Notes under the pieces: generated by a model
The model's input: only the letters and a program-made list of their open reading frames with translations
Database searches by the model: none
What the model was told of the DNA's origin: nothing
Source: Streptomyces spongiae
GTDB taxonomy: Bacteria; Actinomycetota; Actinomycetes; Streptomycetales; Streptomycetaceae
NCBI RefSeq assembly: GCF_009377185.1
Contig: NZ_VJZC01000011.1
Span: 1-60,316 of the forward strand
Reading direction: 5' to 3'
DNA length: 60,316 nt
Program-made: the position numbers and the translations under genes
Shown here: positions 1 to 60,316 of the stretch, piece after piece
Layout: every line of letters starts with the position of its first letter
Numbering within the stretch: position 1 is the first letter of the stretch

Positions 1-30
1 CCCCCTGACCTCCTCCCCTCCCCCCACTGA

Positions 31-60
31 TACGGCCCGCCGGGTATCCGGCGGGCCGTA
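31..60. terminator. Perfect hairpin, probable transcription terminator
   Basis: Perfect inverted repeat with 13-base arms (TACGGCCCGCCGG at 31-43 and its complement at 48-60) around a GTAT loop. No T-tract follows on either side, which is usual for Streptomyces terminators. It probably ends a gene lying left of the window. Apart from this hairpin and the promoter at 200-238, I see no gene in 1-370. Confidence 0.6.
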
Positions 61-199
61 TCGACTTCTCATGGACAGAACCGAGCCCGTCGCCGAAGGA
101 CCGGTTCGTACGGTTCGGCGACTCGGGCGGCGATGCCGTCTCCATTCCTCACCGCCGCACCGACCCGCTGTCGGCGCCGAGGACCTGCAAACTCTTTAT

Positions 200-238
200 T
201 TGACACATGTCAGATTAAAAGTAATCTGACATGTGTCA
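200..238 (+). promoter_or_regulatory. Promoter with double TetR-type operator
   Basis: A perfect 17-base inverted repeat (201-217 and 222-238, loop AAAG) holds two smaller palindromes of the form TGACA-N2-TGTCA, at 201-212 and 227-238. Their centres are 26 bp apart. TTGACA at 200-205 and TAATCT at 222-227, with a 16-base spacer, form a near-consensus sigma-70-type promoter reading rightwards, so the operator pair covers both promoter boxes. TetR-family repressors commonly bind such sites as two dimers. No TetR gene lies next to it inside the window; the regulator may be encoded to the left. Expected transcript start is near 234, giving a leader of about 135 bases before the gene at 371. Confidence 0.75.
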
Positions 239-370
239 GACAGTTCCCGTGCAGCGAGTACCGCTTGGCCCACGCTCACAGCCGCGGGTGGCCGAGCCTT
301 CGCCACCGTCGAGCCGGCCCGGCTGACGCCCGGAATCCGCTCGGCCGAGCCCCCTCCCAAGGAAAGAGCC

Positions 371-1132
371 ATGAGCGACATCAAGAGCACCGTCCTCAAA
401 GCCGTCACCGAACTCCTCCGCGACAAGGACCCCTCCGCCGTCGACCGCTGGGTCGCCGTCAACTACAAGCAGCACAGCCCCACCGCGGCAGACGGCCGCG
501 AGCCACTGCGGCAGCTGGTCGCCGGCCTGCCGGCAGACTTCCGCCACGAAGTCCACCGGGTCATCGCCGACGGCAATCTGGCCGTCGTGCACGGCACCTA
601 CCACGGCGTCGGCCCCGTCCCGCTCGTCGCCTTCGACGTCTTCCGCTTCGACACCGACGGTCAGGCGACCGAGCACTGGGACGCACTGACCCCACAGATC
701 AAGGACACCGTCTCCGGCCGCTCCCAGACCGACGGCCCCACCGAGCCCACCGACACCGACAGGACCGAGGCCAGCCGTGCCCTGGTCATGGAATTCGCCG
801 ACAAAGTCCTCATCGGTGCCGACCACTCCCTCCTGGCCGACTACATCTCCACCGAGACCTACCACCAGCACAACCCCGAGGCCGCCGACGGACTCGACGG
901 CTTCGCCGCCGCCGTCACGAAGTGGGCCGAGCAGGGCAAGAGCCTCCACTACAAGTGCGTCCACAAGGTCATCGCCGAGGGCGACTTCGTCCTGACCCAG
1001 TCCGAGGGCGAGTTCGGCGTCCCGGTCGTCTACTACGACCTGTTCCGCGTGGCCGACGGAAAGATCGTCGAGCACTGGGACGCCGTCATGCCCGCACCAG
1101 CCGAACTCCCCCATGAAAACGGCCTGTTCTGA
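371..1132 (+). CDS. Two-domain SnoaL-like / NTF2-fold protein
   Basis: A 253-residue protein made of two tandem SnoaL-like (NTF2-fold) domains. Each ends in a matching motif, EHWDALTP near residue 101 and EHWDAVMP near residue 234, which indicates an internal duplication. The family includes polyketide cyclases and many uncharacterised small-molecule binding proteins, so the substrate is not predictable. The start at 371 is preferred because AAGGAAAGAG lies just upstream; an in-frame codon at 233 falls inside the operator and is rejected. It is the first gene behind the TetR-type promoter at 200-238 and is probably cotranscribed with the oxidoreductase at 1263, which suggests a repressor-controlled detoxification or modification operon. 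No signal peptide; cytoplasmic. Confidence 0.8.
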   Translation: MSDIKSTVLKAVTELLRDKDPSAVDRWVAVNYKQHSPTAADGREPLRQLVAGLPADFRHEVHRVIADGNLAVVHGTYHGVGPVPLVAFDVFRFDTDGQATEHWDALTPQIKDTVSGRSQTDGPTEPTDTDRTEASRALVMEFADKVLIGADHSLLADYISTETYHQHNPEAADGLDGFAAAVTKWAEQGKSLHYKCVHKVIAEGDFVLTQSEGEFGVPVVYYDLFRVADGKIVEHWDAVMPAPAELPHENGLF

Positions 1133-1262
1133 CCAGGCCGCCCGCTCCCGTCGCAAGCCTTCTGCCCACGGCGCGGGGCCGGCCGCGAATTCGGCCAACC
1201 TCTGAAATCCCCAACGTCCCGTCCGGATGGAACGGGGCCCGAACACCGTCGAAAGGATTCCC

Positions 1263-2294
1263 ATGCAGACCGAGACCATGAAGGCGGCACGGATACACCG
1301 GCAAGGACCGCCGGAGGTACTCGTCTACGAAGACGCGCCCGTTCCCACGCCCCGGCCAGGCGAAGTGCTCATCCGCAACGAAGCCGCGGGAATCAACTTC
1401 GCCGATGTCGAACGCCGCCGCGCCGGCTTCTATCCGGTGCCGGTGACCGAGTTCCCCAGTGTCCTGGGCGGCGAGTTCGCGGGAGTGGTGACCGCGGTGG
1501 GCGACGGCGTCTCCGATGTGAAGGTCGGTGACCAGGTTTTCGGAATCATCAGTGCGCAGCGCTCCGGCTGTTATGCCCAGTACGTCGCGATGGCGGCCGA
1601 GAACGTGTTCCCGTTGCCGCCCGGCATCGGGTACGCCGACGCGACAGCGCTGCTCATTCAGGGCCTGACCGCGTATTTCCTGGTGCGCGACGGAGCTCGG
1701 CTGGTCAAGGACGATTCCATCCTGATCCTCGCCGCCGCGGGCGGGGTCGGCTCCCTCGCTTTGCAACTCGCCCGGATCATGGGAGCGGGCCAGATCATCG
1801 GCGCGGCCAGCACACCGGAGAAGCGGAACCTGGTCCTCGATCTGGGCGCGGATGCCACCGTCGACTACACCCAACCGGGGTGGAACGCCGAAGTGCGGCG
1901 CCTCACCGAAGGCCGGGGGGTGGATGCGGCACTGCTGAGCGGCGGCGGAGAGATGTTCAGTGAAACGCTGGCCTGCCTGGCACCCCGCGGGCGCGCAGCG
2001 GTGTACGGGAGTGCGAACGGGGAGCTACCGGTCGTCGACTTCGCCGCCGAGATCAGCGCAGGGCGACTCGCGATGAACCAGACCCTGGGCTTCTTCGGCC
2101 TCCACTACTACCAGGCATACGCCCGCGCGGACCTCAGGCAGGCGCTCGACGAGCTGGCCGAGCACGTCCGCGCGGAGCGGCTCCGACTCGACCTCGGCCG
2201 TCAGTTTCCTCTGTCGGCGGCAGCCGAAGCACACCGGCTCCTCGAAGGCCGCCAGAGCACGGGGAAGCTGGTCCTGCTGCCGTGGGCGGACTGA
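1263..2294 (+). CDS. Zinc-independent MDR quinone oxidoreductase
   Basis: A 343-residue medium-chain dehydrogenase/reductase of the quinone oxidoreductase (zeta-crystallin-like) group. The N-terminal GroES-like domain reads MKAARIHRQGPPEVL and the Rossmann domain carries the nucleotide-binding stretch AAAGGVGSLALQLA, with G160-G163. The clustered cysteines of the structural zinc lobe are absent, as in NADPH:quinone reductases. Expected reaction is NADPH-dependent reduction of a quinone or activated alkene. The start at 1263 has GAAAGGA 7-8 bases upstream; the upstream in-frame ATG at 1227 has no such site. It follows the SnoaL-like gene by 130 bases on the same strand and is likely under the same operator at 200-238. 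Confidence 0.85.
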   Translation: MQTETMKAARIHRQGPPEVLVYEDAPVPTPRPGEVLIRNEAAGINFADVERRRAGFYPVPVTEFPSVLGGEFAGVVTAVGDGVSDVKVGDQVFGIISAQRSGCYAQYVAMAAENVFPLPPGIGYADATALLIQGLTAYFLVRDGARLVKDDSILILAAAGGVGSLALQLARIMGAGQIIGAASTPEKRNLVLDLGADATVDYTQPGWNAEVRRLTEGRGVDAALLSGGGEMFSETLACLAPRGRAAVYGSANGELPVVDFAAEISAGRLAMNQTLGFFGLHYYQAYARADLRQALDELAEHVRAERLRLDLGRQFPLSAAAEAHRLLEGRQSTGKLVLLPWAD

Positions 2295-2390
2295 CCTCCC
2301 ACCACTGCGGGCAACACCCACGGAGAGCATCCCCGCGAAGGGCGCCCCACGTTGCCTGATGCTCAGCGGCGGAAAGGCATCTCCCCGCCG

Positions 2391-2474
2391 ATGTCGAGAA
2401 CGGCGAAGGAGTTCGTGGGAGGGTGCCACGTCATCGACGTCAAGGACCGGGACCGCGCCCACGAGGTCGCGTGA
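2391..2474 (+). pseudogene. Remnant of a YCII/DGPF-domain protein
   Basis: A 27-codon stretch reads TAKEFVGGCHVIDVKDRD followed by RAHEVA and a stop. This resembles the C-terminal part of DGPF (YCII-related) proteins, which typically carry KE-x-GG-x-x-x-IDV-x-x-x-DEA-x-x-A. The DGPF motif and the N-terminal half are missing and no ribosome-binding site precedes it. The rest of 2295-2748 holds two hairpins and no other coding signal. I read it as a decayed fragment; the match is short and is made from memory. Confidence 0.4.
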
Positions 2475-2480
2475 CTCCCT

Positions 2481-2508
2481 GCCCGGGGGCCGTCGTGTGC
2501 CCCCGGGC
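2481..2508. terminator. GC-rich hairpin downstream of the oxidoreductase
   Basis: Perfect 10-base arms, GCCCGGGGGC at 2481-2490 and its complement at 2499-2508, around an 8-base loop. It lies 187 bases after the stop of the quinone oxidoreductase and just after the YCII remnant. It may end the left-hand operon. Confidence 0.45.
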
Positions 2509-2674
2509 CCCGTTCCCCCTCCCCGGGAGTCCGCCCGCTCTGTGTCGAGATCGAGAGGAGGTACGTACACAAGGGGAAGCCGGGAGCCGCGCGACTGGCG
2601 CCTCGGCAAGGATGCGGGTGTCTACGCGGTGCTGCGCCTGTGGGTGCTCGACAGCTGAGTCGGGCGTCGCCCGA

Positions 2675-2707
2675 GCGGGGTCCTGGTCCTCTGTGCCAGG
2701 ACCCCGC
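2675..2707 (-). terminator. Terminator after htpG
   Basis: Perfect 12-base arms (GCGGGGTCCTGG at 2675-2686, complement at 2696-2707) with a 9-base loop, 42 bases beyond the htpG stop codon. It may also stop transcription coming from the left. Confidence 0.65.
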
Positions 2708-2748
2708 CTTCGCCGGTGATCACATCGCCGTCGCGGAGCGGAGGGTGA

Positions 2749-4650
2749 TCACAGGGTGCGTTCCAGGCGGTCCGCCACCACCTTCACGAAGTGTGCGGGG
2801 TCGGCGGGTCGGCCGCCCTCCGCCAGGACGGCCAGGGAGTACAGCAATTCGGCGGTCTCGGCGAGTTCGGAACGGTCCTCGCGTTCCTTGTACGCCTGGT
2901 TCAGCCCCTTCACCAGCTGGTGGTCGGGGTTGAGTTCGAGAATCCGCTTGGAGCGCGGCACCTCCTGCCCCATGGCCCGGTACATGTTCTCCAGCGCCGG
3001 TGTCAGATCGTGCGCGTCCGCGACGACACAGGCCGGCGACACCGTCAGGCGGGACGACAGGCGCACCTCCTTGACGTCCTCGTCCAACTGCTCCCTCATC
3101 CAGCCGAGCAGGCCCCCGTACTCCTCGGCCTGCTTCTCCCGCTCGCCCTCGGACTCCTCGTCCCCCTGGGCATCGAGGTCGATCTCCCCCTTGGCGATCG
3201 ACTGCAGCCGCTTGCCCTCGAACTCGCCCACCGCGTCGACCCACACCTCGTCGACGGGGTCCGTGAGCAGGAGTACCTCGATGCCCCGCTCCCGGAAGGC
3301 CTCCATGTGCGGGGAGTTGTCGATGCTCTGCCGGGACTCGCCGGTGATGTAGTAGATGTCCTCCTGCCCGTCCGGCATCCGCTCCACGTACTGCTTCAGC
3401 GTGACCGTCTCGTCCTCGCCGTGCGTGGTCGCGAACGACGACACCGCGAGAACGGCGTCGCGGTTGTCGGAGTCGGTGACCAGCCCTTCCTTCAGTACCG
3501 CGCCGAACTCCCGCCACAGCGTGGTGTAACGCTCGGCGTCGCCCGCCATCATGGTCTTGACCGACGACAGCACCTTCTTCGTCAGCCGTCGCTGCATCAT
3601 CCTGATGTGCCGGTCCTGTTGCAGGATCTCGCGGGACACGTTGAGCGAGAGGTCCTGCGCGTCGACCACGCCCTTGACGAAGCGGAGATACGGCGGCAGC
3701 AGCGCCTCGCAGTCGTCCATGATGAACACGCGCTTCACGTACAGCTGCAGCCCGCGCTGGGAGTTCTGCGTGAACAGGTCGTGCGGGGCGTGCGACGGGA
3801 CGAACAGCAGGGCCTGGTACTCGAACGTCCCCTCGGCCTGCAACTGGATGGTCTCCAGCGGCTCGCGCCAGTCGTGGCTGATGTGCTTGTACAGCTCGTG
3901 GTACTCGTCCTCGGACACCTCGCCGCGTGAACGCGCCCACAGCGCCTTCATCGAGTTCAGCGTTTCGGCTTCGGCCGGCCCGTCACCCTCGCTCTCCGGC
4001 TCCCCGACCAACCGGACGGGCCAGGTGATGAAGTCCGAGTAGCGCTTGACGATCTCCTTGATCTTCCACACCGAGGTGTAGTCGTGCAGTTGGTTGTCGG
4101 GGTCGGCCGGCTTGAGGTGCAGCGTGACCGAGGTGCCCTGCGGTGCGGCGTCGGCCTCCTCCAGGGTGTAGGTGCCCTCGCCGCGGGACGTCCAGCGGGT
4201 GCCCTCGGTCTCGCCCGCGCGACGCGTCAGCAGGGTGATCTCGTCCGCCACCATGAAGCCGGAGTAGAAACCGACGCCGAACTGACCGATCAGCCCCTCC
4301 GCGCCGGCCGCGTCCTTGGCCTCCCGCAGCTCTCGGAGGAACTCGGCCGTGCCGGAGTTGGCAATCTTGCCGATGAGCTGGCCGACCTCGTCGTACGACA
4401 TCCCGATGCCGTTGTCCCGCACCGTGAGCGTGTGCGCGTCCTTGTCGATCTCGAGCTCGATGTGCAGGTCGGAGACGTCGGCGTCGAGTGAGTCGTCCCG
4501 CAGCGCGGCCAGGCGCAGCTTGTCCAGCGCGTCGGAGGCGTTGGAGACGAGCTCACGGAGGAAGACGTCCTTGTTCGAGTAGATCGAATGGATCATCAGC
4601 TGGAGCAACTGACGGGCCTCTACCTGGAACTCAAACGTTTCGGTCGGCAT
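2749..4650 (-). CDS. htpG: Molecular chaperone HtpG (Hsp90)
   Basis: A 633-residue bacterial Hsp90. The N-terminal ATPase domain shows the GHKL motifs: [14 protein letters not shown] (the catalytic Glu and Asn helix), DNGIGM, and the lid glycine motif [11 protein letters not shown]. The middle domain holds [11 protein letters not shown] with its conserved Arg, and the C-terminal dimerisation domain ends in ADRLERTL. Length matches the family. It binds client proteins in the cytoplasm and cycles through ATP-driven clamp closure. It is a single gene with its own terminator at 2675-2707. The ATG at 4650 is preceded by GTGAGGTAG. The acidic insert near residues 500-515 (rich in Glu) is typical of actinobacterial HtpG. 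Confidence 0.97.
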
Positions 4651-4846
4651 GGTTCGCGACTACCTCACTTGATCCACGGATCGCCGGTAACTGGCGCAGC
4701 CACTTTAGTGAAGGACGTCGGCCGACAGGTCCCGCTCCCTTGACATCAGCGCGTCACTGGAAGTGGTGGTCCGGTTCGCAGCCGCCCGGACAGGGAGCGC
4801 CAGGCACGACGGGAACGACTTCTGGACGCTTGCTCGCCGGAATCGA

Positions 4847-5749
4847 TCACGAGCCGGCAGGCTCCGGGTCCGGGCTGTGACGCAGCGCGTCCAGCACGAC
4901 GCTCACGGCCGCGCGAGGCGGTGAGCCACGACGGATCGCCGCGGTGATCGTGCGGGTCACGGGAGTCGCGAGTTCCCTGGTGTCGACGCGATAACGACGG
5001 TCGACCGCCAGGCCGGGCAGCAGCGCGATCGACAGCCCGGCTTCGACGTGCTGCAGGGTCATCATGTAGTTGCTGAACCGGCACACCACTCGCGGCTCGA
5101 ACCTCGCCTGCCGGCACAGTCGTAGCGCGAGGTTCGCCATGTACGACTGTGGCGTGTCGAACGCCCATGGCTCGTCCGCGTAGGCCGCGAGGTCCACGGC
5201 ACCGCGCCCGGCCGCGGGATGACCGGACGGAACCACCAGCAGGATCTCGTCCGTGGCCAGCGGCACGAGGTCGAGGTCCGGCCCCAGCGGCAGCTCGTCG
5301 AAGTCCGTGGTCGTGATGATGACGTCCGCGTCGCCGCCGCGCAGCGCGGGCATGCTCGCGTGGGGCTCCAGCTCCAGCAGTTCGACGTCGAGGTGCGGAT
5401 ACTCTCGCGCCAGACGGGTCACCGCCGGCACGGCCATGGTGTGGATCGCGCTCTGGAAGGCCCCCAGCCGCACCAGGCCGGACGGTTCCTCGCCGAACCC
5501 GCGCAGCTCCGCCTCGACGCTGTCCATGTGATCGAGGATCGCCCGCGCCCGCCGCGCGAGGATCAGCCCGGCCGAGGTCAGCCGCACCCGGCGTCCCGTT
5601 CGTTCCAGCAGCTGTGTGCGGGTCTCGGCCTCGAGCACCGCGAGCTGCTGAGACACGCTCGACGGACTCAGGTTGGCGGCCTGGGCGACGGCACGGACGG
5701 TGCCCAGCGTGTCCAGCAGGCTCAGCAGCCGCAGCCTCCACGGGTTCAT
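4847..5749 (-). CDS. LysR-family regulator, DgdR-like
   Basis: A 300-residue LysR-type regulator. The N-terminal winged helix-turn-helix reads TVRAVAQAANLSPSSVSQQL, followed by the linker helix and a periplasmic-binding-protein-like effector domain from about residue 90. It is transcribed divergently from the 2,2-dialkylglycine decarboxylase gene at 5840 with a 90-base gap. This is the arrangement described for dgdR/dgdA in Burkholderia cepacia, so it most likely controls that gene in response to 2-aminoisobutyrate or a related amino acid; that role is inference. The start is the ATG at 5749 or the adjacent GTG at 5752; no clear ribosome-binding site is visible, so the message could be leaderless. 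Much longer reading in this frame across 5750-7051 is antisense to the decarboxylase and is not coding. Confidence 0.88.
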   Translation of the reverse strand: MNPWRLRLLSLLDTLGTVRAVAQAANLSPSSVSQQLAVLEAETRTQLLERTGRRVRLTSAGLILARRARAILDHMDSVEAELRGFGEEPSGLVRLGAFQSAIHTMAVPAVTRLAREYPHLDVELLELEPHASMPALRGGDADVIITTTDFDELPLGPDLDLVPLATDEILLVVPSGHPAAGRGAVDLAAYADEPWAFDTPQSYMANLALRLCRQARFEPRVVCRFSNYMMTLQHVEAGLSIALLPGLAVDRRYRVDTRELATPVTRTITAAIRRGSPPRAAVSVVLDALRHSPDPEPAGS

Positions 5750-5800
5750 CACGCGAACATTGTTGTGCGGTTCTGCCGAACAGGACAGCCGGAATCGTGA

Positions 5801-7186
<1,386 letters not shown>

Positions 7187-7202
7187 ACCCGTCGGAAGCT
7201 CG

Positions 7203-8756
7203 TCAGGGTTGGTGGGTGATGCTCACCTGCACGGTCATCGTGCCCCTGTTGTCCTCGGAGCAGGCCCCGGCGGCGTCGTTGATGCCCAGCTGCAGGGTGC
7301 CGTCGCCAGTCGCCTGGAAACTCAGCTTCCGCCTGACGGCGTGGACGGGGAAGTTCTTCTCGCCCTCCAAGCGCGCCAGCAGCGTGCCGAACGGCACCGC
7401 CGGCTTGATCTTGCAGCTCTTCGCGCCCTCCAGAGACTTGTCGATGACCGCGTTGTAGCCGGTCGGTCCGGTCATGGGATGGTTCCGGTAGTCGACCGTC
7501 CACTTCCCCGAGGTGAACCGCAGGGCGATCCGGTCTCCTTTCCGGACAGGGACGGCTGCGACCGACTGCCAGCCGTCCGTGGACCGGACGACCTGACTGG
7601 TGGTCGTCGTCTTCGGGTCCTCCTTGAGCGGCAGCACCCCGGTGAGGAAGAGACCGCCCCCGACGCCCGCTGCCAGCACCGTCGCACCGGCCAGTGACCA
7701 CACCAGCCGCTTCCGCCCGCTCGGGTGGGACGACTGCCCGTACGCGGCCCCGAGTGACGTGGTGTGCACCGCCGTGGGCACGGCCGCCCCGGCCGCGACG
7801 AGCGGCTCCTGGCCCCTGGTCACGGTGTCCGCGTCGGCCAACGGGGCCGAAGGCCGCGACACACGCACGGTCGCCGACGGCAACGGCCCGGGGGCCGCCT
7901 CCCCCGCCGCGACGCGCCGCAGCGCGGACCGCGCACCGGCCGCCGAAGGGCGCTCGTCCGGGGACTTCCGCAACAGCGCCTCGACGACCTGCCGCAGTGG
8001 GCCGAGTCGCTCGGAGAGGACGGGTTCCTCGTAGGCCACCGCGTGCATGGTCACGGGGGGCGTCGGCCTGCGGAACGGGGACTGTTCGCCGCATGCTGTG
8101 GCGAGGGTCGCTCCCAGGGACCACAGGTCGGAGGCCGGACCGGTCTGCGATCCCATGACCCGCTCGGGCGCCATGTACTCGAGGGAGCCGACCAGTTCGC
8201 CGGTGGTCGTCAGGAACTCACCGTCGTCCAGCGCGGCGATGCCGAAGTCGGTGAGGACGGCGTCGCCGTCGCGACGCAGCAGTACGTTGGCGGGTTTGAC
8301 GTCGCGGTGCAGGGTGCCGGCCTCGTGCACGGCCTCCAGCGCGTCGAGCAGTTGCAGACCGAGGACGGCGGTGCGCTCAGGGGTGAGGGGTCCGGTCTGG
8401 GCGATGCGTTGGGCCAGCGAAGGTCCCTCGACGAGTTCCATGACGATCCACAGCCGGTCCTCGGACTCGACCAGGTCGTGGACGCCCACCACGTGCGGGT
8501 GCGGCACCCGGGCGACCGCGCGCGCCTCACGCATCGCGCGGCGCATCCGGATGCGGTGCTCTTCATCGCTGTGGGTGAGGATGTGCAGTTCCTTGGCGGC
8601 GACCGGCCGGTCCAGTAACTGGTCGTGGGCGCGCCAGACCGTGCCCATGCCGCCTCTGCCGAGAACATCGTGGAGCAGATATCTGCCGGCGACCAGCCGT
8701 CCTGAACCACGTTCCGAACGCGTCGCCGCCTGCTGATCGCCATCTCCGGACATCAC
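7203..8756 (-). CDS. Membrane Ser/Thr protein kinase (PknB-type)
   Basis: A 517-residue Hanks-type kinase. The glycine loop is GRGGMGTVW (33-41), the ATP lysine is K55 in VAAKEL, the catalytic loop is HRDVKPAN (D152), DFG is at 170-172 and APE at 196-198. A Ser/Thr/Pro-rich juxtamembrane region precedes one membrane helix at about 351-376. The C-terminal 140 residues would lie outside the cell and contain two cysteines able to pair; they do not look like PASTA repeats, so the ligand is unknown. The start is GTG 8756 or ATG 8753. It ends 16 bases from the convergent dgdA gene, so the two are not cotranscribed. Confidence 0.92.
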   Translation of the reverse strand: MMSGDGDQQAATRSERGSGRLVAGRYLLHDVLGRGGMGTVWRAHDQLLDRPVAAKELHILTHSDEEHRIRMRRAMREARAVARVPHPHVVGVHDLVESEDRLWIVMELVEGPSLAQRIAQTGPLTPERTAVLGLQLLDALEAVHEAGTLHRDVKPANVLLRRDGDAVLTDFGIAALDDGEFLTTTGELVGSLEYMAPERVMGSQTGPASDLWSLGATLATACGEQSPFRRPTPPVTMHAVAYEEPVLSERLGPLRQVVEALLRKSPDERPSAAGARSALRRVAAGEAAPGPLPSATVRVSRPSAPLADADTVTRGQEPLVAAGAAVPTAVHTTSLGAAYGQSSHPSGRKRLVWSLAGATVLAAGVGGGLFLTGVLPLKEDPKTTTTSQVVRSTDGWQSVAAVPVRKGDRIALRFTSGKWTVDYRNHPMTGPTGYNAVIDKSLEGAKSCKIKPAVPFGTLLARLEGEKNFPVHAVRRKLSFQATGDGTLQLGINDAAGACSEDNRGTMTVQVSITHQP

Positions 8757-8883
8757 GCGCTCTCACGTTTCCTTCCCGGCGGTCTGGGCGTCCACCGGTC
8801 ATCGTTGACTCGAACGGGCCTGAGCATAGCGGCCACCGGTCATCAACTGCGGTAACACACAAGGACGTTGACGGAGCGAGGAC

Positions 8884-9198
8884 TCAGTGGGCGAGCTTGA
8901 GTCCGATCACGCTGCCGACGATCAGTGTCAGGAACAAGACCTTCGGTGCGCTCACCGATTCCTGCCCGGTGGACATCGCGTAGAGGATGGTGAGGACCGC
9001 GCCGATGCCCACCCACACCGCGTACGCGGTACCGACCGGCAGGTCCCTCATCGCATAGGCCAGTCCCGCCATGCTTCCGGACAGGGCGGTGACGAAGACC
9101 AGTGAGGGGCCGAGCCGGCTGAAGCCTTCGGTCCTCCCCAGGGCCGTGGCCCACACAGCTTCCAGAACTCCCGAGACGGCAAGAACGAACCATGACAT
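8884..9198 (-). CDS. gdx: SMR guanidinium exporter Gdx (SugE type)
   Basis: A 104-residue small multidrug resistance protein with four membrane helices. The N-terminus MSWFVLAVSGVLEAVWATAL carries the essential proton/substrate glutamate E13, and GRTEGFSRL follows as in the SugE/Gdx branch rather than the EmrE branch. Gdx dimers exchange protons for guanidinium ion. The call is strengthened by a guanidine-III riboswitch immediately upstream (9211-9254). The ATG at 9198 is preceded by AGGAGGG; a longer in-frame reading to 9279 would run through the riboswitch and is rejected. A nitrilase gene lies upstream on the same strand. Confidence 0.93.
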   Translation of the reverse strand: MSWFVLAVSGVLEAVWATALGRTEGFSRLGPSLVFVTALSGSMAGLAYAMRDLPVGTAYAVWVGIGAVLTILYAMSTGQESVSAPKVLFLTLIVGSVIGLKLAH

Positions 9199-9210
9199 GA
9201 CAGCCCTCCT

Positions 9211-9254
9211 GCGGGCCGTCTTGTCGCACTCCGGGTACGGCACCCCTCGTCCGG
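9211..9254 (-). ncRNA. Guanidine-III (ykkC-III) riboswitch
   Basis: On the minus strand the leader of gdx begins CCGGACGAGG, continues with CCGTACCCGG and ends in GACAAGACGGC. These three blocks are the conserved parts of the guanidine-III aptamer and occur in the same order and spacing as in the Thermobifida fusca RNA of known structure, as I remember it. CCGG at the 5' end can pair with the later CCGG (P1), and GCCGT with ACGGC (P2), giving the class-III pseudoknot. The ribosome-binding site AGGAGGG begins directly after the aptamer and the start codon is 12 bases from its end, so ligand binding should control translation of gdx. Confidence 0.92.
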
Positions 9255-9285
9255 GAGCCACATGTTCGGGCTCCGACACAACGTC

Positions 9286-10122
9286 TCACACCCGGCGAAG
9301 AGGGGCAATCCCGCCCTCGGGCGCCGGGATACCGAGGATCCGGTCCTGGAGGACGGGCAGTTCCCTCCTGAGCGTCGTCACCGCGTCCATGTCGATGTCG
9401 GCGGTGAGCACTTCCTCGTCGTGTCCGGCTTCGGCGAGCACCGCGCCCCAGGGGTCGACGATCAGACTGCCGCCGGCCTGGTGCATGTCGGCGTGGGTGC
9501 CCGCCGAGCAGCACGCGAGGACGACCGCCTGTTCCTCCACGGCACGTGCGCGGCAGAGGATGCGCCACTGCTCGCGGCGCGTGGCCGGCCATGCCGAGGG
9601 GATGACGAGGATCTGTGTCCCCACCTCGACCAGGGCACGGAACAGCTCGGGGAAGCGCAGGTCGTAGCAGGTGGCCAGGCCGAGGTCGCCGAATTCGGTG
9701 GTGAGCGTCACGACGTCCCGGCCCGCGGCCATCCATACGGCTTCACCGGTGTCGAAGCCGTAGCGGTGGATCTTGCGGTACGTGCGGCGCAGGGCGCCCG
9801 TCCGGTCGAAGAGCAGTGCGGTGTTGTAGAGCGAACCGTCGTCAGCGCGCTCCACCACGGTCCCGGCGTGCAGCCACACCCCCGCGGACCCGGCCGCGGT
9901 GGACATGGCCCGCACGGTGGGACTGTCCACGGCCGCCGGACCGTCCACGGTCTCCGCTCCCGCCTGCCACGCGTCGTAGGCCCACGCGCCGGTCGTCCAC
10001 AGTTCCGGCAGCACCACGAGGTCGTCACCGGCCCGGGCGCGGACCAACTCGGCGGCGTGTGCCCTGCGTTCGTCGGGCGATCCCGGGTCCGAGACCTCGA
10101 GCTGGATCAGCGAGGCGCGCAT
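9286..10122 (-). CDS. Nitrilase-superfamily carbon-nitrogen hydrolase
   Basis: A 278-residue hydrolase with the full Glu-Lys-Cys triad of the nitrilase superfamily: E40 in VLPELW, K117 in RTYRKIHRYGF and C152 in GLATCYDLRFPE. The KIHRYGF and CYDLRFPELFR stretches resemble the Nit2/omega-amidase and predicted amidohydrolase branch rather than true nitrilases. The likely reaction is hydrolysis of an amide to acid and ammonia; the substrate is unknown. The ATG at 10122 is preferred (GAAAGG 8 bases upstream) over a GTG at 10131. It ends just upstream of the guanidine-III riboswitch on the same strand, so read-through into gdx is possible and a link to guanidine-related nitrogen compounds is conceivable but unproven. 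Confidence 0.87.
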   Translation of the reverse strand: MRASLIQLEVSDPGSPDERRAHAAELVRARAGDDLVVLPELWTTGAWAYDAWQAGAETVDGPAAVDSPTVRAMSTAAGSAGVWLHAGTVVERADDGSLYNTALLFDRTGALRRTYRKIHRYGFDTGEAVWMAAGRDVVTLTTEFGDLGLATCYDLRFPELFRALVEVGTQILVIPSAWPATRREQWRILCRARAVEEQAVVLACCSAGTHADMHQAGGSLIVDPWGAVLAEAGHDEEVLTADIDMDAVTTLRRELPVLQDRILGIPAPEGGIAPLRRV

Positions 10123-10310
10123 GTCCTGCACCTTTCACCAGGCATCTCTCACCACACCGCTGGTACGTTCTCATTGTTCCCGCGCTTCCGCTCGGCCGCA
10201 TCTTTGGGCATGGGGGCCGCGAACGCACTCGGCGACATCGCCACCAGCGAGGTCCATGGTGAGTAACATCCGTCGCCAACAGCGCAGTCCTTCGGAGAAG
10301 GGGAACCGCC

Positions 10311-10991
10311 ATGACAGAAACGTCATTGGAGATCACTGACCTCAAGGCGCAGTACACCGCCCAGGTCGCCGCCGATCTCGAGCGCAACGACAAGGAGCAG
10401 GACCGGCTCCGGGGGGAGATCGAGGCCCTGCAAGGCCAACTCGAGGCGCTGCAACAGGACCACACCGTGCTGCTGGACATGCGGAAGGCACTCGGCGCCG
10501 CCACCCCCGCGTCAACCGCGTCAAAGCCTGCGCCCAGCGCCGAAGACGTCGTAACACCTTCCGTACCTCGCCAGAAGACCGCCGCCAAACCGAAGGCCGA
10601 CAAGAAGGCCCCCGCCAAGAAGGCCACTGCCAAGAAGACCACGGCCCCCCGAGGCAGCAAGACGGCCAAGGACAAGGCCAACGACAAAGCCAAGGACGCC
10701 TCCACGGCCACCGCCGCAGCCACGGAGGCAGCCAAGCCCACCCTCGTCGAGCTGATCCGCCGCCACCTCAACGAACAGAGCGAACCCCGCTCCGCCGCGG
10801 AGGTCGCCACCGCGCTCGGCCAGGCTCATCCTGACCGCCGTATCCAGACCACGGTCGTGCGCACCACCCTCGAGGGCCTGGTCGCCAAGAGCCGTGCGCA
10901 GCGCACCAAGCAGGGTTCCTCGGTCTTCTACACCGCTGCGGACACACGGGACGCACAGGACTCCACCCAGTCGGAGCCAACTGTCTCTTGA
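10311..10991 (+). CDS. Coiled-coil, H1-like tail and winged-helix protein
   Basis: A 226-residue protein of three parts. Residues about 8-60 form a Glu/Gln/Leu-rich coiled coil. Residues 75-135 are a Lys/Ala/Pro-rich tail with KKAPAKKATAKK, like histone H1 or the tail of Streptomyces HupS. Residues 140-210 form a winged helix (LVELIRRHLNE, then a recognition-helix-like segment and a wing ending in SVFYTA). The composition suggests a DNA-binding, possibly nucleoid-associated protein that self-associates through the coiled coil. No named family is recognised. A strong site GGAGAAGGGG precedes ATG 10311. It stands alone between a divergent nitrilase and the DUF4142 gene. Confidence 0.75.
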   Translation: MTETSLEITDLKAQYTAQVAADLERNDKEQDRLRGEIEALQGQLEALQQDHTVLLDMRKALGAATPASTASKPAPSAEDVVTPSVPRQKTAAKPKADKKAPAKKATAKKTTAPRGSKTAKDKANDKAKDASTATAAATEAAKPTLVELIRRHLNEQSEPRSAAEVATALGQAHPDRRIQTTVVRTTLEGLVAKSRAQRTKQGSSVFYTAADTRDAQDSTQSEPTVS

Positions 10992-11111
10992 CCGGCCCTT
11001 GAACATAACCGCGACCCCATCCGTACCTCTCCCTGCGTGCCGTGCCAGCCGCAACAGGTGTCCACTCCGACTGTCCTGGAGGAATCACTCTTCACCCAGC
11101 GGGAGAACCAC

Positions 11112-11816
11112 ATGCATGGGAACCGTCACGCGACACCCACGCGGGCATCAGCACGGACGATCGCGATCATCGCCGCCGTCTGCGCCGTCATCGCAGGCGC
11201 CGTCATCGCGATCAGGGTCGGCGGCGAAGCCTCAGCCAGCCCGACAGCAGCAGGCCAGCCTCAGCACGCCGGTGGACACACCGTCGGCGCAGGCGGCTCA
11301 GAGCTGGCCGGGAGCGCCCAGGAGGGAGACGTCCTGACCGTCACGGACGTCGACCGCGAGTTCCTGGTGAAGGTGCGGCAGGCCGGACTGTGGGAGATCC
11401 CCGCCGGCCGGCTCGCCCAGACCAACGCCTCCAGCGAGCAGGTCAAGCGCGCCGGGGACCATCTTCTCGACGGTCACAGCAAGCTCGACCAGCTCGTGCG
11501 TGAGGACGCCAGGATCCTGGATGTCGAGCTGCCCAACGAGGCCACCGAGGAACAGCAGGACTGGGTCGAGCAGTTGAAGAACGCCCAGGGGGAAGAGTTC
11601 GACAAGCTCTTCGCCAACGTCCTGCGCTCCTCGCACGGCAAGATCTTCGCCACGATCGCCGAGGTCCGTGCGTCCACCCAGAACGACCTCGTCCGGCGCC
11701 ACGCCCGCCAGGCCAACCAGACCGTCCTGGACCACATGGAGGTCCTGGAGGACACCGGCCTCGTCGACGCCGAGACCCTCGAGGAGGTCGAGGAAGCCGT
11801 CGCCCCCGCCAAGTAG
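11112..11816 (+). CDS. DUF4142-domain exported protein
   Basis: A 234-residue protein with an uncleaved or signal-type helix at about residues 14-36 (TIAIIAAVCAVIAGAVIAIR) and a DUF4142 four-helix, ferritin-like domain from about 75 to the end. Typical features are VTDVDREFLVKVRQAGLWE, VKRAGDHLLDGHSKLD and the C-terminal helix with HARQANQTVLDHM. DUF4142 proteins are exported and of unknown role. ATG 11112 is used because GCGGGAGAACC precedes it; an in-frame ATG at 11037 would put 25 non-membrane residues ahead of the signal helix. The gap of 120 bases from the preceding winged-helix gene does not settle whether they share a transcript. Confidence 0.85.
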   Translation: MHGNRHATPTRASARTIAIIAAVCAVIAGAVIAIRVGGEASASPTAAGQPQHAGGHTVGAGGSELAGSAQEGDVLTVTDVDREFLVKVRQAGLWEIPAGRLAQTNASSEQVKRAGDHLLDGHSKLDQLVREDARILDVELPNEATEEQQDWVEQLKNAQGEEFDKLFANVLRSSHGKIFATIAEVRASTQNDLVRRHARQANQTVLDHMEVLEDTGLVDAETLEEVEEAVAPAK

Positions 11817-12222
11817 GGGCCGTAACGGCCGACCGGTCCCTGTCGGCGCCCCAAGGACCCAGCCGCCGCCTCACCGGCGCGCTGGGACCGCCCCCGACTG
11901 CCTCGCCGAGCGATGCTCCAAGGAAACTCCTGGGAACTTCTCAGGAAATCCACTGCGAACGAGCAGAACCGCTGCGACCGCATTTTGCACTGTGCAATAA
12001 TCGGGTTCGGGGGGAGCCGAGCTGACGGTCGGCCGTTGCCTGGCGCCCAGGAGTGACACCGGCACGGTTACGCGGCAAGGGCGGCACGCCGACCGTCAGC
12101 AGGGTCCACCCACAGGTACAGACCAGTCACCCAATACACCTCTTTTACCCTTTGTGCCCCATTGGGGTTAGGTTGGTTGAGTAGAAGCTGGTGAACTTGC
12201 CCATGATCGCGAGGTGACTGCC
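11817..12222. other. Intergenic stretch without a convincing gene
   Basis: No reading frame here has codon bias or a ribosome-binding site. The stretch is more AT-rich than its surroundings (for example CATTTTGCACTGTGCAATAA near 11980-12000), as expected for promoter DNA. A short palindrome CCCCATTGGGG at about 12158-12168 lies 55 bases before the Asp23 gene and may be a regulatory site. No clear promoter boxes could be assigned. Confidence 0.4.
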
Positions 12223-12711
12223 ATGTCGGAGAGCACGGATCGCGGCGCCAAGACGCCGACGAGATCGCGGGACGGGAAGGGAACAACACTGCAGGGCCGC
12301 AAGGGCAGCGACGTTCCTCCGGGGATGCGCGGGGACGTCACTATCGCAGACAGGGTCGTAGCGAAGATCGCCGGCATGGCAGCCCGGGAGATCCCCGAGA
12401 TTCACAACCTCGGCGGAGGGATGGCCAGGGCGTTCGGAGCCATGCGAGAGCGCGTACCTGGTAGCGGCGGCGACATCACCCAGGGCGTGAGTGTGGAGGT
12501 CGGAGAGCGCCAGACGGCTGTGGACCTTGACGTGGTGGTCGAGTACGGCGCTTCCATCGCCGACATCACCAGGGACGCACGCGCCAACGTCGTCAACGCT
12601 GTGGAACGGATGACCGGCCTGGAAGTGGTGGAGGTGAACATCTCCGTCGACGATGTGCACCTGCCGGACGAGGAGGAAGAGCCCGAGCAGCGCGAGCGGC
12701 GCGTGGCCTGA
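12223..12711 (+). CDS. Asp23/Gls24 family envelope stress protein
   Basis: A 162-residue Asp23/Gls24 protein. After a charged, disordered N-terminus of about 38 residues, the domain starts at TIADRVVAKIAGMAAREIPE and continues through GVSVEVGERQTAVDLDVVVEYG to VEVNISVDDVHLP, the conserved pattern of the family. The acidic C-terminus has EEEEPEQ. Such proteins form membrane-associated scaffolds linked to cell-envelope stress; in actinobacteria their exact role is unclear. ATG 12223 has GAGGTG about 8 bases upstream, whereas the GTG at 12214 lies inside that site. No partner amaP-like or second Asp23 gene is adjacent. Confidence 0.9.
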   Translation: MSESTDRGAKTPTRSRDGKGTTLQGRKGSDVPPGMRGDVTIADRVVAKIAGMAAREIPEIHNLGGGMARAFGAMRERVPGSGGDITQGVSVEVGERQTAVDLDVVVEYGASIADITRDARANVVNAVERMTGLEVVEVNISVDDVHLPDEEEEPEQRERRVA

Positions 12712-12870
12712 TCCGGCCTCGTCGTGACGCGTCCGGCAATCGCCGTGGTCGACATGCCCTGACCCGTTTCAGGGCATCGTCGGCGTCAGCCTGTGCCGGC
12801 GGGTGGTGAACGCCCGCCCCCAGGCTCCTCACCCTCTCAGACCTCCCTCTCCTTCTCCCAGGAGATCGCC

Positions 12871-14256
12871 ATGGAGAGCGCAACTCTGGAAGCGATGCGA
12901 ACCGAACTGCGCGGGCCGGTCATCTGCGCGCAGGACGCCGAGTACACCCAGGCCCGCAAGGTCTACAACGCGATGATCGACAAGCATCCCGCCGCCCTCG
13001 TACCGTGCAGGGATGCCGGTGATGTCATGTCCGCGCTCGCCTTCATCCGCGACAACGGTCTGGAACTCGCCGTCCGGGGCGGCGGACACAGCGGGCCCGG
13101 CCTCTGCCTGGTGGACGACGGCGTCACCATCGACCTGTCACCGATGCGCTGGGTGCGTGTCGACCCCGCCGCGCGGACCGCCGAGGTCGGCGGTGGCAGT
13201 CACCTGGGCGACCTCGACCACGCCACCCACTCCTTCGGGCTGGCCACACCCACGGGCATCATCTCCATGACGGGCGTCGGGGGTCTGACCCTCGGCGGCG
13301 GCCACGGCTACCTCACCCGCAAGTACGGCCTGACCGTGGACAACCTGCTGGCAGCCGACGTCGTACTGGCCGACGGCAGCTTCGTCACAGCGAACGAGAC
13401 CGACCATCCGGACCTGTTCTGGGCCCTGCGTGGCGGCGGCGGCAACTTCGGCATCGTGACCTCCTTCACCTACCGCCTCCACCCGGTGGACACCGTCGGA
13501 GCAGGGATCACCGTCTGGCCGGTCGAGCGCACCCGCGAGGTGCTGGCGTGGTACCGCGACTTCCTCCCGCAGGCTCCCGAGGACGTCTATGGCTTCTTCA
13601 TGCTGTTCACCATCCCGCCCGGCCCACCGTTCCCCGAGGAACTCCACGGGCGGAAGAGCTGCGGCATCGTGTGGTGTCACACGGGCGACCTGAACCGCCT
13701 CGACGAGACTCTCGCGGTGGTGCACGAACCCGGGCCGCCGGCTTTCCACTTCGCGACGCCGATGCCGTACCCCGCCCTCCAGGGCATGTTCGACGACCTG
13801 ATCCCCACCGGGTACCAGTGGTACTGGCGCGGCGACTTCTTCGACCGCGTCCACGACGCCGCTCTGGACGTGCACCTCGAGTACGGCGAGAACCTCCCCA
13901 CTCCGCTCTCGCTGATGCACCTCTACCCGGTCGACGCGGCCGCCCACCGGGTGGGCCGCGACGACACGGCGTGGAGCTACCGGGACGCCGTCTGGTCCGG
14001 CGTCTTCGCCGGTGTCGACCCCGACCCGGCCAACGCCGACTCCATCAAGCAGTGGTGCGTCGAATACTGGGACAGCATGCACCCGTACTCCATGGGCGGC
14101 GCGTATGTGAACTTCATGGGCGAGGGCGAGGGCCAGGAGCGCGTCCGGGCCACCTACGGCGACCACTACGACCGGCTCGCGCAGGTGAAGCGGACGTACG
14201 ACCCGTACAACCTCTTCCACGCCAACCAGAACATCAGCCCGACCCAACAGCGCTGA
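12871..14256 (+). CDS. FAD-linked BBE-type oxidoreductase
   Basis: A 461-residue flavoprotein of the berberine-bridge-enzyme-like group. The PCMH-type FAD domain contains VRGGGHSGPG with H73 as the probable covalent flavin anchor, and GVGGLTLGGGHGYLTRKYGL. The C-terminal BBE segment is RTYDPYNLFHANQNI. I do not see the usual second-anchor cysteine near residue 135 (ISMTGVGG has Thr there), so the flavin is probably held by one covalent bond. Members oxidise sugars, alkaloids or polyketides with oxygen as acceptor; the substrate is not deducible. CAGGAG precedes ATG 12871. No signal peptide. A strong bidirectional terminator follows at 14273. Confidence 0.88.
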   Translation: MESATLEAMRTELRGPVICAQDAEYTQARKVYNAMIDKHPAALVPCRDAGDVMSALAFIRDNGLELAVRGGGHSGPGLCLVDDGVTIDLSPMRWVRVDPAARTAEVGGGSHLGDLDHATHSFGLATPTGIISMTGVGGLTLGGGHGYLTRKYGLTVDNLLAADVVLADGSFVTANETDHPDLFWALRGGGGNFGIVTSFTYRLHPVDTVGAGITVWPVERTREVLAWYRDFLPQAPEDVYGFFMLFTIPPGPPFPEELHGRKSCGIVWCHTGDLNRLDETLAVVHEPGPPAFHFATPMPYPALQGMFDDLIPTGYQWYWRGDFFDRVHDAALDVHLEYGENLPTPLSLMHLYPVDAAAHRVGRDDTAWSYRDAVWSGVFAGVDPDPANADSIKQWCVEYWDSMHPYSMGGAYVNFMGEGEGQERVRATYGDHYDRLAQVKRTYDPYNLFHANQNISPTQQR

Positions 14257-14272
14257 CGGCATGAAGACGGTA

Positions 14273-14305
14273 TGAACCCCTGCGGCTCCAGGCCGCAGGG
14301 GTTCA
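14273..14305. terminator. Bidirectional terminator
   Basis: Perfect 14-base arms (TGAACCCCTGCGGC at 14273-14286, complement at 14292-14305) around TCCAG, between convergent genes ending at 14256 and 14321. Confidence 0.85.
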
Positions 14306-14320
14306 TGGGGTCACTTGGGG

Positions 14321-15127
14321 TCAGCCGTGATGATGCTCGGGTTTGCCCAGGTCTCCGGTCTCCATGTACGGCTCCTCCTGCGCCTCCAACTGCACGCGAA
14401 ACCCGTGGAAGCCGCTCGGCGGTGCGATGGAGAACGCCCCGTCAGCGGTCTCCGGGGGAACCACCCGCTGGTCCGGTCCGTCGGTCCGCCCGAGAACGCG
14501 GACCCGTTCGGCCACGGCGAAGCGCTCCGCGAAGAACTTCTCGAGGGTGGCTTCGTCGTCGGGCAGCCGTTCTCCGAGCAGGTTGGTGGCTGTGCCGGGG
14601 ACCGCTCGGACCGTGAGCAGTTGGTCGAAGTCCGGCGCCGCGGTGATCGCATGAGCGAGGTGCAGCCGGCCTCCGCGGCCGAAGCAGAGGTAGGCGAGCT
14701 CGCCGTCCTCCTGGTGCTCCGCGTGCACATCGAGCTCCGCGAAGTGCACGACGCTCTCGACGGCCACGACGGTGCGCGCGGCCAGCGGCGGGTGGTGTCT
14801 GCCCTTCCGCTCGAAGTGCCCGCAGACGATCTTGCCCCTCATCGACGTGCGCCGCGGACCGGAACCGAGTGGATCCAGCTCGCTCATCGGGAACCTCTCG
14901 GGAACGAACGTGTCGTACGGCTCTTCGGGCACGACATGTCGATGCGAGCGGATCGCCGAGCCGACCGTGTCGTCCAGGCTCACCTCCAGGATGACCTGGA
15001 AGTTGTGCGGGGACATGAACATCGGCAGGTGCGACATGTAGAAGACCTCTCCGCCGAGAAGCAGCATGCCGTGAGTGCCGAGAGTCGTGTCGTCGTGGTG
15101 GTCGTCATGTTCTTGGTGCATGTCCAT
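14321..15127 (-). CDS. Conserved hypothetical with His-rich ends
   Basis: A 268-residue protein I cannot assign to a named family. The N-terminus carries HQEHDDHHDD and the C-terminus ends KPEHHHG, and an internal stretch reads GTHGMLLLGGEVFYMSHLPM followed by MSPHNFQVI. The clustered histidines and acids suggest metal binding, but no catalytic motif is evident and there is no signal peptide. ATG 15127 is preceded by AAGGGGCAGCG. The codon bias is normal for the window, so it is a real gene. It is read in the same direction as the CAP-domain gene upstream (54-base gap) and may share its transcript. Confidence 0.7.
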   Translation of the reverse strand: MDMHQEHDDHHDDTTLGTHGMLLLGGEVFYMSHLPMFMSPHNFQVILEVSLDDTVGSAIRSHRHVVPEEPYDTFVPERFPMSELDPLGSGPRRTSMRGKIVCGHFERKGRHHPPLAARTVVAVESVVHFAELDVHAEHQEDGELAYLCFGRGGRLHLAHAITAAPDFDQLLTVRAVPGTATNLLGERLPDDEATLEKFFAERFAVAERVRVLGRTDGPDQRVVPPETADGAFSIAPPSGFHGFRVQLEAQEEPYMETGDLGKPEHHHG

Positions 15128-15181
15128 CGCTGCCCCTTGATCGGCGGTGATGCCCTGACTCCCTGATTCGGCTGGAGAAGC

Positions 15182-15808
15182 TCAGGCAGGCTGGCAGCTC
15201 CCGAACGTCACCACGTAGGTTCCGGCCCCGCTCGCGTTGGCGCCGGCCGGGTCGGCCGCGCCTCCCAGGGCCCAGCGCCCGATCTCCTTCAGCGACGGGT
15301 CAAGGACGATCTGGCGGTGCCCCCATGTACTGACGTTCACCCACCAGTTGACGGCTGCGCGTGGTGTGCCCGAGCCGCCCCACCCGGTGTAGGTGATCTC
15401 GCTGACCTTCCAGGACCGGGGGTTCGGGCAGTAGCCCGCGGCCTTGATACGGCTCTGCGGCGTCGAGCCCGTCTGTGGGTTCGTGTGCGAGTCCTTACCG
15501 GGCCCCCACCACTTCAGGCGCACCGCCTGGTCGGTGTGCTGGAACGCCGCGTTGGTCAGGTTCTGGTTGTACGTGAGCGGCGCCAGCCCGTGCCGTGCGC
15601 GCTCGGCGTTGATGAGACAGACCACGGCGTCCCGCGTCCCGACGGAGCCGGTGCCACCTCCCGGGCTCTGGTCGTAGAATGCCGCAGCGTCGGCGCATTC
15701 CGACCCGGCCGTGGCCCGCGACGCGGTAGCGGGCACGAGGGTGGCCGCAAGAACGCCGGCCGCAGCGAGAGTCAACGCGGTTCTGGTGTGTGAAGCGTGC
15801 CTTCTCAC
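15182..15808 (-). CDS. Secreted CAP (SCP/PR1) domain protein
   Basis: A 208-residue secreted protein. The start is taken as GTG 15808, which has GGAGGT 9 bases upstream and begins a proper signal peptide (VRRHASHTRTALTLAAAGVL, cleavage near TASRATA); the longer reading to 15880 would bury the signal. The CAP domain begins with VCLINAERARHGLAPL and includes LTNAAFQHTDQA and VNVSTWGHRQIVLDPSLKEIG, the family's two histidine-bearing motifs. Four cysteines could form two disulfides. Bacterial CAP proteins are extracellular and of unclear function. It is transcribed away from the MFS gene at 16016. Confidence 0.85.
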   Translation of the reverse strand: MRRHASHTRTALTLAAAGVLAATLVPATASRATAGSECADAAAFYDQSPGGGTGSVGTRDAVVCLINAERARHGLAPLTYNQNLTNAAFQHTDQAVRLKWWGPGKDSHTNPQTGSTPQSRIKAAGYCPNPRSWKVSEITYTGWGGSGTPRAAVNWWVNVSTWGHRQIVLDPSLKEIGRWALGGAADPAGANASGAGTYVVTFGSCQPA

Positions 15809-16003
15809 GGTAATTCGACCTCCCGCGAACAGATGGTTCAATGCGGTACGGAGAGGGCGACGCAGCGCTACGACACTCATCTCCTAGCCTGGCACCGGGC
15901 CTTCCGTGTCGCCACCGGGCAACCTTCGGGTGGACGAACGGCCATTCGTAGGGTCGCCGTACTCCTCGCGGGGCGTCGGTGGGCGGCCTCTCGGCCGCGG
16001 ACC

Positions 16004-16009
16004 TAGCTT
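16004..16009 (+). promoter_or_regulatory. -10 box of a probable leaderless promoter
   Basis: TAGCTT sits with only six bases between it and the ATG at 16016. That spacing puts the transcription start at or next to the start codon, and no ribosome-binding site is present, so the MFS message is probably leaderless. Confidence 0.5.
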
Positions 16010-16015
16010 CAGGTC

Positions 16016-17221
16016 ATGGCATCGACGAGTGACGGACCGGCGGCGGGAGCGGTCGGCCTGTCGGCCGGGCTGGTCGCCCTGGCGTGGCTGACTCAGTTCC
16101 TCGTGGGGACCGACCTGTTCGTGGTGGCGCCGTTGCTTCCGGCCATCGCCGCGTCGCTCGGTGTCTCCGCTGCCACCGCCGGCCTGCTGGTCACGGCTTT
16201 CTCCATCGCGTACGTGGTGGCCTCGCCCTTCGCCGGACGGCTCTCCGACCGCCGCGACCGTGCGGCCGTCCTGGTGGTTGCCCTGGTGCTGTTCTCGGTG
16301 GCCAATGCGGCCACCGCGTTGGCGCCGGACTTCGGCTGGCTGCTGCTGGCCCGTGTGGTGGCGGGGATCGCGGCCGCCGCCACCGGCCCCACCGTGTACG
16401 CGCTGGTCAGTTCCCGGGCACGGCCCCAGGCACGGGCCCAGGTGCTGGCCGTGGTGGGGGCGGGCCTGCTGACCGCCCTGTGGGTCGGCGCCCCCGCGGG
16501 GGCGCTTCTGGGACGGCACGTGGGCTGGCAGGCCACCTTCGTCATCCTCGCCGCGGGCACGCTCCTGCTGGCGTTGCCCAATGCGTTCGTCTGGCGTTCC
16601 GGACCGGGGGCCGCGAGAGACGTACGGACGAAGACCCCGGTGCGGGGCGGTCGAACAGGAGTCGGCCCCGCGGTGTCCTCCGTGGCAGTCACCGCCCTGT
16701 GGGCTTTCTCCGTCTACAGCCTCTATACCTTTCTGGGCGTCGCGCTGCACTCCGACGGCAGGGCGACCGCCGTGATGTGGCTGCTCGTGACCTATGGGGT
16801 CGGCGCCGTCATCGGCGGCCAGGTGGGGGGCATGTTCGCCGACCGGGTGGGCGCGGTACCGGTCACCAGGACAGCACTGGCGCTGACAGCCGTCCTGGAG
16901 GTCGCGGTGGCACTGGTCTACCCGGTCACCTGGGCACTGGCCTGCGCGCTGGCACTCTTCGCGCTGGCCGGGTACGCGTTCTTCCCTGCCCAGCAGCGCC
17001 ACCTGACCGACATGTTCCCCAAGCAGGCGACCGCGGTGCTGTCGTGGAACAACAGCGCGCTGTTCGTCGGTCTGTCCCTGGCGGGAGCCGTAGGGGGCCA
17101 TGTCGTGCACGGCCTCGGCTACCCGGCGCTGCTGTACATCGGCGCCGCCGCGGCCGTACCGGCGTGTCTGGTCGCGCGCGGGCGACCGCCCCGTACGCAC
17201 GGCCGGGAGCACGGGCTATAA
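16016..17221 (+). CDS. MFS transporter (DHA1-type)
   Basis: A 401-residue major facilitator with about 12 membrane helices. The loop between helices 2 and 3 carries the signature GRLSDRRDR, and FLVGTDLFVVAPLLPAIAAS in helix 1 is typical of the DHA1 drug/arabinose-efflux branch. The C-terminal half repeats the pattern with GGMFADRVGAV. Probable role is proton-driven export of a small molecule; the substrate is unknown. The start at 16016 is supported by the adjacent -10 box (leaderless). It is divergent from the CAP gene and stands alone. Confidence 0.88.
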   Translation: MASTSDGPAAGAVGLSAGLVALAWLTQFLVGTDLFVVAPLLPAIAASLGVSAATAGLLVTAFSIAYVVASPFAGRLSDRRDRAAVLVVALVLFSVANAATALAPDFGWLLLARVVAGIAAAATGPTVYALVSSRARPQARAQVLAVVGAGLLTALWVGAPAGALLGRHVGWQATFVILAAGTLLLALPNAFVWRSGPGAARDVRTKTPVRGGRTGVGPAVSSVAVTALWAFSVYSLYTFLGVALHSDGRATAVMWLLVTYGVGAVIGGQVGGMFADRVGAVPVTRTALALTAVLEVAVALVYPVTWALACALALFALAGYAFFPAQQRHLTDMFPKQATAVLSWNNSALFVGLSLAGAVGGHVVHGLGYPALLYIGAAAAVPACLVARGRPPRTHGREHGL

Positions 17222-17358
17222 CGGGTCGCCGCATGGACGCACCTGCGACTCCATTAAACTTTCACACTCCAAGCACAATTCGGCTGGGTTGGCGTACGCC
17301 TGCTCAACCCCAGCCGCAGCAACAGCACCGACAGCGGTGTGCGGAGGAGAACGTTTCG

Positions 17359-18423
17359 ATGGCGCGGGAGCGAAACCTGGGGCCGACAGACAGCGAGCCC
17401 AGCCGTGACGAGATCAGTCAGCGGGTCAACTACCTGTACGACCACGCCGAGTCCACCACCGGGAAGTTCAACGCGACCCGCGCCAGGACCACAAGGCCGG
17501 CCGACCGCATCCCCTCACCGGGCCGGCAGACGCGCCGGGCCTCGGACCCTGGCGCCGGCGCCTTCACCAGCCGGTGGTTCGACGCCACCCGCGCGTTGCT
17601 GGGCCCGACCGTGCCGGCCGTCCTCCCCGCCGACCGGATGCCACCACAACCGACCGCGGCTCCCGCCACGCGACCAGCGGAGAGCCGGCCGGCCGGTCCC
17701 GCGATTCCTCTCAAGCAACTGGACAACCCCGTAACGGAGTTGTCCGCCGCACCCGCGCCTCGGCCTCCCCTCGCCCCGGCGGAGACCACCGCGGGACCAG
17801 CTCTCGCCCTCGAGCCGGCAATGACCCTGGCACCTCCGGTGGCCACCCCAGCGACGCCGACCGTGACCGTGGAGGCGCCGCCCGAGATACCGCAGCTCCT
17901 GCCTCCCCCGCCGACTCAGCCACTCCCCCAGCCGGTGACATCTCCGGAAGCCCCACTGACGACACCGGCCACACTGACGACCGTCAACGCCCCCGTCACC
18001 GAAGGCACATGGGGCGCGGACACGGGCCGAGGGGCCGCACCGAGCCCGCCCGTCTCCGCCGTCGGCGGCAGGGGCCTCACAGCGGTCACCTTCGCCCGGG
18101 CGCAGACCGGCAAGCCATGTGTCTGGGGTGCGACCGGTCCGGGCGCTTACGACTGCTCCAGCCTCACCCGGGCGGCCTGGAGGACCGCGGGCGTCGACCT
18201 CCCGCGCGCCGCAGGGGACCAGGCCCTGGCCGGAACACCGGTGCCGCTCACCAGCCTCCAGCCCGGCGACCTGGTCTTCTACCACGCCGATGCCCGCCAC
18301 GTCGGCCTGTACACCGGTGAGGGGACGGTGATCCACGCGCCCGCCCCTGGAGCCGTCATCCGCGAGGATCTGGTGGTCGCCGCCGGGGAAGGGAACGTCC
18401 ACAGCGCCGTACGGCCCGCGTAG
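17359..18423 (+). CDS. NlpC/P60 (C40) peptidase without signal peptide
   Basis: A 354-residue protein whose last 115 residues are an NlpC/P60 domain: C266 in YDCSSLTRAAW and H314 in DARHVGLYTGEGTVIHAP are the catalytic pair. Such domains cut gamma-D-Glu-diaminopimelate bonds in peptidoglycan stem peptides. Residues 60-235 are a long Pro/Ala/Thr-rich linker. The N-terminus (MARERNLGPTDSEPSRDEIS, then a helix with QRVNYLYDHAESTTGKFNAT) has no hydrophobic segment, so the export route is not obvious; no better in-frame start with a signal exists upstream. GGAGGAG lies 9 bases before ATG 17359. The N-terminal helix resembles that of RipA-type hydrolase coiled coils only loosely. Confidence 0.85.
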   Translation: MARERNLGPTDSEPSRDEISQRVNYLYDHAESTTGKFNATRARTTRPADRIPSPGRQTRRASDPGAGAFTSRWFDATRALLGPTVPAVLPADRMPPQPTAAPATRPAESRPAGPAIPLKQLDNPVTELSAAPAPRPPLAPAETTAGPALALEPAMTLAPPVATPATPTVTVEAPPEIPQLLPPPPTQPLPQPVTSPEAPLTTPATLTTVNAPVTEGTWGADTGRGAAPSPPVSAVGGRGLTAVTFARAQTGKPCVWGATGPGAYDCSSLTRAAWRTAGVDLPRAAGDQALAGTPVPLTSLQPGDLVFYHADARHVGLYTGEGTVIHAPAPGAVIREDLVVAAGEGNVHSAVRPA

Positions 18424-18547
18424 CAGATACGTGAACGTGCGGGAAGACTGAGTGCGCCGGTCCGGGGGCCGAACGCATGCGCTACATTTTGCCTCTCCTT
18501 GACCGCGATCACTCACGATCTCTCACGCCATTGGAGTCGGCAACCCC

Positions 18548-18970
18548 ATGAGCGACATCGTCAACGGACTTGGCCGGGCAGCCGCTTACGGCGGCCTGGG
18601 CCTGGTCCTGCTGGTCCTCGGCATCGTCCTGGTCGACGTGCTGACGCCCGGAAAGCTCGGCCGACAGATCTGGCAGGAGCGCAACCGCAACGCCGCCATG
18701 GTGCTCAGCTCCTCGCTGCTCGGGATCGGTGGCATCGTGTTCACCTCCATCTGGACGACGTACGACGACTTCGGCAAGGGACTGGCTTCGACCGCGGCGT
18801 TCGGGCTGCTGGGGCTGGTGATGATGGCCGTGGCGTTCCTGGTGGTGGACCTGATCACGCCGGGGCGGCTGGGCGCGACGCTGGTCGAGCCAGAGCCTCA
18901 CCCCGCGGTCTGGGTGACGGCGTCCTGCAACCTCGCTGTCTCCGCCGTCATTTCGGCATCCATCGCCTGA
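18548..18970 (+). CDS. DUF350 membrane protein
   Basis: A 140-residue integral membrane protein with four predicted helices in two similar halves: LGLVLLVLGIVLVDVLTPGK and GLLGLVMMAVAFLVVDLITP. This LxDxLTPGxL repeat is the DUF350 signature. Function of the family is unknown. GGAGTCGGCAACCCC precedes ATG 18548. It ends 28 bases from the convergent lacI-type gene; only a 5-base-stem hairpin (18971-18985) lies between. Confidence 0.88.
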   Translation: MSDIVNGLGRAAAYGGLGLVLLVLGIVLVDVLTPGKLGRQIWQERNRNAAMVLSSSLLGIGGIVFTSIWTTYDDFGKGLASTAAFGLLGLVMMAVAFLVVDLITPGRLGATLVEPEPHPAVWVTASCNLAVSAVISASIA

Positions 18971-18998
18971 CGCCGCTTCCCGGCGAACGCATCGTCTT

Positions 18999-20015
18999 CT
19001 ACTGAGGCATCGTCGAGTCGCGGATCGTCAGGCTGCACGGCATGCGGTGCACTCCCGAGGCCGCCCGGCCGCCGATGGCGGCGAACAGATGCTGGGCGGC
19101 CGTGCGGCCGAGGACTTCCAGGTTCATGTCGATCGTGGTCAGCGGGGGCCTTGTCTCGGCCGACAGGACCTCCCAGTTGTCGTATCCGACGACCGCCACG
19201 TCGTCGGGAACCCGGCGGCCCCGCTCTCGGACCGCCTCGACGAACCCCGCGGCGATCTGGTCGCTGCCGCAGAACACTGCGTCGATCTCCGGGTCGCCGG
19301 CGAGCACGATCTCGGCTGCCTGCCGCCCCCAACGCCGCGACCAGGCACCGAAAAGAGCCTGGCCGCCGGCGAGGGTGAGTCCCGCTTCCTCCAGGGCCTC
19401 GATGGTGCCGACCGCCCTGTCCTGGGCGGCGCGGTAGTGGGTGGGACCCGTGATGTGGGCGATGCGACGCCTGCCGACGGTCAGCAGGTGCTGGACGGCG
19501 ATGCGGGCCCCGCCGACGTCGTCGGGCACGAACGAGACGTCCTGCGGGTCGTCGGAGGGCGCGTAGGCGTAGACGACGGGCACGGGCAGATCGAGGCTGA
19601 TGGACGGTCGTGGATCGGTGCTCTCGCCGACCACGATGATCCCGTCGACGCGACGGGCCAGCAGTGTGCGCAGGTAGTGCCGCTCCCGGATGGCGTCCCC
19701 GCGGGCGTCGCAGAGCAGGACGGCCATCTCCCCCGCGCCGAAGGCGTCTTCCGCGCCGAGCAGCACGGGGATGCCGAAACGGCCGACGCTGTCGCTGGTG
19801 AGCAGCCCGACGGTGCGGGTCTGGCCGGAGATCAGGCTCTGGGCGAGCGCGTTCGGCTGATAGCCGAGTTCCTCGGCCGCCCGCAGGACGCGTCGCGAGG
19901 TCTCGGCGCGGACCTGGCTGCGGCCGTTGAGCGCTTTGGACGCGGTCGCGACCGACACTCCGGCGCGCGTGGCCACATCGGTGATCGTGGTCGCCCGTCG
20001 TCGCGGAGAGTCCAT
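18999..20015 (-). CDS. LacI-family repressor of the glycosidase operon
   Basis: A 338-residue LacI/GalR regulator. The N-terminal helix-turn-helix is TTITDVATRAGVSVATASKA, followed by the hinge helix PNALAQSLISGQTRTVGLL and a sugar-binding type-I periplasmic-like domain ending in PLTTIDMNLEVLGRTAAQHL. It is divergent from the secreted glycosidase gene at 20248. Two LacI-type operators lie in the intergenic region: one over its own ribosome-binding region (20022-20033) and one at the glycosidase transcription start (20181-20191). It therefore most likely represses both itself and the glycosidase pair until a breakdown sugar binds; the effector is unknown. Confidence 0.92.
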   Translation of the reverse strand: MDSPRRRATTITDVATRAGVSVATASKALNGRSQVRAETSRRVLRAAEELGYQPNALAQSLISGQTRTVGLLTSDSVGRFGIPVLLGAEDAFGAGEMAVLLCDARGDAIRERHYLRTLLARRVDGIIVVGESTDPRPSISLDLPVPVVYAYAPSDDPQDVSFVPDDVGGARIAVQHLLTVGRRRIAHITGPTHYRAAQDRAVGTIEALEEAGLTLAGGQALFGAWSRRWGRQAAEIVLAGDPEIDAVFCGSDQIAAGFVEAVRERGRRVPDDVAVVGYDNWEVLSAETRPPLTTIDMNLEVLGRTAAQHLFAAIGGRAASGVHRMPCSLTIRDSTMPQ

Positions 20016-20021
20016 CGTGGT

Positions 20022-20033
20022 GAAAACCTTTTC
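20022..20033 (-). promoter_or_regulatory. LacI-type operator in the regulator's own leader
   Basis: GAAAACCTTTTC is a palindrome except at its centre and lies 7-18 bases upstream of the lacI-type start codon, covering the A/G-rich stretch that would serve as its ribosome-binding site. A possible promoter for this gene reads leftwards from TTACCG (20106-20111) and TACGTT (20083-20088), 17 bases apart. Confidence 0.65.
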
Positions 20034-20149
20034 TGCCAGGGGAACACCGTCGTCTCAGGCACTGTCTTCCCTGCTCCGCCTCAACGTAGGCCGGTTGGCC
20101 CCATCCGGTAAGCCCTTGCCGTGCAATGGATGCGCCTCACCGTCGCCCA

Positions 20150-20191
20150 TTGACAGTGCGGGGGTCCGCCTCTACGTTGCGAAAACCTTTC
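20150..20191 (+). promoter_or_regulatory. Promoter with LacI operator for the glycosidases
   Basis: TTGACA (20150-20155) and TACGTT (20173-20178) with a 17-base spacer form a good promoter. GAAAACCTTTC (20181-20191), nearly identical to the operator at 20022, sits on the expected transcription start, the classic place for LacI-type repression. Confidence 0.75.
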
Positions 20192-20247
20192 AGGTCAGCC
20201 TCATGCGCTCACGAATGTCAGGGACACGACATAACAGGGAGCATCCG

Positions 20248-23200
20248 ATGAGAAGACCGCACGTCCTCCTCTTACGACGCCGGCGTACGAGATGCCTCCT
20301 CGTCGCTCTGGTGCTCAGCGCCTGTTCCCTCGTCACCGCGACCCCGGCGGCCGCGGCGCAGACCATCGGGTTCCCCACCTTCAACGGCCCCGCGATCCCG
20401 GCCCCGCCCGCCGCCTACACACCGGGCGACATGATGAAGACCATCTACGACGCGGAGAGTTCGGGGACCGACTTCTGGATGGACCGCCTGCTGGCCCGCT
20501 CCGGCAACGACCCGGCAGGCCCCTGGTTGATGAGCCGCGGGCGGGCGCTCTTCATGAAGGAGCACGACCCCTCCAAGCTCGGCTTCGGCGGCAAGGTCGC
20601 CTACTGGGAGAGCATCAACGACAACAACGCCTACACCGTCGCGATCAGCCCGGGCACCTTCACCGAACAGGTCTCCCAGCGTTGGCAGGCGCCGAGTCAC
20701 TGGAAGAGCGTCCACACAGGCGGCTCCGTCGCGGTCACCCAGACGAAGTTCATCACCGACAACAACGTCGCCGTGACGAACCTGTCCATCAAGAACAACG
20801 GCAGCGCCTCCACCACGCTGCAGTTGCGGGCGACTTCGCCGTACGCCACCACGGGCACCGGCAGCGAGCTGACCGGGCAGGTGAACGCGTACAACAACCT
20901 CACCACCATCCGCCCCCGGCTCACCGGCGACGGTTTCTCCGTATCCAGCGGCGGACTCAACCGGTCGGTGACCGTCGCGGCCGGAGCCACCGTGACCGCC
21001 AAGGTCGTGATGGGCTTCGTCACCGATGAGATCCCCGAGTCCCGCACGGAGTACGACGCGTACGCGGGTCACTCGGCCGCCACCGCCTTCGCCACCCACG
21101 TCAGGGCCTACAACCGGTGGTGGGCGCAGAACGTGCCCTACATCGACGTGCCCGAGCCCGCGATCAAGAAGAGCGTCTACTACCGCTGGTGGCTGATGCG
21201 CTTCAACAACCTCGACGCCGACATCCCCGGGCAGACCTTCCAGTTCCCCACCTCCACCGAGGGCGTCCTCGGCTACAACAACGCGATCGCGCTCACCCAG
21301 CCGATGCACATCGACGACCTCAAGTACCTGCGCAACCCGGCCTACGCGTACGGGGACTGGCTGAGCGTCGGCCAGACCTCCAAGGGCGGCCGCTTCCTCG
21401 ACAATCCGGGTGACCCGGAGAACTGGTCCAACAGCTACACGCAGTACATCGCCGAAGCCGCCTGGAAGAGCTACCAGATCCACGGCGGCCAGCCGGGCAT
21501 CGCCGCCAACCTGGCCCGCTACGCGGAGGGCGACGTCAAGGGCCAGCTCGCGCACTACGACCACGACAACAACAAGCTGATCGAGTACGACTGGGGCGCC
21601 CTGACGGGCAACGATGCCGACGCGGTCTCCTTCCACTGGAAGCCCGGCAACATGGACCGCGCCGAGTCCGCCTACCAGTACAGCGGCGCCCTCGCCGCCG
21701 CGCAGGCCTACGAGGCGATCGGCAACACGGCCAAGGCCACCGAGATGCGCACGCTGGCGACGCAGATCAAGGACGCCATCGTCAACGTGCTGTGGAACCC
21801 GAACCGGCAGTTGTTCGAGCACCGGCTGAAGTCGACCAACGAGTGGGTGCCCTGGAAGGAGATCAACAACTACTACCCCTTCTCGGTCGGAGCCGTCCCC
21901 AACACCGCGACGTACAAGCAGGCCCTGCGGCTGTACGACGATCCGGCCCAGTACCCGGTCTTCCCCTTCTACACGGCCAACCAGGTCGACAAGAAGGCGG
22001 CGGCCGACGCCGGGAACCCGGGCTCCAACAACTTCTCCACCATCAACTCCACCGTCCAGTTCCGGCTCTACTCCTCGGTGCTGCGCAACTACCCCAACTC
22101 CTGGATGAGCGCGACCGACTACAAGAAGCTCCTGTACTGGAACACCTGGGCGCAGTACATCGGCGGCAACACCCAGTGGCCCGACGCCAACGAGTTCTGG
22201 GCCGACTGGAACGGCAGCTCGATCAACTACCGCTCCTGGATCCACCACAACATCCTCGGCAGCAGCAACTGGACCGTCATCGAGGACGTCGCAGGACTGC
22301 GGCCCCGCAATGACGCCAAGGTCGAGCTCTCCCCCATCGACATCGGCTGGAGTCACTTCACGGTCAACAACCTCCGTTACCGGGGCGCCGACCTGAGCAT
22401 CGTGTGGGACGACCCGGCCGACGGCGTGGTGCGCTACCCCGGCGTCCCGGAGGGTTACTCGATCTACGTCAACGGCGCCCGGGCCGCAACCGTCAACTCG
22501 CTCGTACCCTTCACCTGGGACCCGGCCACCGGCGACGTCACCACGAACGGCACGGTCACCCACCACACCGCCGTCGCCGGGCTGAAGGCGCCCCACCAGG
22601 TGGTGCAGGACAGCCCCCAGATGGTCGACATGCTCGCCAAGGCAGGCGTCGACCTGACCGCCGACCTGACCAACCTCGCCTCCGGGGCGACGGTTTCCGC
22701 GTCCCACACCGGATCCGGCAGCGCCGTCTCGGGCGCCGTCGACGGGTACCCCACCAACGAACCGTTCTGGGGCGCCGGATCCTCCGCCAACAGCCAGGAC
22801 TGGTACGAACTCAACTTCGGCACCACCCGCACGCTCAACGAGATGCGCCTGTACTTCAAGGACAGCCGACCGGCCAGTACCACCTACCGGGCTCCGTCCG
22901 CGTACACCGTCCAGTACTACAACGGCAGTTCATGGGTGAACGCCCCCAGCCAGACCAACAGCCCTGCCGCACCTCGCGCCAACTACAACCTGGTGCGGTT
23001 CCCGGACATCAGTGCCCAGCGCGTCAGGGTCCTGGCCACCAACACCTCCGGGGCCAAGACCGGTCTCACCGAGGTCAAGGTGTACAACCGGGGCGGCGCC
23101 CAGCCACCGGCCAACCTGGCGACGTCCGCGACGGCATCTGCGTCGTACACCTCCTCCTGGGAGAGCGTCACCGCCGTCAACGACGGGATCGACCCACCCT

Positions 23201-23538
23201 CGTCCAACGACACCGTGAATCCGCGCTGGGGCACGTGGCCGGAGACCGGGCAGCAGTGGGCCGAGCTGACCTGGCCGTCGGCGAAGACGATCGACAGGGC
23301 CGAGGTGTACTTCTTCGACGACGACCAGGGCATCGACATGCCCGCCTCGTGGAAGCTCCAGTACTGGAACGGCAGCGCCTACGTCGACGTGCCCGGTGCG
23401 AGCGGCTACCCGCTGGCCAAGAACCAGTACAACACCGTCACGTTCGACGCCACGAACACCACACGGCTCCGTGTGCAGCTCACCAGTAACGGCACCAACT
23501 CCGTCGGCCTCCTCGAAGCAAAGGTGTACGGCCCGTGA
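20248..23538 (+). CDS. Secreted (alpha/alpha)6 glycosidase with two F5/8 domains
   Basis: A 1096-residue exported protein. Residues 1-37 form a signal with an Arg-rich start and AAAA near its end; the segment LSAC at 23-26 could also serve as a lipobox. The core (about 40-800) has a beta-sandwich and then a helical barrel with aromatic-rich motifs such as YYRWWLMRFNNLDADIPGQ and WPDANEFWADWNG, resembling MGH1/GH63-like inverting glycosidases. Two discoidin (F5/8 type C) carbohydrate-binding domains follow, starting near 808 (NLASGATVSA) and 956 (NLATSATASA). Substrate is unknown; its coupled GH43 neighbour suggests an arabinose- or xylose-containing plant polysaccharide. AGGGAG precedes ATG 20248. 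It is controlled by the LacI operator at 20181. Confidence 0.8.
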   Translation: MRRPHVLLLRRRRTRCLLVALVLSACSLVTATPAAAAQTIGFPTFNGPAIPAPPAAYTPGDMMKTIYDAESSGTDFWMDRLLARSGNDPAGPWLMSRGRALFMKEHDPSKLGFGGKVAYWESINDNNAYTVAISPGTFTEQVSQRWQAPSHWKSVHTGGSVAVTQTKFITDNNVAVTNLSIKNNGSASTTLQLRATSPYATTGTGSELTGQVNAYNNLTTIRPRLTGDGFSVSSGGLNRSVTVAAGATVTAKVVMGFVTDEIPESRTEYDAYAGHSAATAFATHVRAYNRWWAQNVPYIDVPEPAIKKSVYYRWWLMRFNNLDADIPGQTFQFPTSTEGVLGYNNAIALTQPMHIDDLKYLRNPAYAYGDWLSVGQTSKGGRFLDNPGDPENWSNSYTQYIAEAAWKSYQIHGGQPGIAANLARYAEGDVKGQLAHYDHDNNKLIEYDWGALTGNDADAVSFHWKPGNMDRAESAYQYSGALAAAQAYEAIGNTAKATEMRTLATQIKDAIVNVLWNPNRQLFEHRLKSTNEWVPWKEINNYYPFSVGAVPNTATYKQALRLYDDPAQYPVFPFYTANQVDKKAAADAGNPGSNNFSTINSTVQFRLYSSVLRNYPNSWMSATDYKKLLYWNTWAQYIGGNTQWPDANEFWADWNGSSINYRSWIHHNILGSSNWTVIEDVAGLRPRNDAKVELSPIDIGWSHFTVNNLRYRGADLSIVWDDPADGVVRYPGVPEGYSIYVNGARAATVNSLVPFTWDPATGDVTTNGTVTHHTAVAGLKAPHQVVQDSPQMVDMLAKAGVDLTADLTNLASGATVSASHTGSGSAVSGAVDGYPTNEPFWGAGSSANSQDWYELNFGTTRTLNEMRLYFKDSRPASTTYRAPSAYTVQYYNGSSWVNAPSQTNSPAAPRANYNLVRFPDISAQRVRVLATNTSGAKTGLTEVKVYNRGGAQPPANLATSATASASYTSSWESVTAVNDGIDPPSSNDTVNPRWGTWPETGQQWAELTWPSAKTIDRAEVYFFDDDQGIDMPASWKLQYWNGSAYVDVPGASGYPLAKNQYNTVTFDATNTTRLRVQLTSNGTNSVGLLEAKVYGP

Positions 23539-25031
23539 CCCGTTCCAGATGTCTCTCCGCGCTCCTGGGCGTACTCACCATGGTGGTCGCCTTCCTGGTG
23601 GCGCCTCCACCGGCTGCGGCGGCCGTCACGTTCACCTCGACGGGGGTGAACCAGAACGGCGGCAACTGCCTTGACCTGCCGAACAGTTCGTCGACCAACG
23701 GGACGCAGCTGCGCGCGTTCTCGTGCGGTTCCGGAGCGAACCAGAACCTCGGCTTCACCCCGGTCTCCGGGACGAGCGACACGTACACGGTCACCACCCA
23801 GTCCGGTCAGTGTGTCGACGTCTACGGCGCCTCCACCGCGGACAACGCCGCGATCATCCAGTGGCCCTGCCACGGCGGGACGAACCAGCAGTGGCGGCTC
23901 GCGCCCGTGACGGTCAGCGGCACCGACAAGACCTTCAACCTGGTCTCCGTCAGCTCCGGCAAGTGCGTCACCCCGAGCGGCGGCTCGTCGGCCTCCAACA
24001 CCAACCTGGTGCAACTGCCGTGCGCCACCGCGAACGGCAGGGTCTGGCGGCTGCCCGGCTTCACCGGCGGCGGCACGAGCCCGGGCACCTTCACCAACCC
24101 GCTCTCCCAGCGCGGGCCCGACCCCTGGCTCACGTACCACGACGGGCACTACTACCTCGCCACGACGACCTGGAACTCGACGATCACCATGCGCAAGGCC
24201 AAGACGCTGGCCGGGCTCGCCACGGCCACCGAACAGGTGATCTTCAACCTGACCCGGCCCAACGGGGCGGGCACCATGTGGGCCCCGGAGTTCCACCTGC
24301 TGGACGGTCCCAACGGGAAGCGGTGGTACTTCTACTACACGGCCGGGCGGGAGCCGTACGACCTGGGCACCCAGCGGATCCACGTCCTGGAGAGCGCCGG
24401 CCTCGACCCGATGGGGCCGTACAGCTTCAAGGCCGACCTGCTCGACCCGACCCAGGACAACACCTGGGAGCTGGACCCGGGCATCCTCCAGCTGGACGGC
24501 AAGCTCTACCTCCTCGGCACCTTCTACAACGGCTCGCAGCCGATGTTCATCCGGCCGCTGTCGAACCCTTGGACGGCCAGCGGCACCCGGCGGGTGCTGT
24601 CCACCCCGACCTACAGCTGGGAGACGGTGGGCGGCGCGGTCAACGAGGGCGCCGAAGTGCTCCAGCGGAACGGGAAGACGTTCATCATCTACTCCGCCAG
24701 CCACTGCTCCACGCCCGACTACAAGCTGGGGATGCTCACGTACAACGGCGGCGACCCGCTGAACTCCTCCTCCTGGGTCAAGTCACCGAACCCGGTCTTC
24801 CAGAGGTCCAACGCCAACGGCGTGTACGGGCCCGGCCACAACGGTTTCTTCAAGTCGCCCGACGGGACCGAGGACTGGATGGTCTACCACGCCAACAGCT
24901 CCGCGAGCGGTGGCTGTGACATGAACCGGTCCACCAGGGCGCAGAAGTTCACCTGGAACGCCGACGGCACACCGAACTTCGGCACACCGGTGGCGCTCGG
25001 CGTCCCGCTGACGTCACCGTCCGGGGAGTAG
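23535..25031 (+). CDS. Secreted GH43 glycosidase with ricin-type lectin domain
   Basis: A 498-residue exported enzyme. The signal peptide covers residues 1-33. A ricin-type beta-trefoil (CBM13-like) lies at about 35-175 and shows repeated GxCLDL and QW-type motifs. A five-bladed GH43 domain follows from about 188. Likely catalytic residues are D196 (RGPDPWL, base), D314 (WELDPGIL) and E371 or E374 (NEGAEVL, acid). Most GH43 enzymes remove L-arabinofuranose or D-xylose by inversion. Its GTG start overlaps the stop of the upstream glycosidase by four bases, so translation is coupled and both enzymes are made together under LacI control. A strong terminator follows at 25090. Confidence 0.87.
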   Translation: MTRSRCLSALLGVLTMVVAFLVAPPPAAAAVTFTSTGVNQNGGNCLDLPNSSSTNGTQLRAFSCGSGANQNLGFTPVSGTSDTYTVTTQSGQCVDVYGASTADNAAIIQWPCHGGTNQQWRLAPVTVSGTDKTFNLVSVSSGKCVTPSGGSSASNTNLVQLPCATANGRVWRLPGFTGGGTSPGTFTNPLSQRGPDPWLTYHDGHYYLATTTWNSTITMRKAKTLAGLATATEQVIFNLTRPNGAGTMWAPEFHLLDGPNGKRWYFYYTAGREPYDLGTQRIHVLESAGLDPMGPYSFKADLLDPTQDNTWELDPGILQLDGKLYLLGTFYNGSQPMFIRPLSNPWTASGTRRVLSTPTYSWETVGGAVNEGAEVLQRNGKTFIIYSASHCSTPDYKLGMLTYNGGDPLNSSSWVKSPNPVFQRSNANGVYGPGHNGFFKSPDGTEDWMVYHANSSASGGCDMNRSTRAQKFTWNADGTPNFGTPVALGVPLTSPSGE

Positions 25032-25089
25032 TCCCTTACTGAATCCGGAACCGCGTCCGGTACGGGGTCCGGTACTGAGTCCGACGATC

Positions 25090-25127
25090 ATCGGCGGGGC
25101 ATCGCTGCGATGCCCCGCCGATTTTTG
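25090..25127 (+). terminator. Rho-independent terminator of the glycosidase operon
   Basis: Perfect 15-base arms (25090-25104 and 25108-25122, starting ATCGGCGGGGCATCG) around CTG, followed by TTTTT. This is the clearest U-tract terminator in the window. Confidence 0.93.
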
Positions 25128-25128
25128 A

Positions 25129-25144
25129 TGTGATGCACATCACA
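25129..25144. promoter_or_regulatory. CRP-type palindrome
   Basis: TGTGATGCACATCACA matches the CRP consensus TGTGA-N6-TCACA exactly and is palindromic except for the central CA. It lies 70 bases before the first gene of the C4 sugar-acid cluster. Streptomyces Crp recognises GTG-N6/8-CAC type sites, so carbon-status control is plausible; binding is not shown. Confidence 0.55.
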
Positions 25145-25162
25145 GGCTCCCAAGCTGCATCC

Positions 25163-25183
25163 TCAGGTCATCATATGACCTGA
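25163..25183. promoter_or_regulatory. GntR/FCD-type operator of the C4 acid cluster
   Basis: Nine-base perfect arms TCAGGTCAT and ATGACCTGA flank a central CAT. The core GTCAT-N3-ATGAC is like those upstream of the other FCD-GntR controlled cluster (41638-41683). It lies 30 bases before the dehydrogenase gene and is the best candidate site for the GntR regulator encoded at 31390. Confidence 0.7.
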
Positions 25184-25213
25184 TCTCCCCGACGGCAGAG
25201 CAGCAGGACAAGG

Positions 25214-26137
25214 ATGGGCATGAACGACCAGGGCAGGACCGCACGGCCGCGTGTGGGTGTGGTGGGACTAGGAGCCATGGGTCTCGGCATGGCCCGCAGC
25301 CTGCGGAACGCGGGCTACGACGTCGGGGTCCACGACCTGCGGCCGGAGGTGGCCGCCGACTTCGCGCGTTCCGGCGGGACGGCGTTCGCCTCCTGCGGTG
25401 AGCTGGCGGCCGCGGTGGACGTCCTGGTCGGCGTGGTGGTGAACGCGGCGCAGGTCGAGTCCGTGCTGTTCGGCGCCGACGGTGCGGCCGACCGGCTCCG
25501 TCCGGGCGCCGTCTTCGTGATGTGCTCCACGGTCGACCCCCACTGGTCCACCGCATGCGAAGGACGCCTGGCCGAGAAGGACGTGCTCTACCTGGACGCC
25601 CCGATCTCCGGTGGCGCCGCGCGGGCCGCGACCGGTGAGCTCACCATGATGACGTCGGGCTCCGCCGAGGCGTACGCCGTCGCCGACCCGGTGCTCGAAG
25701 CGATGAGCAGCACCGTCTACCGCCTGGGAGACCGCGCGGGACTCGGCTCGAAGGTCAAGATCGTGAACCAGCTGCTGGCGGGTGTACACATCGCCGCGGC
25801 CGCCGAGGCGATGGCCCTCGGCATCAGGGCCGGTGTTCCCGCCGAGGCGCTCTACGAGGTCATCACGCACAGCGCCGGGAACTCCTGGATGTTCGAGAAC
25901 CGCATGGCTCACGTACTCGCCGGTGACTACACCCCCCTCTCCGCGGTCGACATCTTCGTCAAGGACCTCGGTCTCGTGCTGGACTCCGCCAGGCCCGAGC
26001 GGTTCCCCCTCCCCCTCGCCGCCACCGCGCACCAGATGTTCCTCCAGGCGTCGGCGTCCGGGCTGGGGGCCGAGGACGACAGCGCGGTCATCAAGATCTT
26101 CCCGGGGATCGACCTGCCCAAGCCGGTGGAGGCCTGA
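25214..26137 (+). CDS. ltnD: L-threonate-type 2-dehydrogenase (LtnD-like)
   Basis: A 307-residue beta-hydroxyacid dehydrogenase. The N-terminal Rossmann fold begins VGVVGLGAMGLGMARSL, the substrate motif is LDAPISGGAARAATGELTMM, and the catalytic lysine lies in GLGSKVKIVNQLLAG. Within the tetronate pathway described for L-threonate and D-threonate, this member oxidises the C4 acid at C2 to 2-oxo-tetronate. Its place directly before the DUF1537 kinase and aldolase genes supports that role over generic 3-hydroxyisobutyrate dehydrogenase. The stereospecificity (L- or D-threonate) cannot be told from sequence alone. It is the first gene of the cluster and has AGGACAAGG before ATG 25214. Confidence 0.85.
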   Translation: MGMNDQGRTARPRVGVVGLGAMGLGMARSLRNAGYDVGVHDLRPEVAADFARSGGTAFASCGELAAAVDVLVGVVVNAAQVESVLFGADGAADRLRPGAVFVMCSTVDPHWSTACEGRLAEKDVLYLDAPISGGAARAATGELTMMTSGSAEAYAVADPVLEAMSSTVYRLGDRAGLGSKVKIVNQLLAGVHIAAAAEAMALGIRAGVPAEALYEVITHSAGNSWMFENRMAHVLAGDYTPLSAVDIFVKDLGLVLDSARPERFPLPLAATAHQMFLQASASGLGAEDDSAVIKIFPGIDLPKPVEA

Positions 26138-26138
26138 C

Positions 26139-27419
26139 ATGGGAATCCGTCTCGGGTGCGTCGCCGACGACTTCACCGGCGCCACGGACCTCGCCAACAA
26201 CCTGGTGCGCGCCGGCATGCGCGTGGTCCAGCTGATCGACGTACCGCCGGCCGGTGCCGAGCGGGAGATGGACGCGGACGCCGTGGTCATCGCCCTCAAG
26301 TCGCGGACCGTCCCGGCCGCCGACGCCGTCGAGGCGTCGCTCCGGGCGCTCGCCTGGCTGCGGTCCGCGGGCGCCGAGCAGATCTACTTCAAGTACTGCT
26401 CCACCTTCGACTCGACACCGGCGGGCAACATCGGGCCGGTCACCGAGGCCCTGATGGACGCGCTGGGCACCGACTTCACGATCGCGACGCCGGCGTTCCC
26501 CGACAACGGGCGCACGGTCTTCAAGGGCCATCTCTTCGTCGGTGACGTGCTGCTCAGCGAGAGCGGCATGCGCCATCATCCGCTCACGCCGATGACCGAC
26601 TCCAACCTGGTCTCCGTGCTCGGCGCGCAGACCGCGCGAGCCGTCGGTCTGATCGACCACACGGTTGTCGCCGATGGCGCGGAGGCCATCAAGGCCCGCA
26701 TCGAGGCCCTGCGCGAGGACGGCTTCGGGTTGGCCGTCGTCGACGCGGTCTCCAACGACGACCTCGTGCGCCTGGGTGCGGCGGTGCAGGGCCTGCCCTT
26801 GGTGACCGCCGGTTCGGGCCTGGCGGTCGGCCTGCCCGCGAACTGGGGGTTCAAGCCGTCCCGCGCCGCCGCGCAGCTGCCGCCGGCCGGTGGCCACCGG
26901 GCCATCGTCTCGGGGTCGGTCTCCGTCGCCACCAACGGCCAGGTCCTGCGGTACCTGCGCAGCGGTCAACCCGCGTACAGCGTGGACCCGTTGCGCGTCG
27001 CGGCCGGTGAGGACGTGGTCGGCCGGGCCCTGGCCTTCGCCGAGTCCCACCTGGACGAGGGGCCGGTCCTCGTCTACTCCACCGAGTCGCCCGACACCGT
27101 CCGGAACGTCCAGGGCCGGCTCGGCTCCGCCGAGGCCGGTGAGCTCGTGGAAGGCACCCTCGCCCGCATCGCCCAGGGACTCGTGGACCGCGGCGTCCGG
27201 CAGCTCGTCGTCGCGGGCGGAGAGACCTCGGGAGCGGTCGTCCAGGCGCTCGGCGTCACCGGGCTGCGGATCGGACCGCAGATCGACCCCGGTGTGCCGT
27301 GGTGCGCCGCGTCCCTTCCCGGCGGGGACACGCTCCACATCACGCTCAAGTCCGGCAACTTCGGTGGCCCCGACTTCTTCACCGTCGCGTTCGCCCACCT
27401 GGACGAGGAGACCGCATGA
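26139..27419 (+). CDS. otnK: 3-oxo-tetronate 4-kinase (DUF1537, OtnK)
   Basis: A 426-residue four-carbon acid sugar kinase. It starts MGIRLGCVADDFTGATDLAN, the family's N-terminal substrate motif, and contains YFKYCSTFDSTPAGNIGPV and the C-terminal nucleotide-binding segments VVAGGETSGAVVQALG and LKSGNFGGPDFF. It phosphorylates 3-oxo-tetronate at C4. The start lies one base after the upstream stop and its own stop overlaps the aldolase start, so the three genes are translationally linked. The long reading that begins at 25782 in the same frame is antisense or out-of-frame over the dehydrogenase and is not used. Confidence 0.93.
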   Translation: MGIRLGCVADDFTGATDLANNLVRAGMRVVQLIDVPPAGAEREMDADAVVIALKSRTVPAADAVEASLRALAWLRSAGAEQIYFKYCSTFDSTPAGNIGPVTEALMDALGTDFTIATPAFPDNGRTVFKGHLFVGDVLLSESGMRHHPLTPMTDSNLVSVLGAQTARAVGLIDHTVVADGAEAIKARIEALREDGFGLAVVDAVSNDDLVRLGAAVQGLPLVTAGSGLAVGLPANWGFKPSRAAAQLPPAGGHRAIVSGSVSVATNGQVLRYLRSGQPAYSVDPLRVAAGEDVVGRALAFAESHLDEGPVLVYSTESPDTVRNVQGRLGSAEAGELVEGTLARIAQGLVDRGVRQLVVAGGETSGAVVQALGVTGLRIGPQIDPGVPWCAASLPGGDTLHITLKSGNFGGPDFFTVAFAHLDEETA

Positions 27420-28138
27420 CCGAGCAGCCGGACTCCGTTTCCGAAGCGGCTCAGGACGCGGCACAGGAAGCGGCACAGGACGCGGCCGTCGACGCGGCAC
27501 GTCACGAGATCGTCCGTGTGGGCACGAGCCTGTTCGCCCGGGGCTACGTCCACGCCAGCGCGGGCAACATCAGCGCCAGGGTCGGCGACTCCCATCTGAT
27601 CACCCCCACCGACGCCGCCCTGGGGTTCCTCCACCCCGAGCGCCTCGCCCTGGTCGACGCCCGTGGCGAGCAGCTCGCGGGCGACCGCGCCAGCAAGACC
27701 CTGACGCTCCACCGCCGTATCTGTGCCGCCGACCCCACGGCACGGTTCGTCGTCCACACCCACTCCACGCACCTGGTCGGCCTCACCCTGGCCGGCGTGT
27801 GGAGCGAGGACGACGTGCTCCCGCCCCTCACGCCGTACTACGTGATGAAGGTCGGGCACGTCCCGCTCATCCCCTACCACCGGCCCGGCGACCCGCGCGT
27901 GGCCGACCTGGTGACCGCCCGCATCGCCGAGTACGCGGCGAGCCGTACGCCGATCAGGGCCGTACTGCTCGACCGGCTGGGCCCCGTGGTGTGGGGTCCC
28001 GACGCGGCCACCGCTCTCGCCGTCCTCGAAGAACTCGAGGAGACGGCACGTCTCTGGCTCCTGACCGACCGTCGTCCCGAGCCGCTCCCCTCCCCCGCGA
28101 TCGACGAACTGAGGTCCGCGTTCGGCGCCGCGTGGTGA
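27416..28138 (+). CDS. otnC: 3-oxo-tetronate 4-phosphate decarboxylase (OtnC)
   Basis: A 240-residue class-II aldolase-family enzyme. GYVHASAGNISARVGD is the phosphate-binding start, followed by ITPTDAALGFL and the metal ligands in VVHTHSTHLVGL plus a third histidine further on. It splits the kinase product to dihydroxyacetone phosphate and CO2. Its ATG overlaps the kinase stop (ATGA). The N-terminus up to residue 28 is an expansion: five 12-bp units at 27446-27505 encode AAQD, AAQE, AAQD, AAVD and AARH, which are absent from typical members as far as I recall. This looks like a recent repeat growth forming an extra helix. Confidence 0.92.
   Translation: MTEQPDSVSEAAQDAAQEAAQDAAVDAARHEIVRVGTSLFARGYVHASAGNISARVGDSHLITPTDAALGFLHPERLALVDARGEQLAGDRASKTLTLHRRICAADPTARFVVHTHSTHLVGLTLAGVWSEDDVLPPLTPYYVMKVGHVPLIPYHRPGDPRVADLVTARIAEYAASRTPIRAVLLDRLGPVVWGPDAATALAVLEELEETARLWLLTDRRPEPLPSPAIDELRSAFGAAW
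27446..27505 (+). repeat. Five tandem 12-bp units inside otnC
   Basis: Units of the form GCGGCACAGGAC run without gaps from 27446 to 27505 with a few substitutions and keep the reading frame, adding Ala-Ala-x-x tetrads to the N-terminus of the decarboxylase. Confidence 0.85.
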
Positions 28139-28189
28139 CGCACACCCCTCCCCTCAGAGAATTCCCCAGAGCCGCCCAGAAGGATCGCC

Positions 28190-29497
28190 ATGTCCATGCC
28201 AGTAACGGCGTCCGACGTCTCCGCCCTCGACCGTGAGAACGCCGTCTACCGCAAAGTGGTACGACGGATCGTCCCCTTCCTCATCCTCTGTTACGTCGTC
28301 TCCTACCTCGACCGGGTCAACGTCGGCTTCGCGAAGCTGCAGATGTCCGACGACCTCGGGTTCAGCGAGGCGGCCTACGGCCTCGGCGCCGGTCTGTTCT
28401 TCATCGGCTACTTCCTCTTCGAGGTCCCCTCGAACCTGATGCTGCAGCGCGTCGGGGCCCGCGCCTGGATCGCCCGGATCATGATCAGCTGGGGTCTGGT
28501 CTCGGCGTCGTTCGTGTTCGTCAGCAACGAGGCGATGTTCTACGTCCTCAGGTTCCTCCTCGGTGCCGCCGAGGCGGGGTTCTACCCGGGGGTGATCCTG
28601 TACTGCACCTACTGGTTCCCGTCCCACCGCCGTGCCCGGGTGATCGCGATGTTCATGTCCGCCATCCCGGTGGCCGGTATCTTCGGCAACCCGCTCTCCG
28701 GCTGGATCATGGACACGTTCCAGGGGGTGCGCGGCTGGGAGGGCTGGCAGTGGATGTTCCTGCTCGAAGCCATACCCGCCGTCGTCATCGGTGTGGCCAC
28801 CCTGTTCTACCTCGACAACAGCGTGCGCGCCGCGAAGTGGCTCACCGACGAGGAGAAGGCCGTCGTCGAACGGGCCATCGCCGAGGACGCCGCGCACCAG
28901 ACCGTGCACGGCAAGGTGTGGGACGCCTTCCGTGAGCCCAAGGTGTGGCTGATGTGCCTCATCTACTTCTGCTTCGTGATGGGGCAGTACGCCCTGACCT
29001 TCTGGCTGCCCACGCTCATCGAGTCCACCGGCATCGAGGGCAACCTCGCGATCGGGATGCTCAGCGCCGTGCCGTTCCTGGCGGCACTCGTCGCGATGAA
29101 CGTGTTCGGGCGGTCGGCGGACCGGCGCCGCGAACGCCGCTGGCACCTCGTGGTCCCCAGCCTCATGGGTGCCGTCGGCTTCTCGCTGGCGGCCGGCTGG
29201 GCCGGGTCGACGGCACTGTCCCTGGCCGCGCTGTCCTTCGCCGCGGCGGGTGTGCTGACCTGCGCACCGCTGTTCTGGTCGCTGCCCACCGCGTTCCTCG
29301 GGGGCACGGCAGCCGCGGTCGGCCTCGCCGCGATCAACTCGGTGGGCAACCTCGCCGGCTTCGTCGGCCCCTACATGATCGGCGCCCTCAAGGACGCCAC
29401 CGGCTCGACGTCGATCCCGATGTACGTCCTCGCGCTCAGCCTCGTCGTCGGCGCCGCGGCCGTGCTCACCACCGACAAGCAGGTCGTCAACCGCTGA
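28190..29497 (+). CDS. MFS permease for C4 sugar acids (ACS family)
   Basis: A 435-residue 12-helix transporter of the anion:cation symporter branch. The N-terminus RIVPFLILCYVVSYLDRVNV, with the Asp-Arg pair in helix 1, and the motif GAGLFFIGYFLFEVPSNLML are characteristic of phthalate, tartrate and hexuronate permeases. Its place inside the cluster implies uptake of threonate, erythronate or a related acid by proton symport. AAGGATCGCC precedes ATG 28190. Confidence 0.9.
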   Translation: MSMPVTASDVSALDRENAVYRKVVRRIVPFLILCYVVSYLDRVNVGFAKLQMSDDLGFSEAAYGLGAGLFFIGYFLFEVPSNLMLQRVGARAWIARIMISWGLVSASFVFVSNEAMFYVLRFLLGAAEAGFYPGVILYCTYWFPSHRRARVIAMFMSAIPVAGIFGNPLSGWIMDTFQGVRGWEGWQWMFLLEAIPAVVIGVATLFYLDNSVRAAKWLTDEEKAVVERAIAEDAAHQTVHGKVWDAFREPKVWLMCLIYFCFVMGQYALTFWLPTLIESTGIEGNLAIGMLSAVPFLAALVAMNVFGRSADRRRERRWHLVVPSLMGAVGFSLAAGWAGSTALSLAALSFAAAGVLTCAPLFWSLPTAFLGGTAAAVGLAAINSVGNLAGFVGPYMIGALKDATGSTSIPMYVLALSLVVGAAAVLTTDKQVVNR

Positions 29498-29571
29498 CCG
29501 GGTACGTCCTGGTCTACTGACCGGGACCGACGTCGACCGGTCGACCGCAATTTCCGAAGTGAGGAGCCAGC

Positions 29572-30375
29572 ATGCCGAGGTTCGCCGCGAACCTGTCCAT
29601 GATGTACACCGAGCACGACTTCCTCGACCGCTTCGCGGCGGCCTCGGCGGACGGCTTCACCGCCGTCGAGTACCTCTTCCCCTACGCGTACGACGCCACC
29701 GAGCTGCGCCGCCGGCTCGACGACCACGGCCTGAGGCAGGTGCTCTTCAACGCGCCTCCCGGAGACTGGGAGTCCGGAGAACGTGGGACGGCGGCACTGC
29801 CCGGCCGGGAGGCGGAGACGCGCTCCGCGATCACCCGGGCGCTGGAGTACGCCGCCGCGCTGGACTGCCAGCGGGTGCACGTGATGGCCGGGCTCGTCCG
29901 GCCGGACGCGACGCCGAAGGAGCCGGCCGAGCACCGCGACACCTACCTGGCCAACCTCTCCTGGGCCGCCGAGCGAGCCGCCGTGGCGGGCGTCGACATC
30001 CTCATCGAGCCGATCAACGGCCGCGACATGCCGGGCTACTTCCTGAACGGGCAGGCAGAGGCCCACGCAGTCGTGCGGGACGTGGGAGCCCCGAACCTCA
30101 AGGTGCAGCTCGACCTCTACCACTGCCAGATCGTCGAGGGCGACCTCACCGCGACCCTGCGCCGCGACCTGCCGACCGGGCGGGTCGGTCACCTGCAGAT
30201 CGCGGGGGTGCCCGACCGCCACGAACCCGACCGCGGTGAACTCAACGTGCGCCATCTGTTCGGCGTCGTCGACGAGTTGGGCTTCGACGGGTGGATCGGC
30301 TGCGAGTACCTCCCCCGCGCCGGTACGAGCGAGGGGCTCGGCTGGCTGAACGACTACCGAGGAGACAGCGCATGA
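29572..30375 (+). CDS. otnI: 2-oxo-tetronate isomerase (OtnI, Hyi family)
   Basis: A 267-residue TIM-barrel protein of the hydroxypyruvate-isomerase group. It begins [14 protein letters not shown], and the metal and acid-base residues are seen in [24 protein letters not shown] [14 protein letters not shown] and GCEYLPR. In the tetronate pathway it converts 2-oxo-tetronate to 3-oxo-tetronate, bridging the dehydrogenase and the kinase. GTGAGGAG precedes ATG 29572. Its stop overlaps the next start (ATGA). Confidence 0.9.
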
Positions 30376-31379
30376 GGATCGTCATCACGGGCGGCTTCGG
30401 CTTCCTGGGTCGGCAGGTCACCGGCACCCTGCTCAGGACGCGGACGTTCCGTGGCGCGCCGATCGACCGTCTGGTGCTCGCCGACCGGTTCGTGCCGTCC
30501 GGGGCACCGGAGGCGGCCGACCCGCTGGTGGAGACCGTACGGGGCGACCTGACCGACCGCCTCGACGAGGTGTTCGCGAAGCCGGTGGACGTGCTGATCC
30601 ATCTCGCCGCCGCCGTCTCGGCCGAGTGCGAGGCCGACTTCGACCTCGGCATGCGCGCGAACCTGGACACCACTCGTGCGCTCCTCGAAGCCGCCCGGGC
30701 CCAGTCGGCGGCCGGTGGACCGGTGCCACGCGTGGTGTTCTCCAGCAGCGTGGCGGTCTACGGTTCCGACCCTGCGCTCCCGCTGCCGCCCGTGGTCAGC
30801 GAGTCGACCCTGCCCACGCCGCGATCTAGTTACGGCATCCAGAAACTCGTCTGTGAGCAGCTGGTCGCGGACTGCACGCGCCGTGGTTTCGTCGACGGAC
30901 GCGTCGCCCGTCTGATGACCGTGTCGGTGCGGCCGGGCAAGGCGAACGCCGCCGCGTCCGGCTTCCTGTCCGGCATCATCCGCGAGCCCCTCGCCGGGCT
31001 CCCGGCCGTCTGCCCCGTACGCCCCGACCTGCGGGTGGCCCTGGCCTCGCCGCGACGCACCGTCGAGGGAATTCTGCGCATCGCGGAAGCCGAACGCGGC
31101 GCCGGGAAGGGGCGGCTCGACGGCGGACTGCCGGTCAACCTTCCGGCGCTCACGGTCTCGGTCGCCGAGATGCTGGCCACGCTGCGGCGGGTGGCCGGCG
31201 ACACGGTCGCCGACCTGGTGACGATCGCGCCCGATCCCGACGTCGAGGCCATCGTGGGCTCATGGCCCTCCGTCTTCGACAACGGGCGCGCCGCTGCGCT
31301 CGGCCTGGAGCCCGATCCGGACTTCGCATCGGTGGTACGGGACTACATCGCAACGGAGGGGCCGGACGCGGGTCTATAG
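30372..31379 (+). CDS. denD: D-erythronate dehydrogenase (DenD, SDR)
   Basis: A 335-residue extended short-chain dehydrogenase. The NAD motif is [12 protein letters not shown], with [20 protein letters not shown] and the catalytic Tyr154/Lys158 in SYGIQK preceded by SSSVAVYG. The stretches [13 protein letters not shown] and [21 protein letters not shown] are typical of DenD, which oxidises D-erythronate at C2 to the same 2-oxo-tetronate. It overlaps otnI by four bases. Together with the LtnD-type gene it gives the cluster two dehydrogenase entry points. Confidence 0.88.
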
Positions 31380-31380
31380 A
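31375..31380 (+). promoter_or_regulatory. -10-like TATAGA across the denD stop codon
   Basis: TATAGA spans the denD stop codon, nine bases before the GntR start codon. No ribosome-binding site precedes that start, so a short-leader or leaderless message from this box is possible. No convincing -35 box was found. Confidence 0.35.
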
Positions 31381-31389
31381 CTGACAACC

Positions 31390-32142
31390 ATGTTTTCCAA
31401 GGTGAGCGGTCCCGTCCGGCTCGCGGACCAGGTCGCCTCGATCCTCTCGGAGGAGATCGAGTCGGGGCGGCTGGCAGAGGGCGACCAACTGCCCACCGAG
31501 GTGGCGCTGGTCAAGCAGCTGGGCGTCAGCCGCACAGTGGTGCGCGAGGCTCTGTCGCGGCTCCGCAACGCGGGTCTGGTCGAACCGCGCCAGGGTCTCG
31601 GTGTGTTCGTCCTGCCACGGCGCACCCGCCCGCTCGACCTGGAGGCCGAGGCCGCCGACACCAAGGCGAAGGTGCTGCAGATCGTGGAGGTGCGCCGTGG
31701 CATGGAGGGCGAGGCGGCCTATCTCGCGGCCGGCCGGGCCACGCCCCGCGACCTCGCCCGGATGCGTGAGGCCTTCGACACGATCGACTCGGCGGTCGCG
31801 GCCGGCGGCGACGGTGTGGAGGAGGATCTCGACTTCCACCGGTCCATCGCCGAGTCGACCGGGAACACGGTGATGGTCTCGACGGTGCGGTACCTGGGCG
31901 AGGTGCTGCGCGGCGGTATCCGCGTGACGCGCGCGAACGAGGCCCGACGGGACGACTTCATCGAAGCGGTCCGGCAGGAGCACCACGCCATTCTGGCCGC
32001 CATCGAAGCGGGGGACGCCGAGGCGGCACGCGCCGCCGCGCGCCTCCATCTGCGACAGGCCGCCTCTCGGCTCCAGGACGCGGACGACAGTTTCTGGACC
32101 CGGACCGAGGACGTCGACGTGGATCTCGACGCGGCTCCATGA
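31390..32142 (+). CDS. FadR-type GntR regulator of the C4 acid cluster
   Basis: A 250-residue GntR regulator. The N-terminal winged helix has RLAEGDQLPTEVALVKQLGV and SRTVVREALSRLRNAGLV, and the C-terminal FCD domain carries the metal-ligand pattern DLDFHRSIAESTGN and QEHHAILAAIEAGDAEAAR. FCD domains bind organic acids. It ends the cluster and most likely binds the palindrome at 25163-25183 and is released by threonate, erythronate or an oxo-acid. The leader is only ten bases from the denD stop. Confidence 0.9.
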   Translation: MFSKVSGPVRLADQVASILSEEIESGRLAEGDQLPTEVALVKQLGVSRTVVREALSRLRNAGLVEPRQGLGVFVLPRRTRPLDLEAEAADTKAKVLQIVEVRRGMEGEAAYLAAGRATPRDLARMREAFDTIDSAVAAGGDGVEEDLDFHRSIAESTGNTVMVSTVRYLGEVLRGGIRVTRANEARRDDFIEAVRQEHHAILAAIEAGDAEAARAAARLHLRQAASRLQDADDSFWTRTEDVDVDLDAAP

Positions 32143-32174
32143 CGCCTACCGGCCGGCTTCGTTCGGCTCCGGGG

Positions 32175-33689
32175 TCAAGGCGACCCCGGTGGTCTCATCC
32201 ACCCCAGTGACCGCTCGACGGCTCGCTGCCAGTTGTCGTACTCCGCCTCCCGTCGCCCGGGGTCCATGTCGGGCATCCACTGGGCGGCCCGGTGCCAGTT
32301 GCGGCGCAGCACCTCCAGGTCCGGCCAGTAGCCGGCGGCGAGCCCGGCGGCGTAGGCGGCGCCCAGGGAGACCGTTTCGGCGACCATGGGCCGGACCACG
32401 GGTACGTCCAGTACGTCGGCCACGAACTGCATGAGCAGGTTGTCCGCCGTCATGCCTCCGTCCACCTTGAGCTGCTTCAGGGCGACCGAGGAGTCGGCGT
32501 TCATCGCGTCGACGACCTCGCGCGTCTGCCAGCCGGTGGCCTCCAGGACGGCTCGGGCCAGGTGCCCCTTGGTGATGTAGGAGGTGAGGCCGACGATGAC
32601 ACCGCGCGCGTCGCTGCGCCACCGGGGTGCGAACAGGCCGGAGAAGGCGGGGACGATGTAGCAACCGCCGTTGTCCTCGACGGTCAGCGCGAGGGTCTCG
32701 ATCTCCGGCGCGCTGCTGATCAGCCCCAGCCGGTCACGGAACCACTGGACCAGCGAGCCGGTGACGGCTATCGAGCCCTCCAGGGCGTAGACCGGGGGCC
32801 GGTCCCCGATCTGGTAGGCGACGGTCGTGAGGAGCCCGTGCCGGGACCGTACGACATCGGTGCCGGTGTTGAGCAGCAGGAAGCTGCCCGTGCCGTACGT
32901 GCACTTCGCCTCGCCCGGGGAGAAGCAGGTCTGGCCGAACAGAGCGGCCTGCTGGTCGCCGAGGGCGGCCGTGATGCCGACGCCCGGGAGGACCGAGCGG
33001 GCCTCGCCGTAACGCTCGGCGGACGACCGGATCTCGGGCAGCATGGTGCGGGGGACCCCGAAGAACGCCAGGAGCTCCTCGTCCCAGGTGAGCGTGCGGA
33101 TGTTCATCAGCATGGTGCGGCTCGCGTTGGTGGCGTCGGTGATGTGCAGGCCGCCGTTCACGCCTCCGGTGAGGTTCCAGATCAGCCAGCTCTCCATGGT
33201 GCCGAACAGCACCTCGCCGTCCTTGGCCCGCTGCTCCAGCCCGCTGACATGGTCGAACAGCCAGCGGATCCGCAGCGCCGAGAAGTAGGTCGAGGGGGGC
33301 AGGCTGCACCGCTCCAGGAAGAACTCCTCACCGGGGCGCTGTCTGAGGTCGTCGACAAGTGATGCCGTGCGGGTGTCCTGCCAAACGATCGCCCTGTCCA
33401 GCGGGACCCCCGTCCGCCGGTCCCAGAGCACCGTCGTCTCCCGCTGGTTGGCGATACCCACGGCGGCCACCTCGTCCGCACCGGCCCCGGCGTCGGACAG
33501 GGCGACGGGCACGAGGCGCTGCAGGTTGCGCCAGATCTCCACGGCGTCGTGTTCGACCCAGCCGGGCCGGGGGAAGTGCTGCTGGTGCACCCGCTGGGCG
33601 ACGGACACCATCCGCCCGTGGTGGTCGAACAGGATGCATCGGGTGGAGTTGGTGCCCTGATCGATGGACAGTACGTACCGTGCAACCAT
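32175..33689 (-). CDS. glpK: Glycerol kinase GlpK
   Basis: A 504-residue FGGY-family kinase. It begins VLSIDQGTNSTRCILFD, contains VGIANQRETTVLWD and IVWQDTRT (substrate contacts), DNGGCYIVPAFSGLFAPRW, and the ATP site VDGGMTADN. These match glycerol kinase closely, with about the usual length. It makes glycerol 3-phosphate from glycerol. It follows the IclR-type regulator by 47 bases on the same strand, so both probably form one transcript. No glpF or glpD gene is adjacent. A small inverted repeat (32169-32189) straddles the stop codon. ATG 33689 is chosen by homology; the ribosome-binding site is weak. Confidence 0.95.
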   Translation of the reverse strand: MVARYVLSIDQGTNSTRCILFDHHGRMVSVAQRVHQQHFPRPGWVEHDAVEIWRNLQRLVPVALSDAGAGADEVAAVGIANQRETTVLWDRRTGVPLDRAIVWQDTRTASLVDDLRQRPGEEFFLERCSLPPSTYFSALRIRWLFDHVSGLEQRAKDGEVLFGTMESWLIWNLTGGVNGGLHITDATNASRTMLMNIRTLTWDEELLAFFGVPRTMLPEIRSSAERYGEARSVLPGVGITAALGDQQAALFGQTCFSPGEAKCTYGTGSFLLLNTGTDVVRSRHGLLTTVAYQIGDRPPVYALEGSIAVTGSLVQWFRDRLGLISSAPEIETLALTVEDNGGCYIVPAFSGLFAPRWRSDARGVIVGLTSYITKGHLARAVLEATGWQTREVVDAMNADSSVALKQLKVDGGMTADNLLMQFVADVLDVPVVRPMVAETVSLGAAYAAGLAAGYWPDLEVLRRNWHRAAQWMPDMDPGRREAEYDNWQRAVERSLGWMRPPGSP

Positions 33690-33736
33690 GATCGGGTCTG
33701 CCTTCCTGCCTTCCGATGTGTCGCGGAGGCCGTGGA

Positions 33737-34504
33737 CTACCAGCGAGCCGCTCCCAGGTCTCTGGAGATCGCCCGCGCGGCCTCCCGGAGCAGCGTGATC
33801 AGGTTGGGCCGGGGCCGGCCCTGGCCGTGGCAGATCCTCTCGACGGGGCCGGACAGGCCGATGGCGCCCACCACGAGGCCGCCGTGCCCCCGGATCGGCG
33901 CGGCGACGGCGGCCTCGCCCATGCTCATCTCCTGGACCTCGGCGGCCCAGCCGACGTCCCGGACCTCGGCGAGCGCCCGGCCCAGCTCCTCCGGGGTGGC
34001 CAGGGTGTGCCGGGTGTACGCATCCAGCCCGGATTCCAGGGCCGACTCCATGGGCGCGGTCCCGAAGGCCAGCAGGACCTTGCCGAGCGAGGAGGCGTGC
34101 AGCGGCAGCAGCGAGCCGACGTCCAGTGTCTGCAGCGTGTCGTCCGGCCGGAACACGTGGTGGACGACGAGGACCCTGCCCTCCAAGGGGGTGCCCAGGC
34201 GGACCGCTTCCCCACTGCGGGCGGCGAGGGCGTCGGCCCAGTTGATGGAGCGTGACCGCAACTCGTTGACGTCGAGGTAGCTGGTTCCGAGGTGCAGGAG
34301 GGCGGCCCCGAGCTGGTACTTTCCGGTCGCCGCGTCCTGTTCCACGAAGTCCACGTGCTGGAGTGTGCGCAGAATGCCGTGGGTGGTGCCCTTCGCCAGC
34401 CCGAGTGAGGCCGCCACCTCGCCGAGTCCGAGCCGGCGCGGCCCACCGGCGAGCAGACGCAGGATCGCCGCCGCCCGTTCGATCGACTGGACCGGTCCGG
34501 CCAT
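33737..34504 (-). CDS. IclR-family regulator, GylR-like
   Basis: A 255-residue IclR regulator. The winged helix reads SIERAAAILRLLAGGPRRLG and VAASLGLAKGTTHGILRTLQ, and the effector domain has YQLGAALLHLGTSYLDVNEL, VVHHVFRPDDTLQTLDVG and LPLHASSLGKVLLAF. These segments closely recall GylR, the repressor of the Streptomyces glycerol operon. Since glpK follows directly but glpF and glpD do not, this is more likely a second, GylR-like locus than the main glycerol operon. The inducer is probably glycerol or glycerol 3-phosphate. Confidence 0.9.
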   Translation of the reverse strand: MAGPVQSIERAAAILRLLAGGPRRLGLGEVAASLGLAKGTTHGILRTLQHVDFVEQDAATGKYQLGAALLHLGTSYLDVNELRSRSINWADALAARSGEAVRLGTPLEGRVLVVHHVFRPDDTLQTLDVGSLLPLHASSLGKVLLAFGTAPMESALESGLDAYTRHTLATPEELGRALAEVRDVGWAAEVQEMSMGEAAVAAPIRGHGGLVVGAIGLSGPVERICHGQGRPRPNLITLLREAARAISRDLGAARW

Positions 34505-34604
34505 GAGGCGAGTCTATTTCGGCCATGGAGGCTGCGCGTCACGTGCGGGTGAACGGTCCGCCGGGGGCACCGACCCCGCGTTCGGCAATGGCGACCGACG
34601 TTCA

Positions 34605-34634
34605 TTGACCCGCCTGGTCATAGCTGCCTAGCGT
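34605..34634 (+). promoter_or_regulatory. Sigma-70-type promoter
   Basis: TTGACC (34605-34610) and TAGCGT (34629-34634), 18-base spacer, reading toward the ATPase gene at 34701. The start of transcription would be about 60 bases before that gene. Confidence 0.6.
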
Positions 34635-34700
34635 GCGTTGTGGCCCGGCACAGCGCGCTGAGGCCCGCGACCGGCGGACAGCGCCCACCCGGAGGAGAGC

Positions 34701-35129
34701 ATGATGGCGGTACAGCTCGATACGAGGCTGCGGGACACAGCCGAACACGTCTGTGAGCTCCCGCCCGCCCCCGGGGCCGTCTCGGCCGTACGCCGACGTG
34801 TGGGGGCGGTCCTCGCCCACTGGAACGTGTCCCCGCAGATCGTCGAGGACTCTCTGCTGGTGGTGTCGGAGCTGCTCACCAACGCGATCGTCCACGCCCT
34901 GCCCCCGGCGGTGCTGCGGCTGGCCTGGGCCCGGGCCGACGGGCTCGGCACCCTCCGCGTCGAGGTCACGGACGCGGGACCCGCGCGCCCGAGGGGTCAG
35001 TCGCCCGAGGGGATCGACCCGGACGAGCACGGGCGGGGCGAGGAGATCGTCCACGCACTGGCGACGCGGCACGGCATCCACGTCCACTCCGGCGGGGTGA
35101 CCCGGTGGGCCGATCTCGTCGCGGCATGA
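34701..35129 (+). CDS. RsbW-like ATP-binding regulatory protein
   Basis: A 142-residue HATPase_c protein of the anti-sigma-factor/RsbW-like type that is very numerous in Streptomyces. The N box is SELLTNAIVHA, the G1-like box is VEVTDAGPARPRG and the C-terminal G2-type region is HGRGEEIVHALATRHGI. It lacks a phospho-acceptor or sensor domain. Proteins of this kind bind a sigma factor or anti-anti-sigma protein and may phosphorylate the latter; no such partner gene is adjacent. GGAGGAGAGC precedes ATG 34701 and a good promoter is at 34605-34634. Confidence 0.85.
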   Translation: MMAVQLDTRLRDTAEHVCELPPAPGAVSAVRRRVGAVLAHWNVSPQIVEDSLLVVSELLTNAIVHALPPAVLRLAWARADGLGTLRVEVTDAGPARPRGQSPEGIDPDEHGRGEEIVHALATRHGIHVHSGGVTRWADLVAA

Positions 35130-35167
35130 GCATGCGCCGGGACCTCCGCGCGGGCTGGGGAGGCGCC

Positions 35168-35189
35168 GCTGTCACCGTGTGGTGACAGC
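35168..35189. promoter_or_regulatory. Inverted repeat upstream of a secreted protein gene
   Basis: Perfect 9-base arms (GCTGTCACC and GGTGACAGC) around GTGT, 39 bases after the ATPase stop and 103 bases before the secreted-protein start. It could end the upstream transcript or be an operator; a second TGTGACAC lies at about 35200. Confidence 0.45.
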
Positions 35190-35291
35190 GGGTACGGAAC
35201 TGTGACACGGGCGGGTACAACGAACGTCGGTGGCGGCGGGTCATAGGAGACGGACCATCGCACAACGACCGATGACCGCCATGGGGGAATC

Positions 35292-35927
35292 ATGACCATC
35301 CGTGCCCGACGTGCCCTTCGTACCCGACGTGCCGTGGCTGCCGCGGCGGCCGTGGCGGCGGGAGCCGCCGTCGCCGTGGCCGCCGTCCCGGCGGCCGCCG
35401 CGTCGGCTTCCGCCGACACACCCCGGTACCTGAAGCCGAGCCAGCTGCCGCCGCACCCGACGTCGCCCTGGTACGCCGGTCCCGTCACGGCCGGGCAGCC
35501 CGACCCGCTGCCGGCCTGCGGGGGCGACCCGCTGCCGTCGATCGCGAGCCACCGCTCGTACTGGACCGAGTACGACACCAACGCCCTGCAAGTGACGGTG
35601 GTGGAGCGCAGCACGCAGCGCGCCAAGGACTTCGCGGCCCTGCTGCGCAAGGACCTCGCCGACTGCGCGGAGAAGCTGATGCGGCAGGACCCGGACGTGA
35701 CCGCGACCGAGAAGTACTACGGCAGGCTGAACGTGGAGGAGGGCGCCCACGTCTACGGCATCCACACCACATCCACGTGGGGGTCCTCCGACATCAGCCT
35801 GTACTCGGTAGGCCGGGACGGCTCGACGGTGACCCTCGTCAGGTGGGCGCAGATGGGCACCTTCCAGCACGCCCAGGTCGCCGACTTCAAGAAGACCACC
35901 GTCACGGCCGTCAACAGGCTCTACTGA
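35292..35927 (+). CDS. Secreted protein of unknown function
   Basis: A 211-residue exported protein with a signal peptide of about 40 residues (Arg-rich start, then a long Ala/Val stretch ending AAAASASA). The mature part begins DTPRYLKPSQLPPHP and has a two-cysteine region (PLPACGGDPLPS and LADCAEKL) that may form a disulfide. The pattern loosely resembles sensor-like extracellular domains found next to or on mycobacterial and Streptomyces kinases, but no named family is recognised. ATG 35292 follows GGGGGAATC. A bidirectional terminator follows. Confidence 0.75.
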   Translation: MTIRARRALRTRRAVAAAAAVAAGAAVAVAAVPAAAASASADTPRYLKPSQLPPHPTSPWYAGPVTAGQPDPLPACGGDPLPSIASHRSYWTEYDTNALQVTVVERSTQRAKDFAALLRKDLADCAEKLMRQDPDVTATEKYYGRLNVEEGAHVYGIHTTSTWGSSDISLYSVGRDGSTVTLVRWAQMGTFQHAQVADFKKTTVTAVNRLY

Positions 35928-35932
35928 CCAGG

Positions 35933-35972
35933 GTCGGCGCTGCGGCCGGGACGACCCCGCCGCAGCGCCGAC
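35933..35972. terminator. Bidirectional terminator
   Basis: Perfect 14-base arms (GTCGGCGCTGCGGC at 35933-35946, complement at 35959-35972) with a 12-base loop, between convergent genes ending at 35927 and 36027. Confidence 0.85.
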
Positions 35973-36026
35973 GCCCGCCCTGCCAGGGGATGTCCGGTCA
36001 GGGGATGACCGGCCAGGGCATGCCCG

Positions 36027-37172
36027 CTACCCCAGGTCGACCTGGAACACCTTGTCCGCGCCGTCCGGCTCTCCCCCGTTGTTGTCGGCGTTGGTGGTGG
36101 ACAGCCACAGGGCGTTCTTGCCGGGGAGCTTCTCCACCGTCCGGAGTCGGCCGTACGTGCTGGTGTAGTACGCCACGGGAGTGCCCGCGCTCGTGCCGCT
36201 GACCGGGATCCGCCACAGCCGCTCGCCGCGCAGTGCCGCCATGTAGAGGGCGCCGTCGGCGTACGCGACCGCGCTCGGGGAAGCCTCACTGACGGTCCAC
36301 TGGCGTTTGGGGTTGGTCATGCCGGAGGTGGAGCAAGTGCCCTCGCAGGTCGGCCAGCCGTAGTTCTTGCCGGACTCGATGAGATTGAGCTCGTCGTACG
36401 TGCTGTTGCCGAACTCGGCCTCCCACAGCCTGCCTTGGTCGTCCCAGGTGATGCCCTGGGGGTTGCGGTGACCGAGGGAGTAGACGAGCGTGCCGAACGG
36501 GTTGCCGGGTGCGGCCTTGCCGTCCGTCGTCATCCGCAGGATCTTGCCGTTGAGGGAGTTCCTGTCCTGGGCGAGGCTGCTGTTCTGCGCGTCGCCCGTG
36601 GTGGCGTAGAGGTAGCCGTCGGGGCCGAACTTGATGCGTCCGCCGTTGTGGTACTTGTTCTTGGCTATACCGGTGACCAGGACTTTGTAGCCGCTGAGCG
36701 AGGAACCGTCGTACGTCATGCGGACGATGCGGTTGTCGCTCGCCGCCGAGTGCATGAGGTAGACGTAGTGGTCGCTGTTCCAGTTCGGCGACACCGCGAT
36801 GCCGAGGAGGCCGCCCTCGCCGTTGGTGGTCACGACGTTGGGCACCGTACCGACCTGGGTCCTGGTGCCGGACTGGGTGAGTTTGAAGACCTTGAAGGAG
36901 TCCCGTTCGGTGAGGAGCGCCGATCCGTCGGGCAACCAGCTCAGGCCCCAGGGAACAGTCCAGCCGGACGAGACGGTCCGGATGGCCGAGGGGACGGAGT
37001 CGATGCCGCTGCCGGTTCCTCGCTCGCTCCGGGCGGTGGTCTCGCTCCGGGCGGTGGCGCTTCCGGTGCCGGCCGCAGCACCGAGCAGACCGGCGGCCAG
37101 CGCGACCGCGGTCGCCGCCGCGGTCAGGGCCGGGGGCCTGCGTCTTGCGGGTGTGTGGGGGTGACTTGCCAT
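36027..37172 (-). CDS. Secreted PQQ-dependent sugar dehydrogenase
   Basis: A 381-residue exported beta-propeller enzyme of the soluble glucose/sorbosone dehydrogenase family. Signal peptide residues 1-42. Family motifs are WGLSWLPDGSALLTERD, NGEGGLLGIAVSPNW, KYHNGGRIKFGPDGYLYATT and LGHRNPQGITWD, with the His and Arg residues that hold PQQ and substrate. It oxidises an aldose or related sugar outside the cell using PQQ and calcium. It is divergent from pqqABCDE (336-base gap), so the enzyme and its cofactor pathway sit side by side. AAGGAGCC precedes ATG 37172. A second cysteine pair (CEGTC) near residue 275 may form a disulfide. Confidence 0.9.
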   Translation of the reverse strand: MASHPHTPARRRPPALTAAATAVALAAGLLGAAAGTGSATARSETTARSERGTGSGIDSVPSAIRTVSSGWTVPWGLSWLPDGSALLTERDSFKVFKLTQSGTRTQVGTVPNVVTTNGEGGLLGIAVSPNWNSDHYVYLMHSAASDNRIVRMTYDGSSLSGYKVLVTGIAKNKYHNGGRIKFGPDGYLYATTGDAQNSSLAQDRNSLNGKILRMTTDGKAAPGNPFGTLVYSLGHRNPQGITWDDQGRLWEAEFGNSTYDELNLIESGKNYGWPTCEGTCSTSGMTNPKRQWTVSEASPSAVAYADGALYMAALRGERLWRIPVSGTSAGTPVAYYTSTYGRLRTVEKLPGKNALWLSTTNADNNGGEPDGADKVFQVDLG

Positions 37173-37508
37173 GGGAACGGCTCCTTGTATGGGGGTTCAG
37201 GGGCCTTGACGGGGAGTTGACGGGACATCAGCCCACCGAGAAGGTAGGAGGTGTGCAGGGGAGGGTCAAGGACAGAAAGAGCCAAAGGTCCGGACCACCC
37301 TCGGCATTCCAGGGCTCGATGCCATCTCACCAGGGTCTTTACTGACACGTGCCGTCGATGGTCAGCTTCTGGGGCCACCTCCCTGACGGGAGAGATCGGA
37401 GCACCTTCTTGCTGCCCCATTGACCCGGAAGGCTCGGCTCGCGATTCTGCAACAGAACGCGAGTCGACCAGGAGCGCCTGTCCCCCACACAGAAAGGCAG
37501 CTCTGCTC
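37173..37508. other. Divergent control region of the PQQ module
   Basis: The 336 bases between the dehydrogenase and pqqA hold no convincing gene. They must contain both promoters, but no pair of clear -35/-10 boxes stands out. Reading frames here extend upstream from pqqA without bias and are rejected. Confidence 0.45.
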
Positions 37509-37646
37509 ATGACCGAATCCGTACAGCAAGCGGTGGAATCGCACACCCAGGCAGGCAACGAGGAGTCGCCCGTCTGGCAGACACCGGACTACGTGGTCGT
37601 CGAGACCGCGCTGGAAGTCACCGCCTACGCCCTGAGCAACCGTTAG
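37509..37646 (+). CDS. pqqA: PQQ precursor peptide PqqA
   Basis: A 45-residue precursor peptide, longer than the 23-24 residues common in proteobacteria. The C-terminal part has VWQTPDYVVVE and then LEVTAYALSNR, where E36 and Y40 in the E-V-T-x-Y motif are the residues that PqqE joins to form the PQQ skeleton. GAAAGG lies about 11 bases before ATG 37509. It is followed after 9 bases by pqqB. It is easily missed by gene finders because of its size and because a longer spurious start exists at 37251. Confidence 0.9.
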   Translation: MTESVQQAVESHTQAGNEESPVWQTPDYVVVETALEVTAYALSNR

Positions 37647-37655
37647 CGCGCCGCC

Positions 37656-38582
37656 GTGCTGCTGCAGGTGCTCGGCACCGCGGCGGGCGGTGGCGTTCCC
37701 CAGTGGAACTGCGCGTGCCCCGGCTGTTCCGGGGCACGCGCCCACCCGCACTGGCGCCGCCGCCACGCCTCACTCGCCGTACAGGCGTCCCAGGACCGCT
37801 GGTATCTCGTCAACGCCACCCCGGACATCGGCGACCAGATCGAAGACTGTCCCGCACTCCACCCCGGCCCCGGATCCCGGCGCACGCCGATCGCCGGACT
37901 GGTCCTGACCGACGCGGAACTCGACCACACCCTCGGCATCGCCCGGCTGCGCGAAGCCGGTGCCGACGGCCTGGAGCTGCTCGCCACCGGCCCCGTACGC
38001 GAAGCACTGCTCACCCGGCTGCGGCTGGAAGCCGTCATCGGGCCGTACACCCCGCTCACCTGGCGCGAACTGCCCCACGAGCGGCCCGAACCGCTCACCG
38101 CGGACTCATCGGACTCCGTGGACTCAGCGGTCTCGATCAGCGCGATCCCCGTGTCCGGTAAACGCCCTCGATACGCGGCGGACTCACCCGGCTCCGGCAC
38201 GGACCCCTGGGTCGTCGCCCTGCGTCTGACGGACCGCGCCACCGGAGCCACCGCGATCTACGCCCCGGCGCTGGCGGCCTGGCCCAAGGCCCTGCAGTCC
38301 GCCGTCACGGAGGCCGACTGCGTGATCGTCGACGGTACGTTCTGGGACGACGAGGAGCCTCGGCGCACGGGCATCTCCACGCGCACCTCGACCGGTATGG
38401 GGCATCTCCCGATCGACGGGCCGGACGGCACGGCGGAGCGCCTGGAAGCATTGAGCGCCCGCTGTCTCTACACCCACCTGAACAACACCAATCCCCTCGT
38501 CGATCCCGGCGCGCCGCAGCACAAGCGGCTGGCCGACCGGGGCATCGAGGTGGCCGCCGACGGAATGGTGATCAATCTGTGA
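37656..38582 (+). CDS. pqqB: PQQ biosynthesis protein PqqB
   Basis: A 308-residue metallo-beta-lactamase-fold protein. The start LLQVLGTAAGGGVPQWNCAC is the PqqB signature, with cysteines in NCACPGC that may bind zinc, and LTDAELDHTLGIARLRE carries the metal-site Asp/His. PqqB is thought to hydroxylate the precursor tyrosine. A Ser/Asp-rich insert (about 147-165) interrupts the usual sequence. Start GTG 37656 is 9 bases after pqqA and lacks a clear ribosome-binding site, pointing to coupled translation. Its stop overlaps pqqC by four bases. Confidence 0.93.
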   Translation: MLLQVLGTAAGGGVPQWNCACPGCSGARAHPHWRRRHASLAVQASQDRWYLVNATPDIGDQIEDCPALHPGPGSRRTPIAGLVLTDAELDHTLGIARLREAGADGLELLATGPVREALLTRLRLEAVIGPYTPLTWRELPHERPEPLTADSSDSVDSAVSISAIPVSGKRPRYAADSPGSGTDPWVVALRLTDRATGATAIYAPALAAWPKALQSAVTEADCVIVDGTFWDDEEPRRTGISTRTSTGMGHLPIDGPDGTAERLEALSARCLYTHLNNTNPLVDPGAPQHKRLADRGIEVAADGMVINL

Positions 38583-39343
38583 GCACCGGCACCAGCACCA
38601 ATCCCAGCACCAGCACCAGCACGGCCACAGCAACGGCACCCGCAACGGCACCGGCACCGGCACCGGCGTTCGAGGACCGGCTGAGGGCCGTGGCCCGCGA
38701 CCGTTACCACGACCGCCACCCCTTCAACGTACGGATGCACCAGGGCGAGCTGACCCCCGACGAGCTGCGCCGCTGGATCCTCAACCGCTTCCACTACCAG
38801 CGGCACATCCCCGTCAAGGACGCGCTCGTCCTCGCCAAACTGGACACCCCGCGGCTGCGCCGCATGTGGCTGCGGCGGATCGAGGAGCACGACGGGCGGG
38901 CCGAGGGCGAGGGCGGTATCGAGCGGTGGCTGAGACTGGGCGAGGCCGCGGGACTCGACCGGGCCCGGCTGCTGTCCGGCGAGGAGGTGCTGCCCGGCGT
39001 ACGACTCGCGGTGGACGGATACGTCAACTTCTGTCGGCTCCGCTCCCCGCTGGAGGCCGTCGCCGCGTCCCTCACCGAGCTGTCCGCCCCGGGCATCATG
39101 CGTACGCGCATCGCCGCCTTCGAACACCACTACCGGTGGATCGACGCCGACGGGCTCGCGTACTTCCGCTCCCGCGAGACCCAGGGCCGCCAGGACAGCG
39201 GGGAGGCACTGGGACTCGTCCTGGACTGGGCGCGCACCGAGGCCGAGCAGGAGAGCGCCGTGGCAGCCCTCGCGTTCAAGTGCGACGTGCTGTGGTCACT
39301 GCTCGACGCGATCGACCACGCCGACGGCAAGGAGCAGCCGTGA
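38579..39343 (+). CDS. pqqC: PQQ synthase PqqC
   Basis: A 254-residue helical oxidase (PqqC/TenA fold) that performs the last ring closure and eight-electron oxidation to PQQ. Typical stretches are YHDRHPFNVRMHQGEL, LRRWILNRFHYQRHIPVKDA and FEHHYRWIDADGLAYFRSR, with the active-site His and Tyr residues. The start GTG overlaps the pqqB stop (GTGA). Residues 2-30 are a Thr/Ser/Pro/Ala-rich extension produced by six-base repeats and are not part of the fold. Its stop overlaps pqqD by four bases. Confidence 0.95.
   Translation: MSTGTSTNPSTSTSTATATAPATAPAPAPAFEDRLRAVARDRYHDRHPFNVRMHQGELTPDELRRWILNRFHYQRHIPVKDALVLAKLDTPRLRRMWLRRIEEHDGRAEGEGGIERWLRLGEAAGLDRARLLSGEEVLPGVRLAVDGYVNFCRLRSPLEAVAASLTELSAPGIMRTRIAAFEHHYRWIDADGLAYFRSRETQGRQDSGEALGLVLDWARTEAEQESAVAALAFKCDVLWSLLDAIDHADGKEQP
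38583..38668 (+). repeat. Six-base low-complexity repeats at the pqqC 5' end
   Basis: Variants of ACCAGC and ACCGGC follow one another in frame from 38583 to 38668 and encode the Thr/Ser/Pro/Ala extension of PqqC. Confidence 0.75.
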
Positions 39344-39672
39344 AAGAAGCGACGGTGAAAGAAGCAGCCGCGCAGGAAGCAGCCGCGCGGGAAACAACCG
39401 CGCAGGAAGCAGCCGTGGCCGGATGGCGGCCGGCACCCGCGCGTTCGGTCGTACTCCGCCACGACCGGGTGCGCCAGGCGGACCTGCTGGTTCTGCCGGA
39501 GCGCGTGGTGGTCCTCAGCGGCCGGGCGGCGGATGTCCTCCGGTTGTGCGACGGACACCGGCAGGTCGGCGAGATCGTCGACGAACTGGCGGCCCGCTTC
39601 CCCGGCGCCCCGGTGGCGGACGAGGTGCCCCGGTTCCTCGACCGCGTGCGCGAGGAGGGCTGGCTGCGATGA
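39340..39672 (+). CDS. pqqD: PQQ carrier protein PqqD with helical extension
   Basis: A 110-residue protein. The PqqD core (about 29-110) reads WRPAPARSVVLRHDRVRQ, VVLSGRAADVLRLCDG and VGEIVDELAARFPG, the winged-helix peptide chaperone that presents PqqA to PqqE. Residues 3-27 are five pentads (EATVK, EAAAQ, EAAAR, ETTAQ, EAAVA) encoded by five 15-bp units, resembling an EAAAK rigid helix. Start GTG overlaps the pqqC stop (GTGA), and its stop overlaps pqqE (ATGA). PqqC-PqqD fusions are known elsewhere, so the extension may mimic a linker. Confidence 0.92.
   Translation: MKEATVKEAAAQEAAARETTAQEAAVAGWRPAPARSVVLRHDRVRQADLLVLPERVVVLSGRAADVLRLCDGHRQVGEIVDELAARFPGAPVADEVPRFLDRVREEGWLR
39346..39420 (+). 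repeat. Five 15-bp tandem repeats encoding EAAAK-like pentads
   Basis: Units start at 39346, 39361, 39376, 39391 and 39406 and are all exactly 15 bp; the second and third (GAAGCAGCCGCGCAG type) differ by one base. They keep the frame and lengthen the PqqD N-terminus by 25 residues. Confidence 0.92.
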
Positions 39673-40796
39673 CGGGCCCACCGGCACCGCCCTGGGCCCT
39701 GCTCGCCGAACTCACCCACGGCTGCCCGCTCCGCTGCCCCTACTGCTCCAACCCGCTCGAACTGGTCGGCCGCTCCCACGAACTGTCCACCGAGGAATGG
39801 GAGGACGTGCTGTGGCAGGCCGCGGAGCTCGGCGTCGTCCACACCCACCTCTCCGGGGGTGAGCCCCTGCTCCGCCGGGATCTGGCGGCCATCGTCGCCG
39901 CGGCCGAGGGCGCCGGGATCTACACCCAGCTGGTCACCAGCGGGAACGGGCTGAGCGCGTCGAGACTGTCGGCTCTCGTGTCCGCCGGGCTGCGCAGCGT
40001 CCAGCTGTCGGTGCAGCACGCGGACCCGGTGGCGTCCGACCGGATCGCCGGGCACCGTTCCTTCTCGGCCAAGGAGCGGGCCGCCGCCGTCGTACGGGAC
40101 GCGGAGCTGCCGCTGGGCCTCAACGTCGTCCTGCACCGAGACAACCTCGACGCGGTCGACGCCATCGTGGACCTCGGCGTGGCCTGGGGCGCCGAGCGGA
40201 TCGAGCTGGCCAACGCCCAGTTCTACGGGTGGGCCCTGCGCAACCGCACCACGCTGCTGCCCACCCGCGACCAACTCTCCCGCGCCAGTGAGGTGGTCGA
40301 GCGCCGGCGGAAGCAACTGGCGGGCACCACCGAACTGGTGTGGGTGGTACCGGACTACTTCGACGGTGTGCCCAAGCCCTGCATGGGAGGCTGGGGAGCG
40401 GTGTCGCTGACCGTCGCCCCGGACGGCCGCGTCCTGCCGTGCCCGGCGGCGGGGACGCTGCCGGACCTGGACATACCGAACGTACGCGACCGTTCCCTGG
40501 AGTGGATCTGGCGCAGTTCCCCGGCCTTCGAGCGCTACCGCGGCACCGAGTGGATGACCGGGCCGTGCACGGACTGCCCGCGTCGCGAGACGGACTTCGG
40601 GGGCTGCCGCTGTCAGGCCCACGCGCTCACTGGGGATGCCTCCCGCACCGACCCCGCGTGCGCGCTGTCCCCGGACCACGCCCTCGTACGCGCCCTGGCG
40701 GAGGTCCCGCCGCCCGACGATCCCGAATCCGCCGACGCCCCGCGTTACGTCTACCGCGGCGCCCGTCCGGAACCGCGCGAACGAGCCACGGACTGA
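39669..40796 (+). CDS. pqqE: Radical SAM PqqA peptide cyclase PqqE
   Basis: A 375-residue radical SAM enzyme. The cluster motif is C19-x3-C23-x2-C26 in THGCPLRCPYCSNP, followed by HLSGGEPLLRRDL. The C-terminal SPASM domain binds further Fe-S clusters through cysteines in KPCMGGWG, VLPCPAA, GPCTDCPRRETDFGGCRCQA. It forms the carbon-carbon bond between the PqqA Glu and Tyr. Start ATG overlaps pqqD by four bases. It closes the operon; no pqqF/G protease gene follows, so a general protease would have to trim the product. Confidence 0.95.
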   Translation: MTGPPAPPWALLAELTHGCPLRCPYCSNPLELVGRSHELSTEEWEDVLWQAAELGVVHTHLSGGEPLLRRDLAAIVAAAEGAGIYTQLVTSGNGLSASRLSALVSAGLRSVQLSVQHADPVASDRIAGHRSFSAKERAAAVVRDAELPLGLNVVLHRDNLDAVDAIVDLGVAWGAERIELANAQFYGWALRNRTTLLPTRDQLSRASEVVERRRKQLAGTTELVWVVPDYFDGVPKPCMGGWGAVSLTVAPDGRVLPCPAAGTLPDLDIPNVRDRSLEWIWRSSPAFERYRGTEWMTGPCTDCPRRETDFGGCRCQAHALTGDASRTDPACALSPDHALVRALAEVPPPDDPESADAPRYVYRGARPEPRERATD

Positions 40797-40839
40797 AAGG
40801 GCAGGCCGCGCCAATGGCATGACGGAGCGTCAGGAAGGG

Positions 40840-41571
40840 TCAGCTCGCGTTGCCGTCCTCCCTCACGGAGTCCGCCTCCACGGAGTCCTCCTCCACAGGA
40901 GGCATGAAGGCGCGCAGCCACCGCTCGGTCTGGGCGACATGGGCCTGTGCGGCACCGGCGGCGGCGACCGGGTCGTGGTCGGCGATGGCGGTGGCCAGCA
41001 CGCGGTGGTCCTCGTCGCTCTTGCGGCGCAGCTCCGGGCCTTCGGGGAGGGTGAAGACCTGGTACTTGCGGGAGCGGGCGCGGAACACCGACAGCAGCGA
41101 GGCCAGGGTGGGGTTGCCGCCGATCCGGGCGATCTCCGAGTGGAACCGGTGGTCGAGCTCGGATGCCTTGGTGGGGTCGTCGGTGGCCTCCATGGCCTCG
41201 ATGAGCGCGAAGAGCGTCCCCACCTCCTCGGGGGTGCAACGTGCCGCGGCCTGGGCGGCGACATGGGCCTCCAGCACGCGCCGGATCTCGTAGACCTCCA
41301 GCAGGCCGGTCAGCGGCAGTAGTTCCAGGGTCAGCGAGAGGCTGCCTATGACGTCCTCCGGCCTGAGCGGGGAGACGTACGTGCCGGAGCCGTGCCGTGG
41401 CTCGATCACGCCCAGGGCGGCGAGCATCCGCACGGCCTCGCGCAACGACCCTCGCGAGACGCCGAGTTCCTCACAGAGCTCCCCCTCGGGCGGGATGCGC
41501 TGGCCCGCGCCGAGGCGGCCCGTGGCGATCATGTGCCGTAGGCCGTGGAACGCCTTGTCGACTGCGGACAT
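40840..41571 (-). CDS. FadR-type GntR regulator of the ABC/glycosidase cluster
   Basis: A 243-residue GntR regulator. The winged helix shows MIATGRLGAGQRIPPEGEL, ELGVSRGSLREAVRMLAALG and EPRHGSGTYVSPL; the FCD domain has EVYEIRRVLEAHVAAQAA, ELDHRFHSEIARIGGN and DEDHRVLATAIADHD. GGGGAGGAG precedes ATG 41571. It is divergent from the PLP enzyme, ABC transporter and glycosidase genes, and palindromes suited to this family lie between (41638-41650, 41669-41683). It likely represses that cluster and itself. Confidence 0.9.
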   Translation of the reverse strand: MSAVDKAFHGLRHMIATGRLGAGQRIPPEGELCEELGVSRGSLREAVRMLAALGVIEPRHGSGTYVSPLRPEDVIGSLSLTLELLPLTGLLEVYEIRRVLEAHVAAQAAARCTPEEVGTLFALIEAMEATDDPTKASELDHRFHSEIARIGGNPTLASLLSVFRARSRKYQVFTLPEGPELRRKSDEDHRVLATAIADHDPVAAAGAAQAHVAQTERWLRAFMPPVEEDSVEADSVREDGNAS

Positions 41572-41637
41572 CGCTCTCCTCCCCTGACGGGCCGACGGCA
41601 CGGCCGGGACCCTCTCGGTGCACTGTACCTAGGTGCA

Positions 41638-41650
41638 GTCATCAGATGTC
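41638..41650. promoter_or_regulatory. GntR-type operator, copy 1
   Basis: GTCATCAGATGTC is a palindrome about a central A with one mismatch, 67 bases upstream of the GntR start. Confidence 0.6.
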
Positions 41651-41668
41651 TTCTCTGTATCGGCCCGG

Positions 41669-41683
41669 AGTCATCTGATGACT
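41669..41683. promoter_or_regulatory. GntR-type operator, copy 2
   Basis: AGTCATCTGATGACT is a perfect 7+1+7 palindrome, 32 bp centre-to-centre from copy 1 (three helical turns). Weaker related half-sites are at about 41733-41745 and 41757-41769. The core GTCATC-N-GATGAC fits FCD-type GntR regulators. Confidence 0.75.
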
Positions 41684-41824
41684 TTTCTCTGCAGCACCCT
41701 TGAAGGCCGGAAAACGTCGTGCCAACATCCAAGTCATCATACGTGTCCCGGCGCCGTATCTGATGTCCTGAGCGATGTCCGGTCTCCACGCCGGGGCGCT
41801 CACGTGCGGCAGAAGTGGAGTCTT

Positions 41825-43075
41825 GTGAGCGAGACCGAGGTCACCACCGCGCCCAGCCCTCTCCTGCTGACGGGCGCACGGCCCGCCGACCGGGCGTGGT
41901 CCCTGGACCCCGCCCTGCGGCACCTCAACCATGGTTCGTTCGGAGCGGTTCCCCTGGTGGCGCAGGAGCGGCAGAACCAACTGCGCGCGGAGATGGAACG
42001 CTCCCCCGTGGTGTGGTTCCCGGCGCTGCCGCAACGCCTCGCCGCGACCCGGGTCGACCTCGCCGCCTTCCTCGGGGCCGCCCCCGAGGACCTGGCCCTG
42101 GTGCCCAACGCGAGCGCCGGCGCCAGCGTCGTGTACGCCTCCCTCACCCGTCACCGGGGCGGGGAGATCGTCGTCACCGACCACGGCTACGGGGCCGTGA
42201 CCATGGGCGCCGAGCGGCTGGCCCGGCGCTGGGGCGGGCGGGTCCGCACGGCCCGGGTGCCCCTGGACGCGGACGAGGGGCAGGCGTACGAGGCCGTGCT
42301 AGCCGAGGTGGGCGAGGCCACCGACCTCGTCGTCGTCGACCAGATCACCTCACCAACGGCACGCCGGCTGCCGGTGGAGCTGATCGGCGCGGAGCTGCGG
42401 CGGCGGGGCGTGCCGTTCCTCGTGGACGCCGCTCACGTCCCCGGTCTGATCGCCGGCCCGCTCGCCGGTACGACGGGCGACTTCTGTGACTTCTGGGTCG
42501 GCAACCTCCACAAGTGGGGCTGCGCACCGCGCGGCACCGCCACGCTGGTCGCAGGCGGCCCGCTGCGAGAGGAGCTGTACCCGCTGATCGACTCCTGGGG
42601 CGCCCCCGACCCGTACCCCGACCGTTTCGACCAGCAGGGCACGCTGGACGCGACCTCCTATCTGGCGGCGCCGACGGCGCTCGACTTCGTCGAGAACACC
42701 TGGGGCTGGGACACCGCCCGCCACTACATGGACGACCTGGCCGGCTACGCCGAGCACGTCATCGGCGGCGCGTTCGCCGAGCTGACCGGTGTCGGCGGCC
42801 GGGTGGACGTCGGGATGCCCGTCCCCGGCATGCGGCTGGTGCGCCTGCCCCCGGGCCTCGGGGCCACCCGGGTCGAGGCCGACGCGCTGCGCGACCGGGT
42901 GGCCCTGGAGCTGGGTGTGGAGGCGGCCTTCACCAGCTTCGGCGGGGTCGGCTATCTGCGGGTGTCCGCCCACGTCTACAACACCGCCGCCGACTACGAG
43001 TACTTCGCCGAGACCTGCGTCCCCGTCCTCGGCGACTGGGCCCGCGCGGCCCGCGAGCAGCACGGCACGCCGTAG
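41825..43075 (+). CDS. Class-V PLP enzyme, isopenicillin-N-epimerase-like
   Basis: A 416-residue fold-type-I PLP enzyme of class V. LRHLNHGSFGAVP near the start is typical of the isopenicillin N epimerase-like branch, VPNASAGASVVYAS contacts the cofactor phosphate, LVDAAHVPGLI holds the pyridine-nitrogen Asp, and the PLP lysine is K230 in GNLHKWGCAPRGT. Activity may be epimerisation, desulfuration or transamination of an amino compound; a penicillin gene context is absent. It starts at GTG 41825 with GGAG just upstream and is the first gene after the GntR operators, followed by a sugar importer and a glycosidase, which suggests an amino-bearing glycoside substrate. Confidence 0.85.
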   Translation: MSETEVTTAPSPLLLTGARPADRAWSLDPALRHLNHGSFGAVPLVAQERQNQLRAEMERSPVVWFPALPQRLAATRVDLAAFLGAAPEDLALVPNASAGASVVYASLTRHRGGEIVVTDHGYGAVTMGAERLARRWGGRVRTARVPLDADEGQAYEAVLAEVGEATDLVVVDQITSPTARRLPVELIGAELRRRGVPFLVDAAHVPGLIAGPLAGTTGDFCDFWVGNLHKWGCAPRGTATLVAGGPLREELYPLIDSWGAPDPYPDRFDQQGTLDATSYLAAPTALDFVENTWGWDTARHYMDDLAGYAEHVIGGAFAELTGVGGRVDVGMPVPGMRLVRLPPGLGATRVEADALRDRVALELGVEAAFTSFGGVGYLRVSAHVYNTAADYEYFAETCVPVLGDWARAAREQHGTP

Positions 43076-43123
43076 CTGCGCAGCACAGCACGCCCCTCCC
43101 TTGAAACGGAAGAGGTCAGCACG

Positions 43124-44416
43124 ATGAGAAGAAGGACGGTCCTGGCCCTCGGCACGGCCGCCGCACTGGTCCTGACCGGCTGTTCCACCATGAGCCCCAG
43201 CAGTGCCGGGGGCGCGGTCACGCTCACCATGGTCGAAAGCCTCACCAACCCCGCTCGCACCGATCTGCTCAAGAGCCTGATAGCCGACTTCCAGAAGCAG
43301 AACCCCAAGATCAAGGTCAATCTGATCTCGCCGCCCACCGAGCAGGCCGACCAGAAGATCCAGCAGATGCTCCAGTCCGGCACCGGCGTGGACACCCTGG
43401 AGGTGCGCGACACCACCGTCGGCCCGTGGTCGAACAACGGCTGGCTCTACGACATGAAGAAGGACCTGAACGGCTGGAAGGGCTGGCAGGCCATGACGGA
43501 GAACGCCGTCAAGGCCTCCCAGGACGCCGAGGGGAAGACCTACTTCATCCCGTACGGCTTCTACGGGCTGAGCCTCTTCTACCGCACCGACCTGATCAAG
43601 AAGGCCGGCTTCAGTGAGCCCCCGGCCACCTGGGAGGACCTGCTGAAGCAGGCCACCGCCATCCAGGACCCGGCCAAGCGCCAGTACGGCTACGCCTTCC
43701 GCGGCGGGGCCAACGCCAACGGCAACGCCACCGCTGCCATCGAGGCCTACGTCGCCGATGACGTCGACCCCGCCAACGGGTTCAAGCTGAAGGACGGCAG
43801 GACGATCTTCTCGGCTCCTGGCGCGCTCGACGCGATGGAGACCTACCTCAAGCTGTTCAAGCAGGCCTCACCCAAGTCGTCGGTCTCCTGGGGCTACCCG
43901 GAGATGGTCGAGGGCTTCTCCAACGGTTCCACGGCCTTCCTGCTCCAGGACCCCGAGGTGATCGCCACGGTCTCGGAGTCCAAGTCGATCACGAAGAGCC
44001 AGTGGAACACCGCCCCGCTGGTGGCGGGCCCCAGCGGCAAGACCGTGCAGCCACTGGCCACCGCCGGATGGGGCGTCGCCAAGGGCAGCAAGCACAAGGC
44101 CGAGGCCGTCAAGCTGGTCGAGTTCCTCTCCCAGGGCGAGGCGTCCACGAACTTCACCAAGAAGAACAGCCTGGTGCCGATCCTCAAGTCGGCGACCGAG
44201 GACTCCTTCTACAAGACGGGCCCCTGGTCGAGCTACGTCACCATGACCGAGAACCCGGACAAGTACCTCGTCGTCACCCAGCCGCGCGGTGTCTCCTGGT
44301 GGACCGAGTGGCAGCAGAAGGCCGACGCCGACGTGCAGAAGATGATCCTCGGCAAGTTGACGCCCAAGAAGCTGCTGGCCGACTGGGACGCGTACTGGAC
44401 CGCGAAGTGGAAGTAG
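43124..44416 (+). CDS. ABC sugar-binding lipoprotein
   Basis: A 430-residue family-1 solute-binding protein. The signal ends in the lipobox LTGC (C20), so it is anchored outside the membrane. The mature part has VTLTMVESLTNPARTDLLKS, GVDTLEVRDTTVGPW and YFIPYGFYGLSLFYRTDLIK, as in maltose- and oligosaccharide-binding proteins. It delivers a sugar to the two permeases that follow. GGAAGAGG precedes ATG 43124, 48 bases after the PLP enzyme. Confidence 0.94.
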   Translation: MRRRTVLALGTAAALVLTGCSTMSPSSAGGAVTLTMVESLTNPARTDLLKSLIADFQKQNPKIKVNLISPPTEQADQKIQQMLQSGTGVDTLEVRDTTVGPWSNNGWLYDMKKDLNGWKGWQAMTENAVKASQDAEGKTYFIPYGFYGLSLFYRTDLIKKAGFSEPPATWEDLLKQATAIQDPAKRQYGYAFRGGANANGNATAAIEAYVADDVDPANGFKLKDGRTIFSAPGALDAMETYLKLFKQASPKSSVSWGYPEMVEGFSNGSTAFLLQDPEVIATVSESKSITKSQWNTAPLVAGPSGKTVQPLATAGWGVAKGSKHKAEAVKLVEFLSQGEASTNFTKKNSLVPILKSATEDSFYKTGPWSSYVTMTENPDKYLVVTQPRGVSWWTEWQQKADADVQKMILGKLTPKKLLADWDAYWTAKWK

Positions 44417-44418
44417 AC

Positions 44419-45411
44419 ATGTCCGCCGCGTCCGCCACCGCGAAGTCGCGATCGGGGCCGGGGCGCCCTTCCCACAAGGGGGGTGCCCCGTCCGGCCACG
44501 GTGCCCGACCGGGCCGCCGCAGGCGGGAGTTCACCACCCGGCGCGGGCTGCTCATCGCCGCCTTCATGGCGCCGGCCGCGGTCTTCGTGGCGGTCTTCAC
44601 CTACTACCCCATGATCGCGGGAAGCCAGATGGCGTTCCGCAACTGGAAGCTGACCGACCTGACCGACACCTCCTGGGTGGGCTGGAAGAACTTCCACGAG
44701 GTGTTCGCCGACCCGGCCTGGGGCACCGTGCTGGCCAACAGCGCCCTCTGGGTGGTGGGTTCGATCGTGCCCCAGTTGGTGATCGGCTTCGCGCTCGCCC
44801 TGTGGCTGCGCCGCCGGTTCCGGTTCCGCGGCCTCTACCAGGCCCTGGTCTTCTTCCCCTGGGCGATCTCCGGGTTCCTCATCGGCATCCTGTTCCGCTG
44901 GTTGTTCAACAGCGAGTTCGGTGTCGTCAACGACCTGCTGCAGAAGGCCGGACTGATCGACCAGCCGATCGCCTGGCTCGCCGAACCGGACAAGGCGATG
45001 ATCGCCGTGCTGGTCGCCAACACCTGGTACGGCGTCACCTTCTTCGCGATCATGATCCTGGCCGCGTTGCAGTCGATCCCGGACGAGTTGTACGAGGCGG
45101 CGGCCCTGGACGGGGCCGGCAAGGTGCGCACGCTCTTGCAGATCACCATCCCCTACATCCGCACCACGCTCGCCCTCACCGTGCTGCTGCGGGTCATCTG
45201 GATCTTCAACTTCCCCGATCTGATCTTCGGGATGACCGGCGGCGGCCCGAACAACGAGACGCAGATCGTGACCACCTGGATGATCCGGATCACCCAGCAG
45301 GGCGACTACGGCCAGGCCTCCGCCATCGGCCTCCTCGTGGTGGCCGGGCTGCTGGTGTTCGCCACGTTCTTCCTGATGGCCACGCGCGAGAAGCGGGAGG
45401 TGAAGCCGTGA
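44419..45411 (+). CDS. ABC sugar permease, first subunit
   Basis: A 330-residue MalF-like permease. A Gly/Arg/Ser-rich cytoplasmic tail (about 1-38) leads into six membrane helices. The ATPase-contact EAA loop is YEAAALDGAGKVRTLLQITI. It starts two bases after the binding-protein stop and overlaps the next permease by four bases. It pairs with that permease to form the transport channel. Confidence 0.93.
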   Translation: MSAASATAKSRSGPGRPSHKGGAPSGHGARPGRRRREFTTRRGLLIAAFMAPAAVFVAVFTYYPMIAGSQMAFRNWKLTDLTDTSWVGWKNFHEVFADPAWGTVLANSALWVVGSIVPQLVIGFALALWLRRRFRFRGLYQALVFFPWAISGFLIGILFRWLFNSEFGVVNDLLQKAGLIDQPIAWLAEPDKAMIAVLVANTWYGVTFFAIMILAALQSIPDELYEAAALDGAGKVRTLLQITIPYIRTTLALTVLLRVIWIFNFPDLIFGMTGGGPNNETQIVTTWMIRITQQGDYGQASAIGLLVVAGLLVFATFFLMATREKREVKP

Positions 45412-46244
45412 TCGGCAAGGAGACCGCGACCGGGCGGACCGTCCGGTTCACCTTCCTCGGGCTGTGGCTGGTCTTCACCGTCTTCCCGCTGTACTGGATC
45501 ACGGTCACCTCGCTCAAGGCGCCCGGCGACATCTTCCGCTTCCCGATCGCCTACTGGCCCGAGCACTTCTCGCTGGAGAACTACACCGACCTGTTCTCCA
45601 AGGCCGACTTCGGTGTGTACCTCACCAACAGCCTCGTTGTCGCGACCGTAGCGGGCGCGGTGGCCACGACGATCTCGATGCTGTCGGCGTACGTGCTGGC
45701 GCGGTTCGAGTTCCGCACCAAGTCCGCCCTGCTGATGGCGGCGCTGGTCACCCAGATGATCCCGTCCTTCATCGCGCTGGGGCCGCTGTACCTGCTCATG
45801 ACCGACCTCAGGCTGGTCGACAACCGCCTCGGGCTCGTCCTCGTCTACATCGCCGTGTGCATTCCGTTCTGCACGGTGATGCTCCGCGGCTTCTTCGAGA
45901 ACATCCCCGACGCGCTGGAGGAGGCCGCCATGATCGACGGACTCTCCCGGTTCGGGGCGCTGTTCAGGGTGCTGCTGCCGGTGATGAGGCCGGGGATCGT
46001 GGCCGCGTTCATCTTCAACTTCGTCAACTGCTGGAACGAGCTGTTCCTTTCGGTGACGCTGATGAACAGCGACGCCAACAAGACCGTCCCCACGGCCCTC
46101 AACGGGTTCATCTCCAGCTTCAACATCGACTGGGGCTCCATGTCCGCGGCGGCCGTGCTGACCATCCTGCCCACGATGGTGCTGTTCGCCTTCGCCAGCC
46201 GCCATATCGTGCAGGGGCTCACTTCCGGTGCGGTGAAAGGCTGA
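45408..46244 (+). CDS. ABC sugar permease, second subunit
   Basis: A 278-residue MalG-like permease with six membrane helices. The EAA loop is LEEAAMIDGLSRFGALFRVL. GTG 45408 overlaps the preceding stop (GTGA). No ATPase gene is present in the cluster; Streptomyces sugar importers commonly share the MsiK ATPase encoded elsewhere. Confidence 0.94.
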   Translation: MIGKETATGRTVRFTFLGLWLVFTVFPLYWITVTSLKAPGDIFRFPIAYWPEHFSLENYTDLFSKADFGVYLTNSLVVATVAGAVATTISMLSAYVLARFEFRTKSALLMAALVTQMIPSFIALGPLYLLMTDLRLVDNRLGLVLVYIAVCIPFCTVMLRGFFENIPDALEEAAMIDGLSRFGALFRVLLPVMRPGIVAAFIFNFVNCWNELFLSVTLMNSDANKTVPTALNGFISSFNIDWGSMSAAAVLTILPTMVLFAFASRHIVQGLTSGAVKG

Positions 46245-46248
46245 GCGG

Positions 46249-47874
46249 ATGTACGAGATCGACGTTTCCCTTCCTGACTCCGTCCATGTGATCGCCGGGA
46301 CCGACGATGTCGCTCGCCCCGCGGCACCCTCGGGGACGGGTCGATGGACGGTGTCCGGCGTGCAGGTGACGGCACGTCAAGATGCGGGCGGGAGCCTGCG
46401 GTTGAGGGTCGCCGCACCCGGGCCGCAGGGCGTTTCGAAGGTGGCGCTGCGCTGGCGGCACCACCCCGGTGGCCGTCCTCCCGCCCTGGTGCTCGGCGAC
46501 ACCTGGGAGCGTTCGTACGGCGATCTGCAGTGGCGCGGCATCCAGCCGGAGCGGCCGCTGCCCTGGTACTGGCTCGGCACCGACCCCGCCACCGGCACCA
46601 CCGCGGGGCTCGGCGTCCGCACCCGCGCCGGCGCCCTGTGCAGCTGGACGGTGGACGAGGACGGCACCACTCTGTGGCTGGACGTGCGCTCCGGCGGCCT
46701 GCCGGTGCTGCCGGGTGAGCGGGAGCTGGCCGCCGCCACGGTCGTCGGGGTGACGGCCGACGGCTCCGTCACCCCGTACACCGCCCTGCAGCCCCTGTGT
46801 TCCGCCATGTCCCCCGACCCGCTGCTGCCCGAGCAGCCGGTGGTCGGCTGCAACAACTGGTACTACGCCTACGGCAGGGACTTCGGCCCCGACGCCGTGC
46901 TGCGCGACGCCGACACCATCGCCGAGTACGCCGGGGACCATCCGGTGCGGCCCTTCTGCGTCGTCGACGACGGCTGGACGGAGGGCGGCGGCAGCGCCCC
47001 GGGCGGGCCGTGGGACACCGGTCTGCCGGGGGTGTTCGACGACATGGCGGGCCTGGCCGCCGGGATGGCCGAGCGGGGAGCCCGGCCGGGGGTGTGGTTC
47101 CGGCCGCTGTTGTCCCGCATCGAGACCAAAGGGATGCGCACGGATGTGGGCCGCCCCGGCCGGATCCCGCTCGACCCGTCGCTGGACGACACGCTGACCA
47201 CCGTCGCCGCCGATGTCGCCCGCTTCCGCGCCTGGGGCTTCGAGCTGATCAAGCACGACTTCAGCACGTACGACGTCTTCGGCCGCTTCCACCCGGACAC
47301 CCCGCCCGAGATGGCCGGGCCCGGCTGGCGGCTGGCCGACCGCACCCGTACCACCGCCGAGGTGCTGGTCGCCCTCTACCGCGCCATCGCCGAGGCCGCC
47401 GGCGACGCGTTGGTGATCGGCTGCAACACCGTGGGCCACCTGGCGGCGGGCCTGGTGCAGGTGCAGCGCACGGGCGACGACACCTCGGGCCGGCACTGGG
47501 AGCGGACCCGGCGCATGGGGATCAACACCCTCGGCTTCCGGCTGGCCCAGCACAACCGCTTCTACGCGCTGGACGCCGACTGCGTGCCGTGCACCCCGGC
47601 GACGGAGTGGGCGCTGAACCGTCAGTTCCTCGACCTGGTGGCCCGCTCGGGCACCGCCCTGTTCGTCTCCGTCGACCCCGCCGCCCGCACCGCGCAGACC
47701 GACGCCGACCTCACCGCGGCCGTCCGGCTCGCTTTGGACGGCGGCGCCCCGGGCGGTGTCGAGCCGCTGGACTGGCTCTCCACCACGGCCCCTCGCCGCT
47801 GGCGGAGCGCCGGGGAGGACCTCACCTACTCCTGGTCGCAGCCCTGGGGCGCCTGGCCGCTGCTTCCGGGCTGA
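46249..47874 (+). CDS. Cytoplasmic GH36-like glycoside hydrolase
   Basis: A 541-residue enzyme with an N-terminal beta-sandwich (1-190) and a TIM barrel like that of GH36/GH27 alpha-galactosidases. D337 in FELIKHDFSTYDVFG (the K-x-D motif) is the probable nucleophile and D410 or D411 in RTGDDTSGRHW the acid/base. PEQPVVGCNNWYYAYG opens the barrel. There is no signal peptide, so it would cleave an imported alpha-galactoside-like sugar inside the cell. It starts four bases after the permease gene. Sugar specificity is unknown and it may be a distant or unclassified member. Confidence 0.85.
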   Translation: MYEIDVSLPDSVHVIAGTDDVARPAAPSGTGRWTVSGVQVTARQDAGGSLRLRVAAPGPQGVSKVALRWRHHPGGRPPALVLGDTWERSYGDLQWRGIQPERPLPWYWLGTDPATGTTAGLGVRTRAGALCSWTVDEDGTTLWLDVRSGGLPVLPGERELAAATVVGVTADGSVTPYTALQPLCSAMSPDPLLPEQPVVGCNNWYYAYGRDFGPDAVLRDADTIAEYAGDHPVRPFCVVDDGWTEGGGSAPGGPWDTGLPGVFDDMAGLAAGMAERGARPGVWFRPLLSRIETKGMRTDVGRPGRIPLDPSLDDTLTTVAADVARFRAWGFELIKHDFSTYDVFGRFHPDTPPEMAGPGWRLADRTRTTAEVLVALYRAIAEAAGDALVIGCNTVGHLAAGLVQVQRTGDDTSGRHWERTRRMGINTLGFRLAQHNRFYALDADCVPCTPATEWALNRQFLDLVARSGTALFVSVDPAARTAQTDADLTAAVRLALDGGAPGGVEPLDWLSTTAPRRWRSAGEDLTYSWSQPWGAWPLLPG

Positions 47875-47905
47875 CGACCGGGTGGCCGCCGTCTTCAAGG
47901 GGCGC

Positions 47906-49293
47906 TCAACGGGCGACGGTCACCTCGGCCGTGTCATTGGCCGGACGCGTGTCACGGCGGTCGTTCCCTCCTTCGGCGTCCCGCACACTCAGACGGCCCG
48001 TGCCGGGCTCGCCGAGCCGCACGGTGAAGGGGAACTCCTCCGCTTCTCCGGGCCGGATGCGCTCCAGGAGGCAGGCGTACGTCCGGCCCTCATGCGAGCA
48101 GCCTCCTCCTCGGCGTTCAGCATCGGCTCCTTGCGTACGGTGGTGCCCGGTGGCAGCGTGAAGACGAGTTTCCCGCTCTGTCCGGGGTCGCCCGGCCCGT
48201 TGTTGCGGACGGCGATGTCGAAGGAGCGCTCGGACCCCGGAGCTCCGTTCAGCTCGACGGGGAGGACCTCGTAGTCCGAGGTGGTGTCCAGCCGTACCTC
48301 GTTCGTGGTTCGGTCGCCGCTGAAAGCGCCCTGCCGGCCGGTGTCTTCGGCGGCGACGGCTCGCAGGACCGGTCCGCTGCCCGTCGCGGTGTGCGGCGGG
48401 AGCACGTCGTCCTCACCGGGCCCGACGTTCAGTGCCCACGCTTCCAGGGAGACGAAGCCGTACATCTGTGTCGTGGAGGCGCGTACCTGCACCTCGGGTC
48501 GGAGCACGACCGTGCGGCCGGGAGGTATCCGGACGTCGGGGAGGAAACATATGGAGACGTTCTCGCCGTTCTGCTCACCGTAACGACAACCTCGGTGCCT
48601 CGTTCGAAAGGTCACTCCGTCCCTGCCTCCCACCATCAGGGCGATGCCTTCCGTCGCGACCTCCCCGCGGTTGCGGACGACGACCGGGACTCCGACCTCT
48701 GCACCGGGCGTGACGTCGTCCCACCGCGCGGGCTCGCGCACCTCCACGACCGGTTCGCCCACCACGACACGGGTCCGGGCCGTCAGCGTCTCCCCCTTCT
48801 CGGTGCTGAACCGGAAGCGCACCTGACCACGCTGCCCCGCCCTGCTGCCCTCAGCCGCGACGGGAAGGACCCGGTCCATGGCGTGCCGGGTGTCGTAGTC
48901 GCCGTTCACCTTGCAGACGACCTTCACCGCGTCGCCCTCGCAGCGGGGAGCGCCCTTCTTCGCTCCCGCCACCTCCAGGCGCACGACCTTCTCGGAGCCG
49001 CTCACGTCCACGGTCAGTTCATGGTCCTGGGCTCCATAGCCGCTGGGCGCCTCCTTATCCGTGGCCTGGACGCGGAAGCGCTCCTTGCCCTCGGGGCCCG
49101 TGGGGTCGCCGTGTGGCCGGAGATAGAACAGCTCCGGTGTCGTCAACGAGGACTTGGCGTCACCGCCACCGCACGCGGTCAGGCTCCCCACCAGCAGCAG
49201 GGACACGAGAGCACCGCACCACACCGCTGCCCGCCCGCGTAACCACCCGACAGCTCCACCGGCACGAGGCTCACATGTGATCATGCCGGTCAC
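47906..49293 (-). pseudogene. Lipoprotein gene with a frameshift near its 3' end
   Basis: The open frame 49293-47989 encodes a lipoprotein: signal ending in the lipobox LTAC (C41), then beta-rich domains with VVVRNRGEVATEGIALMVGG and FDIAVRNNGPGD, like CARDB/NEW3 adhesion domains. After LNAEEE the sequence turns into Ser/Arg/Pro-rich nonsense and stops at 47989. In the -1 frame from about 48111 the reading resumes as HEGRTYACLLERIRPGEAEE, continues FPFTVRLGEPG and SVRDAEGGNDRRD, and stops at 47906. A single missing base in the repeat CCTCCTCCTC (48102-48111) explains this. GTG 49293 is the start, with GGGGGAG 7 bases upstream. It may be a true mutation, a sequencing error or a slippage site. 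Confidence 0.8.
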
Positions 49294-49326
49294 TCAACCA
49301 CTCCCCCGTCACGGAACAGCGACGGT

Positions 49327-50319
49327 TCAGGCGCGGACCAGCTCCAGCGCCTCGTTCAGGTTGTGCTCGGCGATGCCCGCCATGAACTCCCGGTCGGGGA
49401 AGTCCCCGTCGAGCAGCCGCAACGGGCCCGCTGTCAGCGAGAGTCGCTGCGCGAGCATGTAGAGGGCGAGCCGGTCCTCGTCCAGGCCGTCCACCGCCAG
49501 TGGCCGGTAAGCGTCGTGCAGACGTATCCGGAGGAAGACGTGCTCCCATTCGACGTCGAAGTACGTCAGTCCCTCGATGTCGACCGGCACCGGGTTCCCG
49601 TCCGCGTCGACCCGCACATGGTCCGGACCCAGTTCGCCGTGCACGACCGAGTACTCCGCGCGCGGACGCACCGCCGCCGCCAGTACCCGCAGCCGCTCCT
49701 GAAGCCGCTCGCGGGCGTTCGCGATCCGCGGGTCACGCGAGGCGGCCTCGGCGAGGTCCCGCTGAGCGCGTTCGAGCACCACGCCCTCGCAGGACGTTCC
49801 GCGCGAGGTCCCTCCGCCGTCCACCACGGCGACCTTGCCGTAGGCGGGTGCCCGGTGGAGCCGCATCGCCTCCAGCGCCTCCGCGAACCGGGCCATGACC
49901 GGAGCGGCCGCACGCGGGTCGCGCTCGAGCAGTTCCTCCAGGTTCTCCCCCGGGACGTCCTCGACGATCGCGAGGTCGGCCGGGTGATGGGTGCCGTCGC
50001 GGTCGAGGAGGCGGATCGCGGGGACGCGGACGCCGAGCGCGTCCAGCCGCGCGTGCGCGGCCTCGAACAGGTCGAGCCCGGCGCCGGACGAGAAGGGCTC
50101 GGTGAGATCGTCGTCGCCCTCGGCCTGGGGCCAGTAGTTCTCGGCGGCGTCCCACAGGTAGGCGATCGCCGTCGTGGAGTCGTCCATCGTCAGGCGGTAC
50201 ACGCCCTTCGTGGTGCCGCCCGCGACCCGCTCGACCGCCTCCAGCCGTCGCCCACCGCCCAGCGCGACCCGCGCCGCACCCGCCAGCTGCTCCCGCGTCA
50301 CTGCCCTGCGCGCCATCAC
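49327..50319 (-). CDS. Phosphotransferase (APH/choline-kinase fold)
   Basis: A 330-residue protein-kinase-like phosphotransferase. The catalytic segment is YSVVHGELGPDHVRVD followed by VPVDIEGLTYFDVEWEHVF, where the usual HGD is HGE and the metal Asp is in DIEG. The N-terminal lobe has GGTTKGVYRLTMDD. Members phosphorylate aminoglycosides, sugars or other small alcohols; the substrate here is unknown. GTG 50319 is favoured by GGAGGGG 8 bases upstream; ATG 50316 is the alternative. It lies 33 bases upstream of the frameshifted lipoprotein gene on the same strand. Confidence 0.8.
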   Translation of the reverse strand: MMARRAVTREQLAGAARVALGGGRRLEAVERVAGGTTKGVYRLTMDDSTTAIAYLWDAAENYWPQAEGDDDLTEPFSSGAGLDLFEAAHARLDALGVRVPAIRLLDRDGTHHPADLAIVEDVPGENLEELLERDPRAAAPVMARFAEALEAMRLHRAPAYGKVAVVDGGGTSRGTSCEGVVLERAQRDLAEAASRDPRIANARERLQERLRVLAAAVRPRAEYSVVHGELGPDHVRVDADGNPVPVDIEGLTYFDVEWEHVFLRIRLHDAYRPLAVDGLDEDRLALYMLAQRLSLTAGPLRLLDGDFPDREFMAGIAEHNLNEALELVRA

Positions 50320-50412
50320 CCGAACCGCCCCTCCACCACGCGTCACGACAACCCGCGCACGGTACACAGCCCCAGGCGGCCTTATCGAGTCCGGTGCGGT
50401 ACCGCGCGTCCC

Positions 50413-50458
50413 GTAGGGGCGCGGGGAACGGCGCGATCAGCCCCCACCGGCCCGCGGA
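50413..50458. repeat. Streptomyces-type intergenic hairpin repeat
   Basis: The stretch beginning GTAGGGGCGCGGGGAACGGC and ending CCCCCACCGGCCCGCGGA looks like a very common Streptomyces intergenic element (remembered form GGGGCGCGGGGAACTGCGCG followed by a CCCC block). GGGGC at its left can pair with GCCCC to the right, giving a terminator-like stem. It lies between the MarR and phosphotransferase genes. Confidence 0.6.
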
Positions 50459-50482
50459 TTCATCACCGGCCGTCCAGCGGAG

Positions 50483-50989
50483 CTAACGGCGGCGCCAAGG
50501 CAGCACCGCCGAGTCGCTCCGGGAGGACTCCGCGCGCTGCACGGCTCCGCCGATCGCCTCACCGATCTCGGCGAGCTGCCGCACCTGCTCCGGAGTGAGC
50601 GCGTCGAAGACCGCACGGCGTACGGCTTCCACGTGGCCCGGAGCGGCCCGCTCCAGTACGGCGCGCCCTTCGTCGGTGAGGACGGCGAGCTGGCCGCGCC
50701 CGTCGGCGGGATCCTCGCGCCGGTCCACGAGGCCGGCCTCGCGCAGCCGGTTCACCGCGTGGGTGAGCCGGCTGCGAGTGATCTTCAGACGATGGGCCAG
50801 TTCCGACATGCACAGAGCCCCGTCGGGCACCGAGGACAGATGGGACAGCAACCCGTAGTCCGCGTGGGTCATCCCCGCGTCGCGCCGCAGCTGCCGGTTC
50901 AGGTAGTCGGCGAGCAGGGTGGAGAAGTCGACGTAGGCCAGCCAGGCCCGTTGTTCCTCGGCGTCGAGCCAGCGTGGCGAGGTGGACAT
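50483..50989 (-). CDS. MarR-family regulator
   Basis: A 168-residue MarR regulator. The winged helix is SELAHRLKITRSRLTHAVNR followed by the wing DRREDPADGRGQLAVLTDEG. The N-terminal helices (WLAYVDFSTLLADYLNRQL) form the dimer and ligand region. ATG 50989 has TACAGT as a -10 box six bases upstream and no ribosome-binding site, so translation is probably leaderless. The palindrome at 51005-51020 just upstream is a likely site for its own repression. Target genes other than itself are not evident. Confidence 0.9.
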   Translation of the reverse strand: MSTSPRWLDAEEQRAWLAYVDFSTLLADYLNRQLRRDAGMTHADYGLLSHLSSVPDGALCMSELAHRLKITRSRLTHAVNRLREAGLVDRREDPADGRGQLAVLTDEGRAVLERAAPGHVEAVRRAVFDALTPEQVRQLAEIGEAIGGAVQRAESSRSDSAVLPWRRR

Positions 50990-50995
50990 GGCCAC

Positions 50996-51020
50996 ACTGT
51001 ACCTGTTTGAAAACTCAAAC
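50996..51020 (-). promoter_or_regulatory. Leaderless promoter and MarR-type operator
   Basis: On the minus strand TACAGT (51001-50996) is a -10 box with six bases before the ATG at 50989. GTTTGAAAACTCAAAC (51005-51020), arms GTTTGA and TCAAAC, is a MarR-type palindrome just upstream of the -10 box. It also contains the stop codon of the upstream peptidase gene (51015-51017). Confidence 0.65.
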
Positions 51021-52544
51021 GCCCGAGACCACCCGGCGCCCGTGCCCGTCCTGGTCGCAGATGACGTCCCGCGCCGGCCGCTCCCCCGTCGCCAGGAAGT
51101 GGGACACCGTCCGGTCGCCGCAGGCGTTGCCGTTGTCCAGGTAGGCGCCGTGACCGGTGGAGTCCACGGTCACCATGACGGCGCGCCGGCCGAGGGACTC
51201 GCGGAGTTCGAGGGCGCCGCTGAGGGGGGTGGCCACGTCACGCCGGTTCTGGACGATGAGGACGCTGGAGGGGCCACGGTCGGTGATCCGTACCGCGGGC
51301 TCCTTCGGCGGGTACGGCCAGGCGGCGCACACCATCGCGTTCCTCGGCATCCCTGCGGTCAGCGGGAACTTGACTCGGCTTTCGTCAACTCCCTTCCGGT
51401 ACACGGACGTTGACCCGGGCCAATCGACGTCGTTGCAGACAGTTCCGGCCAGGACCGCGAGGCTCTGCTGCATGACCGTCTCGGGCGGCGCGGGCGGCGC
51501 GGGCGGCACGGTGCCCTTCCGGGCGGCCAGGATCAGCCGGGCCAGGATGGGGTAGTTGTCGGGGTCGTAGAGGCTGTCCAGCATGGTCTGGCGCAGCACG
51601 TTGCCGTTGAGCTCCGACGGTGTGGCTCCGGGCCAGGGGATGGGCTCGCGGTCGAGGCGGGCGGCGAGGCGGAGGAAGAGGGGGCGTACCTCGGCGGCGG
51701 TCCGGGCCACGCGGTCGGGGTTGCCGGGTGCCGACGCCCACTTGGCGAACTCGGGGAAGTTGTCCTCGACCCCCTCCTCGAACCTGGCGAGCCAGCCGCG
51801 GGCCACCCGGGTGTGGTCGGGGTCGTCGCTGCTGTCCAGCACGACGCGGTCGGTACGGTGCGGGAACAGCTGGTTGTAGACGGCGCCGACGTACGTGCCG
51901 TACGACACTCCCCAGGCCGAGATCTTCCGCTCGCCGAGCGCGGCCCGGATGCGGTCGAGGTCGCGGGCCTCGTTGGCGGTGCTGATGTGCCGTATCAGCT
52001 CGCCGCCGTTGCGCGCGCAGGCGTCCGACATCCGCCGGGCGGTGGCCATGTTCTCCGTGACGGAGCCGTCGGGGGCCGGCCAGGGGAAGAGTTTCGTCCG
52101 GTCGAGGTCGTCCCGTTCCAGGTCGCAGCTGACGGGGGTGGAGCGGCCGTATCCCCGGGGGTCGAACCCGATCAGGTCGTAGGCGTCCCGCACCTTCTGC
52201 GGCAGCTTCTGCCCCTCGCCCGAGGGGTGGCCGAGGCTGCCGCCGCCGGGTCCGCCGGGGATCATGAACAGCGCGCCGCGGCGCGCCCGAGGGTTCTCGG
52301 CGGGGATGCGGGAGAACGCGACGGTGATCTTCCTGCCCTGCGGGTCGGAGTAGTCCATCGGCACCTCGACGGTCGCGCACTCCTGCCGGGGGTCGAGCCC
52401 CGTCCCCTCGCACTTCGTCCAGTCGAGGGGCGGTGGCTCGGGAGCAGTGGCCGTCGAGGCGGTCGCGGTGGTGAGGGGTACGGCGAGGCTCAGGACCGCC
52501 GCGGAGGCGGCGAACAGGGCCGCGTTTCGCTTGATCGTCGTCAT
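51015..52544 (-). CDS. Secreted tripeptidyl aminopeptidase-like hydrolase
   Basis: A 509-residue exported alpha/beta hydrolase of the S33 TAP type. Signal peptide about 1-30. GALFMIPGGPGGGS is the oxyanion loop, the nucleophile Ser is in WGVSYGTYVGAV, the Asp in VQNRRDVATP and the His in DSTGHGAYLDN of the C-terminal TAP-like domain. Such Streptomyces enzymes remove tripeptides from secreted proteins; some relatives act on esters or amides. Four or more cysteines suggest disulfides. Its stop overlaps the MarR operator of the next gene. Confidence 0.9.
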   Translation of the reverse strand: MTTIKRNAALFAASAAVLSLAVPLTTATASTATAPEPPPLDWTKCEGTGLDPRQECATVEVPMDYSDPQGRKITVAFSRIPAENPRARRGALFMIPGGPGGGSLGHPSGEGQKLPQKVRDAYDLIGFDPRGYGRSTPVSCDLERDDLDRTKLFPWPAPDGSVTENMATARRMSDACARNGGELIRHISTANEARDLDRIRAALGERKISAWGVSYGTYVGAVYNQLFPHRTDRVVLDSSDDPDHTRVARGWLARFEEGVEDNFPEFAKWASAPGNPDRVARTAAEVRPLFLRLAARLDREPIPWPGATPSELNGNVLRQTMLDSLYDPDNYPILARLILAARKGTVPPAPPAPPETVMQQSLAVLAGTVCNDVDWPGSTSVYRKGVDESRVKFPLTAGMPRNAMVCAAWPYPPKEPAVRITDRGPSSVLIVQNRRDVATPLSGALELRESLGRRAVMVTVDSTGHGAYLDNGNACGDRTVSHFLATGERPARDVICDQDGHGRRVVSGV

Positions 52545-52628
52545 GGGAACGAGCCTCGCCCGCCCCGTGCATTACTGACATCCGGCCAACTGGCCTCTGC
52601 GCACGGGGGTTCACCCCACAGGGTTCCC

Positions 52629-53375
52629 CTACTCGGCGGGCTTCTCCCAGACCGAGACGTGCCGGCGGCTCTCGCCGGTGAACGGCTCGCGCCGCCACCC
52701 CTCCCACCGGTCGCGCAGCCGCATCCCGGCGAGTCGCGCCATCAGGTCCAGTTCCGCGGGCCAGACGTACCGGAACGGGAGGGACCAGTACGAGGGTCGC
52801 CCGTCGACGATCGTGATGTGGTGGGAGCTCATCGCCTGAGTGGCTACGTCGTACGTGTCGAATCCCAGGCGGGTGGGGCTGATCGTGAACGGCACGGCGT
52901 TCTGCCCGGGCGGCAGCCTGCGCAGGTCCGGCACGCCCACCTCGACGACGAAGCAGCCGCCGGGCCGGAGGTGGGCGGCCGCGTTGAGGAAGCAGTCCAC
53001 CTGGGCGTCCTGGGTCGTCAGGTTGTTGATCGTGTTGAAGACGAGATACGCGACCGCGAACGTGCCCGGCACGCGTGTCGTGGCGAAGTCGCCGATCGTG
53101 ACGTCGATCGCGTCACCGTCCGGCTTGGCCCGCAGCCGGGACACCATCGCCCGGGACATGTCGATGCCGTGCACCGGAACCCCGCGGTGACTCAGCGGCA
53201 GCGCGATCCGGCCGGTGCCGATGCCCAGTTCGAGTGCCCTTCCGTCGCCGGCGAGCCCGGCGAGCAGGTCCACCGCCGGTTCCACCGCCTCGGGCCGGAA
53301 CATGTCCGCGCACGACTCGTCGTACGTCGCCGCGATGCCTTCTCCGAAGTAGCCGTCATCGTCGAGGTCGGTCAT
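52629..53375 (-). CDS. Class I SAM-dependent methyltransferase
   Basis: A 248-residue methyltransferase. Motif I is ALELGIGTGRIALPL, motif II GIDMSRAMVSRLRAK, and the acidic motif IGDFATTRV; the C-terminal half has a beta-rich substrate cap. The substrate is not predictable; similar proteins are often annotated as generic methyltransferases. It is divergent from the dipeptidase gene at 53640 across a region with a 21-bp tandem repeat. Confidence 0.88.
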   Translation of the reverse strand: MTDLDDDGYFGEGIAATYDESCADMFRPEAVEPAVDLLAGLAGDGRALELGIGTGRIALPLSHRGVPVHGIDMSRAMVSRLRAKPDGDAIDVTIGDFATTRVPGTFAVAYLVFNTINNLTTQDAQVDCFLNAAAHLRPGGCFVVEVGVPDLRRLPPGQNAVPFTISPTRLGFDTYDVATQAMSSHHITIVDGRPSYWSLPFRYVWPAELDLMARLAGMRLRDRWEGWRREPFTGESRRHVSVWEKPAE

Positions 53376-53431
53376 GCCGGGGACCGTAGCGTCCGCGAAG
53401 CGAGTCGCGCACGTCGTTTTCCGGCGACCGG

Positions 53432-53473
53432 AGCGCTATCAAGTCAAGCGTCAGCGCTATCAGGTCAAGCGTC
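53432..53473. repeat. 21-bp tandem repeat in a divergent promoter region
   Basis: Two direct copies of 21 bp (53432-53452 and 53453-53473), each starting AGCGCTATCA and ending GTCAAGCGTC, differ at one base. The period equals two helical turns, and TTGACT (53482-53487) with GATTCT (53505-53510), a possible promoter for the dipeptidase gene, follows at once. The layout fits paired binding of a regulator. Confidence 0.7.
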
Positions 53474-53639
53474 CCGGACTCTTGACTCAGTACCCGCCAG
53501 TAGCGATTCTCGTCACATCGCTTGTGCGAGTCATGACAACGACGTCGCGGGATGGTACCGGCCATTTCGGACGGTCCGGCTCACCACCGCACCACGAGCC
53601 ATCGCACCACGCACCACCCGCCGACCGAGGACGTGACCA

Positions 53640-55712
53640 ATGACCGTGGTTCGCCGACCGCACCCCAGGAGCCCGCACCGCAAACGGCACCTCGCCCTGC
53701 TGTCCCTGCTCCTCGTCGTGCTGTCCATGACGCTGGGCCCGACACCGAGTTCGGCGGCCGGCACCGACTGGTGGACGCCGAGCGCACGGCCCTCGCCGGA
53801 CTCGCAGATCAACGTCACCGGCGAGCCCTTCAAGGGCACGAACTCCGCGGGCGAGGTACGCGGGTTCGTCGACGCGCACAACCACATCATGGCCAACGAG
53901 GCGTTCGGCGGCCGGCTCATCTGCGGCAAGCCGTTCTCCGAAGCGGGCGTCGCGGACGCGCTCAAGGACTGTCCCGAGCACTACCCCGACGGCTCACTCG
54001 CGATCTTCGACTACATCACCAACGGCGGCGACGGCAAGCACGACCCGGTCGGCTGGCCGACGTTCAAGGACTGGCCGGCGTACGACTCGATGACCCACCA
54101 GCAGAACTACTACGCCTGGATCGAGCGCGCCTGGCGCGGCGGACAGCGTGTGCTCGTCAACGACCTCGTCACCAACGGCGTGATCTGCTCGGTCTACCCC
54201 TTCAAGGACCGCAGCTGCGACGAGATGACGTCCATCCGGCTCCAGGCCGAGCTGACGTACGACATGCAGGACTACATCGACAAGATGTACGGCGGCACGG
54301 GCAAGGGCTGGTTCCGGATCGTCACCGACAGCGCGCAGGCCCGCGAGGTCATCAAGCAGGGCAAGCTCGCCGTCATCCTGGGCGTGGAGACCTCCGAGCC
54401 GTTCGGCTGCAAGCAGGTCCTGGACATCGCCCAGTGCGACAAGGAGGACATCGACAAGGGGCTGGACGAGCTGTACGACCTCGGTGTGCGCAGCATGTTC
54501 CTGTGCCACAAGTTCGACAACGCCCTGTGCGGGGTCCGTTTCGACGAGGGCGGACTCGGGACGGCCATCAACGTCGGGCAGTTCCTGTCGACGGGCACCT
54601 TCTGGAAGACGGAGAAGTGCACCGGCCCGCAGCACGACAACCCCATCGGCGGCGCGGCGTCCGAGGCCGAGGAGGACCTGCCGGCGGGCACCGAGGTCCC
54701 GGAGTACGACGAGGACGCACAGTGCAACGTCCGGGGGCTCACCGATCTCGGTGAGTACGCGGTGCGCGGCATGATGAAACGCAACATGATGCTGGAGATC
54801 GACCACATGAGCGTCAAGGCCACCGGCCGGGTGCTCGACATCTTCGAGGCCGAGCAGTACCCGGGTGTCCTGTCCTCGCACAGCTGGATGGACCTGAACT
54901 GGACCGAGCGGGTCTACTCCCTCGGCGGCTTCGTCGCCCAGTACATGCACGGCTCCGAGGAGTTCAGCACCGAGGCGAAGCGCACCAACGCGCTGCGCGA
55001 CAAGTACAACGTGGGCTACGGCTACGGCACCGACATGAACGGCGTCGGCGGCTGGCCCGCGCCCCGCGGCGCGGACACCTCGAACCCCGTGAAGTACCCC
55101 TTCACCAGCGTCGACGGCGGCTCCGTCATCGACAAGCAGACCACGGGCCAGCGGACTTGGAACCTCAACACCGACGGCGCCGCCCACTACGGCCTCGTAC
55201 CGGACTGGATCGAGGACATCCGTCTCGTCGGCGGACAGGACGTCGTGAACGACCTGTTCCGGGGCGCCGAGTCCTACCTCGACACCTGGGGCGCGTCCGA
55301 GAGCCACAAGGCCGGGGTCAACCTCGCCAAGGGCGCGTCCGCGACGGCCAGTTCGTCGGAGTCCAACCCGTTCACCAGCTACGCGCCCGGCCGGGCCGTG
55401 GACGGCGACACCGGCACCCGCTGGGCCAGCGACTGGAGCGACGACCAGTGGCTGCGGATCGACCTCGGGTCCACCCAGACCGTCAGGCGTGTCACGCTCG
55501 ACTGGGAGAGGGCGTACGGGAAGGCGTACCGTGTGGAGCTCTCCACCGACGGCTCGACGTGGAAGACGGCCTGGTCCACGACCTCCGGTGACGGCGGCCT
55601 GGACACGGCCAAGTTCAGCGGTACACCGGCCCGGTACGTACGGGTCCACGGGCTGGACCGCGGCACCGACTGGGGCTACTCGCTGGGCGAGGTGGGCGTG
55701 TACAGCGGCTGA
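53640..55712 (+). CDS. Secreted M19-like dipeptidase with discoidin domain
   Basis: A 690-residue exported protein. Signal peptide about 1-40. The metal-dependent hydrolase domain (65-550) has GFVDAHNHIMANEAFGG, the bridging-type Glu in VILGVETSEPFG, LEIDHMSVKATGRVLD and GVLSSHSWMDLNW, arranged as in membrane dipeptidases and amidohydrolases. A discoidin (F5/8 type C) domain starts near residue 560 (NLAKGASATASSSES). Many cysteines fit an extracellular protein. The substrate is unknown and may be a cell-wall or glycan-linked peptide because of the binding domain. The TetR gene follows 35 bases later and may share the transcript. Confidence 0.8.
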   Translation: MTVVRRPHPRSPHRKRHLALLSLLLVVLSMTLGPTPSSAAGTDWWTPSARPSPDSQINVTGEPFKGTNSAGEVRGFVDAHNHIMANEAFGGRLICGKPFSEAGVADALKDCPEHYPDGSLAIFDYITNGGDGKHDPVGWPTFKDWPAYDSMTHQQNYYAWIERAWRGGQRVLVNDLVTNGVICSVYPFKDRSCDEMTSIRLQAELTYDMQDYIDKMYGGTGKGWFRIVTDSAQAREVIKQGKLAVILGVETSEPFGCKQVLDIAQCDKEDIDKGLDELYDLGVRSMFLCHKFDNALCGVRFDEGGLGTAINVGQFLSTGTFWKTEKCTGPQHDNPIGGAASEAEEDLPAGTEVPEYDEDAQCNVRGLTDLGEYAVRGMMKRNMMLEIDHMSVKATGRVLDIFEAEQYPGVLSSHSWMDLNWTERVYSLGGFVAQYMHGSEEFSTEAKRTNALRDKYNVGYGYGTDMNGVGGWPAPRGADTSNPVKYPFTSVDGGSVIDKQTTGQRTWNLNTDGAAHYGLVPDWIEDIRLVGGQDVVNDLFRGAESYLDTWGASESHKAGVNLAKGASATASSSESNPFTSYAPGRAVDGDTGTRWASDWSDDQWLRIDLGSTQTVRRVTLDWERAYGKAYRVELSTDGSTWKTAWSTTSGDGGLDTAKFSGTPARYVRVHGLDRGTDWGYSLGEVGVYSG

Positions 55713-55747
55713 CGGCGCTCCCAGGACGAAGGACGAAGGACACGCAC

Positions 55748-56344
55748 ATGGCACGGATGCCGTCGGCTCAGCGGCGCCGGCAGCTGACCGAGGCGGCGAT
55801 CAGGGCGATGACCCGGGACGGCGTGGCGAGAACGACGACCCGGTCCATCGCCGCCGAGGCGGACGTGTCCTTGAGCGTCTTCCACTACTGCTTCGACTCC
55901 AAGCAGGCCCTGATCGAGTCGGTGATCACGACCATCACCGACCACTACATCACGGTGGTGAAGGAGGCGATCAGGCCCAGGGCCACGCTCCAGGAGACCG
56001 TCCGGGCGGGGTTCCAGGCGTACTGGGACCACGTGGTGGCCCGTCCCGGCGAGCACATGCTGACGTACGAGCTGACGCAGTACGCCCTGCGCGAGCCGGG
56101 GTTCGAGCATCTCGCCCGCCGGCAGTACGAGCTGTACCACGACACCTACGCCGAGCTCATCGAGCAGCTGCGGAAGGACATGGGGTTCGAGCTCGGCGTC
56201 CCCGTCGCCGTGCTGGCGCGCTATCTGGCCGCGATGACGGACGGGCTGACCCTGAACTTCCTCGTGCTCGGCGACGAGACGTCGGTGGCGGACATGTTGG
56301 ACATGATCACCGAGCACGTCGCCGGGCTCATCGTCACACCGTAG
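55748..56344 (+). CDS. TetR-family regulator
   Basis: A 198-residue TetR regulator. The helix-turn-helix is TTTRSIAAEADVSLSVFHYC followed by FDSKQALIESVI; the ligand domain includes ELTQYALREPGFEHLARRQY. AAGGA lies 8 bases before ATG 55748 within GACGAAG repeats. Its last 11 bases overlap the tail of the convergent cvnD gene. It may control the dipeptidase gene upstream; no clear TetR palindrome was seen there. Confidence 0.9.
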   Translation: MARMPSAQRRRQLTEAAIRAMTRDGVARTTTRSIAAEADVSLSVFHYCFDSKQALIESVITTITDHYITVVKEAIRPRATLQETVRAGFQAYWDHVVARPGEHMLTYELTQYALREPGFEHLARRQYELYHDTYAELIEQLRKDMGFELGVPVAVLARYLAAMTDGLTLNFLVLGDETSVADMLDMITEHVAGLIVTP

Positions 56345-56942
56345 GGGCGGGGCGCCCGCCCGTCCGGGTCGTGGTGGCGATGAGCTCGTCGATCAGGGCG
56401 ATCAGCACGTCCCGGGACGATGCGCGCTCGCGTGCGTCGCAGAGCAGCACCTGGGCGTCCTCGGGCAGCGCGAGGGACTCCCGGATCTCCTCGGGCGTGT
56501 ACGGATGCTCGCCGTAGAAGCCGTTGACGCCGATGACGAACGGGATCTTGCGGCGCTCGAAGAAGTCGATCGCGGCGAAGCTGGACTCCGGTCGGCGCAC
56601 GTCGACGAGGACCACCGCGCCGAGGGCTCCGATGGCGAGGTCGTTCCACATGAACCAGAACCGCTGCTGACCGGGCGTACCGAACAGGTACAGCACGAGG
56701 TCCTGGCTGATGGTGATACGGCCGAAGTCCAGGGCCACCGTGGTGGCCTTCTTCTCCTCGATGCCGTTGAGGTCGTCGATGCCGAGGCCCGCCGCTGTCA
56801 GGGGTTCCTCGGTGCGCAACGGGACGATCTCACTGACCGATCCGACCATGGTCGTCTTGCCGACGCCGAAGCCCCCGGCGATCAGGATCTTGACCGTGTC
56901 GGGTGCCGAGACCTTCTGGACGGTGGCGTCAGAGCCGGTCAA
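56334..56942 (-). CDS. cvnD: Conservon GTP-binding protein CvnD
   Basis: A 202-residue small GTPase-like protein of the conservon type. The P-loop is GGFGVGKTT (23-31), switch region EEKKATTVALDFGRI, and FGTPGQQRFW replaces the DxxG motif. It starts at TTG 56942, with GAGGGAAGG upstream, inside the end of cvnC (14-base overlap). It is thought to pass signals from the sensor CvnA with CvnB and CvnC at the membrane. No cvnE P450 gene follows: the next gene is a convergent tetR that overlaps it by 11 bases. Confidence 0.93.
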   Translation of the reverse strand: MTGSDATVQKVSAPDTVKILIAGGFGVGKTTMVGSVSEIVPLRTEEPLTAAGLGIDDLNGIEEKKATTVALDFGRITISQDLVLYLFGTPGQQRFWFMWNDLAIGALGAVVLVDVRRPESSFAAIDFFERRKIPFVIGVNGFYGEHPYTPEEIRESLALPEDAQVLLCDARERASSRDVLIALIDELIATTTRTGGRPAPTV

Positions 56943-57285
56943 GGCCTTCCCTCACTTTCTGCAGCAGTTCCAGGTCCATGGTGCGCGAGACGGGACGCGG
57001 CGGCTGGACGACGATCCGTTCCGCCTGCAGCAGGTCGCAGAGCATGATGCTGACGACGCTCACCGGGAGGTCGAGTCGGGTGGCGAGCTCCGCCACCACG
57101 ATCGGCTCCGCGCACAGCCGCAGGATCCGTGTGTGCTCGGGCTGCAGCCGGGGCCCGCCGTCGGGCGGCGGGGGCGCGGCGATCACCATCGTGATGAGGG
57201 TGAAGTCGCCTCGGTCCGGCTGGGTCCGGCCGCCGGTCAGGGTGAACGGCCGGACCAGACGGCCGGCCGTATCGCCTCCGTTCAC
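56929..57285 (-). CDS. cvnC: Conservon DUF742 protein CvnC
   Basis: A 118-residue DUF742 protein. It opens LVRPFTLTGGRTQP and has a winged-helix-like body with EHTRILRLCAEPIVVAELAT and SVVSIMLCDLLQAERIVV. The start is GTG 57285, directly after the cvnB stop; a longer reading to 57336 overlaps cvnB and is rejected. It acts in the conservon complex, possibly as an adaptor. Confidence 0.92.
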   Translation of the reverse strand: MNGGDTAGRLVRPFTLTGGRTQPDRGDFTLITMVIAAPPPPDGGPRLQPEHTRILRLCAEPIVVAELATRLDLPVSVVSIMLCDLLQAERIVVQPPRPVSRTMDLELLQKVREGLDRL

Positions 57286-57286
57286 C

Positions 57287-57718
57287 TCACTCGCCGCTGT
57301 CCGCCGCGACGACGACGCCGGCCCGCGGAGCGGCACTGAGGTGCTCGCCGATCTTCTTCACCAGCATGTTCATCTGGTACGCCACCACGCCGACGTCCGC
57401 GCCCTGATTGGTCAGCACCGCGAGGCTGGCGCCGGGGCCGGCGTTGGTGAGGATCAGATAGGAGTTGCCCATCTCGATCAGCAACTGGCGCACCGGTCCG
57501 CCCCGGAAGTCCATGCTGACGCCCTTGCTGAGGCTCATCAGACCGGACGCGGTGGCCGCGAGCCGCTCGGCGTCGTCGCGTACGAACGCCGTGGACTTGC
57601 TGACGACCAGTCCGTCCTCGGAGAGCACGACAGCATGGTTCACCTCGGCGACCCGTTCCACCAGTCCGGTGAGCAGCTGGTCGAGCTGGCTGTGCGTGGC
57701 GGGGATGGGGCGTGTCAT
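57287..57718 (-). CDS. cvnB: Conservon Roadblock/LC7 protein CvnB
   Basis: A 143-residue Roadblock/LC7 protein, with LDQLLTGLVERVAEVNHAVV, SEDGLVVSKSTAF, ERLAATASGLMSLSKGVSMD and IEMGNSYLILTNAG. Such proteins act as partners or GTPase activators for MglA-like GTPases such as CvnD. ATG 57718 has GAAGGA 7 bases upstream; the alternative ATG at 57733 overlaps the cvnA stop. Confidence 0.93.
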   Translation of the reverse strand: MTRPIPATHSQLDQLLTGLVERVAEVNHAVVLSEDGLVVSKSTAFVRDDAERLAATASGLMSLSKGVSMDFRGGPVRQLLIEMGNSYLILTNAGPGASLAVLTNQGADVGVVAYQMNMLVKKIGEHLSAAPRAGVVVAADSGE

Positions 57719-57732
57719 TTCTGTGTCCTTCA

Positions 57733-60228
57733 TCAGCGGTCGGCGGGCGAGGTGGAGGCGATGGGCCCTGAGGCGGAGACCTTCTCGTCGGGGTCCTCGG
57801 ACGCGGTCTCTTCCTTCTGGTCGTACTCGGTCTCCGCACCGTCGTCACGGGCCTGGAGGGTGCCGCGTTGGAAGCCGGCCAGTGAGGAGGCCGCGCGCTC
57901 CGCGGTGAAGTCGTCGAAGTCGAAGGAGTCGTCGTCCTGGTCGGATGGGGTGTCCTCGCGCAGCTCGGCGGCAAGGCTGGTCTGGGGTACGCGGCGGGGC
58001 AGCGGGGTGAGGCCGTCGCGCCGGGGTTTGCCGGGTCCGGAAGTGGGTGTGCGGGGGGTGGGCCGTGCGGTGGCCGCGGCCGGGGTGGCGCCGTTCGTCC
58101 CCGCGTGGGCCGCGGCCGGCTGCGGCTCGCCCGCGCGCTCGTGACTCCGTTCGCCCTCGTCCGTCCGTTCGCCGTCGTCGGGGGTGTCCGCGGAGGGCGG
58201 TTCGTCCACGACCTTCACCAGCGCCTTCACCGGGCCGGTGGGCTGGGCCTCCGCGGTCGCGGAGTCCTCGGTGCCCGTGACGGGCTCGTCGGCGGGCTCA
58301 CTCACCACGATGTCGCGCGGGATCAGCACGATCGCCGTGGTGCCGCCGTACGGCGAGGAGCGCAGCGTGACGGCGATGCCGTGCCGTGTGGCGAGCCGGG
58401 CGATCACGAACATGCCGAGCCGGAGGTCGTCGGCCAGCGCGACCACGTCGAACTGCGGGGCGTCCGCCAACTGTGCGTTGAACGCGGCGTAGTCCTCCTC
58501 CGACATGCCGAGGCCGCGGTCCTCGATCTCCACGGCCAGGCCCTTGGCCACCATCGCGGCCCGCACGTGCACCGGGCTGGGGGCGGGCGAGTAGGCGGTC
58601 GCGTTGTCGATGAGCTCGGCCAGCAGGTGGATGACGTCCGCGACGGCGGGCGGGGCGACCGACACCTCCTCCTCGGTGTGCACCTCCACGCGCTGGTACT
58701 GGGCGACCTCGCCGACGGAGCTGCGCAGGATGTCGATCAGCGCGACCGGGCGGGTCCAGGTACGGCCGGGGCGCTCGCCGCTGATGATGACGAGGTTCTC
58801 CTCGTAGCGGCGCAACTGGCTGGCGGTGGAGTCGAGTTCGTACAGGCCCTGGAGGATGCGCGGGTCCTGGTGCTCGCGTTCCAGCTTGTCGAGCTTGCTG
58901 AGCTGGAGGTTGACCAGGTTCTGGCTCTGCCGGGCGATGCCCAGGATGACCTTCTGGAAGCCGCGCCGGGTGTCGGCGAGTTCCACCGCGGTGTGCACGG
59001 CGGTGCGCTGGGCGGTGTTGAACGCCTGGGCGACCTGGCCGAGTTCGTCCCGGCCGTAGTCGAGCGGCGGGGTGGCGGACTCCACGTCGATCTTCTCACC
59101 GCGGTCGAGGCGCTCGACCACGTCGGGCAGACGTTCCTCCGCCAGGCTGAGCGTGGCCTCCCGCAGGCCGCGCAGGCGCTGGGACAGGGAGCGGGTGATG
59201 CGCCAGGACATCAGGGCGCACACCAGCATGGCGACGAGTCCGCCGGTGCTCAGGACGGCGGCCTTGATGAGGAGCGCGGTCGCCTCGTCACCGCTGCGGT
59301 CGAGCAGGGCGCGGGTCTGGTGCTGGATCAGCTTGGTGTACTCGACCGAGAGGGTGTCGAACCCGCCGGTCCACCGCTTCTGCATGTCGTCGGGCAGGAT
59401 CGTCCTGCGCTGGTCGGCGCTGCCCGTCGCCCGGGCCGTGAGGACCTGGTCCTCCATGGACTCCTGCGCCTGCCACTGCGAGCTCTGGAGGATCTCCTCG
59501 GTCTGGGTCTTCAGGTCGCCGGTCAGGGAGGGAACGATCTGGTCCTCGAGCAGCCACCGCCGGGCGCTGACCAGTTCCGAGAACTTGATGCGTTCCTCGT
59601 CGTCCAGGGACCCGGACGGCCACGCGAGGGTGAGCAGCGCGTCCTCCTGGGAGACCATCTCCCCGGCCTGTTCCAGCGCGACGAGGGGGTCGGCCTGGGA
59701 GGTGAGGTCGCCGTCGTCGACCTGGGAGAGCTCGTGGAAGGCGGTGATCTGGGTCTCGATGATCGAGGTGAACTGGTCCAGTGTCTGCTGCGGGGTGATG
59801 TCGACGGGGTTGTCCACCTGGTCCCGGTAGTACTCCAGGCTGGCCGCCGCACCGATGACGGAGTCCAGCCGGTCGCTGATGCGGGAGGGGGCGTCGTGAA
59901 TCGCGTCCGTCTGGCGGACCAGTTTCTGGATCGCCGCGTCCGTCGCCTTCCGCTGCGCGTCGAGGGCGGACCGGTCACCGCGGGGGTTCGCCAGCCACGC
60001 GGCCGAGAGCCGGCGCTCTCCCTGCAGGGCGAGGGTCGCGTCGGTGCCCATGGCGCCGGTCGACTTGCTCAGCCCGGTCTGCTCGCGCAGCCGCAGCCCC
60101 TCGGAGAACATCTGGATCGTCGTCACGCTCCACATGGCGGCGAGGGTGACGCTGGGGATGAGGGCGAGGAGGATCAGCGAGAGACGTATGGAGCCGAGAC
60201 GGCGCCGGGCACCTGTCCGTGAGGGCAT
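57733..60228 (-). CDS. cvnA: Conservon sensor histidine-kinase-like protein CvnA
   Basis: An 831-residue membrane sensor. Two membrane helices (about 15-36 and 320-345) enclose an extracellular helical NIT-type domain with TDATLALQGERRLSAAWL. A HAMP-like linker follows, then a helical region with ARQSQNLVNLQLSKLDKLE in place of a classic H box, and a HATPase_c domain with N box ELIDNATAYSP and EIEDRGLGMSEED. The last 180 residues are disordered, rich in Pro/Glu/Asp. It begins the conservon; AAGGACGACG precedes ATG 60228. Its signal is unknown. Confidence 0.95.
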   Translation of the reverse strand: MPSRTGARRRLGSIRLSLILLALIPSVTLAAMWSVTTIQMFSEGLRLREQTGLSKSTGAMGTDATLALQGERRLSAAWLANPRGDRSALDAQRKATDAAIQKLVRQTDAIHDAPSRISDRLDSVIGAAASLEYYRDQVDNPVDITPQQTLDQFTSIIETQITAFHELSQVDDGDLTSQADPLVALEQAGEMVSQEDALLTLAWPSGSLDDEERIKFSELVSARRWLLEDQIVPSLTGDLKTQTEEILQSSQWQAQESMEDQVLTARATGSADQRRTILPDDMQKRWTGGFDTLSVEYTKLIQHQTRALLDRSGDEATALLIKAAVLSTGGLVAMLVCALMSWRITRSLSQRLRGLREATLSLAEERLPDVVERLDRGEKIDVESATPPLDYGRDELGQVAQAFNTAQRTAVHTAVELADTRRGFQKVILGIARQSQNLVNLQLSKLDKLEREHQDPRILQGLYELDSTASQLRRYEENLVIISGERPGRTWTRPVALIDILRSSVGEVAQYQRVEVHTEEEVSVAPPAVADVIHLLAELIDNATAYSPAPSPVHVRAAMVAKGLAVEIEDRGLGMSEEDYAAFNAQLADAPQFDVVALADDLRLGMFVIARLATRHGIAVTLRSSPYGGTTAIVLIPRDIVVSEPADEPVTGTEDSATAEAQPTGPVKALVKVVDEPPSADTPDDGERTDEGERSHERAGEPQPAAAHAGTNGATPAAATARPTPRTPTSGPGKPRRDGLTPLPRRVPQTSLAAELREDTPSDQDDDSFDFDDFTAERAASSLAGFQRGTLQARDDGAETEYDQKEETASEDPDEKVSASGPIASTSPADR

Positions 60229-60316
60229 CGTCGTCCTTGGGCGATTGACGTGTTCAGGGTGATCGGGGAGGGGATCGGGAGGAGCGGTCGGAGTGCCGGG
60301 GGCTCAGGGGGACAAG

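Follow-up and report, generated by a model that had tools for sequence, protein, structure and literature searches.

Riboswitch-exporter pairs are established guanidine biology, and the pair reported here is an ordinary one in that respect. The guanidine-III class reportedly received its validation study from Sherlock and Breaker in 2017. In the crystal structure, as presented in passages of PMC5696562, guanidine bonds G7, G17 and the 2′-OH of C6 and stacks on C6, and the same passages list methyl-, amino- and ethylguanidine and agmatine as further ligands of the class. The expression platform is left there as "competing structures", and it is called predicted in portions of the review PMC12186494; together, these parts of the two papers provide a class-level precedent, by prediction, for guanidine-III as a translational ON switch. 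In T. fusca, the ribosome-binding site lies 16 nt from the aptamer (passages of PMC5696562). With regard to the exporter, parts of PMC7695847 report crystal structures of Gdx-Clo, are the source for the roles of residues E13, W16, S42 and W62 in Gdx, and describe W16 as conserved in Gdx, with Gly or Ala in its place in the Qac subtype; they also indicate that hydrophobic guanidinyl compounds are moved by Gdx-Clo.

The window analysed here, i.e., the whole stretch of 60,316 nt from Streptomyces spongiae, carries on its minus strand a guanidine-III aptamer before a Gdx-type gene (Table 1), and we read this arrangement, with a probability of about 0.7, as a likely translational ON switch in which the 3′ strand of P2 would lock the ribosome site without guanidine. 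The covariance-model search that the original prediction had proposed as a check, naming the lack of a hit as its refutation, returned a match of 61.1 bits to RF01763 (Guanidine-III; gathering score, 36 bits) at 9276-9210 on the minus strand, with an E value of 3.5e-10 for the whole window and 67 of the 67 model positions covered. No other Rfam family scored over its own cut-off within the 60-kb window, and the family search of the source genome (11.3 Mb, 1114 contigs) found no second guanidine-III copy, 9276-9210 being the sole match. The three conserved blocks announced by that prediction do follow one another as expected on the minus strand, namely CCGGACGAG at 9254-9246, CCGTACCCGG at 9240-9231 and ACAAGACGG at 9224-9216, and the ribosome-binding site said to come directly after the aptamer is indeed there, with AGGAGG at 9210-9205 and the ATG of the SMR gene at 9198-9196. 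Mapped by sequence, the letters of the ligand contacts C6, G7 and G17 are kept at 9249, 9248 and 9238, and an H-type pseudoknot is predicted from the sequence, in which CCGG complements CCGG and the P2 strand GGUGCC complements GGCCC; with contacts, pseudoknot and P2 all kept, the aptamer looks intact. The span first described, 9254-8884, extends from C1 of the aptamer to the end of the gene, with the 5′ hairpin of the Rfam model (9274-9254) outside it; this hairpin contains four non-standard pairs in Rfam's own register. The guanidine-III aptamer of T. fusca (RF01763; passages of PMC5696562) has the blocks, C6/G7/G17, pseudoknot, P2 plan and SMR gene in common with the window. By contrast, the T. 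fusca start lies 31 nt past the core versus 17 nt in the window, and its leader (L040) showed no hairpin between the P2 strand and the pre-start stretch on folding (z 0.74).

Table 1. Coordinates of the features at the guanidine-III locus, with the basis of each assignment.
Feature	Position	Strand	Basis
Carbon-nitrogen hydrolase (amidase-like) gene, stop 9 nt ahead of aptamer	9286..10131	-	PF00795, 162.4 bits
Guanidine-III aptamer, full RF01763 model	9210..9276	-	Covariance match, only one in genome
5′ hairpin of Rfam model; final base doubles as pseudoknot C1	9254..9274	-	Minimum-energy fold prediction
Pseudoknot helix, 5′ strand CCGG (C1-G4)	9251..9254	-	Sequence; complements 9234-9231
Predicted ligand contacts C6 (9249), G7 (9248)	9248..9249	-	T. 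fusca crystal numbering (passages of PMC5696562), mapped by sequence
P2 5′ strand GGUGCC, U at 9242 likely bulged	9239..9244	-	Sequence; partner 9217-9213
Predicted ligand contact G17	9238	-	T. fusca crystal numbering (passages of PMC5696562), mapped by sequence
Pseudoknot helix, 3′ strand CCGG	9231..9234	-	Sequence
Proposed ligand-free hairpin: GACA/UGUC plus GACGGCCC (9220-9213) with GGGCUGUC (9206-9199), loop GCAGGA (9212-9207)	9194..9225	-	Fold prediction
P2 3′ strand GGCCC, also used by proposed Shine-Dalgarno hairpin	9213..9217	-	Sequence
Shine-Dalgarno site AGGAGG, 6 nt ahead of ATG	9205..9210	-	Sequence
Gdx-type SMR gene, 104 aa	8884..9198	-	PF00893, 6wk5 group match

The product of the downstream gene scored 82.8 bits against PF00893 (cut-off, 23.7). 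It matched the chain of PDB entry 6wk5, which we take to be Gdx-Clo, with 71.6 bits (E 4.7e-19), versus 40.2 bits for the best EmrE chain. The alignment with this chain runs without gaps across residues 1-102, and G10, E13, W16, S42, Y59, W62 and K101 are shared by the two proteins; the likeness to Gdx-Clo has its limits in that guanidinium export by the window protein is predicted and that the SugE equivalog cut-off is missed. Indeed, the SugE model NF008512 was the best of the 21 NCBIfam models listed, with 105.8 bits (next, 53.7), under its equivalog cut-off of 126, and the product was consequently filed as Gdx subtype only and not as a SugE equivalog. That the window protein belongs to the Gdx subtype is well supported by sequence comparison. 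Among 236 SMR proteins linked to a riboswitch and at least 100 aa long, E13 was found in all 236 and W16 in 229, with Met at position 16 in the other 7. The title of the original prediction, a guanidine-III riboswitch with a Gdx exporter, is therefore supported by independent RNA and protein models, switching and transport being predicted. Its further statement that the riboswitch fixes the substrate as guanidinium goes too far, since both the RNA class and Gdx-Clo accept other guanidino compounds.

In the source genome, five SMR genes were found and no second riboswitch-linked one among them. Two adjoining SMR genes, possibly a heteromeric pair, lie at G000:C833:204-961 (minus strand), with no guanidine-III match there. 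The gdx frame is open upstream across the whole aptamer (9285-9199, minus strand), in frame with the hydrolase gene and with only the hydrolase stop between them, and forms a 131-aa ORF when extended to a GTG at 9279; this openness is probably due to chance in a G+C-rich genome.

The original prediction named no mechanism of control. The switching model proposed here relies on a hairpin around the start of the gene, the ATG of which lies only 11 nt (9209-9199) past the end of the Rfam match. The GACGGCCC strand, made of the GAC of the conserved core and the 3′ side of P2, complements GGGCUGUC, the last eight bases ahead of the ATG. When folded alone, 9225-9193 gave a 12-pair hairpin of -22.2 kcal/mol that spans the Shine-Dalgarno site and the start codon, versus -8.1 kcal/mol (sd 2.3) for its shuffles (z -6.0; none of 200 as stable). 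The same 12-pair hairpin appears when the whole leader is folded to its energy minimum, a fold that is only mildly more stable than those of shuffles (z -2.1; 6 of 200). P2 and the Shine-Dalgarno hairpin are mutually exclusive, since both need the same bases. From a mechanistic point of view, the GACGGCCC strand would quit P2 when guanidine is lacking and close the hairpin that covers the Shine-Dalgarno site and the ATG; when guanidine is present, P2 and the pseudoknot would retain this strand and the ribosome site would be free, which would allow the exporter to be made and guanidinium to be removed. Guanidine would thus tip the balance between P2 and the hairpin. Given the very high predicted stability of the hairpin, this choice probably falls during transcription, at a time when the 5′ part of the aptamer has folded and the pre-start stretch has yet to emerge. 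The computed cost of opening the site in the bare leader fell from 11.2 to 3.5 kcal/mol when the aptamer was held; with coding sequence added, it fell from 14.8 to 9.9 kcal/mol, other pairs then covering the site. The lock may leak, since four bases of AGGAGG sit in the hairpin loop of the predicted fold. That the Shine-Dalgarno site might pair with the 5′ hairpin or with the front part of the aptamer was also considered and rejected for the window, where the ensemble pairs the site only with the post-core stretch.

The pairing was then compared across relatives. A pattern scan for guanidine-III cores yielded at least 119 stretches; 287 loci were read, from which 22 repeated leaders and 11 in which no start was found were removed, leaving 254. 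Own and swapped pairing partners were compared in 146 short-spacer SMR leaders, 95 from a first set and 51 from a second one (L193-L322), the latter being the best-scoring listed covariance matches from class and genus, with exact repeats removed and species that may overlap. Seventeen more short-spacer leaders were left out, having no SMR start by motif: seven were ureohydrolase-like, three belonged to another family, four were SMR genes with a shifted start, one was a masked SMR gene and two had another frame chosen. In 84 canonical leaders with the start 14-19 nt past the core, the register of the window paired 66.8% of the cells, versus 30-48% in five shifted registers. The information content was 1.0-1.1 bits at positions -3 to -1 and 0.2-0.5 at -4 to -6, with a Shine-Dalgarno peak of 1.5, and GUC stood ahead of the ATG in 34 of 74 leaders versus 6 of 173 background starts, kinship being ignored. 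A leader's own strand and own pre-start stretch paired better than swapped partners, a score reached by 2 of 5000 permutations for 67 distinct pairs and by 0 of 5000 for all 146 SMR leaders, as well as for the first (n = 95) and the second set (n = 51) taken separately. When one leader was kept per cluster at 80, 70 or 65% protein identity (85, 18 and 10 leaders), the score was reached by 0, 45 and 16 of 5000 permutations, respectively. Where the aptamer has GACUG instead of GACGG, A was found at -4 in 7 of 13 leaders versus 18 of 150; in L281, one of these seven, the neighbouring pairs fail. Among permuted pairing rules, Watson-Crick ranked first of 24 in both own score and z, with a modest z of 1.85. 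The aptamer GAC pairs just ahead of the start in 96 of 146 short-spacer leaders, 45 of 50 leaders of the CCCG type (see below) and 6 of 41 long-spacer leaders. The spacing and hairpin of the window match those of L126, its nearest relative by protein (83%).

Other comparisons argue against a general rule. A rigid eight-pair helix in 44 leaders had 59.9% of its cells paired, versus 56.8% in shuffles, a small gain, yet one that none of 500 shuffles reached; a slide of +3 in this helix gave 58.2% paired and a covariation score of 0.141 versus 0.126 for the register of the window, and three inner pairs failed in more than half of the 44 leaders. On folding, only 56 of the 146 short-spacer leaders had a z below -2, and spacer shuffling gave p ≤ 0.05 in 20 of 81 leaders. 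At 65% clustering, GUC stood ahead of the start in only 2 of 10 leaders. On balance, we favour the view that in short-spacer guanidine-III RNAs, which are common in Actinomycetes, the aptamer acts as its own expression platform, with the 3′ strand of P2 as an anti-Shine-Dalgarno sequence that has co-evolved with the final bases ahead of the start codon (GUC-AUG). As a part of this joint reading, it seems somewhat probable that ligand binding and locking of the ribosome site compete for the same nucleotides. We grade the case for such a platform as strong in the window and close relatives of it and as probable in short-spacer leaders; it is not a general feature of the class.

Guanidine-III was found at E ≤ 0.001 in 168 of 199 sampled genomes of the genus, 163 of them over the cut-off, and in 175 of 394 sampled genomes of the class, i.e., in 59 of 137 genera; the exact canonical core of the window was rare, with 8 carriers among 392 genomes of the genus, the source genome included. 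The leader of L123 (G148, same genus) and that of L045 (S. naganishii) proved alike across the 100 bases compared, in keeping with Streptomyces as the probable genus. In 145 of 149 loci, the aptamer is directly followed by the start of a gdx relative; as for the remaining four, L022 and L026 stop right after the aptamer, L053 has a partial match and L065 has another gene. A CCCG/CGGG pseudoknot replaces CCGG/CCGG in 17 of 129 distinct leaders, and in 50 of 254 once the second set was added; the change affects both strands, and as judged from the letters the pairing is kept. This variant is common in the genus, the canonical form of the window being rarer, and it is seen with ACAAGACGA, a long spacer and the SMR subtype LEVGWSIGMK in L127, L130, L132, L133, L135-L138, L140-L142 and L144-L149. 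Like the window, the CCCG/CGGG form belongs to the same class by Rfam score and stands before an SMR gene, with GUC ahead of the start in 45 of its 50 distinct leaders; unlike the window, it has both pseudoknot strands changed, spacers usually of 36-45 nt and, in the loci seen, the LEVGWSIGMK subtype. L143 (G187) has a strongly changed aptamer, with a GCGG...CCGC pseudoknot, CAGU/ACUG in P2 and five pattern mismatches, and a Gdx-like gene next to it.

Guanidine-III also stands before genes other than SMR. In L286, L291 and L301 (G016, G153 and G101, of the same genus), it directly precedes a gene that reads, from an HTHAHxDH motif, as metallo-beta-lactamase-fold-like, and GGCGUC lies ahead of the ATG in all three despite the unrelated downstream gene. 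In L211, L229 and L252, it precedes a small predicted membrane protein (SLLILAFRRV or SLLILAAFAG), with no SMR by motif. By motif reading, a ureohydrolase-like gene follows it in L065 (a Mycobacterium contig), L193, L197, L199, L201, L202 and L209; GUC ahead of the start is missing in these seven loci, which suggests a different switching structure there.

Upstream, a hydrolase gene ends just 9 nt ahead of the aptamer, so that the transcript probably starts inside or ahead of that gene. A scan for sigma-70-type promoters around the aptamer found none, although such a scan has little power in a genome like this one. Across 149 riboswitch loci, this hydrolase lies upstream of the riboswitch in the window only; in L065, a hydrolase relative (35% identical) lies downstream of it. 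In 29 other loci with a hydrolase relative, the available flanks showed no match to gdx. An absent neighbour partly reflects the reach of this comparison, the flanks being at most 1.5 kb in some loci and some cores lying near the locus end. A conserved partnership between hydrolase and gdx was rejected, the neighbourhood being missing from the other loci examined, and an upstream hydrolase in L030, suspected from a common C-terminal "APLRR", was ruled out by tblastn, which found none.

Other explanations of the locus can be weighed on these grounds. The aptamer might be an ON switch that acts chiefly by shielding its mRNA against RNase E-type decay, or by means of a different competing structure, in which case the pairing of GACGGCCC with GGGCUGUC would be incidental. 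RNase E is said to have been studied by Richards and Belasco in 2021. We consider this explanation unlikely: it would accommodate the lack of a strong hairpin in many relatives and the different leader of T. fusca, whereas the hairpin of the window stands far beyond its shuffles (z -6.0), uses the same bases as P2, and belongs to a pairing that tracks changes in the aptamer strand. Far less probable is a relic or a non-switching aptamer, with the gene expressed together with the hydrolase and guanidine without effect. The ligand contacts, pseudoknot and P2 are all intact, the gene frame is intact, and spacing and hairpin are as in L126, the nearest protein relative (83%), which outweighs the position of the aptamer 9 nt behind a hydrolase gene to which no conserved link was found, the promoter-like site that the scan did not find, and the rarity of the canonical core, present in 8 of the 392 genomes sampled from the genus.

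The least probable of these explanations, and a very remote one, concerns the protein, which would be a Qac-type multidrug exporter and not a guanidinium exporter. It could appeal to weak matches to Qac models, of up to 53.7 bits, and to the promiscuity of Gdx proteins themselves (parts of PMC7695847). Against these stand the presence of W16, a position held by Gly or Ala in Qac according to the same parts of PMC7695847, and the 71.6 bits obtained with the 6wk5 chain versus 40.2 with the best EmrE chain.

The translational ON switch, with P2 and the Shine-Dalgarno hairpin as its two states, thus remains the preferred reading. What the present analysis adds to guanidine biology is a proposed, testable platform; the hairpin itself may already be in print. 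If right, guanidine-III of this form would be a very compact translational switch, which would explain why GUC stands directly ahead of the start in so many such genes, and a single aptamer would be compatible with different kinds of expression platform.
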